Source: Rhizodiscina lignyota
Taxonomy: Eukaryota > Ascomycota > Dothideomycetes > Aulographales > Rhizodiscinaceae
Reading direction: 5' to 3'
Length of the DNA: 64,000 nucleotides
Assembly (NCBI GenBank): GCA_010015805.1
Contig: ML978138.1
Span: 372,001 to 436,000, forward strand
Below, one piece after another: positions 1-64,000 of the stretch. Under the pieces are notes generated by a model, which searched no databases, was not told the DNA's origin, and saw nothing but the letters and a program-made list of their open reading frames with translations. Both the position numbers and the translations under genes were made by a program. Within the stretch, counting starts at the first letter, position 1; each line of letters begins with the position of its first letter.

Positions 1-56
1 AAGCATCCAATTCACGTGCTGTACGGGCAGAAGACGCCACTAACCGTAAAATATAG

Positions 57-1384
57 GCGATTTTCTTGCGTCCGGTCGACTCGATGGCACCGTTGTTGTC
101 TTTGACGTGGAGACCAGTGGAGTCGCGCGCAAGTTGAGGGGCCACACCCGTCAAGTCCAATCGCTCAGTTGGTCGTCCGATGATCGATATCTACTCACAG
201 CATCTCATGACTGGAAGTGCATTCTCTGGGACTTGCAAGATGGCTCAAGGCTTCGAACGGTCCGGTTCGAGGCTCCCGTCTTCATCGCAGAGCTTCATCC
301 CAAGAATCATTTCCTCTTCGTGATTGCGCTCTTTGAAGACCAACCTCAACTCGTCGACGTCTCCTCCGAAACGCCTTTGAAACGTACCACCCCTTCCACC
401 CCGAAGCGGTCCCAGGCGGACAAAGAGAGCGGAGGCGAGAAACAAGCCGCGCAAGATGCGAAGAATACCACTACCGTCGCTACTTTCACGAGCAACGGCG
501 ACCACATACTATCTGGCACGAACAAGGGCTGGTTGAATGTTATTGATACGGCGACCTGCAAGACCTTCTACTCGACCCATCTGACGAACAGCATTGTAAT
601 CTACATCAGACTCAATGGCAAAGGAGAAACAATACTCGTCAACTCCAGCGATCGATGTGTACGCACGATCAAGCTTCCTAATTTCAGTTCTGATGGATTC
701 GACTGGGACAATCTGAGGTTAGAGGTTGAACACAAATTCCAGGATCAAATCAATCGGCAGTCATGGAATCATGCTTGCTTCAGTCCAGCAGACGGCGAGT
801 ATGCAGCTATGACATCCTACATGAACCACATCATCTACTTATGGGAGCGTGCCGAAAAAGGAAGTTTAGTCGCGGTGTTGGAAGGACCAAAGGAGGAGCT
901 GTCAGTCGTGGAATGGCATCCCAATAAGACTTTTGTTGCGGCCATTGGCGTGGACTCCGGTCGCATATACCTCTGGGCGACACCCACGCCTCAGCGATGG
1001 TCGGCACTTGCGCCAGACTTTGTCGAAGTGGAAGAGAACGTGGAGTACGTCGAGCGCGAAGACGAATTCGATATCCATCCGATCGAAGAGGTTCACAAGC
1101 GACGTTTAGACGCGGAAGATGAAGAGGTGGATGTTCTTACCACCGAGCCTGCCAAGGCGGAGTCTGTCGATGGGCAATTCCGGATGCCTGTGCTGCTGGA
1201 TATCGAGGCAAGCGACAGCGAGGACGAAATGATAGCGATTGGTGCGGGCCAGTTCCGTAGGAAGAGCCCCGGGGCTGGACGAGATTGGGGCGATGAAGGG
1301 AGCAACGCTCCGAGTGGAGACGAGCGAAAGGTGAATGGTGCTGTGAGAGGCACCAACGGAAACAAGAGACGAAGAGCCGAGTGA
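57..1384 (+). CDS. SWD1: COMPASS subunit Swd1/RBBP5-like WD40 protein (3' part)
   Basis: Partial gene. An intron with a CTAAC branch point ends at position 56, and the last exon runs from 57 to the TGA at 1382-1384. The frame opens before the first possible start, so the N-terminus lies outside the window. The product carries WD40 blades (for example GHTRQVQSLSW, SHDWKCILWDL, SYMNHIIYLWE and VVEWHPNKTFVAAIG) followed by a long acidic, disordered C-terminal tail with no further repeats. That layout and the blade sequences are those of Swd1/RBBP5, the propeller subunit of the Set1/COMPASS H3K4 methyltransferase, which acts in the nucleus. About 442 residues are visible, close to the 426 of yeast Swd1. 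Family membership is recognised from sequence; the complex role is known for the family. Confidence 0.85.
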
Positions 1385-3243
1385 TTGAACATTCAATCGA
1401 TCGGTTGATTTCCTCGGTATGTTACTGACATTGCAAAGCAACATATCTCTCTTCCTTCTCCGTCGCCTACCAGGCGAGTAGGAATACTTAAACAAAACAC
1501 AGAGAAGATCTGCTGCGACAAACTGCTCTAGCAGTGGTGCAGTCCAGGATGGCAGAGAGACAGCTAGGTATCTTTTTGATTTGCCTGCATATACGACTTA
1601 AGACTCGACATTTGGCACGAATGTGCCTTGGTATGGGTCCAGCAGATGTTCATTGGAGATGAGCATGGTGGCTAAATTGGGCATCATCCGCTGCAATGGG
1701 TAGTTGGTTGGGGAATTCATCCCCACGAGATATATTCGAACGAGATCCAATGACAGACGATTATGAATGACACTTCAATCTGAGTTACAAAATCGGCCAT
1801 GTCTACGCTGGTAGAGCGGCTACGCGATCAAAAGTGTTTCGAACTCGTCCACAGCCACACTTAGATACCTGAACGACTTCTTTCGGCGATACTTCACCGA
1901 ACCTCAGCACGCCAACCCACACAGCCAGCAGCAGATCAGACACTTCCCCGAAAAGGCCACAACTGAACCACCGGTTTTTAATTCGATACTAGACACGCAC
2001 GCCATATACGAGCGAATGCTCCAAGTAAATTGCATCTTACAGCCAACAACCTCTCCGAGCTCGGATGGGAGAAAGATGAAGGCACAAGAACATTAGCAGA
2101 AGTGATACAGCAGAAGTGCGCCGATGGCATACTCACGAGAAATGAAAGTGTTCATAAGTCATAAGGTATTATGAGTGAAAGACAGAGGTTCATGTACGAA
2201 GCTTTGGTCAGGGTTAGGGTTCCAACACACGTTGAAGTTTCCACATGTAGACAACAACAGTCCCTTGTGAATTGGATGAGAATAGTCCGAATGAGAAACC
2301 AACTTGTTTGTATACTACTGTTGGAGGTAGTGGAAGTAGCCCACAGGCACCCTCAGATGCTTGGACAGATAACAGTTCAGAGAGAAACATTCTATGATTG
2401 AACATAGTAAGAAGTGAGACAACTCTGACATCGCAACTGACTCGAAAGTAGTCGTGGAGGCACATCCGCTTATGCACGTCCTGCCGCTGCAAGTCGCCGA
2501 GCAGGCTGTTATACGCTTTGAACATGTTGATGGACGGCAGTTCAACGCATTCCTGACTGTGGGCAAGGCGTCGGCGGCTTGGAGAAAGTTGCAACTTCAT
2601 CGCCGAGTTGAGAGTGGTCGTAGCTTCCGTTTTTGCAGCTCACGAGCAGTATCGCCTGACCTATTTCCTCCGCATTCCTTTCTCGCCGATTCTATAATCT
2701 TATGTGTGGCTTGTTCGGATGGCAAAACCTCGAGTCGGAGAGGTCCACTTGCACAAGCAAGCTGAACATTCTTCTTGGCAGCGCACAGCCACAGAAGTCA
2801 ACAAAAGAAAGCCACATGTTCTCGGCCCGTTTTGGACTCGTACGTCTGCGACAAGTGTGGAAGCCTGACAGTTGCCCAACCCACGCAAAGCAATGCGCAA
2901 CATTGGACCAGGAAACGCACCGAACAGACCATCAACACGGCGACCCTCATTGGCTCTCGACGCCACAGTGGGGTGTGATGAGGAAATGACGACACAGATG
3001 CTGCGCCACCTCACCTGCATGATGAGAGCTCCTTCCCCCATGGGATCTTGGCTGTTGGTGGAGAGAGAGCTCGTGCTCACTCTGCAACTACAAACCAACA
3101 TCCTCTCCCACTATTTCCTCCTCTTTGGGCCCTTTACTTCCTGTCGCCTCACTTCTAATTCTCACCTGTCATAGCTGCTGATTTCCTCAAACCTGTCTTG
3201 CTCAATTCTCACGTCCTTCCCACTATCACTCTAAGCGCCGACA
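1385..3243. other. intergenic, no convincing gene
   Basis: Short ORFs occur on both strands. The longest is a minus-strand frame at 2214-2600 (128 codons), which I do not recognise. The last few hundred bases before 3244 are pyrimidine-rich, as expected for the promoter and leader of the downstream gene. Confidence 0.5.
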
Positions 3244-4882
3244 ATGGCAGGCCACAATGACCCACGCCTGCTTTACTCAATAGCCGGCATCAGAGCCTAC
3301 CACATCCAAAATGGCGAAGAATCGCCTCTCACGCCTTCCGGCCCTCAAACCCTCTCCCTCCTTATGGTCCCCACCTCCTCCCCCTTCGCCGACCTCAGCA
3401 ACACCTACGCACAGAACGAAGTCCCAGAGGAAGACTTCTACCTGCACCTCAACCTCCCTCCAGAGCTCGACCTCCCGCTCCCCGCGACGACACAGATCTA
3501 CCACCAGCCACCGCGCAGCTACCTCATCCCACGATGGGATTTGGGACCAGACTCGGGCGCATTCACGCGTATAGAGTTTCCGTCGCTGGGGAAGGGGCCA
3601 AATCAGGTCTCGCAGGAGGACATTGATACGTTCGAAACGATTCTGGCACAGTGCACAGCGTTTCTGGAGCGCGCTCATCCTCCGACGTCGGGGAAGGCGC
3701 TGCAGGGAGAGAAGGGAGTAGCGAGCTATAATCCGGCGGATTTTGCGCCTGGAGAGGCGTATGCGAAGGGGACAGCTAGCTCGAATCATGGACAGATTGT
3801 ACTAGTGGATGAGGATGATGGAAGCGTCGTTGGCGAACTTACAGATGGCGCACAAGTGGTTGAGCATGAGACGTTGAAGCCAGGTCAAAAAGGTAACTTG
3901 ATATGTCCCGCTACCAATTGAACCATGTGCTTACAATCTTCGTCTAGATCCCGTAGAAATCCAAATCTCCCCCGACGGCAAACGCATCGACGTCCGCCCC
4001 GTCAGCGAAGATTACCTACGCATGGCGCGCCACCCCGCCTACCGAGACAGCAGCATGGTGCAAAACGCTGCTGCGGCCTCGCGCCTCATCGTCACCGGCA
4101 GCTCCTATCTGTCGAACCTGATGTCCAGCGGCGCAGACAACTTCATGGCCAAGACTAAGCCCGTCGAAAGACCGCTCACCTTCACGCCCACCACGCATGA
4201 CCGCGTGCGCAAGATCCACAGCTTCACGGCTGGCGCGGCGGACCTGAGCGCCAAGACGGTCGGGCAAGTGGGCAAGATTGCGCAGAATGTCGGCGCGACG
4301 CTGGCGAAGAGGGAAGCGAAGAAGAATAAGAATAAGGAACCTACTGAGGATTATAAACCAGGACTATTGAACAAGAGCATGATCGCGTTCAGCACGCTGG
4401 CTGATGGTATCGCGTTCTCCGGCAAGAGCATCCTACAGACCGGCCAGGCGGCCACCAGCACCGTGGTGCGGCATAGATACGGCGACGAGGCCGGCGGCAT
4501 CGCGCACCAGCTTGCGGGGGGTGTCACGAACGTGGGCCTTGTCTACATTGATGTAACGGGTGTCTCAAGGCGGGCAGTGATCAAATCGGTCGCGAAAGGC
4601 ATGGTGGTCGGGCGTGTTAAAGGTGGGGGTGAAGTGGTGGTCGGCGGTGGTGATGGAGGCGTCGTGCCCGAATCTGACCTCCGCAAGGCAGCTGGGGGCG
4701 GTGTTACCAACGACAATCTTGGGCAGACACAGGTCGGCGGACCGCCGGGACCAGGACTCGTGGGCTTTGGGAATGCCGCACCGCCGCCGTCGTCGTACGG
4801 CGGTAGCACGGTTGGCGAACCGCTCGGGTCGGCGGGCTTGCATGGCCAGAATTATATGGGTGAAAAGGGTGGCCGGTATTGA
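3244..4882 (+). CDS. senescence/spartin-domain protein
   Basis: Two exons, 3244-3892 and 3948-4882, joined in phase across a 55-nt intron, give 527 residues. The N-terminal half (about 1-215) has no domain I can name. The C-terminal half carries the plant-senescence/spartin domain (Pfam Senescence, PF06911), from about residue 240 (AASRLIVTGSSYLSNLMSSG) to about 430 (GGVTNVGLVYIDVTGVSRRA). It is Gly/Ala-rich and amphipathic, and the tail is Gly/Pro-rich and low-complexity. Proteins with this domain (spartin, plant ERD7) associate with lipid droplets and membranes; in filamentous fungi the function is little studied. The start is the first ATG after a pyrimidine-rich leader. No signal peptide is visible. 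Confidence 0.85.
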
Positions 4883-5329
4883 GATTTTCTGGTGTTTGGG
4901 AAATGGGAATTACGAAAAGGGTATGACGTTTATATGAATGGGTCATGAAGGGTACTCCGAAAATAGGTGCATTCCGTGGGCTTCCGTGTGTGGAAGGTTC
5001 AGGGTCGTACAGTTGTTGTTTCTTCAGGTTTGCTTCTCTCACCACGGGCATAAACGCATATTGACATTATCGTCACGTGATGAGACCGCGGATTGCTCCT
5101 GACGACAAACATTTTTTGAGCGACGTGTATATTTTCTCATTGATACCTAGAATGTTAGTTCCGCGGGTGTTGGACTCTAAGCGCCTATGATGTGTGTCGT
5201 CACTGCTATTCCTACCTCTTGAACAAGTTTCATTATTCTTCCTAACTTCTTAATTCGAGGTTTCGCAACACCATTTTGACTCCAAGTTGTTCACTCCGGA
5301 AAGCTCTTCGCTTCAATTCCACCGGAACA
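4883..5329. other. intergenic
   Basis: 3' region of the senescence-domain gene and 5' region of the small gene that follows. I see no RNA gene or repeat here. Confidence 0.5.
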
Positions 5330-5757
5330 ATGCATAGGCTTTTTCGCTCGACCTTTGCTTCTCTACTCTCAACGCCCTGGATGGAATCGACGCCGGGCCG
5401 AATGCGCAGCTTCGAGCATGCCCTCAAGTCGAACTTTGTGAGTCACGCCGTAACGGTAAGTGTTCTCCTGCTTTGTTAGCGCTGTACTGCTGGTGTCAAT
5501 GCTCAATTCAACTGATGCTCGCTCGTCACCAGGCCGCGTCAAAATCGACTACTGCTGTCGCTGAAGTGTCCGCGAACACTATGACCGGCGTCTCAGGAGC
5601 AACCGCAATTGCCAAGAAGGGTTTGAAAGCCGTTGTTCGGGATCCCGTCATTAGCGTGAGCAAGCAACGCAATCCGTCGACATCGACAGTCAACAACTCC
5701 GTCTCTTTTGAGCAAGACTGGGTCTCGGTTCACCAACGTTTGGCACCTTGGGCATGA
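5330..5757 (+). CDS. hypothetical small protein, two exons
   Basis: Exon 5330-5455 and exon 5533-5757 join in phase 0 through a GTAAGT...CACCAG intron of 77 nt and give 141 codons minus introns, that is 116 residues. The start is MHRLFRSTFASLLSTPW, an Arg/Ser-rich amphipathic N-terminus that could be a mitochondrial presequence. The middle is Ala/Val/Thr-rich. I recognise no family. The TGA at 5755-5757 is followed in the same frame by 75 more open codons, so a longer or damaged gene is possible. Support is a good splice pair only. Confidence 0.4.
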
Positions 5758-8700
5758 ATTGAAGCCAAGTATTTTGTTGCAAAGGCTTGGCGACGTTGGT
5801 GGATGGACGGAGACCGTGCCGTGTCGCTGATCTTCTATCGCGCGAAGTGGTCTCACCTTGCCCGCCTCACTTATGTCCGTTGGGTATTGTTTGAACGGAA
5901 GCTAAGCCTCCATCGGGCCACCATGAAGTCCATGAAGCGGGGTACGAAGACAATTCTCATAGTTTGGACGTTGGAGAGTCGGTGAGAGCACCTGGGGTCG
6001 GGACGAGATCGGATCAAAGGACTGCGAGCCGATAATAGCTAATGCGCGAGGGTGTCCGGTGGGAGGCAATTGTTTAACGTCCAAATAAAGTTGATTCTCT
6101 GCGGTCCGACTGATCCTTGCATTTCGATTTGATGGGTGGACAGGTGTGATGGGCTTGCCCGTCTTGCAGCCGACCATGGCGCAATGCGCCAGCCTGCCTC
6201 GTGGTCGCAGGCCCGATGCTGCCGACCTGTGCATTCGGCAATTGACCGAAATGCCGCCGACGGCGTGCCTCGTGTTCCGTGGAATGTCGTGCTCGAGAGA
6301 GTTAGCATGCCGGTTGTGCTGGTGGCGTCGTAGAGTCGGCGGGAGTGCGGTCACTGCGGTGTCGGTGAGGGCAGGAGGTGCATTGCAGGCCCTCAGTTCA
6401 AGCGTGGTGGACAAAGGGCGCTAGCGAAAGGGAGCACAGAGATCTTAAGAATACGGAAGATCAGACGAGGCAGACTCGCGTCGCTAGTTGCCAATGGAGC
6501 TAGGAAAGGAAAGAGAGACATTCTGCACAAGCAGTGCCTTGGCTGTTTCATTAATCAAAGACATCATTGGTAAAAGCCAATTTTCAGGGGGATGCGAACA
6601 GGTGCAGACGGAAGTGGGAAAATGTGGCAGTGAGCGGAGTCGACGACTCCTCCCCCGGGGCCACGATGGCTTTAATATGAGCAACGGTGGTTATGCACTG
6701 CCTCAACCATCACAGAGGTCTAGATTCGAGGCAACTCGTGAAAAGGAACGCGCCCAGCGATTGTGACAAGTCGGATTCCCGTGGTGGTGGTACGCCGGTA
6801 TGCCGAGAGTCGTGGGCAGCGCGTGGTGAACGTGGAAATGCAGGCAATGCCTCTCGCCTCACGCTCGCCCGCACGCCTGGGGAAGTAATCATCCGGATTT
6901 AGCTTTATGCAGGGTGCAGTTATATTTGCGTCATGCAGCTTTGACGTCTTCCATCCCAGCCGCACGGTGGTGCTGGGTAGGCCTACCGCCTCGCGAACCA
7001 CTCCTTACCAGGAGAGGGCAGGGAGGCCATCTTGTTTTCGTGTTCGCGTAGAGTTTTGAATCTCGATAGTCCCTTGAAGAGTTTTCATCCCAGCTGCGAC
7101 GGCGGGGGCCAGGCCGAAGACCTTACTCGTTGCGCGTAGAGGATTGATACTGAACTCCAAGCGAGTTGCAGCGACAGGAGGTTGAAGACGATCATGATGA
7201 GATTAGCCTTCGAGGAGTGAAACCCGCGGCTTGCGTTGGATGCGCTTCCATGCCACTGCCGCCGCTGCTCGGGAGATTGGCCAATAGCCAGCACGGTTCA
7301 CTGCAAGATGCGCGAGTGAGGATAGTCGCCGTCGCCGTCATGCACGGTGAGCGAGTGGCAGTTGCCGGCCGACAAGCGAGAGCGAGAGCCGACATGACCT
7401 CCTCCACGCGCCCTGGACAGCAGATGCTGCGCTGTCGATTGCGTCGAATATGGACAGCGGTGGCCTGCGTTCGACTTAGCAGCCGGTCCCTGCGATCGCG
7501 TAGAGCGCGCTGCCGTGCGACGCCGGGTGTGCGGTGGTACAGTACACAGGCACTCCGCACGCCGCCAGCGCGGATCCTCATCATCGCTGTCCCAATCATG
7601 TGCCAAGCATTCCATTTTTGGACGCTCGCACGCGACAGCTGGGAGGGGGTGGACGGAATGGGCGTTGTGGAGGCGTCCATCTCCAGCGGTGCCGGGCAAT
7701 TGGGTTGCGGATGTCATGCTGAGCTGCTGCAATACAGCGTTTAGACTCTATGCTGCCCTCGTTATTCCCGGCGTCTGTCTCCTCCACCTGTCAGGGCAGC
7801 GGTTTGATTGATATTCCAGCTTCGGAATGGTCGGTATGCCTGCTGCGTCACTGCACACCATTTCGGAGAGCATCCCGGCGGTGTGGATCGCTAGAAGCCT
7901 TACCTCACCTGCCCTCTGTACCAAGGCCGCAACGCGCCGCTCGACGCCGCGCCGTCTGGCATAGATCAACTGGGCCGGTGTCACTCTGCTCGGCAGCCAT
8001 CTTGCATATCGCATCTGTCCGGTGAGGTCAGACGGGAAGAGGAAGCTATTCATTAGGTTTTTCAAGGTTTGGCGGCAGCTAGCAGCGACACTCACCTCCT
8101 CTGCCACTTCGACAGTGACGCCGCCCTCTCGGAATGCCAACCGCACCGTCGAACCCTTTCTGGGACGCACGAGGCCCTGCATGCTCCGAAATTTGCCGAG
8201 TGTCCGTGGCCTCTAGTCCTCGGGGGGCCGGTTTCGGGCGGACTGTATGCCTGGAAAGCTATACGTACTCCTCTCGATGGTACGTACAGCTGTAGGGCTC
8301 GAGAGAGCGCTAGCAGCCATGCTGGCCATGTTGCATGCTGGCATGCTCCGGAGCGTAGAATTGCCCGGCACTCTCGCTGATACTACACTCGCTGATGGCG
8401 CGGGAGCGCCTGTCTTTATGGAGCGTCGAGGCCACTGTGGATTACGACTTCCACGGCGTCATGGCGACGTCGCTGCTGTCTTACTCAAATGCTCTTAGAT
8501 CCCGCGGCCCTGGCTGTCGGGACTGTTGCTGCGATCAGGAGGAGCTTCGAAACGATCGTGGACCCTCCCAGGGCGTAACGAGGGCATGCACCTAGCGCCG
8601 GCACGCATTAAGCTACGCTCTAGCCTGCGCCGCAACGGTTGTGGGTGCCGATCATGGGTGCTCGTGGTCTGCTCCAGTCGGCTGCTCCTGGTTCCAACAA

Positions 8701-9845
8701 TTCTCCATCCGCCGGGGCCGCTGAAATTCAAGGAACTCATCCATGACCTGATGCTGCCCGATTCCTGCTCGGACTTGCGCGACCAGTTGCTTCCGGCTCA
8801 GCACACTAGCCACGTGTGGACGTCCCCGGCACCTACGGCAGGACTAGCTGTCGTTTTCTCGTTGGCTTAGGTAGTTCACCGCGAGGAAGACGATAAGCGG
8901 CCTCCAAGCAACCCCCAACTGCAACTTGCAACTCCCACGGCGCACGTTACCACTACGCAATTGCAATGGTCATGCTGCTCGGAGATCTCTCCAGTCAGGT
9001 GCCTGGCTCCCTCTGCGCCGCCGTGCAAGCACCCCCAAGTTCCAACTGACGTTATGTCTGACGGACGCTGCAGGATGCGAACGCTTGAAAACGCCGCATG
9101 TGGAGTGCGTGCCACACGACCCTCTCCCAATAGGAACCCTCTCCCGGCGAGATTCCAGGGAAGCTTAGAGCGTGTTCAGCCACCGACTCCTAACTCATCT
9201 TGACGTGGAGCTTAAACCCATCAAATTAGCAGTGATAGTCAAGCCATCCTCTCTTGCTCCTAGCCTGCGTGCATGGATGCCGCAATACATCCAATCACGG
9301 CGAAGCGTGCTCGCTGCTGAAATGCCATAATTGGGATATGCCGCCAGACCATCGCCTGTTTCTGCCCTTCACTTCTACATATTCTGGCGCCAACTCCCGT
9401 ACCCAGCATCCGCAGAGCACATCGCTCGCAAACCGCCGACTGGTTTACACAGTCGCTTCTGCGTGCAAGACGCCGGTCATCGTGGTCTGTGCCGGTCAGC
9501 CCTAACACAGCTTCGTTCGTGGGTGGACGTTTAGAGCGCGAGCGTGTCTACTTAGAGCCTGCTAAGGGCCGGGAGTTTCGCGTGTTTGGACGTCCAGCGT
9601 AGCAATTTGAATAGTCCATTGCCCCTGGTCCTTGCCTGCACAGGAACAACGCCTGAGGCTCCAGCCACGCATTCCTACCCCATAACCGTGCTCTGAGGCT
9701 CTGCATCATAGGTCCCACCAGGCTGCCTGATCTGCTGCAATCGTGTTGCTTGGAAGCTGCCACCGCAGGCCCACTCGTCCCGAGAATTTATTCTTCAAGC
9801 CACTGCGATCCAGATCCACCACGTCTTCCGGACCACCACTTTTCT
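5758..9845. other. 4-kb stretch without a convincing gene upstream of bZIP gene
   Basis: Many overlapping ORFs of 60-190 codons occur in all frames, but none shows a recognisable domain, a consistent splice pattern or a clear start. The region is GC-rich with long open frames on both strands, so the ORFs are probably compositional. It may hold the long promoter or leader of the bZIP gene. I found no tRNA, rRNA or transposon ORF. Confidence 0.4.
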
Positions 9846-10981
9846 ATGCCGGCCACCTATCTCTCCACTCGTCCGCTTCGACTCGTGGATGGTCCAATCG
9901 CAATGATGGATCATCACTCGAACATGCCAGAACCTCAGAAACCCACCTCTCCACAGACAAGTTACTCATCCGAGTCAGAGGTGAAAGCTGCCGGTATGAG
10001 TCAGTCTGGTGCAAAACGACGGCCATCCCGAGCAGGAACGAGGAGTGTCTCTACTCTCACTGCGGCACAGTTGGAGAGGAAGCGCGCAAACGACCGCGAG
10101 GCTCAACGCGCCATCCGCCAGAGAACCAAGGAGCACATCGAGAACCTGGAACGGAGAATCGCAGAGTTGACTGCCACCGATGACACGAGCTCCAAGCTGA
10201 TGCAAGCGCTCCAGCGCAACGAGGAACTCGAGCACGAGAACGCTATTCTGCGCTCTCGACTTGGCCAAACTGTTGGTGTGTACCCGGGAGAAGGCGAAGG
10301 TATGCGCCGGAGATTTTTGGACCCTTATTATTATGAGTTTACCCTTCCTAACTTGAAGTAATAGGCATAGGGGGTGCCTCTCCATCCGGTAGGATTGCGT
10401 TGGTTGGTCAATCGAGGCTCTCTGCTACACCGACGCGAAGTGTCGCCAGCCTTTCGTCCACCGTCTCTCAGCCTGAGCACTGGCAGCATCACGCAGCTCA
10501 CAGTACAACATCAACTCCGACGATTGGTGCATCATCCAGCAACGTTGCCCCAGAATCTTCTCAGTCTGGCATGGGCTGGTCTCAGCACGCTCACGGGCTG
10601 CCTCGACCACTTGGACAGCCTGAAGCTCCTCAGCACGCTTTACATCAAGTTGAACCTTCACAGCCCGCCCCAACCAGCAGCTACAGCTACATGTTGGATT
10701 CTAGCGGTCGCCCCGTACATTATCAACCATCCGAGCAAGTTCCAATGTCTTACGACCAGACCCAGACCGGCCATCCACCCAATCCCTATCAGTCACCAGA
10801 TTACCAGTCGCGAAACATCGGTGCAGAAGTCGCGCAGCAACCTCCTACATATCCAGCATACCAGAGCCACCAAGGATACATGGCCAGCGCGCCTATGGCA
10901 CAATCGCAGCAACCACCACATTCGCAAGCCTCGCAGCATATGATGTATAATATGCCACCCAACATGAAGCCCCAACAGTGA
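9846..10981 (+). CDS. bZIP transcription factor
   Basis: Exons 9846-10299 and 10365-10981 give 356 residues; the intron has GTATGC, branch CTAAC and acceptor TAATAG. The next AG six bases on is also in phase. A basic region at about residues 79-96 (RKRANDREAQRAIRQRTK) is followed by a leucine-zipper-like heptad stretch to about 140 (ENLERRIAEL, LMQALQRNEELEHENAIL). The rest is Ser/Pro/Gln/His-rich and disordered, ending in Gln/Pro/Met-rich sequence typical of fungal activation regions. Aligned with AP-1 types, the position of the usual invariant Asn is Asp83. The chosen start is the first in-frame ATG; the frame is open further upstream without an ATG. It is a nuclear DNA-binding regulator; targets are unknown. 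Confidence 0.8.
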
Positions 10982-11969
10982 CAACCACAGCACACTTGCT
11001 CGAAAACTTCCTCATTGCGCATGATCGACGAGGCGATCCTCGTACCTTTCTAACTGCCGTACGCGCGTCTCCGTTTCGAGCGCGTACGCACGGTCAGGAT
11101 CGCAACGAACAATCGAATTTTCACGGGACGAGAGAGCACTGCGACAACAGAAGCACTTTATGACGGTCTCACAATTGCAAGGCGACAAACAACGTACGTC
11201 GAACCAATTCGGACCGACCTAGAGGCTAGAGTTGGGCCGCGAGCAACGAGTGAATTCGACCGCCATTTGCCACCAGAACATCCAGAACCTCCTTTTCAAC
11301 CCCTTCGGTCGAAGGACCAGCGAATACGACTTCTTAACACGCTCATGACGACGGTCGCAGTCTATGGAGTTCGTCAAGGGCGGCATTGAACATACTTATT
11401 TTCACACACACAAAACTAGCATAGCACGATGATTTACGAATGACTTCCCACGGCCTGGCACAACAAACACACGAGTTCACAATCCGATTCTAGTTTTCCT
11501 TGTCGATCGTTCCTCCACTGCACTTGGCATCGCATCCGTTCATCTCTTTTGAGCGCCTGCAGCGAACGAACCAGGGCATTTTCTCGTACGGAAGGGATTC
11601 GAAATGGAACTGCATAACCGGAGGCCAACATCTCTTTGCGACTATACCCGGAGGATTGGAGTTCCGAGTCTATAGCGTTGTTGCTATTGGGTGTGGCGGT
11701 GTTAAGAATCCCACTAAGCGCTATTCCAATACCATGAAGCTGCAGTTGGGGTTGGAACTCTCACTTCAACAGCTGTCAACAACTGCAAGAGTAATACAAA
11801 ATTGGAACTGCCACGACCTTCCTATAACAGCAACAAACACCGAATAAGCTCCGCAGCATACACATCACTACATCTCCTGATCTTTACGTTCGAAAACGGA
11901 AACTCAACCACCAACTTCTAAGCATGCCCACACGCCCACAGTCCCCCACGACGACAATAACCTAATCTC
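10982..11969. other. intergenic between convergent genes
   Basis: The 3' regions of the bZIP gene (plus) and of the oxygenase gene (minus) face each other here. Only short, unconvincing ORFs occur. Confidence 0.5.
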
Positions 11970-13706
11970 CTAACCTGCATGTTTCGACAGGGCCTCTTTC
12001 CTTTGTTGCTCACGAATCTTAGCCAAGAGCTCCGGATACTTCGGGTCAAGTCAGCCATGGACCCTTCAAACACCAACATTTCCAAACTTACCCAACGCTC
12101 ACCCACATCAGGGTGGCTTTTGACGCGATTCGCGAGAGTCGCCTCACCCAGATGCCCCCACATGCCCTTCCGAAAGCTGAACTCCACGTCCTGGGCCCTC
12201 TTGCCTTCGCTTTTCCGCTTATCGACCTCCTCCTTCAAACGCCGCACGCTCTCCGGCACGTCCATCTCCTCAAACTTTGCGTCGTAGCTCACGCCCTGGA
12301 AGAACGGACACGAAAAACGTGGGCCTTGGCCCTTCCGTGGGGAGAGGACCCGGTGCGTGGTGCTGGCGCATACCCCCCCGGTTACAGCCTCCAAACCTTG
12401 GCCGATGGCGACCACGAGCGTGCCCGCAATCGGCGACACGGGGACCCAATTGCCGCGGTGGTTCTGCGCCTGCAGGCCCGGCTGCGGGGAGCATTGCAGC
12501 AGGTAACTGGTCAGCATACTGTCCTTGTGTGGGCCGACGCCTTGGCGCGCGATGGCTTCGTCTTCCGAGACGGTGGCGTCGCGCGTGGCGTCGCTACTAC
12601 CATTGGCTCCATTGGTATTGTTTGGGGCCGGGGTGCCGTTTAAATTCGATAGATCGACTTCGGGATACTTCACAATTTTGAGCTTGTGCTGCTGGCTGGC
12701 GTCGAAGAAGCGGTCGAAGGTGGTCGCGGGCAGGCCGATCGCCTCGGCGATGAGAGATGTAAAGAATGTGCTGATGTCCGACATGCGGCGCATGTAGTCT
12801 TCGAAGACGGGGCGGAATTGTGGGAGACGCGATGGGGAGGGCCATTGGTTAGGAGCGAGGAGGTTATGGTAAAGAGGAGCGTCGGGTTCGGGAATGGGAT
12901 GAGGCGTCGATAGGTCCAGTTGCTCTCGATGGTCGGCATGGTGGGCGGTTGTTTCGTTGTCGAGCTGTTTACGTTCGATCAGCATGGAGTACGAGAAAGA
13001 AATTTGAACTTGGGCGGCAAAATCATATTCGCAAAAGCAAGCAAGCATCTGGCATTGAACGATTCATGATGACACTGACGGCCGGTTTGATCTTGCATGT
13101 ACAACATCCTTTTCTTAGCTGAACAAATTTCTCTTTTTGTCACAAACGATTGCTACTGTAACTAGAATATGAGGAGGCTGAAATCCATTGATCAATAGAC
13201 ACAAGCGTTTTTAGATAGCATAAGCAACGATTTCTCATGTATTGAAATAATCGCAATTTGTGCTGGTCAGAAGCCTGGCTAGGGAAATTCGTACTCGATT
13301 GAAGTAAAATCTGACTCTCCTTGAGACAACGGAAAACAGGCAAATATATAGCATTGTATAGGCATTGCAACTAGGATTTACTGCAAATAGCAAGCATTGG
13401 ACCAGGTAAAAATCCAAACGGAAGTTGACTTACGCGAGACCATCCTAGAAAGCTTTTCTGATTCTTCATCTCAATTCTCTCCTTCTCTTCTAAGGGCAAG
13501 ACATCCTCGTCGAAGAAACGGTGTGTCTGCTGGATAACTTGCTCCACCAGCTCGTCCGGCAGCCCAGTATCCGAGATATACATGAAGCCGACGCTGAGCA
13601 GGGCATCGCGGAGCTGTGCCAGAAAGGCGGGCTTTGTCTCTGGCGAGCGCGCCGCTGCGAGCGACAGCACTGGGACCTCCGTGAACGACGAAGGCGGTAT
13701 AGTCAT
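11970..13706 (-). CDS. 2-oxoglutarate/Fe(II) oxygenase (isopenicillin N synthase-like)
   Basis: Three exons on the minus strand: 13706-13434, 12964-12092 and 12038-11970, all phase 0, 404 residues. The N-terminal DIOX_N part (VPVLSLAAARS ... RDALLSVGFMYI) leads into the double-stranded beta-helix. The iron triad is His237 and Asp239 (GVGPHKDS) plus His295 (STTHRVLSP), with Arg307 of the RxS motif as the likely 2-oxoglutarate anchor. The short third exon (YPELLAKIREQQRK) supplies the usual family C-terminus and would be missed by an ORF-only call. Family members oxidise small molecules in secondary metabolism or detoxification; the substrate cannot be inferred. The first intron is unusually long (469 nt) and AT-rich; the second is 53 nt. 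Confidence 0.88.
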
Positions 13707-14848
13707 TTTGCAATATCAGAAAGGTTCCCAGACAGTCCCAAGAGCTTAGAAACGACTTGGTGGTGGCACAGCCGGAAAGGAACCCGTCGAACCGCGACCC
13801 CACTTTTGTGCAACTGTGCAGTAAGATATCTCTCACAGGGAGCTAGGTGTCAAGAATGTATGAAACGACGAAGCCAATGCTTAGAAGTTTCATAAAGAGG
13901 ATCGCAAATAACGCTAAAGTCGGAAGGAGCGCCATGCCGAGGGATGTTGTGTCGTGATGATGGTACGATTGAAGTCGAAATCGCCTCGATCTATGGCGTA
14001 ATTCGACCAAGGATCAGCTTATTTGATTGGCTCGTAGATTTTCTCTTCTCGACATTCACGACCCGGGTATTTGGAAAAGTATCTTTCCCATCCAGATTTT
14101 GGTCAGGTTTGTACGGACGCCACGAAGTGTATGGTAACGCCGGGAGTGCGCTGACAATATGTGGACCGCAGAGCCGCACTCTGCGGTGACCCTTCCCACG
14201 TAAGCATGCATTGAAATTCAATGTTGATCTTCGACGTGTTCAGTCCAATGCCCCAGAGTTTTGTACAATTATCTCAAACACTCTTATGTTGATATTGCTG
14301 CAGAAGCGAAGGCTGCAGAGCGGACGTGATGAGGGAGCTTCCCGGTTGCATATAAAGAGTGAGACCAAGCCATTCACTCATGCCCGGAGCGTTGTCATTG
14401 CTGCCGCTAGTACCTTGTGAAAATCTATTCGTTCGGCAATACACTGTGCTTGATAGATGTGAGAGTAGAAGTACTTGAGTGCTTCTACTTCTAGCCAGGC
14501 CTGAACATCATGGCCAGAACATCCTCCTTGCTCGGTCACTGAACTACTTCAAACTGATATCGTAAAAATTGAGCTGCAGGTGTAGTTCATCTTCCAGTAT
14601 AAATGGCATCAACTTAGTGCCACTGCCAATATATTTCAGGTATTATGCCATTACTCGACTGCACACACAACGTCTGTGAGCTCTCTGAACTACGAAGCCA
14701 GAGTCTTCGTCAGTATGAGCGCGAGTGATTATGAAATTTTTGCCGTGAAAACGATTTCCCGTGTTTTCAGGTAAGGACCGGATCACCAGATGTGTGGTGA
14801 GTGACGAATTTAGTGGCGAAGGTAAGGAACTAGAGCGTATAGCACTGC
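13707..14848. other. intergenic
   Basis: Promoter side of the oxygenase gene and 3' side of the methyltransferase gene. It is relatively AT-rich with short ORFs only. Nothing recognised. Confidence 0.5.
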
Positions 14849-15937
14849 TCATGTTGCCGTTTGGGGCTTTTGAGCGCTATAAATATGCCTGCAGAAGTAA
14901 GTTAACCCAAAACTGAGGTAGCTATGGTTGAACAGAGATACTTACAGTTGCCAGTAGTAATATTTTGCCGGATCATACATATCTTTTCGTACGTCAACGA
15001 GGAAAGCTTCCACATCTTCTTTCTTCCATCCGAGATACTTGGTGTACCAAGACAGGGCAATGGCGTCGAGAAACTCGTTGGTGTTGATGATCATCCACCT
15101 GCCAATGACTTTCTCCTTCTGTCCTTTCGGCCAAGTTCCCATTGGCCATTGAAGGGAGTTGTGGCGGATATTGACAAATCCTTGCTTTTCAATCATCGTC
15201 GGAAATTTCTTTGTTATCATTGTGTCGATTCCACATTTCTCACCCGCTTCCGATATTAGTCGCGACCATTTGGCAAATGGAGCGTCCTTTTCGTCGGTGG
15301 TATTTGCCCAATTGAGAGGAAACTCCGGCTCATGAACTTCCATCCACCCACCAGGTTTCAGGTTTTTAAATGTCTGTTGGAAATACTTCTCCCAGTCATG
15401 CAACCCGAACAGAAGCATACGGGAGCGAATGAAGTCGTACTGCTTGTCAAATATCCATTCGTCCTCTGCGTTATCGATCAGGAAACTGCAGTTCGGAGGG
15501 GTCCAGGCCGGTTGTATTGGGCTCAAGTCTGTCCCAAGGACAGTAGCAGAAGGATGCTGGTCTGCAAATTCGATTGCCCACTGTCCCGTTCCAGTGCCAA
15601 TATCCAGCACATCTTGGACATGCTCCGACAAAGGCGCCAGGTGCAATTTCCCGTTTAGGCACAGTCTCCACACATGGTGCTGTATATCGAGCCGGCCGAT
15701 CTCTTGGTCGTCGTTCGGGAGGGCATAGACGTCTTCGTCGAAAGCATGGTAGCGGCGGCCATTTTCGACGCGAAAATTGGTAATTTTGGATGTGAGTGAA
15801 GTGGAGATGGAGGCCTTGTCTGTGTCGCCAAGCGCCGAATCAACATCAGATCCTGTCACCGAATCAAGATCCACTTCGAGCGCTTCCCCGACCACCGCAT
15901 GTGGCGCGTGCCCTTCCTGCTGCTGTGATTGCTCCAT
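14849..15937 (-). CDS. LaeA-like SAM-dependent methyltransferase
   Basis: Exons 15937-14946 and 14888-14849 give 343 residues. The second exon (40 nt) follows a GTAAGT...CTGCAG intron and restores the conserved ending HIYSAQKP. The protein has a short disordered N-terminus (MEQSQQQEGHAP), then NGRRYHAF, the SAM-binding motif VLDIGTGTGQWAIEFA (about residue 110), the acidic loop GTDLSP and LKPGGWMEVHEPEF. This order is that of the LaeA-like fungal methyltransferases. LaeA itself is a global regulator of secondary metabolism, but the family is large and most members are uncharacterised. The start is the ATG that begins MEQ; the frame is open upstream without an ATG. It sits at the edge of a decayed accessory stretch. 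Confidence 0.85.
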
Positions 15938-16683
15938 CTCAAATTCCAACGCAGAATGGAGGATGAGAGCAAACAGTCCATCTCTGGCAACTGTCCTCAA
16001 TTTAAACGATGCCGCATGGCCATGCAGGCGTATCCCTACCCGGACGAGCGGTCCGGTCTTGCGAATTCGACGAGCTGCCGCCTGCAGGTCACTTCATTCG
16101 GAGCGTTTCTGGAAAAAAGCAAACATACATGTTTGATATGCCTGAGTTGATTGGCGTCCTCTATCTACAGCTACCGCACTCTCTGCTTTCAAGGTATTTT
16201 CTTTTGCAATGGACAGCATATCGACAACAGTGCTATTCATGATACGATGCCTTGTCGGCACAATTTTGCCTCTCTTCTGAGCAACGATCTCTTCGGAGAA
16301 TAAAACGCTAACTGAAGTAACCAGTGACGATCGCCTTATAGTAGAGCGTTTGGTACAAATGTGGGCTGTTGTCTCAAGCTTTTCTGCTGGCTATTACCAT
16401 TCGACATCCCACCAGGACTCATCCGGCTATTCCTTTATTCATATAGTGTTCAAGATTTCCTCTTTTGTCTAGAGCATCAAGGCCGCCGTCTCTTATGTGA
16501 ATAAATCTACAATCGGATTAGAAATGCCCATGGTTGCGTTCAAAAAATCATGAGGTAGATCGAATACTTATGATACAGGGTACAAGCCACTTTTTGATAC
16601 CAGTGAGATCGCCAGGAAGTTTCTGCTGCATGGTCAATCGCAAGAGTACGAAGAGCCCGTTTCGTCTCATTTCTATCTTGACT
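15938..16683. other. intergenic, divergent
   Basis: Lies between the start of the methyltransferase gene (minus) and the start of the propeller pseudogene (plus). No recognised feature. Confidence 0.5.
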
Positions 16684-17762
16684 ATGTCCCGAAGTCTTAA
16701 TTTCTTACTGATAATCATTCCCGTTTCCGCATGCTGCATACGGTTCATTTCGGCACAAGAAACGCCTCACCGAGAACAGCACGACCAGAACCAAGCGTCA
16801 GCAGTTTGCCTGATTCACGAATTTCCAAAGCCATCATGGGTTGAGAACCTCGCTGTGATGCGAAACGGCTCCATCCTGGCAACATTAATGACCAAGCCGC
16901 AGCTGTACATGGTAGATCCATTTGGCAAACAAGTTCCTTTCTGATACACAAGTTTTCTAGGTACTTAAGGATCCTTGGAATCACCGAGACAGACCCAGAC
17001 CTTTTCGCCGTAATAGCCGGAAGTCAAATCGTACCCTGGATCTTACGCAGTCTGGCACATCGACTTGAGGCGACTGAGACCACAGGTCTCTAAGATCGCG
17101 GACGTCCCAGAAGCCTCGTTCTTGAATGGAATGGTATATCTTGGCCAATTAAAACACGCAGTCCTTCTCATAGACTCAACTCTGGGCGTGGTATTCAAGC
17201 TCGAGCTCTCTACAGGCAAATCACTCGTTGCGATTGACGATCCGCTGATGAAGAAATGCTCCCCGGAAGTGCTCGAAGGGATCAATGATATGAAGCTGTA
17301 CCAGAAACATGATCAGGCATATCTCTATTTCTCAAATGCTTACTGCGGCTTCCTGGCGCACATATCGATCAATCCAGATGGTACAGCCTCCGGAGCCTCG
17401 TCAGTGATAGCATACTCCAACGACCCTGCGACGTACATGATCGACGACTTTGCGGTTGCAAGAGACGTGGCCGCCTACGTAGCGACCGGAAGTGAGAACG
17501 TAATAACGAAAGTCGGGGCTGATGGCAAGACCGCCATAATTTCAGGCAACTTGAACAGCACCAAGATCGCTGAGCCGACAGCCTTGGCGTCTGGACGGAC
17601 GAGGAGTGATTGGAATACATTATACGTAAGCACAGGAGGTGCGTTGGCCTTCCCACTGATGGAGATGTTATCGCGGGAGGATATATAGTCGCTATTGATC
17701 TTTGTTGGGACGATCGTTACAACGACGAGAAATTCTTGTACCTCATAAATGCCAAGCATTAA
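16684..17762 (+). pseudogene. secreted SMP-30/NHL-like six-bladed propeller protein, frameshifted
   Basis: The start MSRSLNFLLIIIPVSACC is a good signal peptide. It is followed by the family hallmark WVENLAVMRNGSILATLM (about residues 55-75). The conserved protein then changes frame three times. 16684-16940 is in one frame. LGITETDPDLFAVIAG (to about 17036) is in another. SYAVWHIDLRRL to STGGALAFP (to about 17655) returns to the first, and the C-terminus GDVIAGGYIVAIDL is again in the second, ending at 17762. In-frame stops lie at each junction and no GT-AG intron repairs them without deleting conserved residues. The family is common in filamentous fungi, secreted and of unknown substrate. 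I call this a decayed gene; three assembly errors in one gene next to clean neighbours seem less likely. Confidence 0.72.
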
Positions 17763-18482
17763 CGAAGCAGCGATATTGACAGGGTGTCGCCAGAGTACCG
17801 CATCTTGCAGGTTGCGATTCAGCTGAATAAGAGCCTGCTCGTAATGGGATGCGGCAGCCTTAAGATCGTACCATGAGTCCCTGATGTTCCACATGAATCA
17901 GATCATGGAAAATCGAGGAGATAAAAAGGCGCTTACGAGAGAACAAGGCACCTCCGATACAGCATACTGTCGAGTATGTAAGAGAGTGAAGTCGGGTCGA
18001 ATTAATGCATTCAAATAACCATGATGCAGTTCCAGGGCGCAGGGGGCCAAAGAGCTTGTCGCTCACATATGATACCCATACGTTCTAAAGCCATATGTTA
18101 TAGATGAGCAAGCCCATGAAGTGGTCCAATGTAGAACGAACCTCGCGGAATGGGGATAAATCCAAGGTCACTGGACTAGACTCCCTGGATCAGAGTCCTT
18201 TTGTGCATTAACAACGGGCACAGGAACTTGTGGCTTGTGATCGCTGCCCGAAGTGGTCACAATGGCCGAGCCTTGCGCAACGGAGTTGACAAAAATGGTG
18301 GCATTTGGCTCGATCGAGTATTCGCAAATCATGTAGGCTTTCCGACAACGCTTACAGACAGGTCTTAACTCGTCTTTGTGTTCGTCAGAATAGCATATCC
18401 GGACAGGATTTACAACAATGCATGCTTACCACTTGATTTTCCCCGTTTTACAGGTTTTACAACCCTTTGATCTTGGTGTCAT
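17735..18482 (-). pseudogene. Zn(II)2Cys6 transcription factor relic, truncated
   Basis: On the minus strand from ATG 18482 the reading begins MTPRSKGCKTCKTGKIK, the first half of a Zn2Cys6 cluster. It then meets TAA at 18426-18428, which could be a GTAAGC donor. The second half (PVCKRCRKAYMICEYS) follows in the same frame, but no AG acceptor I can find joins the halves without a stop. Further down come LFGPLRPGTASWLFEC, a GTAAGC...CATCAG intron whose phase is off by one base, and then LKAAASHYEQALIQLN and SLMLGIYEV, typical of the middle region of fungal C6 regulators. Homology stops near 17735 where the propeller pseudogene ends, so most of the C-terminal half is missing. Confidence 0.6.
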
Positions 18483-19553
18483 TTCTTGCTTTGTCGATGA
18501 AGACTCCTTCTCATCTGCGCCAGACTCTCCCAGTCTGATAGCATGTTACCTAAAAGGAGGAGAATGTTCCTTCTCATAATCCATATGGCCTTCCAGTCGG
18601 GCGTTCGCAGGAGACAATGACGTTCTGTACTACCCAACAGCGTGGTAGTTACATCGATCACCGTCGGCAACGAACGCCTCGACCGCGGAAATCAGTGCCA
18701 CAACGCTAATTGAGGTCATAGAAATGCCATTTGTTGAAGACGAGCCCCTTTAATGCGCGCCATGGGAAAGAGGTTGAACAATTCCCAAACGAAGATGTCG
18801 GACCTGGCAGGCCTGCAGGACGCCTACCAAAGAAACATCGCGCTATCCTAAGCCGCACCTCGACCAGACTAACTTCTTCTAGGAAAGCTCAAATCAGACG
18901 GAAAATTTAACGTGCCAGAAATAAGTTCAGTAGATACGAGTGATGAGACAAGATATGCCAGTCACACACACCGTATTTACATTTGTAGAATAAAAGAATC
19001 GAACTCGTTCCTGAGCCACCAAATGGCTGATCTCAAGACTTATCCCGTATTGAGCGGAGCATAAAACTAGAATAGGCTTGCGATCATAGGCCGCTAGGAG
19101 AAACTTCTCCACAACAAGAATCCTTCCATCCTCGCATCTGCTAAGACCAACGCCGTTGCACGCCGACCACTTTTCGTCTTCAGGCTCCTTCGAATGTTTC
19201 TGTCTTCGAAACAAGCTTTGGAAATCACCACTCCGCTTGATGCGGGGTGATCCGAGCCAGGATAGAAGTCAAGATGGCACAACGTGCCGGAAACGCGTTC
19301 ATAAATGCAGCCATTTATCCGATCTACATGCGTTCTTCCCCAGTTCTTCCCCATCTGCGGCGAATCTCACCGCGAAATTCTTTCCAACGATGCTGCGGAG
19401 ATGTGACCGTTCGGTTGCTATGACGCCATGTCTGGGAAAGTACGTGGTAGCACTCAAAGGATTTAATGTCTTGTGTGACCTTCTCCTCAGGCCGGGTACA
19501 TAGGTAAGAGTAATCTCACAAGTTCAGCATCACTGCTGTCTACCCTCGCAATC
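18483..19553. other. intergenic / possibly more gene relics
   Basis: Minus-strand frames at 18927-19214 and 19094-19354 look protein-like in composition but break each other up, and I recognise no family. They may be remnants. Confidence 0.35.
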
Positions 19554-21363
19554 ATGCTCCTCGAGTCACTTTCCACCTTTTGGCTTTTATTTTCCACATT
19601 CCAAAAGATATCGGCGGCACCAACAGCGGGAAACCCCACAGCGAAGACGAAGAATGGTACAGTCGTCGGCCGACATCTGGAAAGCTTTGATCAGGATCTT
19701 TTCCTTGGAATTCCTTACGCTGAAGCTCCACGACTGTCCAACCCGCTTCCTGTCGATAAAACTTATGAGACCTCCTTCGATGCATCACACTATGGCTACA
19801 CTTGCTACGGGTTCGGCTCGAATCCCATCTTGACACTGACACAGAGTGAAGATTGCCTCAACCTTAACATTATCAGACCGGCTGGTTGCTCCGAAGACAG
19901 CAGGTTGCCCGTCGTATTCTGGATCTACGGTGGAGGCTATCGTCAAGGCTCGTCTGCGGATCCCGAGTGGAACATGACATATATCGTCCAGCGCTCAGTC
20001 GAGGAGGACCAGCCTATAATCGCCGTAAGCATCAACTATCGTCTGTCATTTCTGGGTTTCCCTGGTGGGCAGGAAGCACTGGATGCGGGAATTACGAATT
20101 TGGGTCTTAAGGATCAGCGGCAAGCGCTCTTATGGGTGCAAGAAAATATAGCAGCATTCGGTGGAGATCCTCGAAAGGTGACTGTCTGGGGAGAGTCAGC
20201 GGGAGCGAGCAGCATTGCGAACCAGCTCGTTGCATACGGCGGGAAAGGGGGTACAGATCTGTTCCGTGGCGGCATTCTGGCAAGCGGATTCGCAAATGGC
20301 GCTGCATTGGCAACCGTCAACAAGACGCAGACAGGATTCGACCTCATTGCAGCAAGCGCAAACTGTTCGAAGGTTGAGGATAAGATAGAGTGTCTTCGGC
20401 ATGCCTCTTTGACGACTTTATATCCGTTCGAGGATACTTCGGTCAACGGCACAAGTTGGGCTCCGTTCCTTGACGGGGACTGGTTTCGACAACCACCAGC
20501 GTACGAGATAGCTGCTGGTAACTGTGCTCGTGTGCCTATCCTGCTGGGTGCCAACAGCGACGAGGGATTTATCGATGTTGGAACTGGAACACCGCCATTT
20601 CCAAACACAACCGATGAGACCGCGGCCTGGATTGAGACGGTCTTCCCACTTTTGAACCAAACAGTCGTCGACCGACTTCTTAAGCTTTACCCGGAAGGTG
20701 GACCCGCTCCACCATACTCCCTCCCTTCCAACTTTCCGTGGTGCCAAGCTATGAATGCCGTGAACCTGGCGTGCGGGTCACAATATCGCCGCCTTGCTGC
20801 CATTCTCGGAGACCATTCCGCTGATGCTCCACGACGGAATATGGCCCAACTATGGTCGCAGCTTGGACTACCTGCTTACAGCTATCGTTTCGATACGAAT
20901 CCAACCGCTCTTCCGATAACGTACTTTTACGGTCTGGGCCCCGGATTTGCGGACCATGGCACGGAACTTGCATATGAAGTGGGTCTCCCCGGCGGATACA
21001 GCAACGGGCTGCAATTCTACCCAGCAGTAAAGAATATCCCTACGCATCTCACGGTCTCGCATGAGATGAACAAGAGGTGGATCTCATTTGTTGTCACCGG
21101 ATCTCCGAACCATGTCAAAGGTGAGCCTTGCACTGCTTGGCGCGCTAACTGATGGACGATAAGGGTAAGCTGATACAGCGTTAGGGAAATACGAGCTGAA
21201 TTGGCCGGAGTACAAAGATTCTGCGAGCAACTTTGTGTTCAACGCGACTGACCACAAAGTGAACATTCACATCGAACGAGACGATTACCGGGCGAAAGGG
21301 ATTCAGACGTGGATCGATAATGTCCCTGATGCTGATTATTATGGGATAGCGCCTAAAAGCTGA
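19554..21363 (+). CDS. type B carboxylesterase/lipase, secreted
   Basis: Exon 19554-21120 plus a last exon starting at 21179 (583 residues) or 21185 (581); both acceptors are in phase. The N-terminus is a signal peptide (LLESLSTFWLLFSTF ... SAAPTAG). Family motifs appear in order: FLGIPYAEAP, EDCLNLNIIRP, the oxyanion loop WIYGGGY, the nucleophile elbow GESAGAS with Ser215, the acid in NSDEGFI, and the His in ADHGTELAYE. All three catalytic positions are present and spacing fits the family, so it should be an active extracellular ester hydrolase. The short last exon (ELNWPEYKD ...) supplies the C-terminus. It lies between two relics and a transporter gene; the substrate is unknown. Confidence 0.9.
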
Positions 21364-22032
21364 GGTCTCCAGGCGACACTGATTCGCCAGATAAAGGAGA
21401 TAGAGGAATGTCATAATGACAAATTTAAAATCTACGGTGCTTAAGCCTAATCGGCCCAAGTGAAGCTGAAACAAAACTAAACAGAGCGGGTCTTCATAGT
21501 CCGTATTCCGTAGAGTGCCGGGGAACGCGTACACGAGGTTCATTTCCGCGGCGCCTCATGGTGAGAGACGTGCCAATCCCAACCTTCTCGTGAGTGCTTC
21601 CGAGACCTGGCGCCTGGATTCCAAGGAAGTTCCCCACGCACAAGACAGGATTCTCATGCAACTGCCGGCGTTCTGTACGAAAGCTAGCGTAAGCGGGCCT
21701 TCCGCAGCCTTGTTCGTGGGAAGCCAGAATTGAACCGTGTAAATTGTGATCAATCGGGGAGAAACAATGCCTTGGTAACCCCGGCTTAAACCCCGCATCC
21801 CCGCGAATACCCCATGCATATGCTTAGTACCGGGGTATCCGCACTCCTGGACCCACACGTTCTAGGCCAAGGCCAGCCGCCTTTCTGTCCGTTCGGGAGC
21901 ACGCAATAATACCAGCCGTCCTGGGCAGAGTATAAAGCGGTGGTACTTGGCCTGTCAGGAGTTTCTTCTGACGGTCGCTGTTTTGCCGCGTGTTGCCGAA
22001 ACTAGCTGTTCGTTGTGCTTTCCTACTCTATC
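21364..22032. other. intergenic, promoter side of MFS gene
   Basis: A TATA-like element (GTATAAAG) lies near 21940, about 90 bases upstream of the transporter ATG. Otherwise nothing recognised. Confidence 0.45.
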
Positions 22033-23935
22033 ATGGCCGACATCAAAGAAACAGGTGCAGACCACCTAGAGAAAGGTCCTATTCCTTCAGTCCCAAGCGA
22101 TGAGCTGTTTGATCATCTTGCGAAGGAGCTCGACGAGCACGGCGAGTTGGTGACGGTCGACAACGGCATCGACGAGCACCATGTGCACATCGATCTCCCG
22201 GAAGCAGAGCAGAAGCGTATCTTGCGGAAGGTCGATCTCAGACTAGTTCCCCTTCTCACTTTCCTGTATCTTATTTCCTTCGTCGATCGGTCGAACAGTC
22301 AGTGCTTCCTCCAGAACGATGGAAATATCCTGAGCTGACGCCAGTATACAGTTGGAAATGCAAAGATTGCCGGATTGACGGAAGACCTCCATATGGTTGG
22401 GCTCGAGTATAACACGGCCGTGACACTCTTCTTTATTTGCTACACGTTGCTCGAAGTCCCAAGCAACATTGTGCTCAAGATCCTACGTCCGTCAATCTGG
22501 ATATCGATCCTGTTGTTTTCCTGGGGAACGGTCATGACGTACGAGATATCCAAGCCTTGTTAGAGCGCAATCACTAACTCCTTTCGTAGGCTCATGGGTC
22601 TTGTGACTACCTACCACGGCTTGTTGGTTGCTCGATTCTTCCTCGGCGTAGCAGAGGTATGTGCCCATTGTACGTTGTCTCTGTACAGCATTGCTAATCC
22701 GTGCCAACAGTCCGGATTCTTCCCTGCCGCAACATTCCTCTTGACGCTCTGGTACCGCAGATTCGAATACCAACAACGCCTCAGCATATTCTATGCTGCA
22801 GCCTCGCTGGCCGGAGCATTTTCAGGCCTTTTGGCATTCGCGATTGAAAAGATGGATGGTGTTGCAGGTCGAACAGGGTGGCAATGGTATGCGCCTATCT
22901 CGCTTCGAATTTTTTGTGCTTGCTAATACCACCTCAGGATCTTCATTCTCGAAGGATTAGTTCCAGTCGGAATGTCTTTTGTCTTGTACTTCATCCTCCC
23001 GGATAGCCCGGAGACTGCCCGATTCTTGACGAAGCGTGAGAAAGAGTTCATTATTAATCGTCTTGCTATCGAAACTGGATCCGGTAGAGGGCATGTGACA
23101 AACCATGATAAGATCAAGTTCCATCACGTCAAGGCCGGCTTTTCGGATTGGAAGCTCTGGTGTTTCATTTTTGTATACTGGGGCAATTCTGTTGCTGTTT
23201 ACGGGTGAGCTTTCCATCTCGTCTGATCTTGCTCACGTTCAAACTGCTAACTTGGTGGTGAAGGTTCTCAGCTACGGTTCCGACTGTGATTGAAGAGCTC
23301 GGTTACACGGCAGCTGATGCGCAGCTCCTCACAATTCCGCTTTATGTTTTCGCTGTCATCTTGATCATCGTCTTCGCTTTCTGGTCCGATCGAATCCAAA
23401 ACCGGTGGCGTTTTATTGTTGCGGGTTACAGTCTGGCAGTCTGCGGCCTCATCGCTCAGCTGGCAATTCCACACCCAAAATTCCCAGGTGTAACGTACGG
23501 ATTCCTCTTCGCACTATGTGGGGGCATGTACGCAGGATATCCACCAATGTTGACCTGGATTGGTGAGTGATACCAAGACCACTATTGAGAACTCCTCTGA
23601 CATTTCTATCAGCAAACAATCTCGCTCCGTCTTCCAAGCGCGCTGTCGGAATGGCACTTGTCATCTCCATTGGCAATATGGGTGGTATCATGGGATCCAA
23701 TATCTATCTGGCTAGGGAAGCTCCGAAGTACAAGACCGGTTTTGGCGTCTCGCTCGTCATGCTTGGTCTTGGAATCATTGCCGCCCTTATTCTTCGCGTT
23801 GCTTATGGCCGCGAGAATAAGAAGCGAGATGCATTGTTGGCTGAGATTGGAGAGGAGGGAGTCCACAGTCGCTTCACAGACCAGGAGCTCTTGGATATGG
23901 GAGACAAAAGCCCATTCTTTAGGTACTGTATTTAA
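22033..23935 (+). CDS. MFS transporter, anion:cation symporter (DAL5/TNA1-like)
   Basis: Seven exons: 22033-22297, 22352-22538, 22590-22656, 22711-22886, 22938-23204, 23264-23562 and 23613-23935, all phases consistent, 527 residues. A hydrophilic N-terminus of about 75 residues leads into helix 1 (LVPLLTFLYLISFVDRSNIGNAKI), the signature of the ACS family of major facilitator proteins. Later come the loop after TM4 (GVAESGFFPAATFLLTLWY) and the C-terminal ending DKSPFFRYCI. Yeast relatives carry allantoate (Dal5), nicotinate (Tna1) or other carboxylates with protons across the plasma membrane. The substrate cannot be read from sequence. All six introns are 49-59 nt. The gene is intact although its neighbours on both sides include relics. 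Confidence 0.9.
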
Positions 23936-24130
23936 GTGGATTCGCGCACTTCTAAGATACAGTCGCAGGGCAAAATGGGTCCAGAAAACAGGCCAGAAAC
24001 TGTCCTTCATATATAGCTCGTACGTGACACTAGACAATATATGCGAAGATTCTAGATTTGAGCAGTATCTCCAGCCGTCCGGCCCGCGAAATCCGTGATT
24101 CTGCAAGGGTATCTAAATGCCCGGTAGTTA

Positions 24131-25251
24131 TTATAATGTCGAAAGGAATTCGTAATATCGAGCTTCCATTGGCTCGTATAGTCCATGCAGATCTGGCGTC
24201 ATTTCAACAACATCTTGAGTGACCCGCGGACAGCTGAATACTCCACGGAGTTGCATATTTTCTGGTGAGATTGCTGCCATGATGCCTTGAAAACTACTTC
24301 CCATTAGCATATTGTACAGAATTTCCCTCGCCCCGTGGTCTTTCGACGCTTCTAAATACAAATCTGGTTCAATGGCTTCGACTTCCATGAGAACAAAATC
24401 TCCCGAATCACGAATGACTCCATCTACGCGACAGTACGCTAATTAGCCAACATTCGCGGAGCTGCACTGGGAACAGACTCGAACGATAGCGCAGTCGTAC
24501 TTCCACCGAACTCAGGCTGACAGCGGAATTCATCCTTTGAAGGGACTTTGTGGATAACGAATCTGAACGAATTTCCAATGTAGATGAACGAGAATTCCCC
24601 CTTTGCGATTGCGGGCTCGAATGTTTGAACCATCAGCGAGCCATCAGTTCCGGTGCCGTGAATACTTGCTAGGTACTCAGCGTCTGCAGATGAGATAGAA
24701 GACGGATCAAGTATCAAGTGTGTCTGCTTTGATGATGATGATGATATCGATGGCTTGGGGACGACGGACGAAGTCGTGTTGGACTCCGACACAGTTAATG
24801 CGAGTGCAGCAACTTATGATACAAGTCCGCTTAGTGTTCCGAATGAAGTGGGGTCTTTGACATAGGCCGTCTTCGAGGTATTGAAGCCTGCCGTCTCGAG
24901 TTGAAGAAGGTATCTCGCTCTGTTGTAGTTCTAGAGAACAACGGAGGTGTCATTGATGGTTTTGAGGGACGGAGAAAGCGACTTCGCCAACGCTAGCCGT
25001 TGACGAAGAAAAGCCTCGAACGTGGCAGGATGCTCGTCGTAATCGTTGCACCAAAGGAACGTGACGGTGTCGAAGGCTGCAATCTTTTCACTCGTGAGAC
25101 TCTCGTCAAGCCAGGAGATGATAGACACTTCTGCGCCTCGTGCCTTCAACATCTGCGGTAATGTGTAGTTTTGATGTAATGGCCATTCTGCTTTGATAGC
25201 GTCCGGCCGCTGGGTGGCCAAAAAGAGCACCTTAACACTCGAGGCTCTCAT
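24131..25251 (-). pseudogene. ATP-grasp protein (DcsG-like), inactivated
   Basis: From ATG 25251 the frame encodes KVLFLATQRPDAIKAEW, SIISWLDE and TFLWCNDYDEHPATFEAFL. It hits TAG at 24931-24933 where the family has Trp in the conserved WN...RYLLQLE motif. The frame continues (RARYLLQLETAGFNT) to a second stop, TAA at 24814-24816, then runs on through SLMVQTFEPAIAKGEFSFIY and DEFRCQPEFGG. Near 24440 it shifts to another frame giving DGVIRDSGDFVLMEVEAIEP, the metal/ATP-binding C-terminal strand, and ends at 24131. Domain order matches ATP-grasp proteins related to DcsG of cycloserine biosynthesis. Both nonsense codons are explained by a CpA to TpA change (TGG to TAG, CAA to TAA), the RIP pattern. 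Function before decay would be ATP-dependent ligation of an unknown carboxylate. Confidence 0.75.
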
Positions 25252-26100
25252 TGCAAGTTGTGAGGATGTGCAGACCGTACAGTTGTCGGTTCCAGCAGCA
25301 AGAAGAATGCGGGTTTCAAATGTAGAGTACTCGGTACATAGGGCGCAACCAGTCGCTTAAACGCTCCAAAGGACTTTCAATATCTCATAGATTGAAGAAA
25401 CATATCTTGTAGTCTTATTTTACTGTCCACTTATTACATACGGTATAAATGCAGCGAAACTATGCAATGGTACCATCATACGGATCTGTCCGAGCATCGG
25501 ACTATGCACCAGCACAGTAATACGACAAACCCCTTGTCATCGAAGAGAACATGTCTTTAAAATCTGTTTTTAATACATATTGGCTAACGAGGATATAATT
25601 CTGCCAATTCGGTAGGTGAAAGCTGCGGTGCATCCTTTTGGCCAACCGTCAGGCCAAGTACACATGTACTTCGGTCCTCTGGACTCACATGGACTAGCAT
25701 CTGACACCTTGCTACTGGTACACAGATGCAAAAGGATTGAAACGCATCGCAATTTTGACGATGCGTCCTTACTGTGATCATGAGATCTGCTGTGACCTAT
25801 TCCACACGTGCTGCATTTCTGGGCGAGGGAGGAATGGCCCGGAATGAAATTCGACGAGCAGCGGAGCAAGAGGTCTGTGTCCCACGAAGGCATGCTCGAA
25901 ATGTCGACAAGCCTAATTGCTTTCTCATAGGCCCTTTCCGAGATGACGCGGAAGACATGGGATCCAAACTCTCAAACCAAAACATGCTTTCTTCAATCAT
26001 CAACTATTGAGGGGACGAATCGCCCTCGTCCTTCGTGAATCGTTATGACTTCCAGTAGTACTGCCTGATAGTCACCACGCCGAGACACACCGGCTGTCGT
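25252..26100. other. intergenic
   Basis: Short ORFs on both strands (for example minus 25570-25893), none recognised. 5' side of the ATP-grasp relic and 3' side of the protease-like gene. Confidence 0.45.
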
Positions 26101-27643
26101 TTAAGGCAACTCTTGTCGGAGTTGATGTCCTTCTCCAGGTGCTTCTACTCTAGCGTTGTCTCCATCAAGTTGCTGCGCCTCAGATTTGTAGCCGATGTGC
26201 ATAGTCTCTGAACCGTGTTCGATCATTTGTCCGCATCTCCTCTTATGCCGCATAGAAGAGATGAACCAACCCGCTGTGAAGAAAAGGATGGCGCCAACAA
26301 CACCACCCACTGTTCCGCCCGCAATGGCCGCTGTGTTTGAGCCTCTAGAGCTGGATGCAGTATTCGACGCTGCGGGGGTTGACTCTCCTGAGTTGATGGG
26401 TCCAGTCCAATCGCAACCAATTGCTTGGATATCTTGCTGATCTGGGCCTGCGTGTGTAGCTAGTGCGATGCCATACTCTTTCCCAGACTCGTCGTAACGA
26501 AGGTATATCTCATTGAGGAACGGGCCACCTAGCACGTTTACACTTTGCTGTGTTGAAGGCTTAGTATCTGTCAAATGTCACGAAGACAGAACAATTAGTA
26601 CTAACCTCATAATTGCCCCATCCACCCTGTGCTAAAGGCAATATCCAATGCGAAGAGTCATTTGTAGGCCTGAGCTTAACAGTCACTTCGAAGTTATCAG
26701 TTAAGGTGAACGTTAGACTCCCATCCGGAACAGGATCTTCCAAACTCCATTGAGAATAATAATCGAGCATATCGTCTTGATATGCGCCAGTAGCGGTGGC
26801 ATACGCATCGCTTACAGCCTCCGGTAGCACAATACTCGGCGAGCCCGGCTCAATGCACGCATCAAACGCGCCGGAGCTGATACCCATTGGTGCAGATCCA
26901 TTGCGTGGGCGGTACTCGACGTTAACGACCGTCACCTGCAACGCGCAGTTCTTCTCGACGGGATTGCCGACGGGAATGCTGATGGATGCAGGTGTGCTCA
27001 AAGCAGCCGCTGCATCAACGCACCCGAGACAGAGTGTGCCGCCTCCAAGACCCCAGGATTTGGACGGAATGAGCTTCTGTTGATACATAGTTTCCATGAA
27101 TACAGAGCTCTCGGCGAGACCGAGAGGGGAGTTGCTGAATTGCCCAAACCCTGCGTTTGGTATGACAACTGCCATGGACGGAACTGCCAGGTTGTCAGCA
27201 GTCTCTAGGATCATCGAATCGGCGCCTCTGGTCCAGTTGGAGAAGTCGTCGAATCTGCGATCGACGATGGTCGACGTATTGCCAGTTATCGTCCAGCTTG
27301 ACGACTGCGATGATGCGAAGCCTCCTCCGTACGTCTCGAGGCAGAGGTCGTCTGAAAGGCTAGAGAGGTTGCGGCAGCCGCCATTGTCTTCCGTCAGTAT
27401 GGGTATGAACGTGCTATTGATCATAAGCGACGGCGTAAGAGCAAAGTGTTGCGGCGGAGTGCCCAATCCAATTGCAATGCCGCTCGACTCGACACCAGCG
27501 CTGACGCTGACATTACGGATTGGGAGGACGATTGGAGCGGTGCTGCATTTGTCGCAATCGGCTCCTAGTATACACAAGAAGAGCGCTAAGATGAGGATGT
27601 GTGGTTGCGCTGTGTGCAAAGTTGAAAATGAAAATGTTTCCAT
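26101..27643 (-). CDS. membrane-anchored aspartyl-protease-like protein, probably non-catalytic
   Basis: Exons 27643-26606 and 26559-26101, phase 0, 498 residues. The start METFSFSTLHTAQPHILILALFLCILG gives a signal peptide; an ATG 183 bases upstream is in frame but would bury it. The pepsin-like fold is recognisable (GLGTPPQHFAL, GFGQFSNSPLGLAESS, WGLGGGTLCLGCVD, GGPFLNEIYLRYD). However, the first DTGS-type loop reads TPSLMINSTFIP and the second reads ACIEPGSPSIVLP, so both catalytic Asp are missing. After a Ser/Thr stalk comes one transmembrane helix (AIAGGTVGGVVGAILFFTAGWFI) and a basic cytoplasmic tail. Such degenerate aspartyl-protease proteins occur in other fungi; a surface receptor or binding role is a guess. 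Confidence 0.8.
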
Positions 27644-28269
27644 GATGTCCCAACTGAATAACGCGCCAGCGTCATTCTTGCACGTAGAGTGAGTGAGCCA
27701 GAAAACAGTGACTGGAGCTGAAACCGGGGAATAGTGCTTTTTGGAGGATTTGAGGAGGCAGATCTGAATACGAAGTGGCTGCTCTATCACGACTCGGGAC
27801 TGTGGCTTGGCTGGCAGCTGGTGCATATTCTAGGCCATGGCGCCGAGAGAAGCTGAACTGCGGGTTGAGATGAAATTTCTAATCACTTTTGGCGATTCTA
27901 AATATCGTCGATATTGACTCAAAGAAGAAAAGGAGCTTATACGAATCGATGGGAATTGAACTTTGCCTGAGATAGTACGAACGATTCTGAACATTTGGAC
28001 GGTTGGATACGATGAAATTAGACTCACACATCTTAATGATTCGTTATCATTCGAGCAACTATTCAATGCTATTCAGGTCTATGCAATACGCCTTGCTATG
28101 CGTCAGATGTCATATGCCGGTCTTTTTTCCGAAGTACTTCTTCTTGAACCGACCATTCCATCCCATGATATATCAACTGTATCTGTGAATGCTCCTCGAA
28201 AAGAGCTCGACAAGTGGTCATTTGAGCTAAAAGTGCGCTCCCATCGGGAGATTTATGTCACCGGCCGCC
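27644..28269. other. intergenic
   Basis: No convincing gene. The plus-strand ORF at 27963-28406 overlaps the 3' end of the CSN7 gene and looks like a chance frame. Confidence 0.5.
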
Positions 28270-29185
28270 TCATCTTTGTGAGCCAGACCTTACTCCTTGC
28301 TTCTTTCCACCCATGCCGAAGAATGCACCACCTGCAGAACCACCATCATCCAGATCCATGGCATCCATGTCATTTCCACCGCTGTCACCGAAACCCCATT
28401 CAGTGACCCTCGACCTCAGACTTCTCTTCTTACCCTTCTTGTCGTCGTCTTTCGCTTCCTCCTCGAGCTTCTCCCTCTCCTTGTCTGCCGCGTCCTTCGC
28501 ACGCAGTTTACGTTGCTCGCGAAGCTTGGCCGCCGACTTGACTTCGGCGATCTTAGCGTCCAGGTCCGTCAGCGCAGATTCGCAGCGCTCGCTCCACATT
28601 GCAAGCTGGTTTAGCAGGCTAGGAACACTGCCTGGAGAGAGGTCACGGAGGGGTGAAACGGAGGATATGATGGCGACACCGTGTGATGGATCCAGTGTGG
28701 CGGTGATGAGTGAAGAGTAGATGGCGGTGGTGAGAAGGGATTCCAGTTCACGGGTCGAGGAGAGGGATAGAGCGGAGGTCAGATGTTGGTATGTCAAAGT
28801 CGAAGAAGTTGGCGAATTGGAAGCGGCGAGAGTGAGGAGGGTAAGGAGGCGCAGCTTCTGTTGCTGCTGGGCGGATAGTTCAGGGAGGGACTGGGCGTTC
28901 GCTAGATATATCAAATTTCGCGTTTTCGAATAGTTGAAGGAAAATACCTTGGTAGTCGGCCCATGTTCCCCAAGAGAATATCTCCAGCAGTTTCAGGTAT
29001 TTGGCATGCTCCGGAGCATCGCGCAGGGCCTGAATGTTCGGAGTCTGAAGGAGTTCGGCGAAGACATAGGTATTAGGCGCAGAAGTAGCTTGAGTGATGA
29101 GATCAGATGCAGCGCGAGGAGATGTCGCGGACTTGGAGAGGACGACGAAAGGCTCGAGAGCGTTAAGGGCGCGTGTCTGCTCCAT
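28270..29185 (-). CDS. csnG: COP9 signalosome subunit 7
   Basis: Exons 29185-28948 and 28901-28270 give 289 residues; the intron is 46 nt. The N-terminus (ALNALEPFVVLSKSATSP, AELLQTPNIQAL, YLKLLEIFSWGTWADYQ) and the following PCI domain (LTLLTLAAS ... LTYQHLTSALSLSSTRELESLLTTAIYSSLITATLDP) are those of CSN7. A C-terminal coiled coil (ALTDLDAKIAEVKSAAKLREQ) and a charged tail follow. CSN7 is a structural subunit of the signalosome that removes Nedd8 from cullins; in Aspergillus the complex controls development and secondary metabolism. The MEQTRAL start is the first ATG in frame. The neighbouring VOC gene is divergent, about 650 bases away. Confidence 0.9.
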
Positions 29186-29367
29186 GGTGATGATTGTAGA
29201 GAGTTGCAAGAGGGTGCAGAAGTCCGAATGGAAATGGGTAGTTTAAAGTCCGATGTCACGATGAAGTTAAAGCTTGGGCCACCATGGAAGCCTTGAGGCT
29301 TGGCGTGGTGCACCGAATTGAACGTGTTGCAAACGCAGAACTTTTGGCAGTGGATTGGTATCAAATA

Positions 29368-29541
29368 TTAATCTTCGTCTTCTTCCTCTAACACCAACTT
29401 CTCCCCCCGCAACTCGCACAAGGCCTCCCCAAAGACGAGGTTGGCCGACTGGACAATCTCGCTGAGCTTGACGAGTCAGTGACAATTGGCGGAGAGGGGT
29501 GCAGCTCATTAACACCAGTCAATGATAGTGTCTTCCAGCAT
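29368..29541 (-). CDS. candidate small two-exon gene or 3' end of an unrecognised gene
   Basis: Exon 29541-29516 and exon 29461-29368 join through a GTGTTA...CTCAG intron with a CTGAC branch point. They give MLEDTIID followed by EIVQSANLVFGEALCELRGE and an acidic end EEEDED, 39 residues in all. The frame is also open upstream of the ATG (CELAYFTLAHI), so this could be the end of a longer gene whose 5' part I cannot place. No family recognised. The evidence is composition and one plausible splice pair. Confidence 0.3.
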
Positions 29542-29830
29542 TATGTGAGCAAGCGTAAAGTACGCGAGTTCGCAACCTTTGAATCTGGCAATCCCACCAC
29601 ATTGGGAGACTCTTTGACATTGTTGAAATGTAGTTAGGGGTCCTCACACGACCATCTGCAATTATATGAGTCTAGCCGCGCCTCATTATGAATCGAAACC
29701 AACTGCTGTTCCCCAGCACTCATCACTCTTAACTTTCTGCTTGACCCCATCGTTAACGTACATCGTTTTTCTGTTCCCATTCCGTAATTTCTCAGAGTTT
29801 AGAAGTCTACTGTCTCATTGTCTCACCATT

Positions 29831-30205
29831 ATGAAGCTCAACCAAGTGACCGTCCCAGTGAAAGACATCAACCGCTCAATAGCATTTTACAAGATACTCG
29901 GTCTTAATCTCATCGTTCACACCAACGAATGGTACGCCCGATTCGAATGTCCAGACGACGAATCAACTTTCTCACTTCACCGTGTGAACGACTTACCCTC
30001 TGGTGACGGAGTATGGGTCTACTTTGAAGTCCCAAATGTCGATGCAAAAGTTGAGGAACTTCAGCAGGAAGGCATTGAAATTGAAGAAGCGCCCGAAGAC
30101 AAACGATGGCTATGGCGGGAGGCAAGACTGAGAGATCCGGATAGAAATGTGATCATCGTATATCATGCTGGGGAGAATAGGAAGAATCCTCCTTGGAGGC
30201 TTTAA
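29831..30205 (+). CDS. VOC/glyoxalase-fold protein
   Basis: Single exon, 124 residues, starting MKLNQVTVPVKDINRSIAFY. It shows one vicinal-oxygen-chelate module: VTVPVKDINRSIAFYKILG (first beta-alpha unit), WVYFEVPNVDAKVEELQQ (second) and RDPDRNVIIVYH at the end. The usual first metal ligand His (NHV) is Gln here, while the Glu of YFEV is kept, so metal binding may be altered. The family includes glyoxalase I, bleomycin-resistance proteins and dioxygenases; short single-module fungal members are uncharacterised. A cytosolic dimer is likely. An in-frame extension upstream lacks a good ATG. Confidence 0.78.
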   Translation: MKLNQVTVPVKDINRSIAFYKILGLNLIVHTNEWYARFECPDDESTFSLHRVNDLPSGDGVWVYFEVPNVDAKVEELQQEGIEIEEAPEDKRWLWREARLRDPDRNVIIVYHAGENRKNPPWRL

Positions 30206-32276
30206 GCACGCTGTAATCTAAAGCTGGAGGAGGAGGAGAACTACTCGGGCGGGCTTTTCATGGAGGTCCCTCCGTCGGGCTTTCGAAAGACTGGTAGCGC
30301 GTGCGGAAGTAGAGGTGATGAATATCCAGAGTTGTATTTGAACGTGGCATCAGAGTCCGAGGGAGCGGACTCAAATGTCTCCCGCTGAGTGTGACGTGAT
30401 GGAACTCTTGTAGAGAGATTGAGGGCGGTAAAAGCCTTATCTACTGGGACGAATAAGAGGACTGTGAAAGCAGAGAGTATTGATGAAATGTGAAATGCAT
30501 CTTGATCAAGAGCAGAATCGGGATCCTTATCCTCAAGCTTACTGAGGAGTATGCAAAAGCCGTGACGTTTCTGGAGAATACGGGAGACAGTTGTACAGCT
30601 GTACTCCAGACAAGGTATGTACATATCCATCAAGGACATGTGAAAGCATCTCCCGTGTTTTCTATGGCGGCCTTCCCTCCCTTTATCCCACCCTATCACG
30701 ATATGCGCCCAATCCTTCTCGGTTGGAGCTGCACGGTGGAGTCTTTTCCGAAGGTAGCCGGGAGAAGGGCCTGGCAGTGCGCCCAATGGCGGCGCGGCAT
30801 GCCGGGCCATGGCAGCCAAGCATTACGCCGCTTGCCGCAATTGTGCGCAGATCGACGTAATGCAGCAGCGACCCGCATCGTCGGACGGGACCCTTTCTTT
30901 CGCTGCCCAAATTACAATACAGCGTCGCGCGGCGCGGGTGGAAATGAGCACAGGCGAGCTGTTCGCGGTGATCCGTGGCGGCGACGAGACAAAGGACGGT
31001 TTGACAGACGATGGAGTGTCAATGTGCGGGCAGCGACGACGGCAAATAGGAGGCGGAGAAGCAGGCGAAGGAAGAATAAGGACGTCGATCGGCACGCGAA
31101 GAGGAGGCTCTGTCGTTATCGATACGACCTTGCTTACGCACCGCGATTCATGAGAGACAAGATGAGTTCAGATCTCGCATTTGCTGCACCTCTGGGGTCT
31201 GAAACGCGCCTCCACTCCCCAGAAAGTTTGAAGCCGCCTTCGTCATTCTCGATTTCAGGAGGCTGGGCGCGATGAGCACGGGAGCACAAGGGGAAGTGAG
31301 CCAGGGGCGAGAAAGGGGGGAGAAAATTGAGCAGGCGGGACGGCAGAGGCAGCGTGGACGAAGATTGAGACATCGCCAACTGACGCAGGCAATCTCGTTC
31401 CATTCGCCTCCGTATTCGACATGGGACCGGCGGTGGAGCGCAGCGGAGAATATGACGACGCTTTGCTCGCCGGGCCGTCGGCACGCTTCGATATGGGCGC
31501 TGCTCCGGCTCGAACTGTGTGAATTGCGAGGCAGCGAGGCAGAGAGCAGGACGCCACAGGGTTCATCTATGCGTGAGATGGGCGAGGTGCTCAGCAGCGA
31601 GCAGTTGCGTCGGTGGCGACGGCGGAGGATGCGATTGCGGGCCAGCACTGACGGCGGGCAGGAGCAATGACAGTCGACGGGCAGGGGCAGGGCCCGCACG
31701 CTGCAGTCGCAGGCACTGAATAGAGCACACGTAGAGCTATACCACTCCCTCTTGTATACGCCTTCCACTGCCGGCTGCTGCATGGACAGCGTTGTTCGCG
31801 CCTCACACACCGAAACAAGTGCCCGATCCGGCCGGCCGCCCTGCCAGTGAAGCAGTGAAGCAGTGAATGGTGGCACAGGTGGAGGGTCAGCAGGTGCTCG
31901 CTTGGCTCCATCGGCCGATGGAGCGTGCTTGATCCCTACCGCCTTCGCACCTCACGCCAACTTTCACTCACCACCACGCTCTGCCATCGTGAACAACCAC
32001 CCTCCCTTCACACCTATTGCTCCACCACACGAGCAGTTGCACCATCCTCGTGTGTTTGTCCTCTTGAATTCGCTCCTTCACCCGCTTACCTCAGTCCTCT
32101 TTGCCCCTTCGCGCGTGGCGCCCCGCACCCTCGCTGACCCCTGGGCGCGCTCGCGCCAGTGAGCAGCCTTTCTTTCGGCCGCCGACTGACCTCGAAGTCA
32201 TCGCGAGCACGGCCGCTACAGACGACATACGTGAACGACAACCTTCCCGAGCACGCCTTACCTCGATATACTGCAC
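30206..32276. other. 2-kb upstream region of the histidine kinase gene
   Basis: Large overlapping ORFs (plus 30490-31275, minus 31148-31876, minus 30241-30819) have Arg/Ala/Ser-rich compositions and no domain. The last 300 bases are C/T-rich with ACC-rich runs, like a long fungal 5' leader. A minus-strand frame ending at 30241 with ATG at 30639 (132 codons) is the only one that might be a gene; I do not recognise it. Confidence 0.4.
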
Positions 32277-35200
32277 ATGTTCGGCTTCAATGCTCTGAAA
32301 AAGCGAAGAACGCCGGGCAGCACCATGCCTTCTTCAGACGACACCACGAGTGCCGTCGCCACCATTCTCTCCACCCTCGCCAAACAGCACGATCCCAACG
32401 CTGACGAGTCTTTCAATGGCGCTGCGGCCACGAACGGTCTGAAGGCGGCCAAGATAACACTGCCAGGTCCGGATAATGTCGCAAAGCAGAATCTGGAGAA
32501 GGAGTTGCATGCACTTGCAGCCCGCATACAATTCCTCGAGGCGCGAGCAGCAGTCAATAGCGATGCCTTCCCTATTACTCCCAACGAGCCTGGTGTAGTG
32601 ACACCATTTCCCGTCGACTCGCCTGATTCCCACCGAAATGGATCGTCGCCCGCGCGACATGTGTCCATCGGCAGTCGCGACCAGCGCACATTGTGGGTCA
32701 ACAATTGGCTCACGTCGAAGGAGGCCAGCAACAATGTTCCTGTCACGGAAGAGCAGCTAGGCTATCTCCGCGACCATGTCAATAAGCAGGCGGATCAGAT
32801 TAAGACCCAGCGCGAGCACATTGACGAACTGTCTACTTTTGTCCAACAGCAGCAACAGAAGCAGGAGAATGTGTTCAGTGCCGACGAACAGAACTATGAG
32901 CAGCTGAAACGCGAGCTCGTAAAGAATCAGCAAGCGAATCTTGCCTTCCAAAAGGCCTTACGAGAGATTGGCAGCATCATCACCGCTGTGGCCAATGGAG
33001 ACCTTAGCAAGAAGGTGCTGATCCATGCAAAAGAGCTAGACCCAGAGATTACAAAGTTCAAGCGCACAATCAATAAGATGGTTGATCAACTACAAGAATT
33101 TGCACAGCAGGTCACAAGGCTGGCCAAGGAGGTGGGCACAGAAGGCAAGCTTGGTGGACAGGCTGTCGTGCCAGATGTCAGTGGCATCTGGGCCGAATTG
33201 ACGATGAATGGTATGCACGAGATTTTGAGACGTATTGAGGTTGTGACCCCGCTAATTTCATACAGTCAACCTAATGGCAGAGAACCTCACGAACCAAGTC
33301 AGAGAGATTGCAGTTGTTACTACAGCTGTCGCACACGGTGACCTGAGCCGGAAGATCGAACGACCTGCAAGAGGAGAAATTCTCGAGTTGCAACAAACGA
33401 TCAATACTATGGTGGATCAACTCCGCTCCTTTGCAACAGAAGTCACAAGAGTGGCTCGCGATGTCGGTACCGAAGGTGTCTTGGGTGGACAAGCAGAAAT
33501 AGAAGGTGTTCAGGGCATGTGGAATGATCTGACCATCTCTGTGAACGCCATGGCCGAAAACCTCACAACGCAAGTGCGAGACATTGCCCAAGTCACAACT
33601 GCCGTTGCCAAGGGTGATCTGACCCGAAAAGTCAGCGCAGAGTGCAAGGGTGAAATCTACAAGCTTAAATTCACAATCAACAACATGGTGGACCAGCTGC
33701 AGCAGTTCGCGCAGGAAGTCACGAAGATCGCCCGTGAGGTCGGAACGGAAGGTCGACTAGGTGGTCAGGCAACTGTTCACGGCGTCGAAGGCACATGGAA
33801 GGCTCTGACTGAAAATGTCAACGGCATGGCTATGAACTTGACAACCCAAGTGCGCGAGATTGCAGAGGTTACTACTGCCGTGGCGAATGGCGACTTGACG
33901 AAGAAGGTCCAAGCAGAAGTCAAAGGAGAGATTCTGACGCTCAAGAACACTATCAACACTATGGTGGACCGCCTGAATGCGTTCGCCTTCGAAGTGAGCA
34001 AGGTCGCAAGAGAAGTCGGAACAGAAGGAAAGCTTGGCGGTCAGGCTACTGTGGAGAATGTGGATGGGAAATGGAAGAACCTCACAGACAATGTCAACAT
34101 CATGGCACAGAATCTCACCACACAGGTGCGAAGTATATCAAGCGTCACGCAGGCCATTGCGCAGGGTGATATGACGAGGCGTGTTGAGGTACACGCGCAA
34201 GGCGAGATCTTGCTTCTGAAAGATACCATCAACGACATGGTTGCCCGACTAGACGATTGGTCTTTGGCTGTCAAGCGCGTCGCCCGAGAAGTCGGCGTTG
34301 ACGGCAAGATGGGCGGCCAAGCAGAAGTTCAGGGCATTGCCGGCCGTTGGCGCGAAATCACACAAGATGTCAATACCATGGCGCAAAATCTCACGGCCCA
34401 AGTGCGTGCTTTCGGCGACATTACGAATGCAGCAACACAGGGTAATTTCCAGAGCGTGAACGTTGAAGCGGCTGGCGAAATGGATGAGCTGAAGCGAAAG
34501 ATCAACAAGATGGTTAGCAACCTGCGAGAGTCAATCCACCGTAACCAAAGCGCACGACAGGCAGCCGAATTGGCAAACAAGACTAAGAGCGAGTTCTTGG
34601 CTAACATGTCTCACGAAATTCGAACGCCGATGAACGGAATTATTGGCATGACGCAGCTTGCTCTGGATACAGACCTCAGCACGTATCAGAGAGAGATGTT
34701 GACCATTGTGCACAACCTTGCGAATCAACTTCTGACCATCATTGACGATATCCTGGATATCTCCAAGATTGAGGCCAAGCGGATGGTGATGGAGCAAATT
34801 CCATTCTCGCTTCGTGGAACAGTCTTCAACGCGCTCAAATCCTTGACAACACGGGCCAATGAGAGAAGTCTGAACCTGGCGTACGAGGTCGACAGAACCG
34901 TTGCAGATTACATTGTTGGTGACAGCTTCAGGCTACGACAAATCATCCTCAACCTTGTCGGCAATGCTATTAAATTCACAGAGAATGGTGAGGTGAAGGT
35001 GAAGATATGCATGGCAGACTCTGCAGATCTCGTTGAGCCGATTAGCGAGAAGGATGAGGACACTGGTAGCCAGGACTTTGCTGGACAGGATTCGATTGAT
35101 TGGAGAGGCTCTTTTGGACACGATAGCACTGATGAGCCAGGCAGTGGATTCGTTCTTGGCGAGATTGTTGAGGGCGGCGCAGTGGATGCTATGAAGACAG

Positions 35201-36744
35201 CTGCAACGAAGCCAGTGAACAGAAGAAGTGTGGGCTTTGGCGAAATGCCTCCGAAACGCACCAGCGTCCCCGGCATTGAAGTCTCAAAACATCTTACCGA
35301 TGCATTCAGCGGATCTCCCGCATCTTCTATTGGCCAGCACAGCTTCCCTGACCTTGTGAATACAGATCCGGATGAAGAGGAGGACGTCGGGCCGGACACA
35401 TTTGTTATTAAGTTCGCTGTGAGCGACACAGGCATTGGCATTCGCAAGGACAAACTCAACCTCATCTTCGACACCTTCCAGCAGGCCGATGGCAGCACGA
35501 CAAGGCGATTCGGCGGCACGGGCCTGGGTCTGAGCATCTCCAGGAGACTAGTGAATCTCATGGGCGGAAGAATGTGGGTAGAAAGCGAGTATGGCCAAGG
35601 AAGCACATTCTTCTTCACGTGCCGAGTACACTGTGCGAGCCCGGATGTCAAAGCTATTCGCCCACAGTTCAGACCGTACAGACAGCACGAGGTGCTCTTC
35701 ATCGACAAGGGGCGCACCGGTTACGGAGATCAAATCGTTCAGCACATAAGAGAACTCGATCTTGTCCCGCACCATGTCAAGGTTTCTCCCAAGGCCGACA
35801 CACCTCTACCGGACATTCTACGTGCGCCAGATCCGATGTACGGGTGCGTCATTGTGGACTGCGACGGAACCGCCCGGCAGCTGAGGGATCTGGAAAAATT
35901 CAAATACATCCCTCTTGTCATGCTGACGGACCACATCAATGTTTCTTTCCGCTCGGCTCTGGAGGATGGAATAAGCAGCTACATGACGACTCCGTGCCTT
36001 GCCATCGACTTGGGTAATGCCCTTATTCCTGCGCTGGAAGGACGTGCGGCTGCACCCGTCAGCCCTCACAGCAAGAGTTTCAACATTCTATTGGCCGAGG
36101 ACAACGCAGTCAATCAGCGACTGGCGGTCAGGATATTGGAGAAGTATCATCACACGGTCACGGTCGCGAATAACGGTCTTGAGGCCGTTGAAGCGATTAA
36201 GAAGATCAGGTATGATGTCGTGCTCATGGATGTGCAGATGCCTGTGATGGGTGGCTTTGAGGCAACAGCCAAGATCAGAGAATGGGAACGCGAGAACGGC
36301 CTCACGCGCAGTCCTGTTATCGCTCTCACTGCCCATGCCATGGTTGGTGATCGCGAGAAGTGCATCCAGGCACAGATGGATGAGTATCTCTCCAAGCCTC
36401 TCAAGCAGAACCAACTCATTCAAACGATCGTCAAGTGTGCTACGCTTGGCGGCGCTCTTGCGGCCCAGAATGATCAGAGAACCTCACTGGCTAGCTCGCC
36501 GCAGGATGCTGATGGCGAGTCAGCTCCGGCCGAACCGAAAACACCGGTGGAAGAGACGCCAAGAGGCACACCGGCACCGGGCAGTGCAGGCAAAACTCCT
36601 GGCGGCCTGACTCCGAAGCGGCCAAAGATAGAGAACCGCGCGTTTACCGAGAGAAATACCGGAGACGAGAGTCCGAAGCTGATGAGCGTGGATGTGGTGG
36701 ACACTGTTGATAGGGTACGTTTACCTCATTGCTTGTCGCACTGA
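32277..36744 (+). CDS. NIK1: group III hybrid histidine kinase (Nik1/Os-1 type)
   Basis: Exons 32277-33210 and 33266 onward, about 1,470 residues. A coiled coil (about 160-220) precedes six HAMP-type repeats, each with a signature such as [55 protein letters not shown] and the diverged [11 protein letters not shown]. Next are the H-box [12 protein letters not shown] with phospho-acceptor His761, the ATPase boxes ([28 protein letters not shown]), a degenerate receiver-like stretch, and a C-terminal receiver ([18 protein letters not shown] with Asp1300, Lys in YLSKPL). No transmembrane segment: a cytosolic sensor. In fungi this kinase feeds the HOG osmotic-stress pathway and is required for the action of phenylpyrrole and dicarboximide fungicides. 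A GTACGT donor at 36715 with acceptor at 36883 offers an alternative C-terminus. Confidence 0.93.
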
Positions 36745-38647
36745 CTTTCGTCGTATCTGTGGAGGACTCTTACATTTACTTGATTCATTGGCGTCCAAAC
36801 TGCGCGCTGGGTTTGGTTTGGTTTATGCATGCAAGTATTGCAGGCATCCTTACTGTCAGAGGCATGCTAACTTTTACCCACAGTTGCTTCTCAGGTCGCA
36901 CAGTAGCTGAGACTAGGGATTTCTACAGACACAGATACCCAGAGCCGTCTCAGACTATTAATGGCCGCGACCCTTCGCCTTTTGTACCATCATCCCGAAT
37001 TACCCGGCTTCAGCCTCGTCGTTCGCTGTCCATATCTGCGGGGCGTACAGCTCCTCAAGTGCTCTGCACGACGACGCTTTGCATAAGCGGCCCGGCGAAC
37101 ACAGAACTATTGTTACGAATCTCCTTTCGATCGTCCGTTCTCGGTTGTCGTATCCGCCCTTCGACGATTCTCCCATTCCGCGCATTTGCGCAACTTTCAC
37201 TTTAACTGCCGTACAGGCAGCTTTCTCATTTTCCGGGCGTTGGAGGGGGTTGGCGCTTGTTCGGGGGCCAAGCATACGAATGGCGCAGGGAGACTTATGC
37301 CGCGAGCAATCTGGTTGCTCTTCATTCTGGGGTTTTAGTTCCAGGCATTTGCACTTTGAGCGGCTTTTACTTTGATTGCCTTTGATGCTTTCAGAACTTT
37401 TTTTTTTGTCACAGACAACTTTCCTCTTCTTGCTTCTACTTCTTTGCCCTTCGCTGTACGGAATGCTTCAACTTTGCTTTTTCGACGGCTTATCTGATGG
37501 TTTTGTTTTCCGTTGTTGGGGTGGAGGGAAGTTGCGAGTAGCTAGCATTTCTAGGCGATGACGGACTGGGCATGGCAGGCAGGCTGCAGGTGGAGCTGTT
37601 CACTCTTCTCTCTCCGGCCTAGAATTTCCCCTAAGATATCAAGTCGAATCGAACGGGGAATGAAAGAGCTGCCGCTTTCGGCGTTTTGATACTGGCTGCT
37701 GCGGAATATTTGATGCACGAAGTGGTGAGGGGTTCATAGCCGACATCGAGAAGTGCCCTTTTGACTCATCGTCTGTGGTAGCCATCTTCTGCGTGAGAGC
37801 TAAAGCATATCGATGCCGGTGAAGGCGCCCGGTTGTGAAGTGTCACTCTATTTTCGTGTCGAGTTGGCGGCACAGCGGCCTCACTTCTCCGGTTGACATG
37901 TGAGGTTGCCTTCCTCCGCGTCTGCCTGCGCCTGCCTGCGCCCGGCGCCTGCCTCGCGGCCAACTGGTTTGCAGATGAACGCTTATATGATATAGCCTGG
38001 GCCTGATATGTTGATTCCGAGAGCCTGGAAAGGGAAAGCGTGTGACGCTAATGGAAGTTTGAGAGCAATCACGTGTTCACGCTTCGCCGGCCCCCTGCGC
38101 TAATCCCCGCTACACTCGAAACTTTGTCACTTTGGGTGACGCGATCGTACATCGCAACTCCCACTCATCATCGACCACCGCTTCACCCATCACCACGCGC
38201 CGCGCTGCGTTGAGCAGGTGAAGCGTTGCTCTATTCTGTGAATAACCTTGTTGCCACCATCTCTTCGCGTAGATACATTTCTACGTTGTCTTTCTCCAGT
38301 TTGCGGAGTCGATAAGCCAATCAGCAGACTGTACTTACGCGTCGTCTGTTGCGACAATTTCATCTCGTTCATCGGCGACTCAAGTAAGCATTTATTCGTT
38401 CAGCCTGGGTCATCGATAGTTTCACTGTGCCATTAACTGACGCTTTGTTTGTCATACATAGCTCTCTCACACGGCGAGAGGTGCCACGATCATCGCATTC
38501 GTTGATTTGTGCTCCGCGCACAACTCGACGAGGCAAAGCTGAGCCCACCACCAACGCGAGGCTGCATTTGGACCAATCTGGCTCTGCTGTCCACAACGGC
38601 GAGCTTCACCGGTCTAAGCTGCCTTGCGGTCTCCACAAATCCTCGAA
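36745..38647. other. intergenic, 3' of NIK1 and 5' of the SNF2 gene
   Basis: If the last NIK1 intron is used, its coding end is near 36910. The rest is pyrimidine-rich (a T9 run near 37400) with only chance ORFs; 38160-38640 looks like a leader with short upstream ORFs. Confidence 0.45.
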
Positions 38648-41600
38648 ATGGCTTCCAACTTGCCGCCGAACCCAACGAGGGAGGACATTGAAGATGAACT
38701 TGCCTTCCTGCAAGTTCGCCACGATACGTAGGCGCCCTCTGCACGCGCCCAAGGCGGCGGGTATATAAGCTAATACGTCTTGCAGACTTGAGCCCGATGC
38801 CGTAGACTACGAAACCGATAAAGGCAGCTTGCAGAGGGACATGGAGGAATTGGAAGCGATGCTCGGCAACATGCAGAACCCGCGCAACAATGGAGCTGGA
38901 GGTTTCACGCAACACGCAGCCTCTTTGTCGGCAACAAACGCTTACAATGGCCTTTCAACGGCGAGCCTTTCAACGCCAACACGAGCAACCGCTCAACACT
39001 ATCGCCCTTCTATAAATTCGGGTTCCACTATTCCTTCTGCATCGAGCTCCTCTTCCCTCTCTGCAGCGAATAACATGTCACGCAAGCGACCCTACGACGG
39101 TAACAATTCACACTATACCCTTACTGCTGGCGATGGCGATATGAGGATGAGCAAGTCATCGCGGACAACGCCTAGCCCTGGCCCCTCCACGCCTGGCACA
39201 ACTGCGTCGGAAGATTCGCTAGAGTATTTGGGCGAGCTTTTGAACCAGCAGCCTACGTCTTCGGACCCTAGCGCGAGACAGCGGGTCATAGACCGCCAGC
39301 GCCACTCTCACCAGAGAGTACTCCAGCAGTTCGAGCAGAGTAAGAGGGATGCAGAGTTAGCTAGGCAGCTGGAACGAGGTATTCCTGTGAGAGCTCCACA
39401 GCCACAGAGCGCAAGCCAAGCACTTTTGAATCGTAATGGAGGCTTTAAGGTGCCAAAGGCTCCTACACCCACTCCACAAGTCTTTGCATCTTCGAGCAGT
39501 CAGACCTCCAACCCTTTTGCATTTGCTGGATCGGGAGCCCCTCCTTTTAACACTATTTCTCCTCAGCTTACGCAGCAGGTTGCGTATCGTCCTGGCCATC
39601 TTGCAGTGCCGCCTATGGAGCTGTATCAAACACCCATCAAACCAGAACAGCGCCTCAGATCAACACCGACGTTGACTAACCAAGCACAGCCGCGATGGGG
39701 AGCAGATGCTAGTGCTCCCAGACCACAGACTCAAGATAGCGACTCATCGGACCTGGAAGAGATCCCGCCAGAGGTGTTTGCCCGCTCAAGTGCTAATAGG
39801 CCACCTCCTCCACATCGCCAAAGCATGCCAGGAGCTTTCCCTACTGCGAACTCTTTCCCAGTCCCTCAGCCGTATTCTGTCCCAGCGCCGTCTACTCCTT
39901 TTGCTAGATCTAACGCCTATTCTCCATATCCAGGCGCTGTGATGCCTCCTGCGATGATTGTTCCTTCCAGGCAATACGCGCAGGATGAGCTCCGTGAGAT
40001 GATTAGAGCTCGTCATGCACATATGGGCGGTCACCTTCCGGATCTGGCTGGGCTTCGCGATACCATCTTCTCAATCTCGCCAAATACAGTCCCTAGCTCT
40101 GCTTTTGGACTCAATCCTCGAGCCCCATTGTACATCGATAGTGACGATGACGATGACCCTTCTTCGCGATACAACCACTACTACATGACGGCGCAGGAGC
40201 AAGAAGAGGAGATAAAGAAACTCATCGAAAATATCAGGCCTGACGAGGAAGCTGACCCTACCAAGCGCGAACCCACCCCTGAAGCGATGAATGATAAGTT
40301 ATACCCACATCAGCGCTTAGCTCTCACATGGATGAAGAACATGGAAGAAGGCACGAACAAGGGCGGTATTCTAGCCGATGATATGGGTTTGGGGAAGACG
40401 ATTCAGGCTCTCGCGCTTATGGCTACAAGGCGCTCTGAGGATCCACGGAGGAAGACGACTTTGATCATTGCTCCTGTTGCTTTACTGTCCCAGTGGGCAA
40501 GGGAGATTACAACAAGGCTCAAGTCTGGTAAACACTCGTTATCCGTCTTCATCCATCACGGGCCAAGGAGGAAGAAGTCATTCAACGAGCTCAAAATGTT
40601 TGACGTTGTGTTGACAACTTTCGGAACACTTGGCCAAGAGCTGAAGAGGCTGCAAGAGTGGCAGAAGAAGCAGGCAGCAGATCCTGATGCGTACCTACCA
40701 CCGGCTCAGAATGTTCTGCTCGGAGATAATTGCAAATGGTACCGCGTAATCATTGACGAGGCTCAGTGCATCAAGAACCGGACAACTAAAAGCTCGATGG
40801 CCACTTGTGAGATCCAGTCCATCCATCGATGGTGCATGACGGGCACGCCAATGATGAACGGACTCAGCGATCTCTTCGCTCTTGTTCGTTTCCTAGGGAT
40901 CAAGCCTTTCAACGACTGGGACATGTTCAACAAGGAATTCATCAAACCCATTAGGGGTAGCGACATGCCAGACCTTCGCGCTGCTTCGATGAAGAAATTC
41001 CAGGTCTTCATCAAAGCTATCTTGCTTCGTCGCACCAAGACATCGCAGATCGATGGGAAGCCGATCTTGGAGCTCCCGCCTCGCATTGTTGAACAGAAGC
41101 ATGCGATCTTCAGCGAGGACGAGAAGAACTTCTACGATGGCCTGGAGAAGAAAACCCAAGTCACCATCAACAAGTACCTCAGGGAAAATACCGTCATGAG
41201 ACACTACTCCAATGTCCTTGTGCTTCTGCTTCGTCTGCGCCAAGCTTGCTGCCATCCGCATCTGATCAAGGATTACGCACAAGCTGAGAATATCACCGAC
41301 ATTCCAGAGGACCAGCGTCTCACTCTTGCGAAGAAGTTGCCTCCCGATGTCGTCGAGCGCATCGTCGCTGCAGGGGGCGCATTTGAGTGCCCAATTTGCT
41401 ATGATGGTGTTGACAATCCAGCCATCATGTTTCCCTGTGGCCATGATACATGCATGGAGTGCTTCGTCAAGATCACTACTCCAGAGCAGGGCATCGCTGA
41501 AGGTGATGAGAATGGCCAGGCAAAATGCCCCCAGTGCAGAGTAAAGGCGGATAGGAACAAGGTGGTGGACTATGAGACTTTCCAGAAGGTTCATGAGCCA

Positions 41601-42549
41601 GAAAAGTGGGCTGAGAAGCATCCAGATGCGGGCAACTCGCAGGAAGATGACGACGATACTGCCGACGAGACTGAGTCTGAAGACGATGACGACGAGACGG
41701 AGAGCTTGGATGGCTTTATAGTTGATGATGATGTTGAAACTGACCCTGACGCCGACGAGGATGAGCCGAAACCGAGCACAAAGGGCAAAGGGAAGATGAA
41801 GCCAAAGTCGAAGAAGAAGGGCTCGAAGGGCAAAGGAAAGGCCAAGGCCGCGCCGAAGCTCACGCTCGCCGAGCTCAAGAAGTTGAGCCTGCGCAACAAG
41901 GCTTCGAAGCGAAAATACCTTCGCCGTCTTGAGAAGGACTGGGTCACCAGCAGCAAGATCGACAAGACGATCGAAATCCTCAAAGAGATTGACGAGAATG
42001 ACCCTGAGGAGAAGACGATCATCTTCAGCCAATGGACTAGTATGCTCGATCTGCTTGAGGTCCCGCTCCACAGGCAGGGCTTCATCTGCCAGCGCTACGA
42101 CGGTAGCATGGACGCAACCCTTCGTGCCAATGCTGTCGAGGAGTTCATGACCCAGTCAAGGTGCAAGGTCATGCTCGTCTCGCTCAAGGCCGGAAACGCG
42201 GGACTCAACCTCACGGCTGCCAGCCAGGTCATCATCCTTGACCCCTTCTGGAACCCGTACGTTGAGGAGCAGGCTATTGATCGAGCTCACCGTATTGGTC
42301 AGCGCCGCGATGTGCACGTGCATCGTGTGCTGGTTGCGGATACGGTCGAGGACCGCATCATCTTGTTGCAGAACCAGAAGCGTGACCTTATCGGTGCGGC
42401 TCTGGATGAGAATGCGAGTAAGGATTTGGGCAGGTTGGGTGTCAATCAGATTCGGTTCTTGTTTGTAAGTATTGATCCGGACTTGAGTTGCTTGGGCTTT
42501 ACTAACTTGTCGATAGGGCCTCGGCGGCAATCCCACTGCGCAGGGCTGA
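38648..42549 (+). CDS. ULS1: RING-containing SNF2-family ATPase (Uls1/Ris1-like)
   Basis: Exons 38648-38727, 38786-42464 and 42517-42549 give 1,263 residues. The first exon begins MASNLPPNPTREDIEDELAF; the last adds GLGGNPTAQG. A long disordered Ser/Pro/Gln-rich N-terminus (to about 480) precedes the SNF2 ATPase: Walker A DDMGLGKTIQ (Lys564), DEAQ box at 684 (IDEAQCIKN), and WCMTGTPMMN. A RING finger sits between the helicase lobes at about 895-943 (CPICYD ... FPCGHDTCMECF ... CPQC). After an acidic and Lys-rich linker comes the C-terminal lobe (IIFSQWTSMLDLLE, LVSLKAGNAGLNLT, RAHRIGQ). The RING inside the helicase is shared by Rad5, Rad16 and Uls1; overall sequence fits Uls1/Ris1, a nuclear translocase linked to SUMO-directed ubiquitylation. 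Confidence 0.88.
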
Positions 42550-44969
42550 GAAATTAGCGGGCACGCGTAGACTAGGCGGGAAGCGTTTCGAGACGCGAGG
42601 TGTTGGTTCGGAGTTGTTTCTCTCCTTTGCTGCCCTGCAGATAGCTTTAAGCTCTGCTTTCATTGCTTTTACTTCGTGCACAAGGTGTGCAGAATGGCGT
42701 CGGCATAGATCCGCTACGCATTTCTACCTTATTTCAAGCCCTGATTGCCCGTTTTCCTTCGATGTATTTTTCACTACTGGTGGGGAGGCCTTCTGCGGAT
42801 CTGACACGGCGCATACGAAAGGCATATGATACCCGCACGCCGCATGTTCTTTTTTCATTGTGCTATTCTCGGTTTTGTTTGACTTGCTGGAGTCTTTCTC
42901 GAATCATGGTTTGCGCTTAACGTGTCATAGCTTTCGATGCTCGCAATAGCGAAGGAGGCTCTTTGCTGCATGGTTACTGAACTGTATAGCAGGTAGAGAA
43001 TCGAGCTTGATATGTTTTCTCTAGACCTCGCGGCCATCTGACTTGACCTTTGAAGCAGTGAAATCTACAATACACGTGTGACGGCGCGAAATTGCAATAA
43101 GCTCTATGGAGTATGCTCCGCCTACGCAATGCGAGCGACCAGGCGTTCTGCTGATGTCGCTCTTCAACCCGAGGTGCGTACGCCCGTAAAGCTTCATGTT
43201 TCTAAGTCTTGTGGTCAAACTGGCTCACCGCGGCTGCTGACTGAGCGCGTGTTCAATTGTTCTTGGAGTTTACTTGTCGTAGCTTCGCGAACGTGGGAAA
43301 ATTCTTTCACTTAGTGCGCAGTGTCTCCTCTTGGGTGGCTGTATATGTGCGCGAAGAGAAACAGGCTCCTCCGAATGCGTACCGCGCAACTTATTATACA
43401 GTATGCAGATGTATGTATCCAGCACACTCTACCACTCCATGCGCAAGACATTCGTGCGTATAGTCTCCGGTCGTGAGTCCTTCCGGCCTCTTTGGGATAT
43501 GGTGCGAGGCGGATGCGAGGCAGATAGTCACGTCTTCCGGCAGCATGCTTGTGTCGAAGATGAATTGCGACGTAGGAATGTCACTTCCGCGCATCTTGTA
43601 TAGAGAAGGGACTCCGGGTTGAGTTTACTAACAAGCAAGCGACCGGCTGCCCTGACGATATAGCTCTTCAACTTAAAATACCCAAAAGGAAGTGCAGCCT
43701 TCTTCTCATCCCTGCCCTCTTCTTAACCCGCAGTACGTCTTGTTAGCCTACTGATGTCGCTCTTCGATCCAAAGACCGCATGCCCATAGAGGATGGTGTT
43801 TCTAAGCCTTGCAGCTAGAAAAAGTCAACAGCGACTTCTGCTCGAGCACGGATTCGATTATATCTAGAGGGTGCTTATTGTAGCTTCTCGGACTTGGGAA
43901 AATTCATGAATTTGGTAAGAAGTGTGACCACTTACCTAACTGTATATGTACGCGAAGGGAAACAGGCTGCTTAAGAGTTCGTGCTGCGTATAGTTGGTCT
44001 ATGTGAAGTGAGTGTCTAGCTGCTCTGCGAAAGTCGTTCTTCAACCCAAACACTCAGAGACGGAAGTGCGGCCTCCTTCGTCCTCCTCGCGTTCTTCGTC
44101 GCTTCCTCGAGCAGCACTAAATCTGCTTTACTATAGTGGCCGGATTCTCTTATGGCCTGGGTATAGTAGCTCTCCCCACTGTCCAGATCTCGCCCGGATC
44201 AATGACGTGGGTCTCGACGACCTATTGGAGGGTGTCATATCTAAATCGGCCACAGCCGTGGGATTGGTCTCCGCCTCCCCTAGGGCACCTCCTCGAAGGG
44301 TCGACGGTAAGTGTATACCGCTACATTAGTACTTGATATACATCTCTTTCTTCTTGCCTCTCTTTAGTATTTGTGCCAGCTCCGTGTCAGGGTCATGCTC
44401 CGCCACAAAAGTGTCATTTTGAAGCAGTCTGGATCCGGTTGTACTGCGAGCACCAAGACCATCTTCGCCTACGTGTAGGGTCACGGAGGCTCATGTTTCT
44501 AAGTGTTATTGTTAGTAAAGATTAGCTGCGACTCCTGGTCGAGTGTGTATTCGATTATATCCGGAGTCAACTTGTTGTTACTTCGTTTTGTAGGAGGTAT
44601 GTCTGCTTATCTAGTAGTCCTATGCACGCTAATAGAAACAAGCTGATTAAGAGATCGCACTCCCACAGTCGGTGCATGTGAAGAAAACGTCTATGTACAT
44701 AGTTTATACACGAAGAGGAGTAACTCCCATCCCACTCCTAGCTTGGACTAAAATGCCAGTTACTGGGAGCTCGGATCAGGAGATCAGCACAAGGATCGCG
44801 TCCCCAGCACAGACATTCCGCGTCTTGCACTCATGAGACAATCCAGCCTTCAGAAACAGACAGCTGGGAATTGCCGCAAAAATGCGGCGTATTCCAATGT
44901 CTTCGAGCTCTCCGAGCTCTTTGAGCCTTCTCCATATCCAATTGACTTTCAATCCTGCCTCAGCCAAAT
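42550..44969. other. long intergenic region containing the repeat array
   Basis: Apart from the repeats noted at 43140-44700 I see no gene. Short ORFs differ between the repeat copies and so are not conserved. The last 270 bases before the SDR gene are its promoter side. Confidence 0.5.
43140..44700. repeat. three diverged tandem copies of a noncoding repeat
   Basis: Three stretches, about 43145-43410, 43744-44010 and 44430-44695, align by eye. Shared blocks are ATGTTTCTAAG followed by a TTG, then a block around TCGAGCACGGATTCGATTATATC, a GTAGCTTC/TTGTTACTTC block, and GAAACAGGCTGCTTAAGAG. A shorter partial copy of the head (GTTCTTCAACCCAAACACTC, and AAGGAAGTGCAGCCTTCTTC against CGGAAGTGCGGCCTCCTTCG) occurs near 43665 and 44035. 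Spacing is about 600 and 700 bases. Many differences are C/T or G/A. No ORF is conserved between copies. The array marks the border between the conserved kinase-SNF2 block and the SDR-HET accessory block. Confidence 0.6.
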
Positions 44970-45971
44970 ATGTTCGGTTTTTTCGAACCAACTTTCCATC
45001 CAGACACTGATATCCCAGACCTTGCGGGCAAGGTCTTTCTAGTTACAGGCGGTAATAATATGTACTCATTACAGTATTTTGCGATGAAGTATTCGACTAA
45101 CGCTTCATCAACATCGACAGGAAATGCAGGACTCGGGAAAGAAACTGTCTTGCGACTCGCGAAGCACAATCCGCGCAACATCTTCCTGGCTGCGCGAGAC
45201 AAGATGAAAGCTGACGAAGCTATTCGCGACATAAAGAAAGATGCCCCAAATGCGACCATTACACATCTGTCCCTCGATCTCGCTTCTCTGAAGTCCGTTC
45301 GCGCCGCTGCCGAGACCGTGATATCTACTACGGATCGATTAGACGAGCTCATCAATAACGCTGGGGTGATGGCAGTACCAGCGGCCGTAACGCAAGAGGG
45401 CTACGAGATCCAATTCGGCACGAACCACATCGGCCACTTCCTACTCACGAAGCTACTACTCCCACTACTCCAACGAACAGCCGCGTTGCCAGATTCAGAT
45501 GTGCGAATCGTGAACCTGAGCTCTGGGGGGCATATGCACCCGCCATGGAGCGGTATACTCTTCGACGGTAGCTTAGAAGGCACGATGGAGGCATATAACA
45601 CATTCGTGCGCTACGGACAGTCCAAGCTGGCCAACATCTTGCATGTCCGAGAGCTCGCGAAGCGGTATCCGACCATTAAGGCCATTGCAGTTCATCCCGG
45701 CGGCGTGAACACAAATCTCAGCGTCACCTTTCAGAAGAACCATCCCTGGGTTGGCATACCAGGCGCCTACTTGCAGAGTTTCGTGTTGAAGACGGCGGAG
45801 CAAGGTGCCTTGACGCAGCTATGGGCTGCAACGAGTCCGGATGCCGTGAGCGGAAAGTACTACGTGCCAGTCGCGAGGGAGAATTCGGGTTCTGCATACT
45901 CGCGGAATCCAGAGATGGCAGCGAAGCTGTGGGACTGGACGGAAGAGCAGCTGGCAAAACATGGGTACTGA
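44970..45971 (+). CDS. short-chain dehydrogenase/reductase (retinol dehydrogenase-like)
   Basis: Exons 44970-45051 and 45121-45971 give 310 residues. The 69-nt intron (GTAATA...CGACAG) is a multiple of three and lacks a stop, so it can be mistaken for coding. Removing it restores the NAD(P) loop LVTGGNAGLGKET (TGxxxGxG, about residues 25-34). Other motifs are LSLDLASLKSVR, NNAGVMA, NLSSGGH and the catalytic YGQSK (YxxxK). Family members reduce or oxidise ketones and aldehydes with NADP(H); the substrate is unknown. The gene ends only four bases from the 3' end of the HET gene on the other strand, so the two are convergent. Confidence 0.9.
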   Translation: MFGFFEPTFHPDTDIPDLAGKVFLVTGGNNMYSLQYFAMKYSTNASSTSTGNAGLGKETVLRLAKHNPRNIFLAARDKMKADEAIRDIKKDAPNATITHLSLDLASLKSVRAAAETVISTTDRLDELINNAGVMAVPAAVTQEGYEIQFGTNHIGHFLLTKLLLPLLQRTAALPDSDVRIVNLSSGGHMHPPWSGILFDGSLEGTMEAYNTFVRYGQSKLANILHVRELAKRYPTIKAIAVHPGGVNTNLSVTFQKNHPWVGIPGAYLQSFVLKTAEQGALTQLWAATSPDAVSGKYYVPVARENSGSAYSRNPEMAAKLWDWTEEQLAKHGY

Positions 45972-45975
45972 GCCG

Positions 45976-47469
45976 TCATATGATAACAAACGTCTCTTCT
46001 GGGAATTCGCCTTTCTCGTGCGCATCCATTGCCATCTGCTTTGTTGTGTCGTTCAGGTAGCATGGGCCGATCAGCGTGTACTTAGTATCAGCTGACTCAT
46101 CCGAGCGTAGCATGTGCGGTAGTTCGGCATCGGGAAAGAAACAGCAGATGTCCCCTACTTTCGTCATCCCTGGGCCTAGGCCAATATATCCGTTGCTGCA
46201 CACGAAAAGACGTCTCTTTCGGGCGCAACTCACAGCCCGCAAGGTGAAGTGGGAGTAATCCGCCGGGCTAGGGTGGACTTCGTCTTGGATCTCCGCTGGG
46301 AGACTGTCCTTGTCAAAATCGGAAACTAAGTGCTCGAATTCTTGAATCCATTTTATAAGGCAGGGCTTTACATCGGTAAGTTCGAAGTGGGCGAATTGCG
46401 CTATCATAGTGAGAGCCAGCGATTCCAACAAGTCATCATACACAGACGAGCCAAACTCTTCGCGGTGCAGGCGCCGCAAGGTATCGATGAATGGGTTCTT
46501 GGTCTCCCATCCCGAGCGCTTGTGGGGCTCTCTGACAAAAACGTCGTTTCTTCTGATCGATGCCGACACATGGGACACGGTGCCAAGTTTGAAGCCTTGG
46601 GCATGCAGCTCAGTTCGATCGCGGATTGAAAAGTGGTAGCCTGGTTTTCTTCTGGGAGATTCACGAAACGGAGAATTCGGCTGCAGTTTGGACTGTTGAG
46701 TTTCATTCCATTGCGGACACCAGGACGGGCATTTGCTTTCTGGTGCGTCTCCAGTGCAAACCCCAGCGAAGGAAAGCAGGTTCAGCGTCTGCCGCGTTTG
46801 TAACCATGAGATGGCAAAGTCAAGGTATACATCCTCAATGGATTTGGTGTAGTCAGGATGGATTGTTGTCGCTAGCAGCGGATGCGCGAGAAAAGCATAA
46901 ATGTAGTCTCGTGGGTTTGATGCCTTGTACTTTTGTCTTGCGCAGTCCAGAGCGAATAGAAACGCTTCGGAGTGTCTCATCCATTCTGTCGCCTGGCGAT
47001 GGCTAATGTCGTAAGATCTCCACATGACGCCGGACGTAAGTCTGGGCACATCTCGATACTCGTTCTCAATCCTAAGAGCATATCTCTTATGGCTTCCAAA
47101 GAAATACAGGACCTCCATGAGGTCTCTCCAGTCCAGCCTGTGTTCGCCGTACAAAATAACCGCCTCATCGGCGAGCCCTACTTCCTGGACGGTCCACGCT
47201 CTAGAAAACCACGGCATTCGTGTCATGCGGTCCAGAGCCTCCCAATTCAGCGATGCGAACTCTGATTCGGGGTCGTTGATTTTCAAATTCACCTCCGGTC
47301 CGTACTCGTGAATCAAATGGATCAGCTTCTGGACGGATTCGATCGCCAGGTGGGCATCGCCATGAACGTCCGGTCCGACATGAATGAGCACCCGCACAGC
47401 AGCTTTGTAGATTTCACCCATATGAAATACCTGATGACTGCGCTCTTTAACGTTGATTTGCTCGATGCA
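45976..47469 (-). pseudogene. HET-domain gene, 3' part (split by insertion)
   Basis: The open frame enters from the edge of an inserted element and continues EQINVKERSHQVFHMGEIY, MPWFSRAWTVQEVGLADEAV and NPRDYIYAFLAHPLL to FVII and a stop at 45976. This is the second half of a heterokaryon-incompatibility (HET, PF06985) domain plus the usual long variable C-terminus. The domain's first half (the SYVWG block) is missing here and lies at 52144-52760 in the same orientation. An ATG at 47511 in frame is inside the element and so is not the native start. The remaining 496 codons are undamaged, which suggests a recent insertion. HET proteins act in nonself recognition between fungal individuals. 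Confidence 0.88.
47465..47469 (+). repeat. target-site duplication, left copy (ATGCA)
   Basis: Direct repeat ATGCA immediately outside the left terminal inverted repeat; the same five bases lie at 52144-52148. One copy is needed to rebuild the HET reading frame. Confidence 0.8.
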
Positions 47470-47485
47470 TATCGCAACGAAACAT
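47470..47485 (+). repeat. left terminal inverted repeat
   Basis: TATCGCAACGAAACAT; its core GCAACGAAACAT matches the reverse complement of the right end at 52126-52137. The match fades after the core. Confidence 0.75.
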
Positions 47486-48549
47486 GAGCGCGGCAACCAA
47501 GTCCATTTCATGTGCCATTACCGCTAGTCCCATTTTAGACGTAAAGAAACATGACTAAGTGCATCGTAATTACCTGACTGCGTCTCCTCTGAACGCGTGA
47601 GATTGTCTAAATCGAAATTCTATTAGCAATAGATACCCCAAAGTTTATTCATTAATTACCGCGAGCTCCCTAACTAACGAATTTATACCTTACTACTATA
47701 TTAGAGTTCTAGAGTCAGCATCGAGTAGCAGATAATTGGCGAAAGTCTACCCATCTACCGGCTCATTCCTAGTTGAAGAGACGTGTTTGGCGACGGGTGT
47801 AGCTGCGTCAATGACGTGAGCTATTTCAGCGTACATAGATTGCGGTTGTTCATGCTTTGAGCTTGCGAATTTGTCACTCATTTCCTAGAAATGACTGATC
47901 TCATTTACCCTCGAAAGGGGCAAGTGCTGGAAGTCTGGTGCCTTTCCTGCTGTAATCCTCATCTTTCCAGCATAGATGTACTCCTCAGTTAGTCAAAACC
48001 CCGACACATTTCTGTAGTAACGATCACGAAACCTTTGGCCGGTTAGGACCTCAAGACAGCAAAATCCGGCAAGGCAAAGTTCAGCTGTCATGAATGCATG
48101 CAGACTTGCATTTGATGACAGCGACTTTCTTCTGAAATGTGGCTATAATAGGGTGAGACTTTTATTTTGGACGAGCCAGTTCCTGCAAGGAATCGAGAAC
48201 ATCGCTGCTTTAGTGGCGAGGTATACTCTATTCTGAGACCATACGGAGCAGTTTCTATTCCAATGGACCCGTAATCTTGTTTCATCTGCTTCTACGACAA
48301 CCCAACCTTGTTTCCATATTCAGCATCCGAGCTCATAGCTTCCCCAGATCACCGCACTCTTTTCATATCCCCAAGGTCTTTGATGGCTGCTTCCCCTCTC
48401 CTCACATCAGTCTTTCGTCAGACGACTCCATAGATATCTGCAGAAGATATTGTGTCTGAGAAAATTGTCATGTTCATCTCGGACTGGCAGCCGTAGCTAT
48501 CTTTAGCGAATGTAGGCGAAGTGGAGAGGAACTCTGAATGCGACTACGG
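47486..48549. other. left arm of the element, noncoding
   Basis: AT-rich in its first half, with no ORF over 65 codons that looks real. The end of the arm is the promoter side of the large FNNEQ gene. Confidence 0.5.
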
Positions 48550-48558
48550 TATATAAAG
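48549..48558 (+). promoter_or_regulatory. TATA box of the large FNNEQ gene
   Basis: GTATATAAAG lies 141-150 bases before the ATG at 48699 and is followed by an A/C/T-rich leader (TCATTCAGAAAAACAAAAC). This is a strong core promoter by fungal standards, so the gene is probably expressed under some condition. Confidence 0.6.
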
Positions 48559-48698
48559 AGTTGAGACGATGCTAAGGAAACCTTCTCTTCATCGGCTCAT
48601 TCAGAAAAACAAAACTAATACAACCTTTTCGTTATTTTTTTCCATTTTATTCCCTTTTCCCTAGCTCCTAGATTCTAATACTAGTCCAGTCATTCAAG

Positions 48699-49889
48699 AT
48701 GAAGGTTTCCGTGTCAGTTGCGATCCTCGCGTTCTGCGCTGCTCTCGCTGTTGCCACGCCAGTCCCGTCTACTAGCGGCGAGCAAGGATTGACCAAGCGC
48801 GGTTTTGGCTTCGAAAATTTCAACAACGAGCAGGACGGTGGCCGCGGCGATAACTTCAATAACGAGCAGGACGGCGGCCGAGGCGATAATTTCAATAACG
48901 AGCAAGACGGTGGCCGCGGCGACAACTTTAATAACGAGCAAGGACTCCGCAAGCGCAGCAGGGACAACTTCAACAACGAGCAGAGCGGCAGCGGCCGCGG
49001 CGACTTCAACAACGAGCAAGGCGGCAGCGGCGATAACTTTAACAACGAGCAAGAGGGTGGCCGCGGCGATAACTTTAACAACGAGCAAGGAAAACTCCGC
49101 AAGCGCAGTAGGGACAACTTCAACAACGAGCAGAGCGGCAGCGGCCGAGGCGACAACTTCAACAACGAGCAGAGCGGCAGCGGCAGCGGCGACAACTTCA
49201 ATAACGAGCAGAGCGGCAGCGGCAGCGGCGACAGCTTCAACAACGAGCAGAGCGGCAGCGGCAGCGGCGACAACTTCAATAACGAGCAAGGCGGTAGCGG
49301 CGACAACTTCAACAACGAGCAAGACGGTGGCCGCGGCGATAACTTCAACAACGAGCAAGGAAAACTCCGCAAGCGCAGCAGGGACAACTTCAACAACGAG
49401 CAGAGCGGCAGCGGCCGAGGCGACTTCAACAACGAGCAAGGCGGCAGCGGCGATAACTTTAACAACGAGCAAGAGGGTGGCCGCGGCGATAACTTCAATA
49501 ACGAGCAAGGAAAACTTCGCAAGCGCAGCAGGGATAACTTCAACAACGAGCAGAGCGGCAGCGGCCGAGGCGACAACTTCAACAACGAGCAAGGCGGCAG
49601 CGGCGACAACTTCAACAACGAGCAAGAGGGTGGCCGCGGCGATAACTTCAACAACGAGCAAGGGAAACTTCGCAAGCGCAGCGACTTCTGCAGCAACTTT
49701 AACAACGAGCAGATTATGCCGGTCCCCTCTTACGTTTACAAAAAGTTCCCCACCTTCAAGGGCTACTATTTGGTGCACGCCTCTGCCACCGCCACCGCCT
49801 CCGCCTCCTCAATCGCCGACGATTCGTTCAGCAACTTCCAGTCATCGGGAGGAGATGGGCAATCGTTTAGCAACGTACAGATCAACTAA
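48699..49889 (+). CDS. secreted FNNEQ-repeat protein with Kex2-type sites
   Basis: Single exon, 396 residues. MKVSVSVAILAFCAALAVAT is a clear signal peptide, followed by a TPVPSTSGEQGLTKR propeptide-like stretch. The body holds 24 copies of FNNEQ, mostly as D-N-FNNEQ with linkers GGRGD, SGSGRGD, SGSGSGD or GGSGD. Six Lys-Arg sites (LTKR, GLRKR and four GKLRKR, the last before SDFCSN) would let Kex2 release peptides of about 4, 4, 7, 4 and 4 repeats plus a C-terminal domain. That domain has one Cys, an aromatic stretch (YVYKKFPTFKGYYLVH), an Ala/Thr/Ser run and ends FSNVQIN. Composition is almost devoid of hydrophobic residues in the repeats. I know no named family. Kex2-processed fungal repeat proteins include repellents and pheromone or RiPP precursors; here the role is open. 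Confidence 0.88.
   Translation: MKVSVSVAILAFCAALAVATPVPSTSGEQGLTKRGFGFENFNNEQDGGRGDNFNNEQDGGRGDNFNNEQDGGRGDNFNNEQGLRKRSRDNFNNEQSGSGRGDFNNEQGGSGDNFNNEQEGGRGDNFNNEQGKLRKRSRDNFNNEQSGSGRGDNFNNEQSGSGSGDNFNNEQSGSGSGDSFNNEQSGSGSGDNFNNEQGGSGDNFNNEQDGGRGDNFNNEQGKLRKRSRDNFNNEQSGSGRGDFNNEQGGSGDNFNNEQEGGRGDNFNNEQGKLRKRSRDNFNNEQSGSGRGDNFNNEQGGSGDNFNNEQEGGRGDNFNNEQGKLRKRSDFCSNFNNEQIMPVPSYVYKKFPTFKGYYLVHASATATASASSIADDSFSNFQSSGGDGQSFSNVQIN
48820..49715 (+). repeat. coding minisatellite (33-42-nt units) of the FNNEQ gene
   Basis: Tandem units around AACTTCAACAACGAGCAA with GGCGGC/GGTGGC linkers and a higher-order block of about 210-320 bases punctuated by CTCCGCAAGCGCAG (the LRKRS site). Neighbouring higher-order blocks are nearly identical, which points to recent unequal exchange. 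The repeat keeps other frames open, producing long antisense and shifted ORFs that are not genes. Confidence 0.8.
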
Positions 49890-50684
49890 TTTTGAAGCGC
49901 CTGATTGTCTCGCCTTAGCTGCTGGCGTGAAGGAACTGCAGCACGTGTGGATTTTGGTGAAATCTCTATGTTGTCTTCTTGCTTATGTGGAGCATTTGCG
50001 GTCACCGTTGCATGTCAATTGCCTCATCTTGTTTGACTTTCTCATTGTTTTTATTCTGGGCTTCCGACTTCAGCCACTCATTCTACCCGACCTCAAAAAG
50101 GCTCGCGGAAAGTCGATCTGATCTTTGCGAGTTCTGGCTTTCACGGATAATAAAATTTAAATACCATAATGCTTTCTTGAACATAGACAACGATCTTATT
50201 TGACCAGGGAGAATGTTCGAGTGAACGACTAGGTGTAAGGTCGACTGGTGGACCAAACAGAAAATCTGTTAGAAGACTGAGTTAAGGGTTAGGAAGCTAA
50301 GTGAGGTTTCTTAACGGTAGATCGAGGCCAGATTTTTCGGCTTCCGAGAGGGTACTCTAAGATCGATTTTCGGAAGCTTGTTGGCGCTTAAATTTCGTTT
50401 CTGTCTGAGAATGTATAAATTTACGAGAGTTACTAACGTCAGTAATGGAAATGTATTCATACAACACATTGAGAGTTGCTGAAGCTATGAATCAACAATT
50501 AAGAGTAGCTTCAATGCCTCCATAATGTCCGACCCGAAAGGGACTACCTATCTCAGCGAGCGATAGGAGTTTGACTTAGTCGCCAAGAAGATCAAGAACT
50601 TCAAAAGCACGACAATGACTTCGGAAATTCATCGTGAAATCTCAACGATCTAATTGGACTATCGCTGAAAGCTCAGCATGCTAA
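49890..50684. other. middle of the element, noncoding
   Basis: 3' region shared by the two convergent cargo genes. No convincing ORF; moderately AT-rich. Confidence 0.5.
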
Positions 50685-51152
50685 TTACATTATTACCTCC
50701 TCAAGTGCCTCTTCCAAATCCCTATCAATGATGCTCACGTTGTTGCCATCACCGATCTCGGTGACAGTATTCGTAGTTTTCCCGCTGTTATGGTCGCTGA
50801 TGGAGACGTTGTTTCCATCCCCATCGATATTGACATTGTTGGTGTCGTCGCCGCAGTTGCCATCGCTAATAGATACATTGTTGGCATCGCCCTTGGTACT
50901 GACATTGTTTGTAGTCGAGCCCTTCTTGTTGCCAGAGCAGGTCTGGCCCCCAGTATTTCCATTGTTGACTTGAGTGTTGCTGATTTGGGTGCCACCACTC
51001 CCGTCTCCGCCCTGTTCGTTGTTGAAATTGTCGTTGCCGCTTCCGCCATTGACTTGAACATTTGAGATTTGTTTCCCATGACGCGGGAGTGGGGCGGCGC
51101 CGACGAGGACAATAGCAAAGAAGCTTGCAGTGAGGATGCTAGTGAAACGCAT
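50685..51152 (-). CDS. small secreted protein with FNNEQ and NNVSI repeats
   Basis: Single exon, 155 residues, start MRFTSILTASFFAIVLVGAA, a signal peptide ending near APLPRHGK. Next is KQISNVQVNGGSGNDNFNNEQ, which joins the SNVQ[IV]N motif (found at the C-terminus of the larger cargo protein) to one FNNEQ copy, then a variant ISNTQVNNG. The second half repeats a roughly 17-residue unit with the core NNVSI or NNVNI followed by D-G-[DN] (GDANNVSISDGNC, NNVNIDGDGN, NNVSISDHN, NNVSIIDRD), reminiscent of short beta-solenoid repeats. Two Cys are present (GQTCSG and DGNCGD) and could pair. No dibasic sites. The shared motifs say that both cargo genes belong to one family or system. Function unknown. 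Confidence 0.82.
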   Translation of the reverse strand: MRFTSILTASFFAIVLVGAAPLPRHGKQISNVQVNGGSGNDNFNNEQGGDGSGGTQISNTQVNNGNTGGQTCSGNKKGSTTNNVSTKGDANNVSISDGNCGDDTNNVNIDGDGNNVSISDHNSGKTTNTVTEIGDGNNVSIIDRDLEEALEEVIM

Positions 51153-52125
51153 CTTGATTGTATTAAACAATAATTGTAGAGAAAAACGCCGCAAAAGAGT
51201 GACTTGTGAGATCCGAAATTCCTAGAGATTGCGCCTTTGAAAACTACATAAGAGGGTAATGTTACGCTTTAAATCTCTGGGAGGGGGGAAAATCCTTGTG
51301 CTGCTTACTGCGTGTTGCGGCGGTGTGCCCGTAATGCTAATAAAGCCTTCTTGCGAGTTCCTCAAATAGCCCTAAGCCCAAGGCCTTACGTATGGAAGGT
51401 CTAAGAGAACTCGTAAATTGCTCACCATGTATTACTCAACTTAGATCACCTACCCCGTAAACAGAGATTTGGTAAGGACCCATCTAGTCAGAAAATATTT
51501 ATAGCTATTACGGTGTATGACAGGGCTTGTATTACCGCATCCCGGTAACTGCATTAACTCCGTCAAAACTACGCGCCCTACCCCTCTTGTCTGTAATCGA
51601 CGTCAAAGAGTGTGTCATTTGAGTGCTTTGTTACAAAAGATTCTGAAGGTAAAGATCTACACTAAGAACGCCCGTGGCGAATATACACAGTTCCCGATCG
51701 GGAACACCCGGGCCGGATAAATCTATTTCCGGTCCCGTCATCTGAAATCGTGTTCGTGCACCTTGTTCACAATTCAAAGATATCGAGGAGGTCACGTGAT
51801 GCTGGTCGCACACGCGAATTTTCGAAAGCCTACTCCTCTATAATTAGCGTATATATAAGTATAAAAAGTAGATAGATACGCGTAGAAAGGCTTGACTTGA
51901 AATCAAATAGAGCGCTTTTCTCGAATTCAGTCGTGGGCGATTATCATAGAGTTGTAAAATAGAGCATGACCAAAAATTTGAAGAATTTGATGGGGGTTCG
52001 CAGGCTAATTAGGTAATAACTAGCCTAAAGGAATTGTCCTTAGGTAGGATAACAGCGGCTTTTCGACTTGGTGAAACCCCTTAAGAACCTAAGGTATAAA
52101 CCTCATAGATATGAAGTAAGTCATT
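51153..52125. other. right arm of the element, noncoding
   Basis: Promoter side of the small FNNEQ gene, then AT-rich DNA (TATATATAAG near 51850) up to the right inverted repeat. No ORF recognised. Confidence 0.5.
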
Positions 52126-52143
52126 ATGTTTCGTTGCAAATAT
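52126..52143 (-). repeat. right terminal inverted repeat
   Basis: Plus-strand ATGTTTCGTTGCAAATAT, the inverted partner of 47470-47485, directly followed by ATGCA. Confidence 0.75.
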
Positions 52144-52148
52144 ATGCA
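52144..52148 (+). repeat. target-site duplication, right copy (ATGCA)
   Basis: Second ATGCA, adjoining the right inverted repeat; on the minus strand it is the TGCAT of the codons for Cys-Ile in DAICI. Confidence 0.8.
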
Positions 52149-52760
52149 GATGGCGTCTGCCCACAAATCAAGCGCTTGTGAAGTGCTTCGGATCCGCCGA
52201 AGAGCCACTTCGAGAGTCTTTGTGATTTTTAATTTGCAACCATTGCAGAGGATTTCGACGCTGTCGGAAACGTTCCCCCAAACGTAGGAAATAGCTTGGT
52301 AGTCTGGTCCCGCGCTCGTCCTTTCGATGCGCAGATCGCATTTGATGGGATCGTCTCGTTGGCCTGGATATAGTCGAACAATACGAATGGAGTCCTCATA
52401 TGGAAGCGCCTGATAGACGGATTTCTCCCCACTCGAGAGTGTGGAGAGTGTGGAGAGTGGTTCCCTAGAAGCATGTTCCGCGATGTTCAGCCTTGCCAAT
52501 TGCGGGACATTCTCGCCGCGACCTCCAGTCGTGTCACCATCTTGCTCTCGTCTCGAAAATGTCCCCTTGCTGAACGATAGGAGATGCCCGAAGGCCGAGC
52601 AGACTTTCTGTATCATCAAAATGTCTTTAATATGCAGAATTGAAGACGAGATGCCGTGGGACGTTACACGAGGCTGTATATATTGACTGCCTTGAAAGCT
52701 GCGCCACGAATGGCTTGAGGCTAACCCGTCATAGGATTGCATCCATGTCGCGCCAGGCAT
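52144..52760 (-). pseudogene. HET-domain gene, 5' part (split by insertion)
   Basis: The frame starts at ATG 52760 (MPGATWMQSYDG; later ATGs are possible starts) and runs 205 codons. It contains YQALPYEDSIRIVRLYPGQ, DYQAISYVWGNVSDSVEI and ALDLWADAICI, the canonical first half of a HET domain (ISYVWG, LWADAICI). After DAICI the frame runs into the element and adds YLQRNIMTY and a few more codons before a stop at 52089. The second half of the domain lies at 45976-47464. The break point, orientation and phase all fit one gene cut by the element. Confidence 0.88.
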
Positions 52761-52859
52761 CCGGGATATTTAGTATTTCGTAAGGACGCATCTCGGAAGT
52801 GTAAGGTCCCGCAATATAAAGAGTTTGTTATCATTCAGACGATAGAGGAGATATCACAA

Positions 52860-55800
52860 TCATGCGAATCGCACTTCACCAAACATACTGGCCCTCACTT
52901 GCATCAGCGCAACGAGCTCCAGCTCGAACTCCTGCAAGATGACCGCATTCGTCAGGATATGACTCAAGCTCGCCTCTCTCAACGCTTTATCCGTCTTCTT
53001 CTCTTCTGACTTTGCGCCTTCAGTGTCTGCGTCAGGACCCGCCTCCGCTCCTGTCGCAAACTGCTTTTCACCATCAGCCACCTTCTGGTTGTCTTTACTC
53101 CCAAACTGGAATCTCCTCTTCAAAATCTCCGCATCAGCTTCCCTTACAACGTCGTTCAGCAGAGCTCTCGGATCTCTCACAGCCGCGTTCATGCTCTCCC
53201 CTGGTCTAGGGCTCTGCGCCCTCGATCGCGCCTGTGGCGTCGCCGGACTCCTGGATCCAAGCAGCCCATAAGAGCCCAAACCCTGCTGTTGTTGTGGCGT
53301 CGATGACCCTGGACTACCACTCGGTGGAACTTTGCTCTTAGAATTGCTGCGTGGCGTCCTAGGAGGACGTGGAGAATCTCGCGACCCGACACTCGCGTCG
53401 CCGCCGATGCTGCGCTCATAGTCGGCCAGCATGCGCTGTGCGAGATTCAAAGTCTTGCCGACGCCAGGAATAGGCTTGCTGGGGCTTCCACTGCCGCTGA
53501 TACTGCGTTCGTATTCGGCGAAGATGCGGTCTGCAATGCTTCGCTTTCCGTCCTTTGGCGCCGGTGTACCTGCTTGGGACCGTGGAGGAGATGCCTGGGC
53601 AAAGTCTTTTGGTGGGACGGGAGGTGGTGCGTTTGCGATAGCTTCTGATATTGCATCGTACAGACTGAATGCTTGCCGGCGTGCGGTAAGGAGGACGTCA
53701 AAGTCTGGGACTGCAGCGCGCACAGATGAGAGTTCCGCATGAATTGCATGTAGCGCCGCGAGAAGAGACGGGGTATTCCGTCGATACCAATTCGGTCTAC
53801 GACGGGCAAGCTCTAGGGCTGTTATATGGTCCGCCTCCGTTGGTAGAGCCCCATTTGTAGCTGTCATTGATTGAGATAGCGATTGAATCGAAGATTCAAG
53901 GTTGGAATCTGTGTCATGATACACGTATTTCGATGGCTCGACGGATAGCCATCCTTCGAGTAGCAGATGTCCGCATGAGGCGAGTGTGATAACTGTCTCT
54001 GTGAGGCCAAGATTCACCTCGACGTTATTCGTCAAGAAAGTCTCGAGGACCTCCAGTGTATACCGGAACATGCTATCGTCAGGGCTTAGATGATGGGTTG
54101 TAGGTTCTCGCAGACAGATGAGGCTTGAGTCTGCCTGCTTTGGGGCAAATCCAAGCTCGTCCAATTTTAAAATTTGGGCCGAACAAGTGTGCGACTCAAG
54201 GAGTTTGAGCGCATCCTTCAGATGGCTTTCGTAAGCTTCATCAAGGCCAGTGTCTCCGATTGTCTTGGCGAGGTCAAGATATGCGTCCATCTCCGCATTG
54301 AGACTGCCATGTGTTCGATGGATTTCCTTGTTGGAACTGAATGAAACTTTGACGAGCGAACCAATGCCGTACGTGTGGTTCTTGCTGAGTATGATCGAGA
54401 CGAGACGAAAGGCTGCAGTGACAGTCTGCTGGTTGTTTGAACGGAGGCTGCTTAATATCAAGTCGACCAGACTGAACAAAGAGGGGTTCAACTGTTCATC
54501 ATCCTTCGGATTGCTCGCAAGTAGCATAAGTGACCGACGCCGCCGGACGAGCCGAGGGGATGCAGATGATTCTTGAGGAAGTCCATTCATGCCTTCCGGC
54601 ATGGCTAGAAGGTATTGCAGCATCATATGAATTAGTTCCGGATGGTCGAGTGCTTCAAGAATGCGTCGAAGGTACATCAAAACCGCAACAGAGGAGCCAC
54701 CGTCAGCATCAGAGGACTCCAAAAGAGATGGGTATCTACAAATCGTCAGTGAGGGTGAATGCGGGAGGGGGCTAGACATACAGTAACTGCTGCAAGAACA
54801 AGACTTGGAAATGATCCAATAAGGTCTGCCGGACATCAATAGATTTGCAATGCTCCAAAACATCTTGCCAAAAGGTCAAGTATGATAGAAACGTGTCCAT
54901 GTGGGTCTTGAGGTTTGGAGAGAAGAGGCTCTCAGCATCGCCAGCCGGCGGTCCTTCTGCATAGTCCGAGAGCACAAGCACGATCGGCATGTCCTCTTTT
55001 GGATGGACAATTGAGAGTTTTCTGATCCATATTAGCATATTATCTCCATCAGAGTACAGACCTCATACCTGCTGAGCTGGCTATACAGCGCGCCCAACCC
55101 AGTGGCCATCAAAGTCGGGATATCACTCTCAACTAACCACTGCTCCAACTCATCGCTCTTACTTGCGCTCTCAAACACATACAGCAGCCCCGTCCTCGCA
55201 AAGTCCCCGATTCTCCCCCCGTGATGCACGTGGTCAATAAGCTGATAGCACAACGGGAAATCCTCCTTCTGCGTCACTCCCGCAAAGCCCTGCCTCCTCC
55301 TCTCCCTATCCTTCTCTAGAAACTCGCTCTCCGAAATCACATTCCTCTGTCTGAACCACACGGGCAGGATCTCCGGCTGCAACCTAATCTTCGCCGTAAT
55401 GCCAAACAGCAGCTCCACAACCTCGACCTCCGTGTCCTCACCCACGAAGATGCCGCCTCCGCCTCCCGATGAAATCCGATCCACAAACCCCATCAGCGAC
55501 TGCGCAAAGCGCTCGGCCGCGAGAAACTCCTCCTCCTCGCTGTCGATGAGCGCGCCGAAAAAGGCGACCGCCTCGCGAATGACAGACTCATTGTAGCACG
55601 CGCTCGCGATGCGCGCGATCGTGATGTAGATCTGGGCGGAGGCGGCGAAGGAGAGGGAGAGATGCGGGGCTGGAGAACGGGATTCATCGTGGAGGATGGT
55701 GGTGAGGCGTTGGAAGGAGACGCGGATGGACTCGAGGGCCTGGGGGTCGTTGTGGAGGGCTTGGGATTTTTGGACGGTGTGCTGGAGAGCTCTTAGAATT

Positions 55801-55999
55801 TGAAAAGTGTCGGGGGGTATGTGGGAGGGTGTGTAGTACCAATAACCGATCGTAAATCTGTTGGAAGCGTGCCAGGCGCTGTTTGGGATTATTCGATGCT
55901 GAAGATGGCTTGTTGCCTCCGCCGATCAGGCGCGAGAACTGTGGAAGTCAGATACTCTTGTCTCAAGTGAGAGCCTCGTGGGGCACTTACAAAGTCCAT
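52860..55999 (-). CDS. FHIP/RAI16-like protein (FTS-Hook-interacting)
   Basis: Five exons: 55999-55991 (only MDF), 55938-55847, 55791-55069, 55021-54782 and 54735-52860, all phases consistent, 979 residues. The N-terminal two thirds is a helical repeat region conserved in the FHIP/RAI16 family (FFSRLIGGGNKPSS, ESVIREAVAFFGALIDSEEEEF, FARTGLLYVFESA, DTFLSYLTFWQDVLEHC, LMYLRRILEALDHPELIHMMLQYLL, GWLSVEPS). The last third has Ser/Pro-rich disorder (residues about 760-900) and a conserved helical end (HILTNAVILQEFELELVALMQVRA). In Aspergillus, FhipA works with Hook and FTS to couple early endosomes to dynein. The 9-nt first exon relies on a GTAAGT donor and CCACAG acceptor. Confidence 0.88.
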
Positions 56000-56398
56000 G
56001 TTGCGATTTATAGCGCATCTTGTCTGCGCATATTCTCACTGAAATGTTCAGGCGGTAGAGGTGTACACATGCATGAAGCTGTGGAAATAATGCTGGGCTT
56101 CGTTTCATGGGCTTGAGGCTTGGGCGTGGGCCAATGACGTACAAGATGTCAAAAGGGTGTGGTTTTCGAAGAGATTAATGAAACATGTCTACAATTATTA
56201 AATCTATATAGGCACAATTACTTGTATCATAATCAAATGTGAATATCCAAGCTTCGCGCCCGCTGTAAACACGCAAGCCTGTAGTGACAAGGCCCATCGT
56301 CTGCAACTGGCCACATTTACATATCCATCAAGGCATATCACGGGATTCCGATCCAGAACCTTATGTTGACTACCTCTCTTGTTGACAACTCTTCTCAT
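56000..56398. other. intergenic between two tandem minus-strand genes
   Basis: Promoter of the FHIP-like gene and 3' end of the DUF4336 gene. Nothing else seen. Confidence 0.5.
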
Positions 56399-57448
56399 CT
56401 ATTTATTCGCTGCTTTTATGTGCCACTCCATAATCTTCTCGAAGATGCCCTTACCATCGGTCTCGATCACGTCGCCATGGCAAGGAATGATCCGGTCGAA
56501 GTCCCACTTTGCAATCTTGTCCACGCTCTTGTTGAAGCTCGGCTTATTGGCGCTGGAAGGACCGTACCAAATGAGTCGCTTCTGTGCAAGCGCTGCGCCA
56601 GCCGTACCGTTGAGGTAAATGAAGATTTTGGTCAGGATGCCGGCTGATTTGCGTTAGACGCCACAACATCTCCTAATCATCAGATATGTGTAGACTTACA
56701 ATTCGGCGATTGTCCGCTCTTGCTGAACTGTTCTGTCGCCGGGAGATTGAACATGAGATCGGCCTCGATGAGTGTTCGCTCTGGCTTGTAGTTGAAGACG
56801 AGTTCCTTGTTCGCATGGCCGTCCACAAATTCATAGTCGAAGTTGGCATCGAAATCGTCGTCGATTTTGAGATCGTTCTTATTCTTGGCCGTGAACACGT
56901 ACGTGAAGTGTACATCCTCGTTCTTCTGCTTGGCTCTCTTCTCGGGAAGCCCTTCTGGGCCGATAACCTTCGCCTTGGGATACTCCTTGGACCAAGCTCC
57001 GATGAAGATGTGATGCTAACGTTTGGTCAGTTCCATATACTGGTATGACTTGTTCCCAACGCACCTCAATATCAGTTGCTGCAATGTACTTTACATCGCC
57101 GCCCAACGATTCGACCTTTTCTTTAACCTCAGGAGTCAATGCCGTTGGGGAGAAGACTGCCAAAGCGCCGGATTGGAGACGAACTGGGAGAGTGTTAGTA
57201 TCGCAAGATCCGCATTACCGTAGTCACAAGTCAATCTGAAATTCATGACAGTGAAATCGTTCTCAAAGCATGAGGGGACGCGATGCGCCTAGGCCGCGGA
57301 TTCAAATTGACGTACCGATCGTTCCCCTTCCTCCAACCTTTATGCGCCCAAATCGGTAGAAAGGTGCGGAGCATGTCACAATATTCGGCGTGACATCTCT
57401 AATCACCATCACCGCCGACGGATTCGGTGGAATGAGCTTGGAAGTCAT
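56399..57448 (-). CDS. metallo-beta-lactamase-like DUF4336 protein
   Basis: Four exons: 57448-57316, 57183-57065, 57015-56700 and 56643-56399, 270 residues, all phases consistent. The protein starts MTSKLIPPNPSAVMVIRDVT and contains TCSAPFYRFGRIKVGGRGT, ALTPEVKEKVESLGGDVKYI, HHIFIGAWSKEYPKAKVIGP, RTLIEADLMFNLPA and WDFDRIIPCHGDVIE. This order (VGGRGT, HH after a long helix, late Asp, final CHGD) is that of DUF4336, a branch of the metallo-beta-lactamase fold with modified ligands. Fungal members are uncharacterised, probably cytosolic hydrolases. Introns are 132, 49 and 56 nt. Confidence 0.85.
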
Positions 57449-58234
57449 GGTATCGATCGAAGAAACGTCGCAGCAATATGAAATTCACCGAAAGTTCGAC
57501 GAGCGAGCGTTAAATAGAGAAATGTTGGGCGATAAAATTGAACGATTCCAACAGCGTGCTAAGCAAAAGCTCAGGTGATATCTCGTCGAAAGGGAGGTGC
57601 GATGGTGTGGAAGTTTATGTGTGGCAGTCAAAGTGGTGACGTGCCTTCCAGCCCTGTCGCGGCCGCTAATGTAAGCTTAAATTAGTGCAGGAAGTCGCGA
57701 CTGATGATGCTATTGATATTGATATTGGGCAATGGAGCTGCCCTGTCGGCTCTGGGACTGCTCAGATATATAATCGTCTGCCAAGTCGTGAGAGCTTGCT
57801 TGCCGCTTGCGAGTATCGCGAGATTTCTCGTATCATGCAACAGCATGCAACAGCATGCAGGGCAAGCTGGTGCGCGTCGTGGCGCATTCGTGGAACTCAA
57901 ATCATGGGTTTGACAGGTCGCACAGCACGGGACAGCTTGATTAAGCGACCTCGGCGCAGCGACGAACAGGATGACTAACTCTCTCGGCCGTGATCTTGAT
58001 GTAGGCTGCTCCACATCTGGGATTGAATAATGCCTGCTCAATGCTTGCGCAGGCCTTTCTGCGCAAATCGTGTTCGAGGCCGCGGTCTACTAATCCCCAA
58101 GCCAACTCAAATACCATCATGCCGTGAAGTATAAAACATCGGCGACCACCTTTGCCCCGACGCCCCGACACCGCGCTGATGAGAATTAAACAAAAAGGCA
58201 CCCTGCTACGCCCTCACTTCGGACGATTCCGAGG
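57449..58234. other. intergenic
   Basis: Only chance ORFs. A short direct repeat of GCATGCAACA occurs near 57836-57862. Promoter of the DUF4336 gene and 3' region of ERG1. Confidence 0.5.
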
Positions 58235-59800
58235 CTATGTCCTCAATTCCGAGAATATGTACGGAAAGATGACGATGCAAGCTGTGCCAAAGATTGCAAA
58301 TCCCTTTGCCATTGCAAATGGCTTTGCAATCAAGCTCGCTTGCTGTATATACAGCCATATTGCGAGCAGCGCCACCGCAAAGAAGTGGTAGAAGAGCACG
58401 AACGGATTTCGGATGATGCCAGCTAGGAGACCGACAGGTCCGTCGATGCAATTGCCGCCCATCTGAAAGTAGCGAAAGCAGCCGAGTTGTAGTGCCTTCA
58501 GGTTTGGATCTGAAATGGCATGTCAGTAAGCTTCTTAGATCTTCCTTGGAGGACGGAGAACCATACCGTCCGCGGCAAAGAGGCTGTATAACGCTTGTGC
58601 CAAAATGTTGATAACTGATGTGAGGTTCTTCCGCCGCCAGTGGAAGGTTGACATCTGCTTCAGAACTACCTTCGTATCGTCTAATCGAGGAACGTTTTTA
58701 GGGCTGAGCAATTCTGCGAGCAGAACAGCATCATTGAATGCGACTGTCATACCGCCGCCCGTCAATGGGTGCCTCATGTTCATTGCGTCTCCAAAGATAA
58801 TCATTCCAGGTGTCTTGTTCGTCGTAGGAGGAAGCCATGAATTCGGCATTGAGCGCAGCGCACCGCGATCCAGAGCTGCTTCGAAGGATGGCTGTACACA
58901 CTTGGGCAATGATGGCATCACCACATTTCGCAGGTGACCTTTGACGCCGCCATTCTTGACAGATGCCGTCTCGCAATTTTCGGGAATATCCACGAGTGCT
59001 CTCGTCTCATGTGTGCCGATTTGGTAGAGAAGTACGGGTGCGCCATCACCAAGGACGACATGTCCATGCCTGGGCTGCGGAAGCTCCGCGTCTATGAGCT
59101 CGATGCCCCAAAATCGCGATCGCGAGACCGGTTGAAGCTTGATGTAGTCTTTTCGAAACTTGGAATTGTAGCCGTCAACAATTATCGTAAGGTGGCCGAA
59201 GTACTGCGAGAAAGGCCGGTGTTAGCAAGCCATGGGGAAGTGTGATGTCAATGAGCTACCCACATAATCTTTCTCGCCCTTTGTTGAGCATTCTACCCCT
59301 AAGACTTCGCCCGTCCAACCATTCTTGATAATCTCGGTGGCTGTCGTCTCAACGACGGTGATGTTCTTGTTTCGTAATGCGACAGCGCGCAATTGTTGTA
59401 TGAATCGACCATGATGAAATGACCTTCCCTCTGCCCTCGTCCCATTGGCGCTGCCTGCATTCGCAGGATATGGAATATTCACCTCCGCCCCGTAGTATAT
59501 TACATCGTATCCATTCACCTTTATCGCATCAATTCCCTCCAAGCACTGGTCGAGCCCCAGTTCTTTCAGCGCAGCCACGCCACCAGGTTGCAGCAGCTCC
59601 CCTACGATTCTGTCCGGCTCTTTCAAGCTCTTCTCGAGTAGTATCACGCTGCGGCCCTGATTTGCCAATGCTACAGCAATCGCACAGCCAGCGATCCCAG
59701 CACCAACAACGAGTACATCCGCATCGTGGTGAAGGCGTCGTCGTTCTTCGCGCTCGTCGTATATAGGGGAGGGAGGAGGTGAGTCCAGCATCAGAGGCAT
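58235..59800 (-). CDS. ERG1: squalene epoxidase (squalene monooxygenase)
   Basis: Exons 59800-59264, 59203-58567 and 58509-58235 give 482 residues. The FAD-binding Rossmann motif ADVLVVGAGIAGCAIAVALA (about residues 27-46) is followed by GRSVILLEKSLKEPDRIVGE and the LLQPGGVAAL block. The DG motif region is IIVDGYNSKFRK, and the second FAD motif is GDAMNMRHPLTGGGMTVAF. Two hydrophobic C-terminal segments (PFVLFYHFFAVALLAIWLYI and AIFGTACIVIFPYIF) anchor it in the ER membrane. The enzyme converts squalene to 2,3-oxidosqualene in ergosterol synthesis and is the target of allylamine antifungals. It shares a 511-bp divergent promoter with an acyltransferase gene. The start MPLMLDSPPPSP lacks an N-terminal helix, unlike some homologues. 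Confidence 0.94.
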
Positions 59801-60311
59801 AACGATTAGCCTGTCGAAATCATTCGAGGTGAATTGGAGAAGGGAGACGCGTCATGGAGGATATGAAGCAAAGAAAGTCGAGAGTGGACGCAATTTTAGT
59901 GGCGCAGGCCTTTATGTGGCGGGCTGCCGAGTCCAGACATCATGCCATGCTCGCACGACTGTGAACCGTGCAAAAATACGTGGATGCGAGCCAATTACCG
60001 CTTCCATAGCAACATCATCTCTAATATCGGTATATAACGGCTCAAGGGTCCTTGACCGCCACGTTTTCCACGCGATCATTGGATGGCTCTTGTGCCTGAT
60101 CCTTCAGGTGGCATCCCTGACGTTGGCCGCATGCCACATTACATAATCACTCAGCTGTGTGAACTCTCACATGTCATCAGACAAATCGCCGCTTCGCTTT
60201 ACTCCGTACAATCAACAAACGCCCCGACTGTCTTCGCACCAGCGATAATCGTCGCAGCTAGCTCCCGCCTAGGACAGCACTTGCATCGTCTTTCGAGATG
60301 AGATAGCCAAG
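59801..60311. promoter_or_regulatory. divergent promoter between ERG1 and acyltransferase gene
   Basis: 511 bases separate two divergent ATGs. A TATA-like GGTATATAACGG lies near 60029. I could not identify a certain sterol-response element; both genes act in ER membrane lipid synthesis, so co-regulation is plausible but inferred. Confidence 0.4.
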
Positions 60312-61458
60312 ATGGAGAAGTACTCGCAGTTTCGCGACAGAGGTGAGAGTTGCCACGGGTGATTTCAGTGCGAACCATAGCCGACAAGTATAATCTAACT
60401 TTTCGCAGGCTCTGGAATCTCTCCCTTCCTGCCCATCCCAATTGAAGAACGATCGATTCTTCTCCTTCCTTTCTATCTCTTCCTGTTCGTGATTCGAGTG
60501 CCAATACTCATCGGACTTTCGCTGAGCTACTTGCTCTTCCTGCAATGGCTCCCTATCGGATCTCTGGGCAAGAAGGCCATTCTCTGGTGCATACTGGGAA
60601 CTCCGGGTATCTGGTGGATAGATCTCCAAATTGACGGCGTCAGAAGAGGGTGCGGAACCAAAACTGCCAGCTCACAGTAACGCACTAATTTCACGATACA
60701 GTTCATTAGGCACAAAAGCAAACAAGCCGAAACTACCCTTCCCAGGCACTGTCATTGCATCCTCTTATACCTCTCCGATCGATTGCCTCTACCTTGCCGC
60801 GATCTTCGACCCGATTTTCACGGTCTCATACCCGAACACTCGCAGCGTACGACGTGTCGGCCTCTTCGAGGCGATGCTCCATGCTCTCTCCTACCCCCGC
60901 GACACACCTCCTTCCAATGCCCGTCTGACTACGGTGGCTGATCTGATACGCGACAATCCAGATGCAAGCATACTGGTTTTTCCGGAATGTACAACGACAA
61001 ATGGACGCGGCATTCTTCCGTTCAGTACTAGCCTGCTCTCTGTAGGCCCAGAGACCAAGATATTCCCCATCAATCTTCGCTATACTCCTGCGGATATCAC
61101 GACGCCAGTTCCTGGTACGTGGCTCAGCTTTCTGTGGAATCTCTGCTCAAAACCGACACACTGCATCAGAGTGCGCATTGCCGAAGGAGTGTACAATAGC
61201 GCCCCAAAAAGCCAGAACACGTATGACACAAATTACTTTGATGAGTTGGACAAGCGCGAGACGAGGCAGAGGAATGGTGCCACAAATGGAGATATTTCTC
61301 ACAATGGCGAGAGCAGTGTGAGCAAGGAAGAGAAGCAACTTCTCGATCAGATTGGTGAAGCACTCGCAAGACTGGGAAGAGTCAAGAGGGTGAATCTTGG
61401 CGTGAAAGACAAACAGCAGTTTGTCGCGACTTGGTCGAAGAATCGGAGGATATGGTGA
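60312..61458 (+). CDS. PlsC-type lysophospholipid acyltransferase (Loa1/Vps66-like)
   Basis: Exons 60312-60342, 60409-60649 and 60702-61458 give 342 residues. After MEKYSQFRDRGSGISPFLPI come two hydrophobic segments (ILLLPFYLFLFVIRVPILIGL and LSYLLFLQWLPIG) that place it in the ER or lipid-droplet membrane. The acyltransferase core has TVIASSYTSPIDCLYLA as motif I and ILVFPECTTTNGRG as motif III. The His of the HX4D motif is Tyr113 here (Asp118 is kept). Order and length match yeast Loa1/Vps66, a lysophosphatidic acid acyltransferase for lipid droplets. The C-terminus is charged (KRETRQRNG, VKRVNLGVKDKQQF). Next to ERG1 in divergent orientation. Confidence 0.82.
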
Positions 61459-62064
61459 GATCTGCCGGCGTGCACTTGGTTTGCAAATTGTCTACCATGT
61501 CAGAGTAAACATTGCATCATCTCACCAGAATGAACAGTAGCATGACTGCTGAAAATTGATCTCAAGTCCAAGTAAGTCGCTTTTTCCGACTGGGTTGAGC
61601 ATTGACGATGCGCTTGTGCTTACTGTTCTGTTCAGCCTCATGGGAGCTAGCCCGTTTCCTAATGTGGCCGTGATGTCCAGACGAGGCCTCGTCCTGTCTA
61701 CAGCCTCGTGCACTGTCGGCGATCGTGTGATTTACGCTCACCCGCCCAATCCGAATTCTCTATTGGACCGTTCAATATTGGAGGCGTGCATGAAGCCTCG
61801 CCTGCTGCGTTCCCCGTTCGCTACCATGCATCATCATGCCTTCAGCCTTGTTGAAGCAGACGGGAAGGTAGGAAGCGAAGTTGCTTTGCACATACATCTA
61901 TGCGCGTCGCCACGATACGGGCTCTCGCATCGTTTCATATATCTTCATCGCGTAGGAAAGTTCATTTTCATAAAGTCCTGCGCCAGTAGTGCTTTTCACT
62001 CAGCTGCATTTGATCGCTCCACTGAAGCAGTTGCTCGCTCGCCATTCGTTTTTCATTAGATACT
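61459..62064. other. intergenic
   Basis: No convincing gene; the plus ORF at 61556-62059 has no domain. Confidence 0.5.
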
Positions 62065-62984
62065 ATGACTTTCCTTCAATCTTCAACCGACCCATATTTC
62101 ATTGGTTACTATCTAGGTGAAAACGAGCAGGAATCCTTCACTGCCCGTACGTACCGTCCGTATCGGCTTCTCTGTGGCACTGACTATTGTAGTTGAAACG
62201 TTTTATTGCACTTCTGGGGCAACATATCAGTCCGCACCATCTCAATACGCCTGCTGTCCACCAAATACAGGCACATGCTATGTGCCGACAGCCTGTGTGG
62301 GATTCTCTGGCCTACTTTATAATTTTAATGGCAACCCTTCAAGTTTTATTTGGTAAGGAGGACCGTCTTCATCCTTCCTTGAGTTCGTTAAGGCTGCAAT
62401 GGAGGCTCTGGTAGGACGTACTAATTATCCTTTAGCCCTACTCCCTATGCCTGCGCAACTCGGACGGTTTTCGAAGCCTATCCCACGATATCACCACTCA
62501 TTGATGTCCTGTGTATGGCTGAAGGTGATCCTCCCACGCTTTTCCGCAACGTGCCACGGCAGAATACAGCTACAACCACATCAAGTAACGCTCCCCCCGC
62601 TCCCCCCAGCCATTCCGGGAGTTTCCACTGATATTCTTATTTGTAGGCCCTTCATCCATATCGAGTCCAACCTCTATCCTGGCCTCGACCTCGACCTCAT
62701 CGAACTTAGTTTCGCACCGGTTCTCGTCCTCGTCCTCGTCCTCGTCCCTACCAAGTATGTCATCAGCGCCTGCTCCAGAAGTTCAACCACACTCTGCAAG
62801 CAAAGCGTGGATTGCAGGTGCGGTTGTTGGTCCCATCGCAGCTATCGCTATTGTGTGCCTCGCACTATGGATTTGGCACCGGAAGAAGAAACCGCCGCGA
62901 GTCTTAAACCCTGAGGCTACTCCTGCAGGCAAGACCGGAGTTGTAGCCTATTATAATGATTCTCAGCACTCACGTCCTTCGTAA
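62065..62984 (+). CDS. single-pass membrane protein with Cys-rich ectodomain (5' end uncertain)
   Basis: Well-supported exons are 62193-62352, 62436-62584 and 62647-62984. The ectodomain has a CxxCC-type block (SQYACCPPNTGTCYVPTACVG), then CPTPYACATRTVFEAYPTIS. A Ser/Thr-rich stalk follows, encoded by a (TCG TCC) microsatellite, then one membrane helix (AWIAGAVVGPIAAIAIVCLALWIW), a stop-transfer HRKKK and a short tail. This is a common layout of fungal surface sensors and mucin-like proteins. For the 5' end, exon 62065-62146 (MTFLQSSTDPYF) splices in phase but has no signal peptide. Reading straight upstream of 62193 gives RIGFSVALTIVV, which looks like a signal peptide but has no ATG, so an unseen 5' exon is possible. 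Confidence 0.7.
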
Positions 62985-63807
62985 AACAACCGCACATTCA
63001 GGTTCATGAACCATGCCCAGGAAACTAATTATCTTTCACTGGAACTTTTCATGTGGTCATGCCTTCTTTAAGATGGGTGGTTACAGTACGACTGAATGAA
63101 TATCATGAATAATATCTTTCATTTTACTTCGTATTCAGTCACTTGATGACCTTGACACGAATACGTACAGCCATGAATCGCTCAACAGCGGGAAGGCTTT
63201 CCTGTTCCTTGCATTGACGCCGTTCTTATGACATACTGCGAGAATTTCCCCCATGAACCCGTCCGATTGATATCCGAGAGGTCCAATATCCATGGTGATG
63301 CCATGCCGACTCGACCGAGTTGCGTGCGCCACATGCGGGATGATCGCACAGCTTGCGACATGGTGGGACCTCAGGCACTGGTTATAATGTCCCATCCGCC
63401 AACCACTCGTATGCCAGCCACCCCAGCTTTGACGTGTACCTTTCAGGTTTGTGATAAGTTCCCTGCCGACATTATAAGCGCAGCTGCAAGGCGGCCGCGG
63501 AGCCTGTGACGCAAGCCCCGCTGTTGTGGGAGCTGCTTGATCAAGCTTTCCGCCTCAAGCCGCATGCTCGATCAAACGCTTATTCACCAGGCCTACCGCT
63601 GAACTAATAAATACCACATTTCCAACCTGCTCTGAGCTTTGTCCCTTCCCTTGGAGTCTCCTGCTTTCGCAATTGGGGTCAATTGAGTGCTGCCGCGTCG
63701 TTTGATACCCTTGCCTTGCTTTCTTTTGCAGACGGTTACATCACGATTGCAGTTGCACGTGAAAGCTTTCCTTCTTTAGAAGAGATTGAAGAACTGAAAA
63801 CAACACA
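62985..63807. other. intergenic, promoter of phosphate carrier
   Basis: Only chance ORFs. The last 200 bases are C/T-rich with an A-rich stretch (GAAAACAACACA) before the ATG. Confidence 0.5.
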
Positions 63808-63916
63808 ATGGCGAACGCAAAAGTGACTGGGGACAAGCCGATTCCAGGCACGAGCAGGAAGATTGAGCTCTACTCGCCTACGTACTTCGCTGCTTGCACA
63901 ATCGGTGGTATAATTG
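63808..63916 (+). CDS. MIR1: mitochondrial phosphate carrier, first exon only
   Basis: The exon encodes 36 residues plus one base: MANAKVTGDKPIPGTSRKIE followed by LYSPTYFAACTIGGII. It ends at a GTACGT donor, and the rest is beyond the window. The YSPTYFAACTIGGII stretch starts transmembrane helix 1 of the mitochondrial phosphate carrier of fungi (Mir1/Pic2 type), which imports phosphate with protons across the inner membrane for ATP synthesis. Recognition rests on this short conserved stretch, so Mir1 against Pic2 is not settled. Confidence 0.75.
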
Positions 63917-64000
63917 GTACGTCACCATTCCTTCACTCAAGCTTCCAATTGAGCTTTGATTATGATGTTTCGAGCTCTTATCTCGAAAATTGAACTTCCT

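Follow-up and report, generated by a model that had tools for sequence, protein, structure and literature searches.

A probably non-autonomous TIR element carrying two secreted-type genes interrupts a HET gene, and related ends on two further contigs lie at the same codon of other HET genes

The window analyzed here, a 64-kb stretch of contig C18 (C18:372001-436000) in a genome of 33.4 Mb and 29 contigs, contains a 4674-bp element that is bounded by terminal inverted repeats (TIRs) and splits a HET-domain gene. Ends related to this element abut the same codon of other HET genes on two further contigs. Taken together, our results indicate that this is probably a low-copy, non-autonomous TIR cargo element that is moved in trans and integrates at the conserved Cys-Ile codons of HET genes. 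Its landing site in HET genes is its most interesting feature. The element, its ends, and the interrupted gene are located as follows.

47470..52143, no strand: mobile element of 4674 bp, with TIRs, a flanking direct repeat, and an interrupted HET frame
47465..47469, plus strand: direct repeat ATGCA, left copy
52144..52148, plus strand: right copy of the direct repeat ATGCA (read along the HET gene it is TGCAT, within the Cys-Ile codons)
47474..47485, plus strand: core of the left terminal inverted repeat, GCAACGAAACAT, 12 nt
52126..52137, minus strand: core of the right terminal inverted repeat, GCAACGAAACAT, 12 nt
52149..52760, minus strand: interrupted HET gene, N-terminal half, matching Pfam HET positions 1-57 (E 4e-10; submitted as 52140-52760)
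45979..47464, minus strand: interrupted HET gene, C-terminal half, matching Pfam HET positions 55-146 (E 2e-13; submitted as 45979-47472, including the direct repeat and three element bases)

Exact copies of GCAACGAAACAT occur only twice in the 64-kb window, at the two element ends, and this 12-nt core is the only sequence that the left and right ends have in common. An inverted match of 12 nt between the two 40-nt boundary stretches was never reached in 4000 mononucleotide shuffles (maximum 10), nor in about 4000 random pairs of window stretches (maximum 11). The element boundaries are also independently supported, because the open frame of the HET gene breaks at the same points. When up to 2 mismatches were allowed, the core gave 9 matches in the window versus 6.2 expected, and the bare 12-mer gave 8 matches genome-wide versus 6 for the reversed control, showing no enrichment. 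Since it lies at the genomic background, the 12-mer alone is useless for finding relatives, and only the longer right end identifies them. These results bear out the TIR core and the 5-bp duplication described in the initial annotation, with ATGCA present on both sides of the element. That description was sound with respect to structure, and the interruption of the HET gene and the same-codon ends on two other contigs were absent from it.

In the window copy, the Pfam HET domain was detected on both sides of the element, which thus splits a HET-domain gene. The two halves are still open over 207 (N-terminal) and 498 (C-terminal) codons as submitted, suggesting that the insertion is recent. The HET family governs self/non-self recognition in fungi and is not known outside filamentous ascomycetes. 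It is large in this genome, with at least 153 matches to Pfam PF06985 (150 of the 217 candidates scored), and its size indicates that the genome is fungal.

Comparison of the whole element with the genome gave five partial matches besides the element itself, namely the right ends on C3 and C4 and three stretches on C1. The parts of the element with relatives elsewhere are listed below.

52072..52143, plus strand: conserved right end, with related copies at C3:288122-288193 (86% over 73 nt) and C4:70756-70820 (85% over 66 nt)
51771..52062, no strand: 292-bp segment, 76% identical to C1:3847985-3848275
51588..51721, no strand: 134-bp segment, with similarity (85% and 79%) to two places where contig C1 begins

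A weaker copy of the right end is present at C11:958423. When up to 3 mismatches were tolerated, the 27-nt right-end pattern was found at 4 places (C3, C4, C11, and C18), and its reversed control at none. Similarly, an inner 24-nt right-end pattern recovered C3, C4, and C18 (control 0), and a 16-nt end pattern, for which 1 mismatch was allowed, occurred at 5 places, 3 of them exact (C3, C4, and C18; control 1). Another pattern, giving 6 places (control 1), already contained HET-side bases and was not used as evidence, and a further candidate end at C4:2318351 (3 mismatches) was rejected by eye. The 28-nt left-end pattern matched only the window copy genome-wide at up to 3 mismatches (control 0), and no full second copy of the element was found in the genome. 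The genome-wide search for relatives by their ends, as called for in the initial annotation, therefore returned right-end relatives on C3, C4, and C11, and neither a second left end nor a second full copy. The recurrence of the right end elsewhere in the genome supports the view that the flanking repeats are not coincidental. Both ends are known for the window copy alone, and the direct repeat is therefore seen only there. A search of about 8.4 kb inward of the C3 and C4 ends revealed neither the left core (up to 1 mismatch) nor a C-terminal HET half, so these ends may be truncated relics. Thus, the element has the inverted terminal repeats, the direct repeat at an interrupted target, and the dispersed related right ends by which DNA elements are recognized.

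At three of the four right-end copies (C18, C3, and C4), the end directly adjoins the N-terminal half of a HET gene, a different gene each time but always at the same codon of the W-x-D-A-I-C-I motif. The frames that run into the end in the HET direction read WADAICI (C18), WIDAICV (C3), and stop-IDQICI (C4, in which the W codon is a stop). The junction falls within the Cys-Ile/Val codons in all three cases, with the cores TGCAT, TGTGT, and TGTAT, respectively. The HET fragment on C3 has a frame break, and that on C4 has stops and a frame break, indicating that both are decayed HET genes. When 32 HET queries were used in tblastn, the best E was 3e-4 for the C3 flank (in two pieces) and 3e-5 for the C4 flank. 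TGCAT (15) or TGTAT (7) stands at the target codon in 22 of the 26 HET sites parsed. These sites came from 30 fetched HET loci (27 sites listed, one false match dropped; 4 loci without a site), and the C3 core TGTGT was unseen among them. The preference for the HET codon is drawn from three copies (n = 3). The 33.4-Mb genome has about 150 such sites, and by our informal estimate it would not be credible for three insertions to have landed at this codon by chance.

The C11 end also has TGTAT at its junction, and no HET sequence was seen by eye across about 200 nt of its flank. In addition, a near-match at C12:340502 has no HET at its end, and the C-terminal part of a HET protein matches weakly about 0.8 kb off. 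These two ends indicate that the targeting of HET genes is at most a preference. At C10:174217, a candidate end with one mismatch follows W-A-D-T-I-S-F; a search of its surroundings gave no HET similarity, and it was not counted as a HET copy. Eleven part-model HET matches were also read at their breakpoints. None of them was among the exact 12-mer matches, and by eye they resembled introns, frameshifts, or divergent parts.

Outside the two cargo genes, 27 stop-to-stop frames of the element reach 42 aa or more, and the ten longest of these were scanned. No transposase domain was recognized in the two cargo proteins or in these ten frames, in agreement with the earlier claim that the element carries no transposase. 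The scan of the ten frames gave two weak matches, with E 0.04 and 0.19; both fell far short of the cut-off and were to families unconnected with transposition. Since no enzyme was recognized in the element, it was most likely moved in trans. In the mechanism that we favor, the short inverted repeats would bound the element, the two secreted-protein genes would be its cargo, and a recombinase or transposase encoded outside the element would move it. Integration would occur at one spot of HET genes, the Cys-Ile codons of W-x-D-A-I-C-I with the core TGYRT, which is repeated on both sides in the window copy. The target would be recognized by its HET-coding sequence, of which this large and conserved gene family would supply many copies. 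With regard to the enzyme, the element ends fit both a DDE transposase and a Starship-type tyrosine recombinase.

A possible, though less probable, reading is that of a miniature Starship relative that lacks a captain, or of a Crypton-like element, moved by a tyrosine recombinase from elsewhere. ATGCA would then be a shared core and not a repair duplication. This reading is a rival with respect to the enzyme and is compatible with HET targeting. The available part of a study of A. fumigatus reports that 19 of 20 curated Starships have direct repeats of 2-12 bp and 18 have TIRs, and that the Osiris elements target multicopy 5S rDNA (PMC12153272). The core TGYRT is present at all four right ends (C3, C4, C11, and C18). 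However, the same source gives the size of Starships as 20-700 kb, a range of which the 4.7 kb of this element falls far short. The genome-wide search for an enzyme, which covered captains (DUF3435) only, found this domain on C2 alone, with a single captain over the cut-off (C2:2387634-2388940) and a weak captain relic at C2:1464181. No matching element end was found within the 5.2 kb read around the captain at C2:2387634-2388940, and a Starship link through it was rejected because the ends are not shared.

We therefore filed the element as a TIR-bounded non-autonomous cargo element, which is neither Dada, because the duplication length and the target differ, nor a Starship, because it has no captain. 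Dada DNA transposons, in the partial text available, insert at fixed sites in snRNA and tRNA genes, have a DDE transposase, and are flanked by 6-7 bp duplications, and the inverted repeats of the U6 and U1 families are sub-terminal and not terminal (PMC3706591). The element described here is similar to Dada in its fixed insertion site in multicopy conserved genes and its short flanking repeat. It differs in having a protein-coding target, a 5-bp repeat, terminal inverted repeats, and no transposase recognized in the scanned frames. A TIR core downstream of the HET target site, as reported for Dada, was found with at least 8 of 10 matches at 3 of the 26 sites versus 2.0% of 806 neighbouring windows, a signal too weak to use. 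With Starships, especially the 5S-rDNA-targeting Osiris, the element has in common short direct repeats, TIRs, gene cargo, and a preferred target that is multicopy and conserved. However, Starships are described in the excerpts of PMC12153272 as elements of tens to hundreds of kb that have a captain recombinase, whereas this element is 4.7 kb and captainless. ToxhAT/ToxTA, a 14-kb element with 74-bp TIRs and a TA duplication that is nested in a Starship, is likewise a fungal TIR element that is proposed to be non-autonomous and has a secreted-protein gene aboard (PMC12506042). The accessible portion of that report describes no target-gene preference for ToxhAT/ToxTA, whereas the element here lies at a HET codon.

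The occurrence of one codon on three contigs might also be explained by descent. If one HET gene with an old insertion had been copied to C3 and C4 by segmental duplication, the same codon and the same orientation to HET in three copies would follow trivially, with no preference involved, and an ungapped comparison of C18 and C3 still finds 38 of 80 positions alike on the HET side. We consider this explanation unlikely, because a joint duplication of the HET gene and the end would leave both sides about equally alike, whereas in each of the three pairs the element ends are better conserved than the HET flanks next to them. For C18/C3, C18/C4, and C3/C4, ungapped matches on the HET side were 16, 15, and 18 of 40 and 25, 22, and 22 of 60, respectively, compared with 34, 27, and 28 of 40 and 40, 35, and 44 of 60 on the element side. 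The end common to C3 and C4 extends over about 96 nt versus about 18 nt of HET motif. Moreover, among the 32 HET queries, C3 best matches the window HET gene, and C4 matches only a different HET query, L021. Independent insertions at one target site thus appear, from these alignments, to be a better reading than duplication.

It is very improbable that the insert is an oversized introner or intron. By eye, introns do seem to be present between IC and I of the motif in two other HET loci, L062 (C4:382410) and L067 (C1:2193860), and in L065 (C3:650420) and L066 (C8:1602270) they seem to precede that point by a few codons. In addition, the junction at C3 and C4 reads GTATAT. However, the window copy has no GT at its junction, is 4.7 kb long, and has two genes inside, and no HET continuation was found beyond the C3 and C4 ends. 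Least tenable of all is the idea that coincidental inverted repeats flank an ordinary resident locus of two secreted genes, which could draw on the unenriched bare 12-mer and the unique left end, but the HET frame is cut at the repeats, the 12-nt match is beyond chance, and the right end recurs, leaving only an assembly error to rescue it.

The cargo of the proposed non-autonomous element consists of two genes.

48699..49889, plus strand: secreted-type gene for a KEP-like repeat protein of 396 aa, with a signal-type N-terminus judged by eye, 6 KR sites, 24 FNNEQ units, and 11 RGD
50685..51152, minus strand: small secreted-type gene for a protein of 155 aa, with one FNNEQ, N/G/S/T-rich NNVSI-type repeats, and a signal peptide judged by eye

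The initial annotation had recognized two secreted-type genes with a common motif vocabulary, and this was confirmed. The genes are convergent, FNNEQ is present in both, and the motifs SNVQIN and SNVQVN occur as well. In the 396-aa protein, the 6 KR sites delimit five segments (four of 50-52 aa and one of 90), followed by a 69-aa tail, and each segment contains 4 or 7 FNNEQ subunits. KEPs are recognized by at least three similar repeats separated by KR, and the five similar segments between 6 KR sites agree with this. Judged from its sequence, with the signal peptide assessed by eye, the protein fits the in-silico KEP layout as given in the available text of PMC6339444. Similar to the KEPs in the portions seen of PMC6339444 and PMC7329392, it has a signal-type N-terminus and repeat units split by KR sites; unlike them, its units are long and contain FNNEQ subunits, and its gene lies on a mobile element. 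The main texts of these two papers contain no word beginning with "transpos" or "horizontal". A Kex2-processed precursor reads better than a surface repeat protein, and Kex2 would release secreted peptides from it. Of the earlier description of the cargo as surface or secreted repeat genes, the secreted type was retained, and the surface alternative was set aside for the larger protein. The 11 RGD tripeptides of this protein stand in GRGD contexts.

Within the gene at 48699-49889, the DNA coding for FNNEQ varies at three of the five codons, and every change is silent. This may be a sign of selection, and the evidence is modest because the count took exact FNNEQ words. Near-FNNEQ words in the 396-aa protein were FSNFQ and FSNVQ only, both within the tail. 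The FNNEQ-coding word had 29 matches genome-wide (control 3), of which 25 were within the element. The 4 words outside the element were isolated pentapeptides in unrelated frames when read, and were regarded as chance words and not genes. No match to the 396-aa or 155-aa protein was obtained in the Pfam scan or in NCBIfam, and a PDB sequence search with the 155-aa protein gave no relative. The AlphaFold model of the 155-aa protein is strand-rich and of low confidence (mean pLDDT 51), too poor for a fold search. A literature search on FNNEQ returned nothing related. Neither cargo protein matched anywhere in the genome besides the element, and no FNNEQ genes were found in the genome outside it. 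These results give no support to the proposed intragenomic spread of a secreted trait, and the expectation that FNNEQ genes elsewhere might be flanked by the TIRs found no case beyond this element.

Strict target choice by DNA elements is already known for multicopy RNA genes, as far as the excerpts of PMC3706591 and PMC12153272 describe it. If a mobile element prefers a single codon block in a large protein-coding family for self/non-self recognition, an expanded immunity-like family would serve as its landing ground. HET targeting would account for some HET gene loss, and this element would illustrate how a putative secreted-peptide gene can travel as cargo. Among the papers listed by full-text searches, mostly outside subscription papers and preprints, none dealt in its title or abstract with insertion of elements into HET genes or with Starships together with HET. 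More speculatively, and in our opinion improbably, the family might home to DAIC(I) HET codons, lower the incompatibility barrier through disruption of allorecognition genes, and thereby ease passage from strain to strain via hyphal fusion, with the gene for a Kex2-processed peptide that it carries benefiting the recipient. If this were true, the family would be a protein-coding-gene counterpart of rDNA-homing elements, and the choice of target would serve the element's own transmission.

Several open frames were observed beside the related sequences. About 230 bp inward of the conserved right end on C3, a long open frame on the minus strand (L051:6735-8168) resembles a cytochrome P450 by eye and is possibly cargo of an older element. 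Inward of the C4 right end, a small secreted-looking open frame on the minus strand (L053:7198-7689) is also possible cargo. The relatives of the 134-bp segment (51588-51721) at the start of C1 are perhaps subtelomeric, and beside the stretch of C1 related to the 292-bp segment lies low-complexity repeat coding sequence rich in A/S/Q/P (L057:6335-6874).
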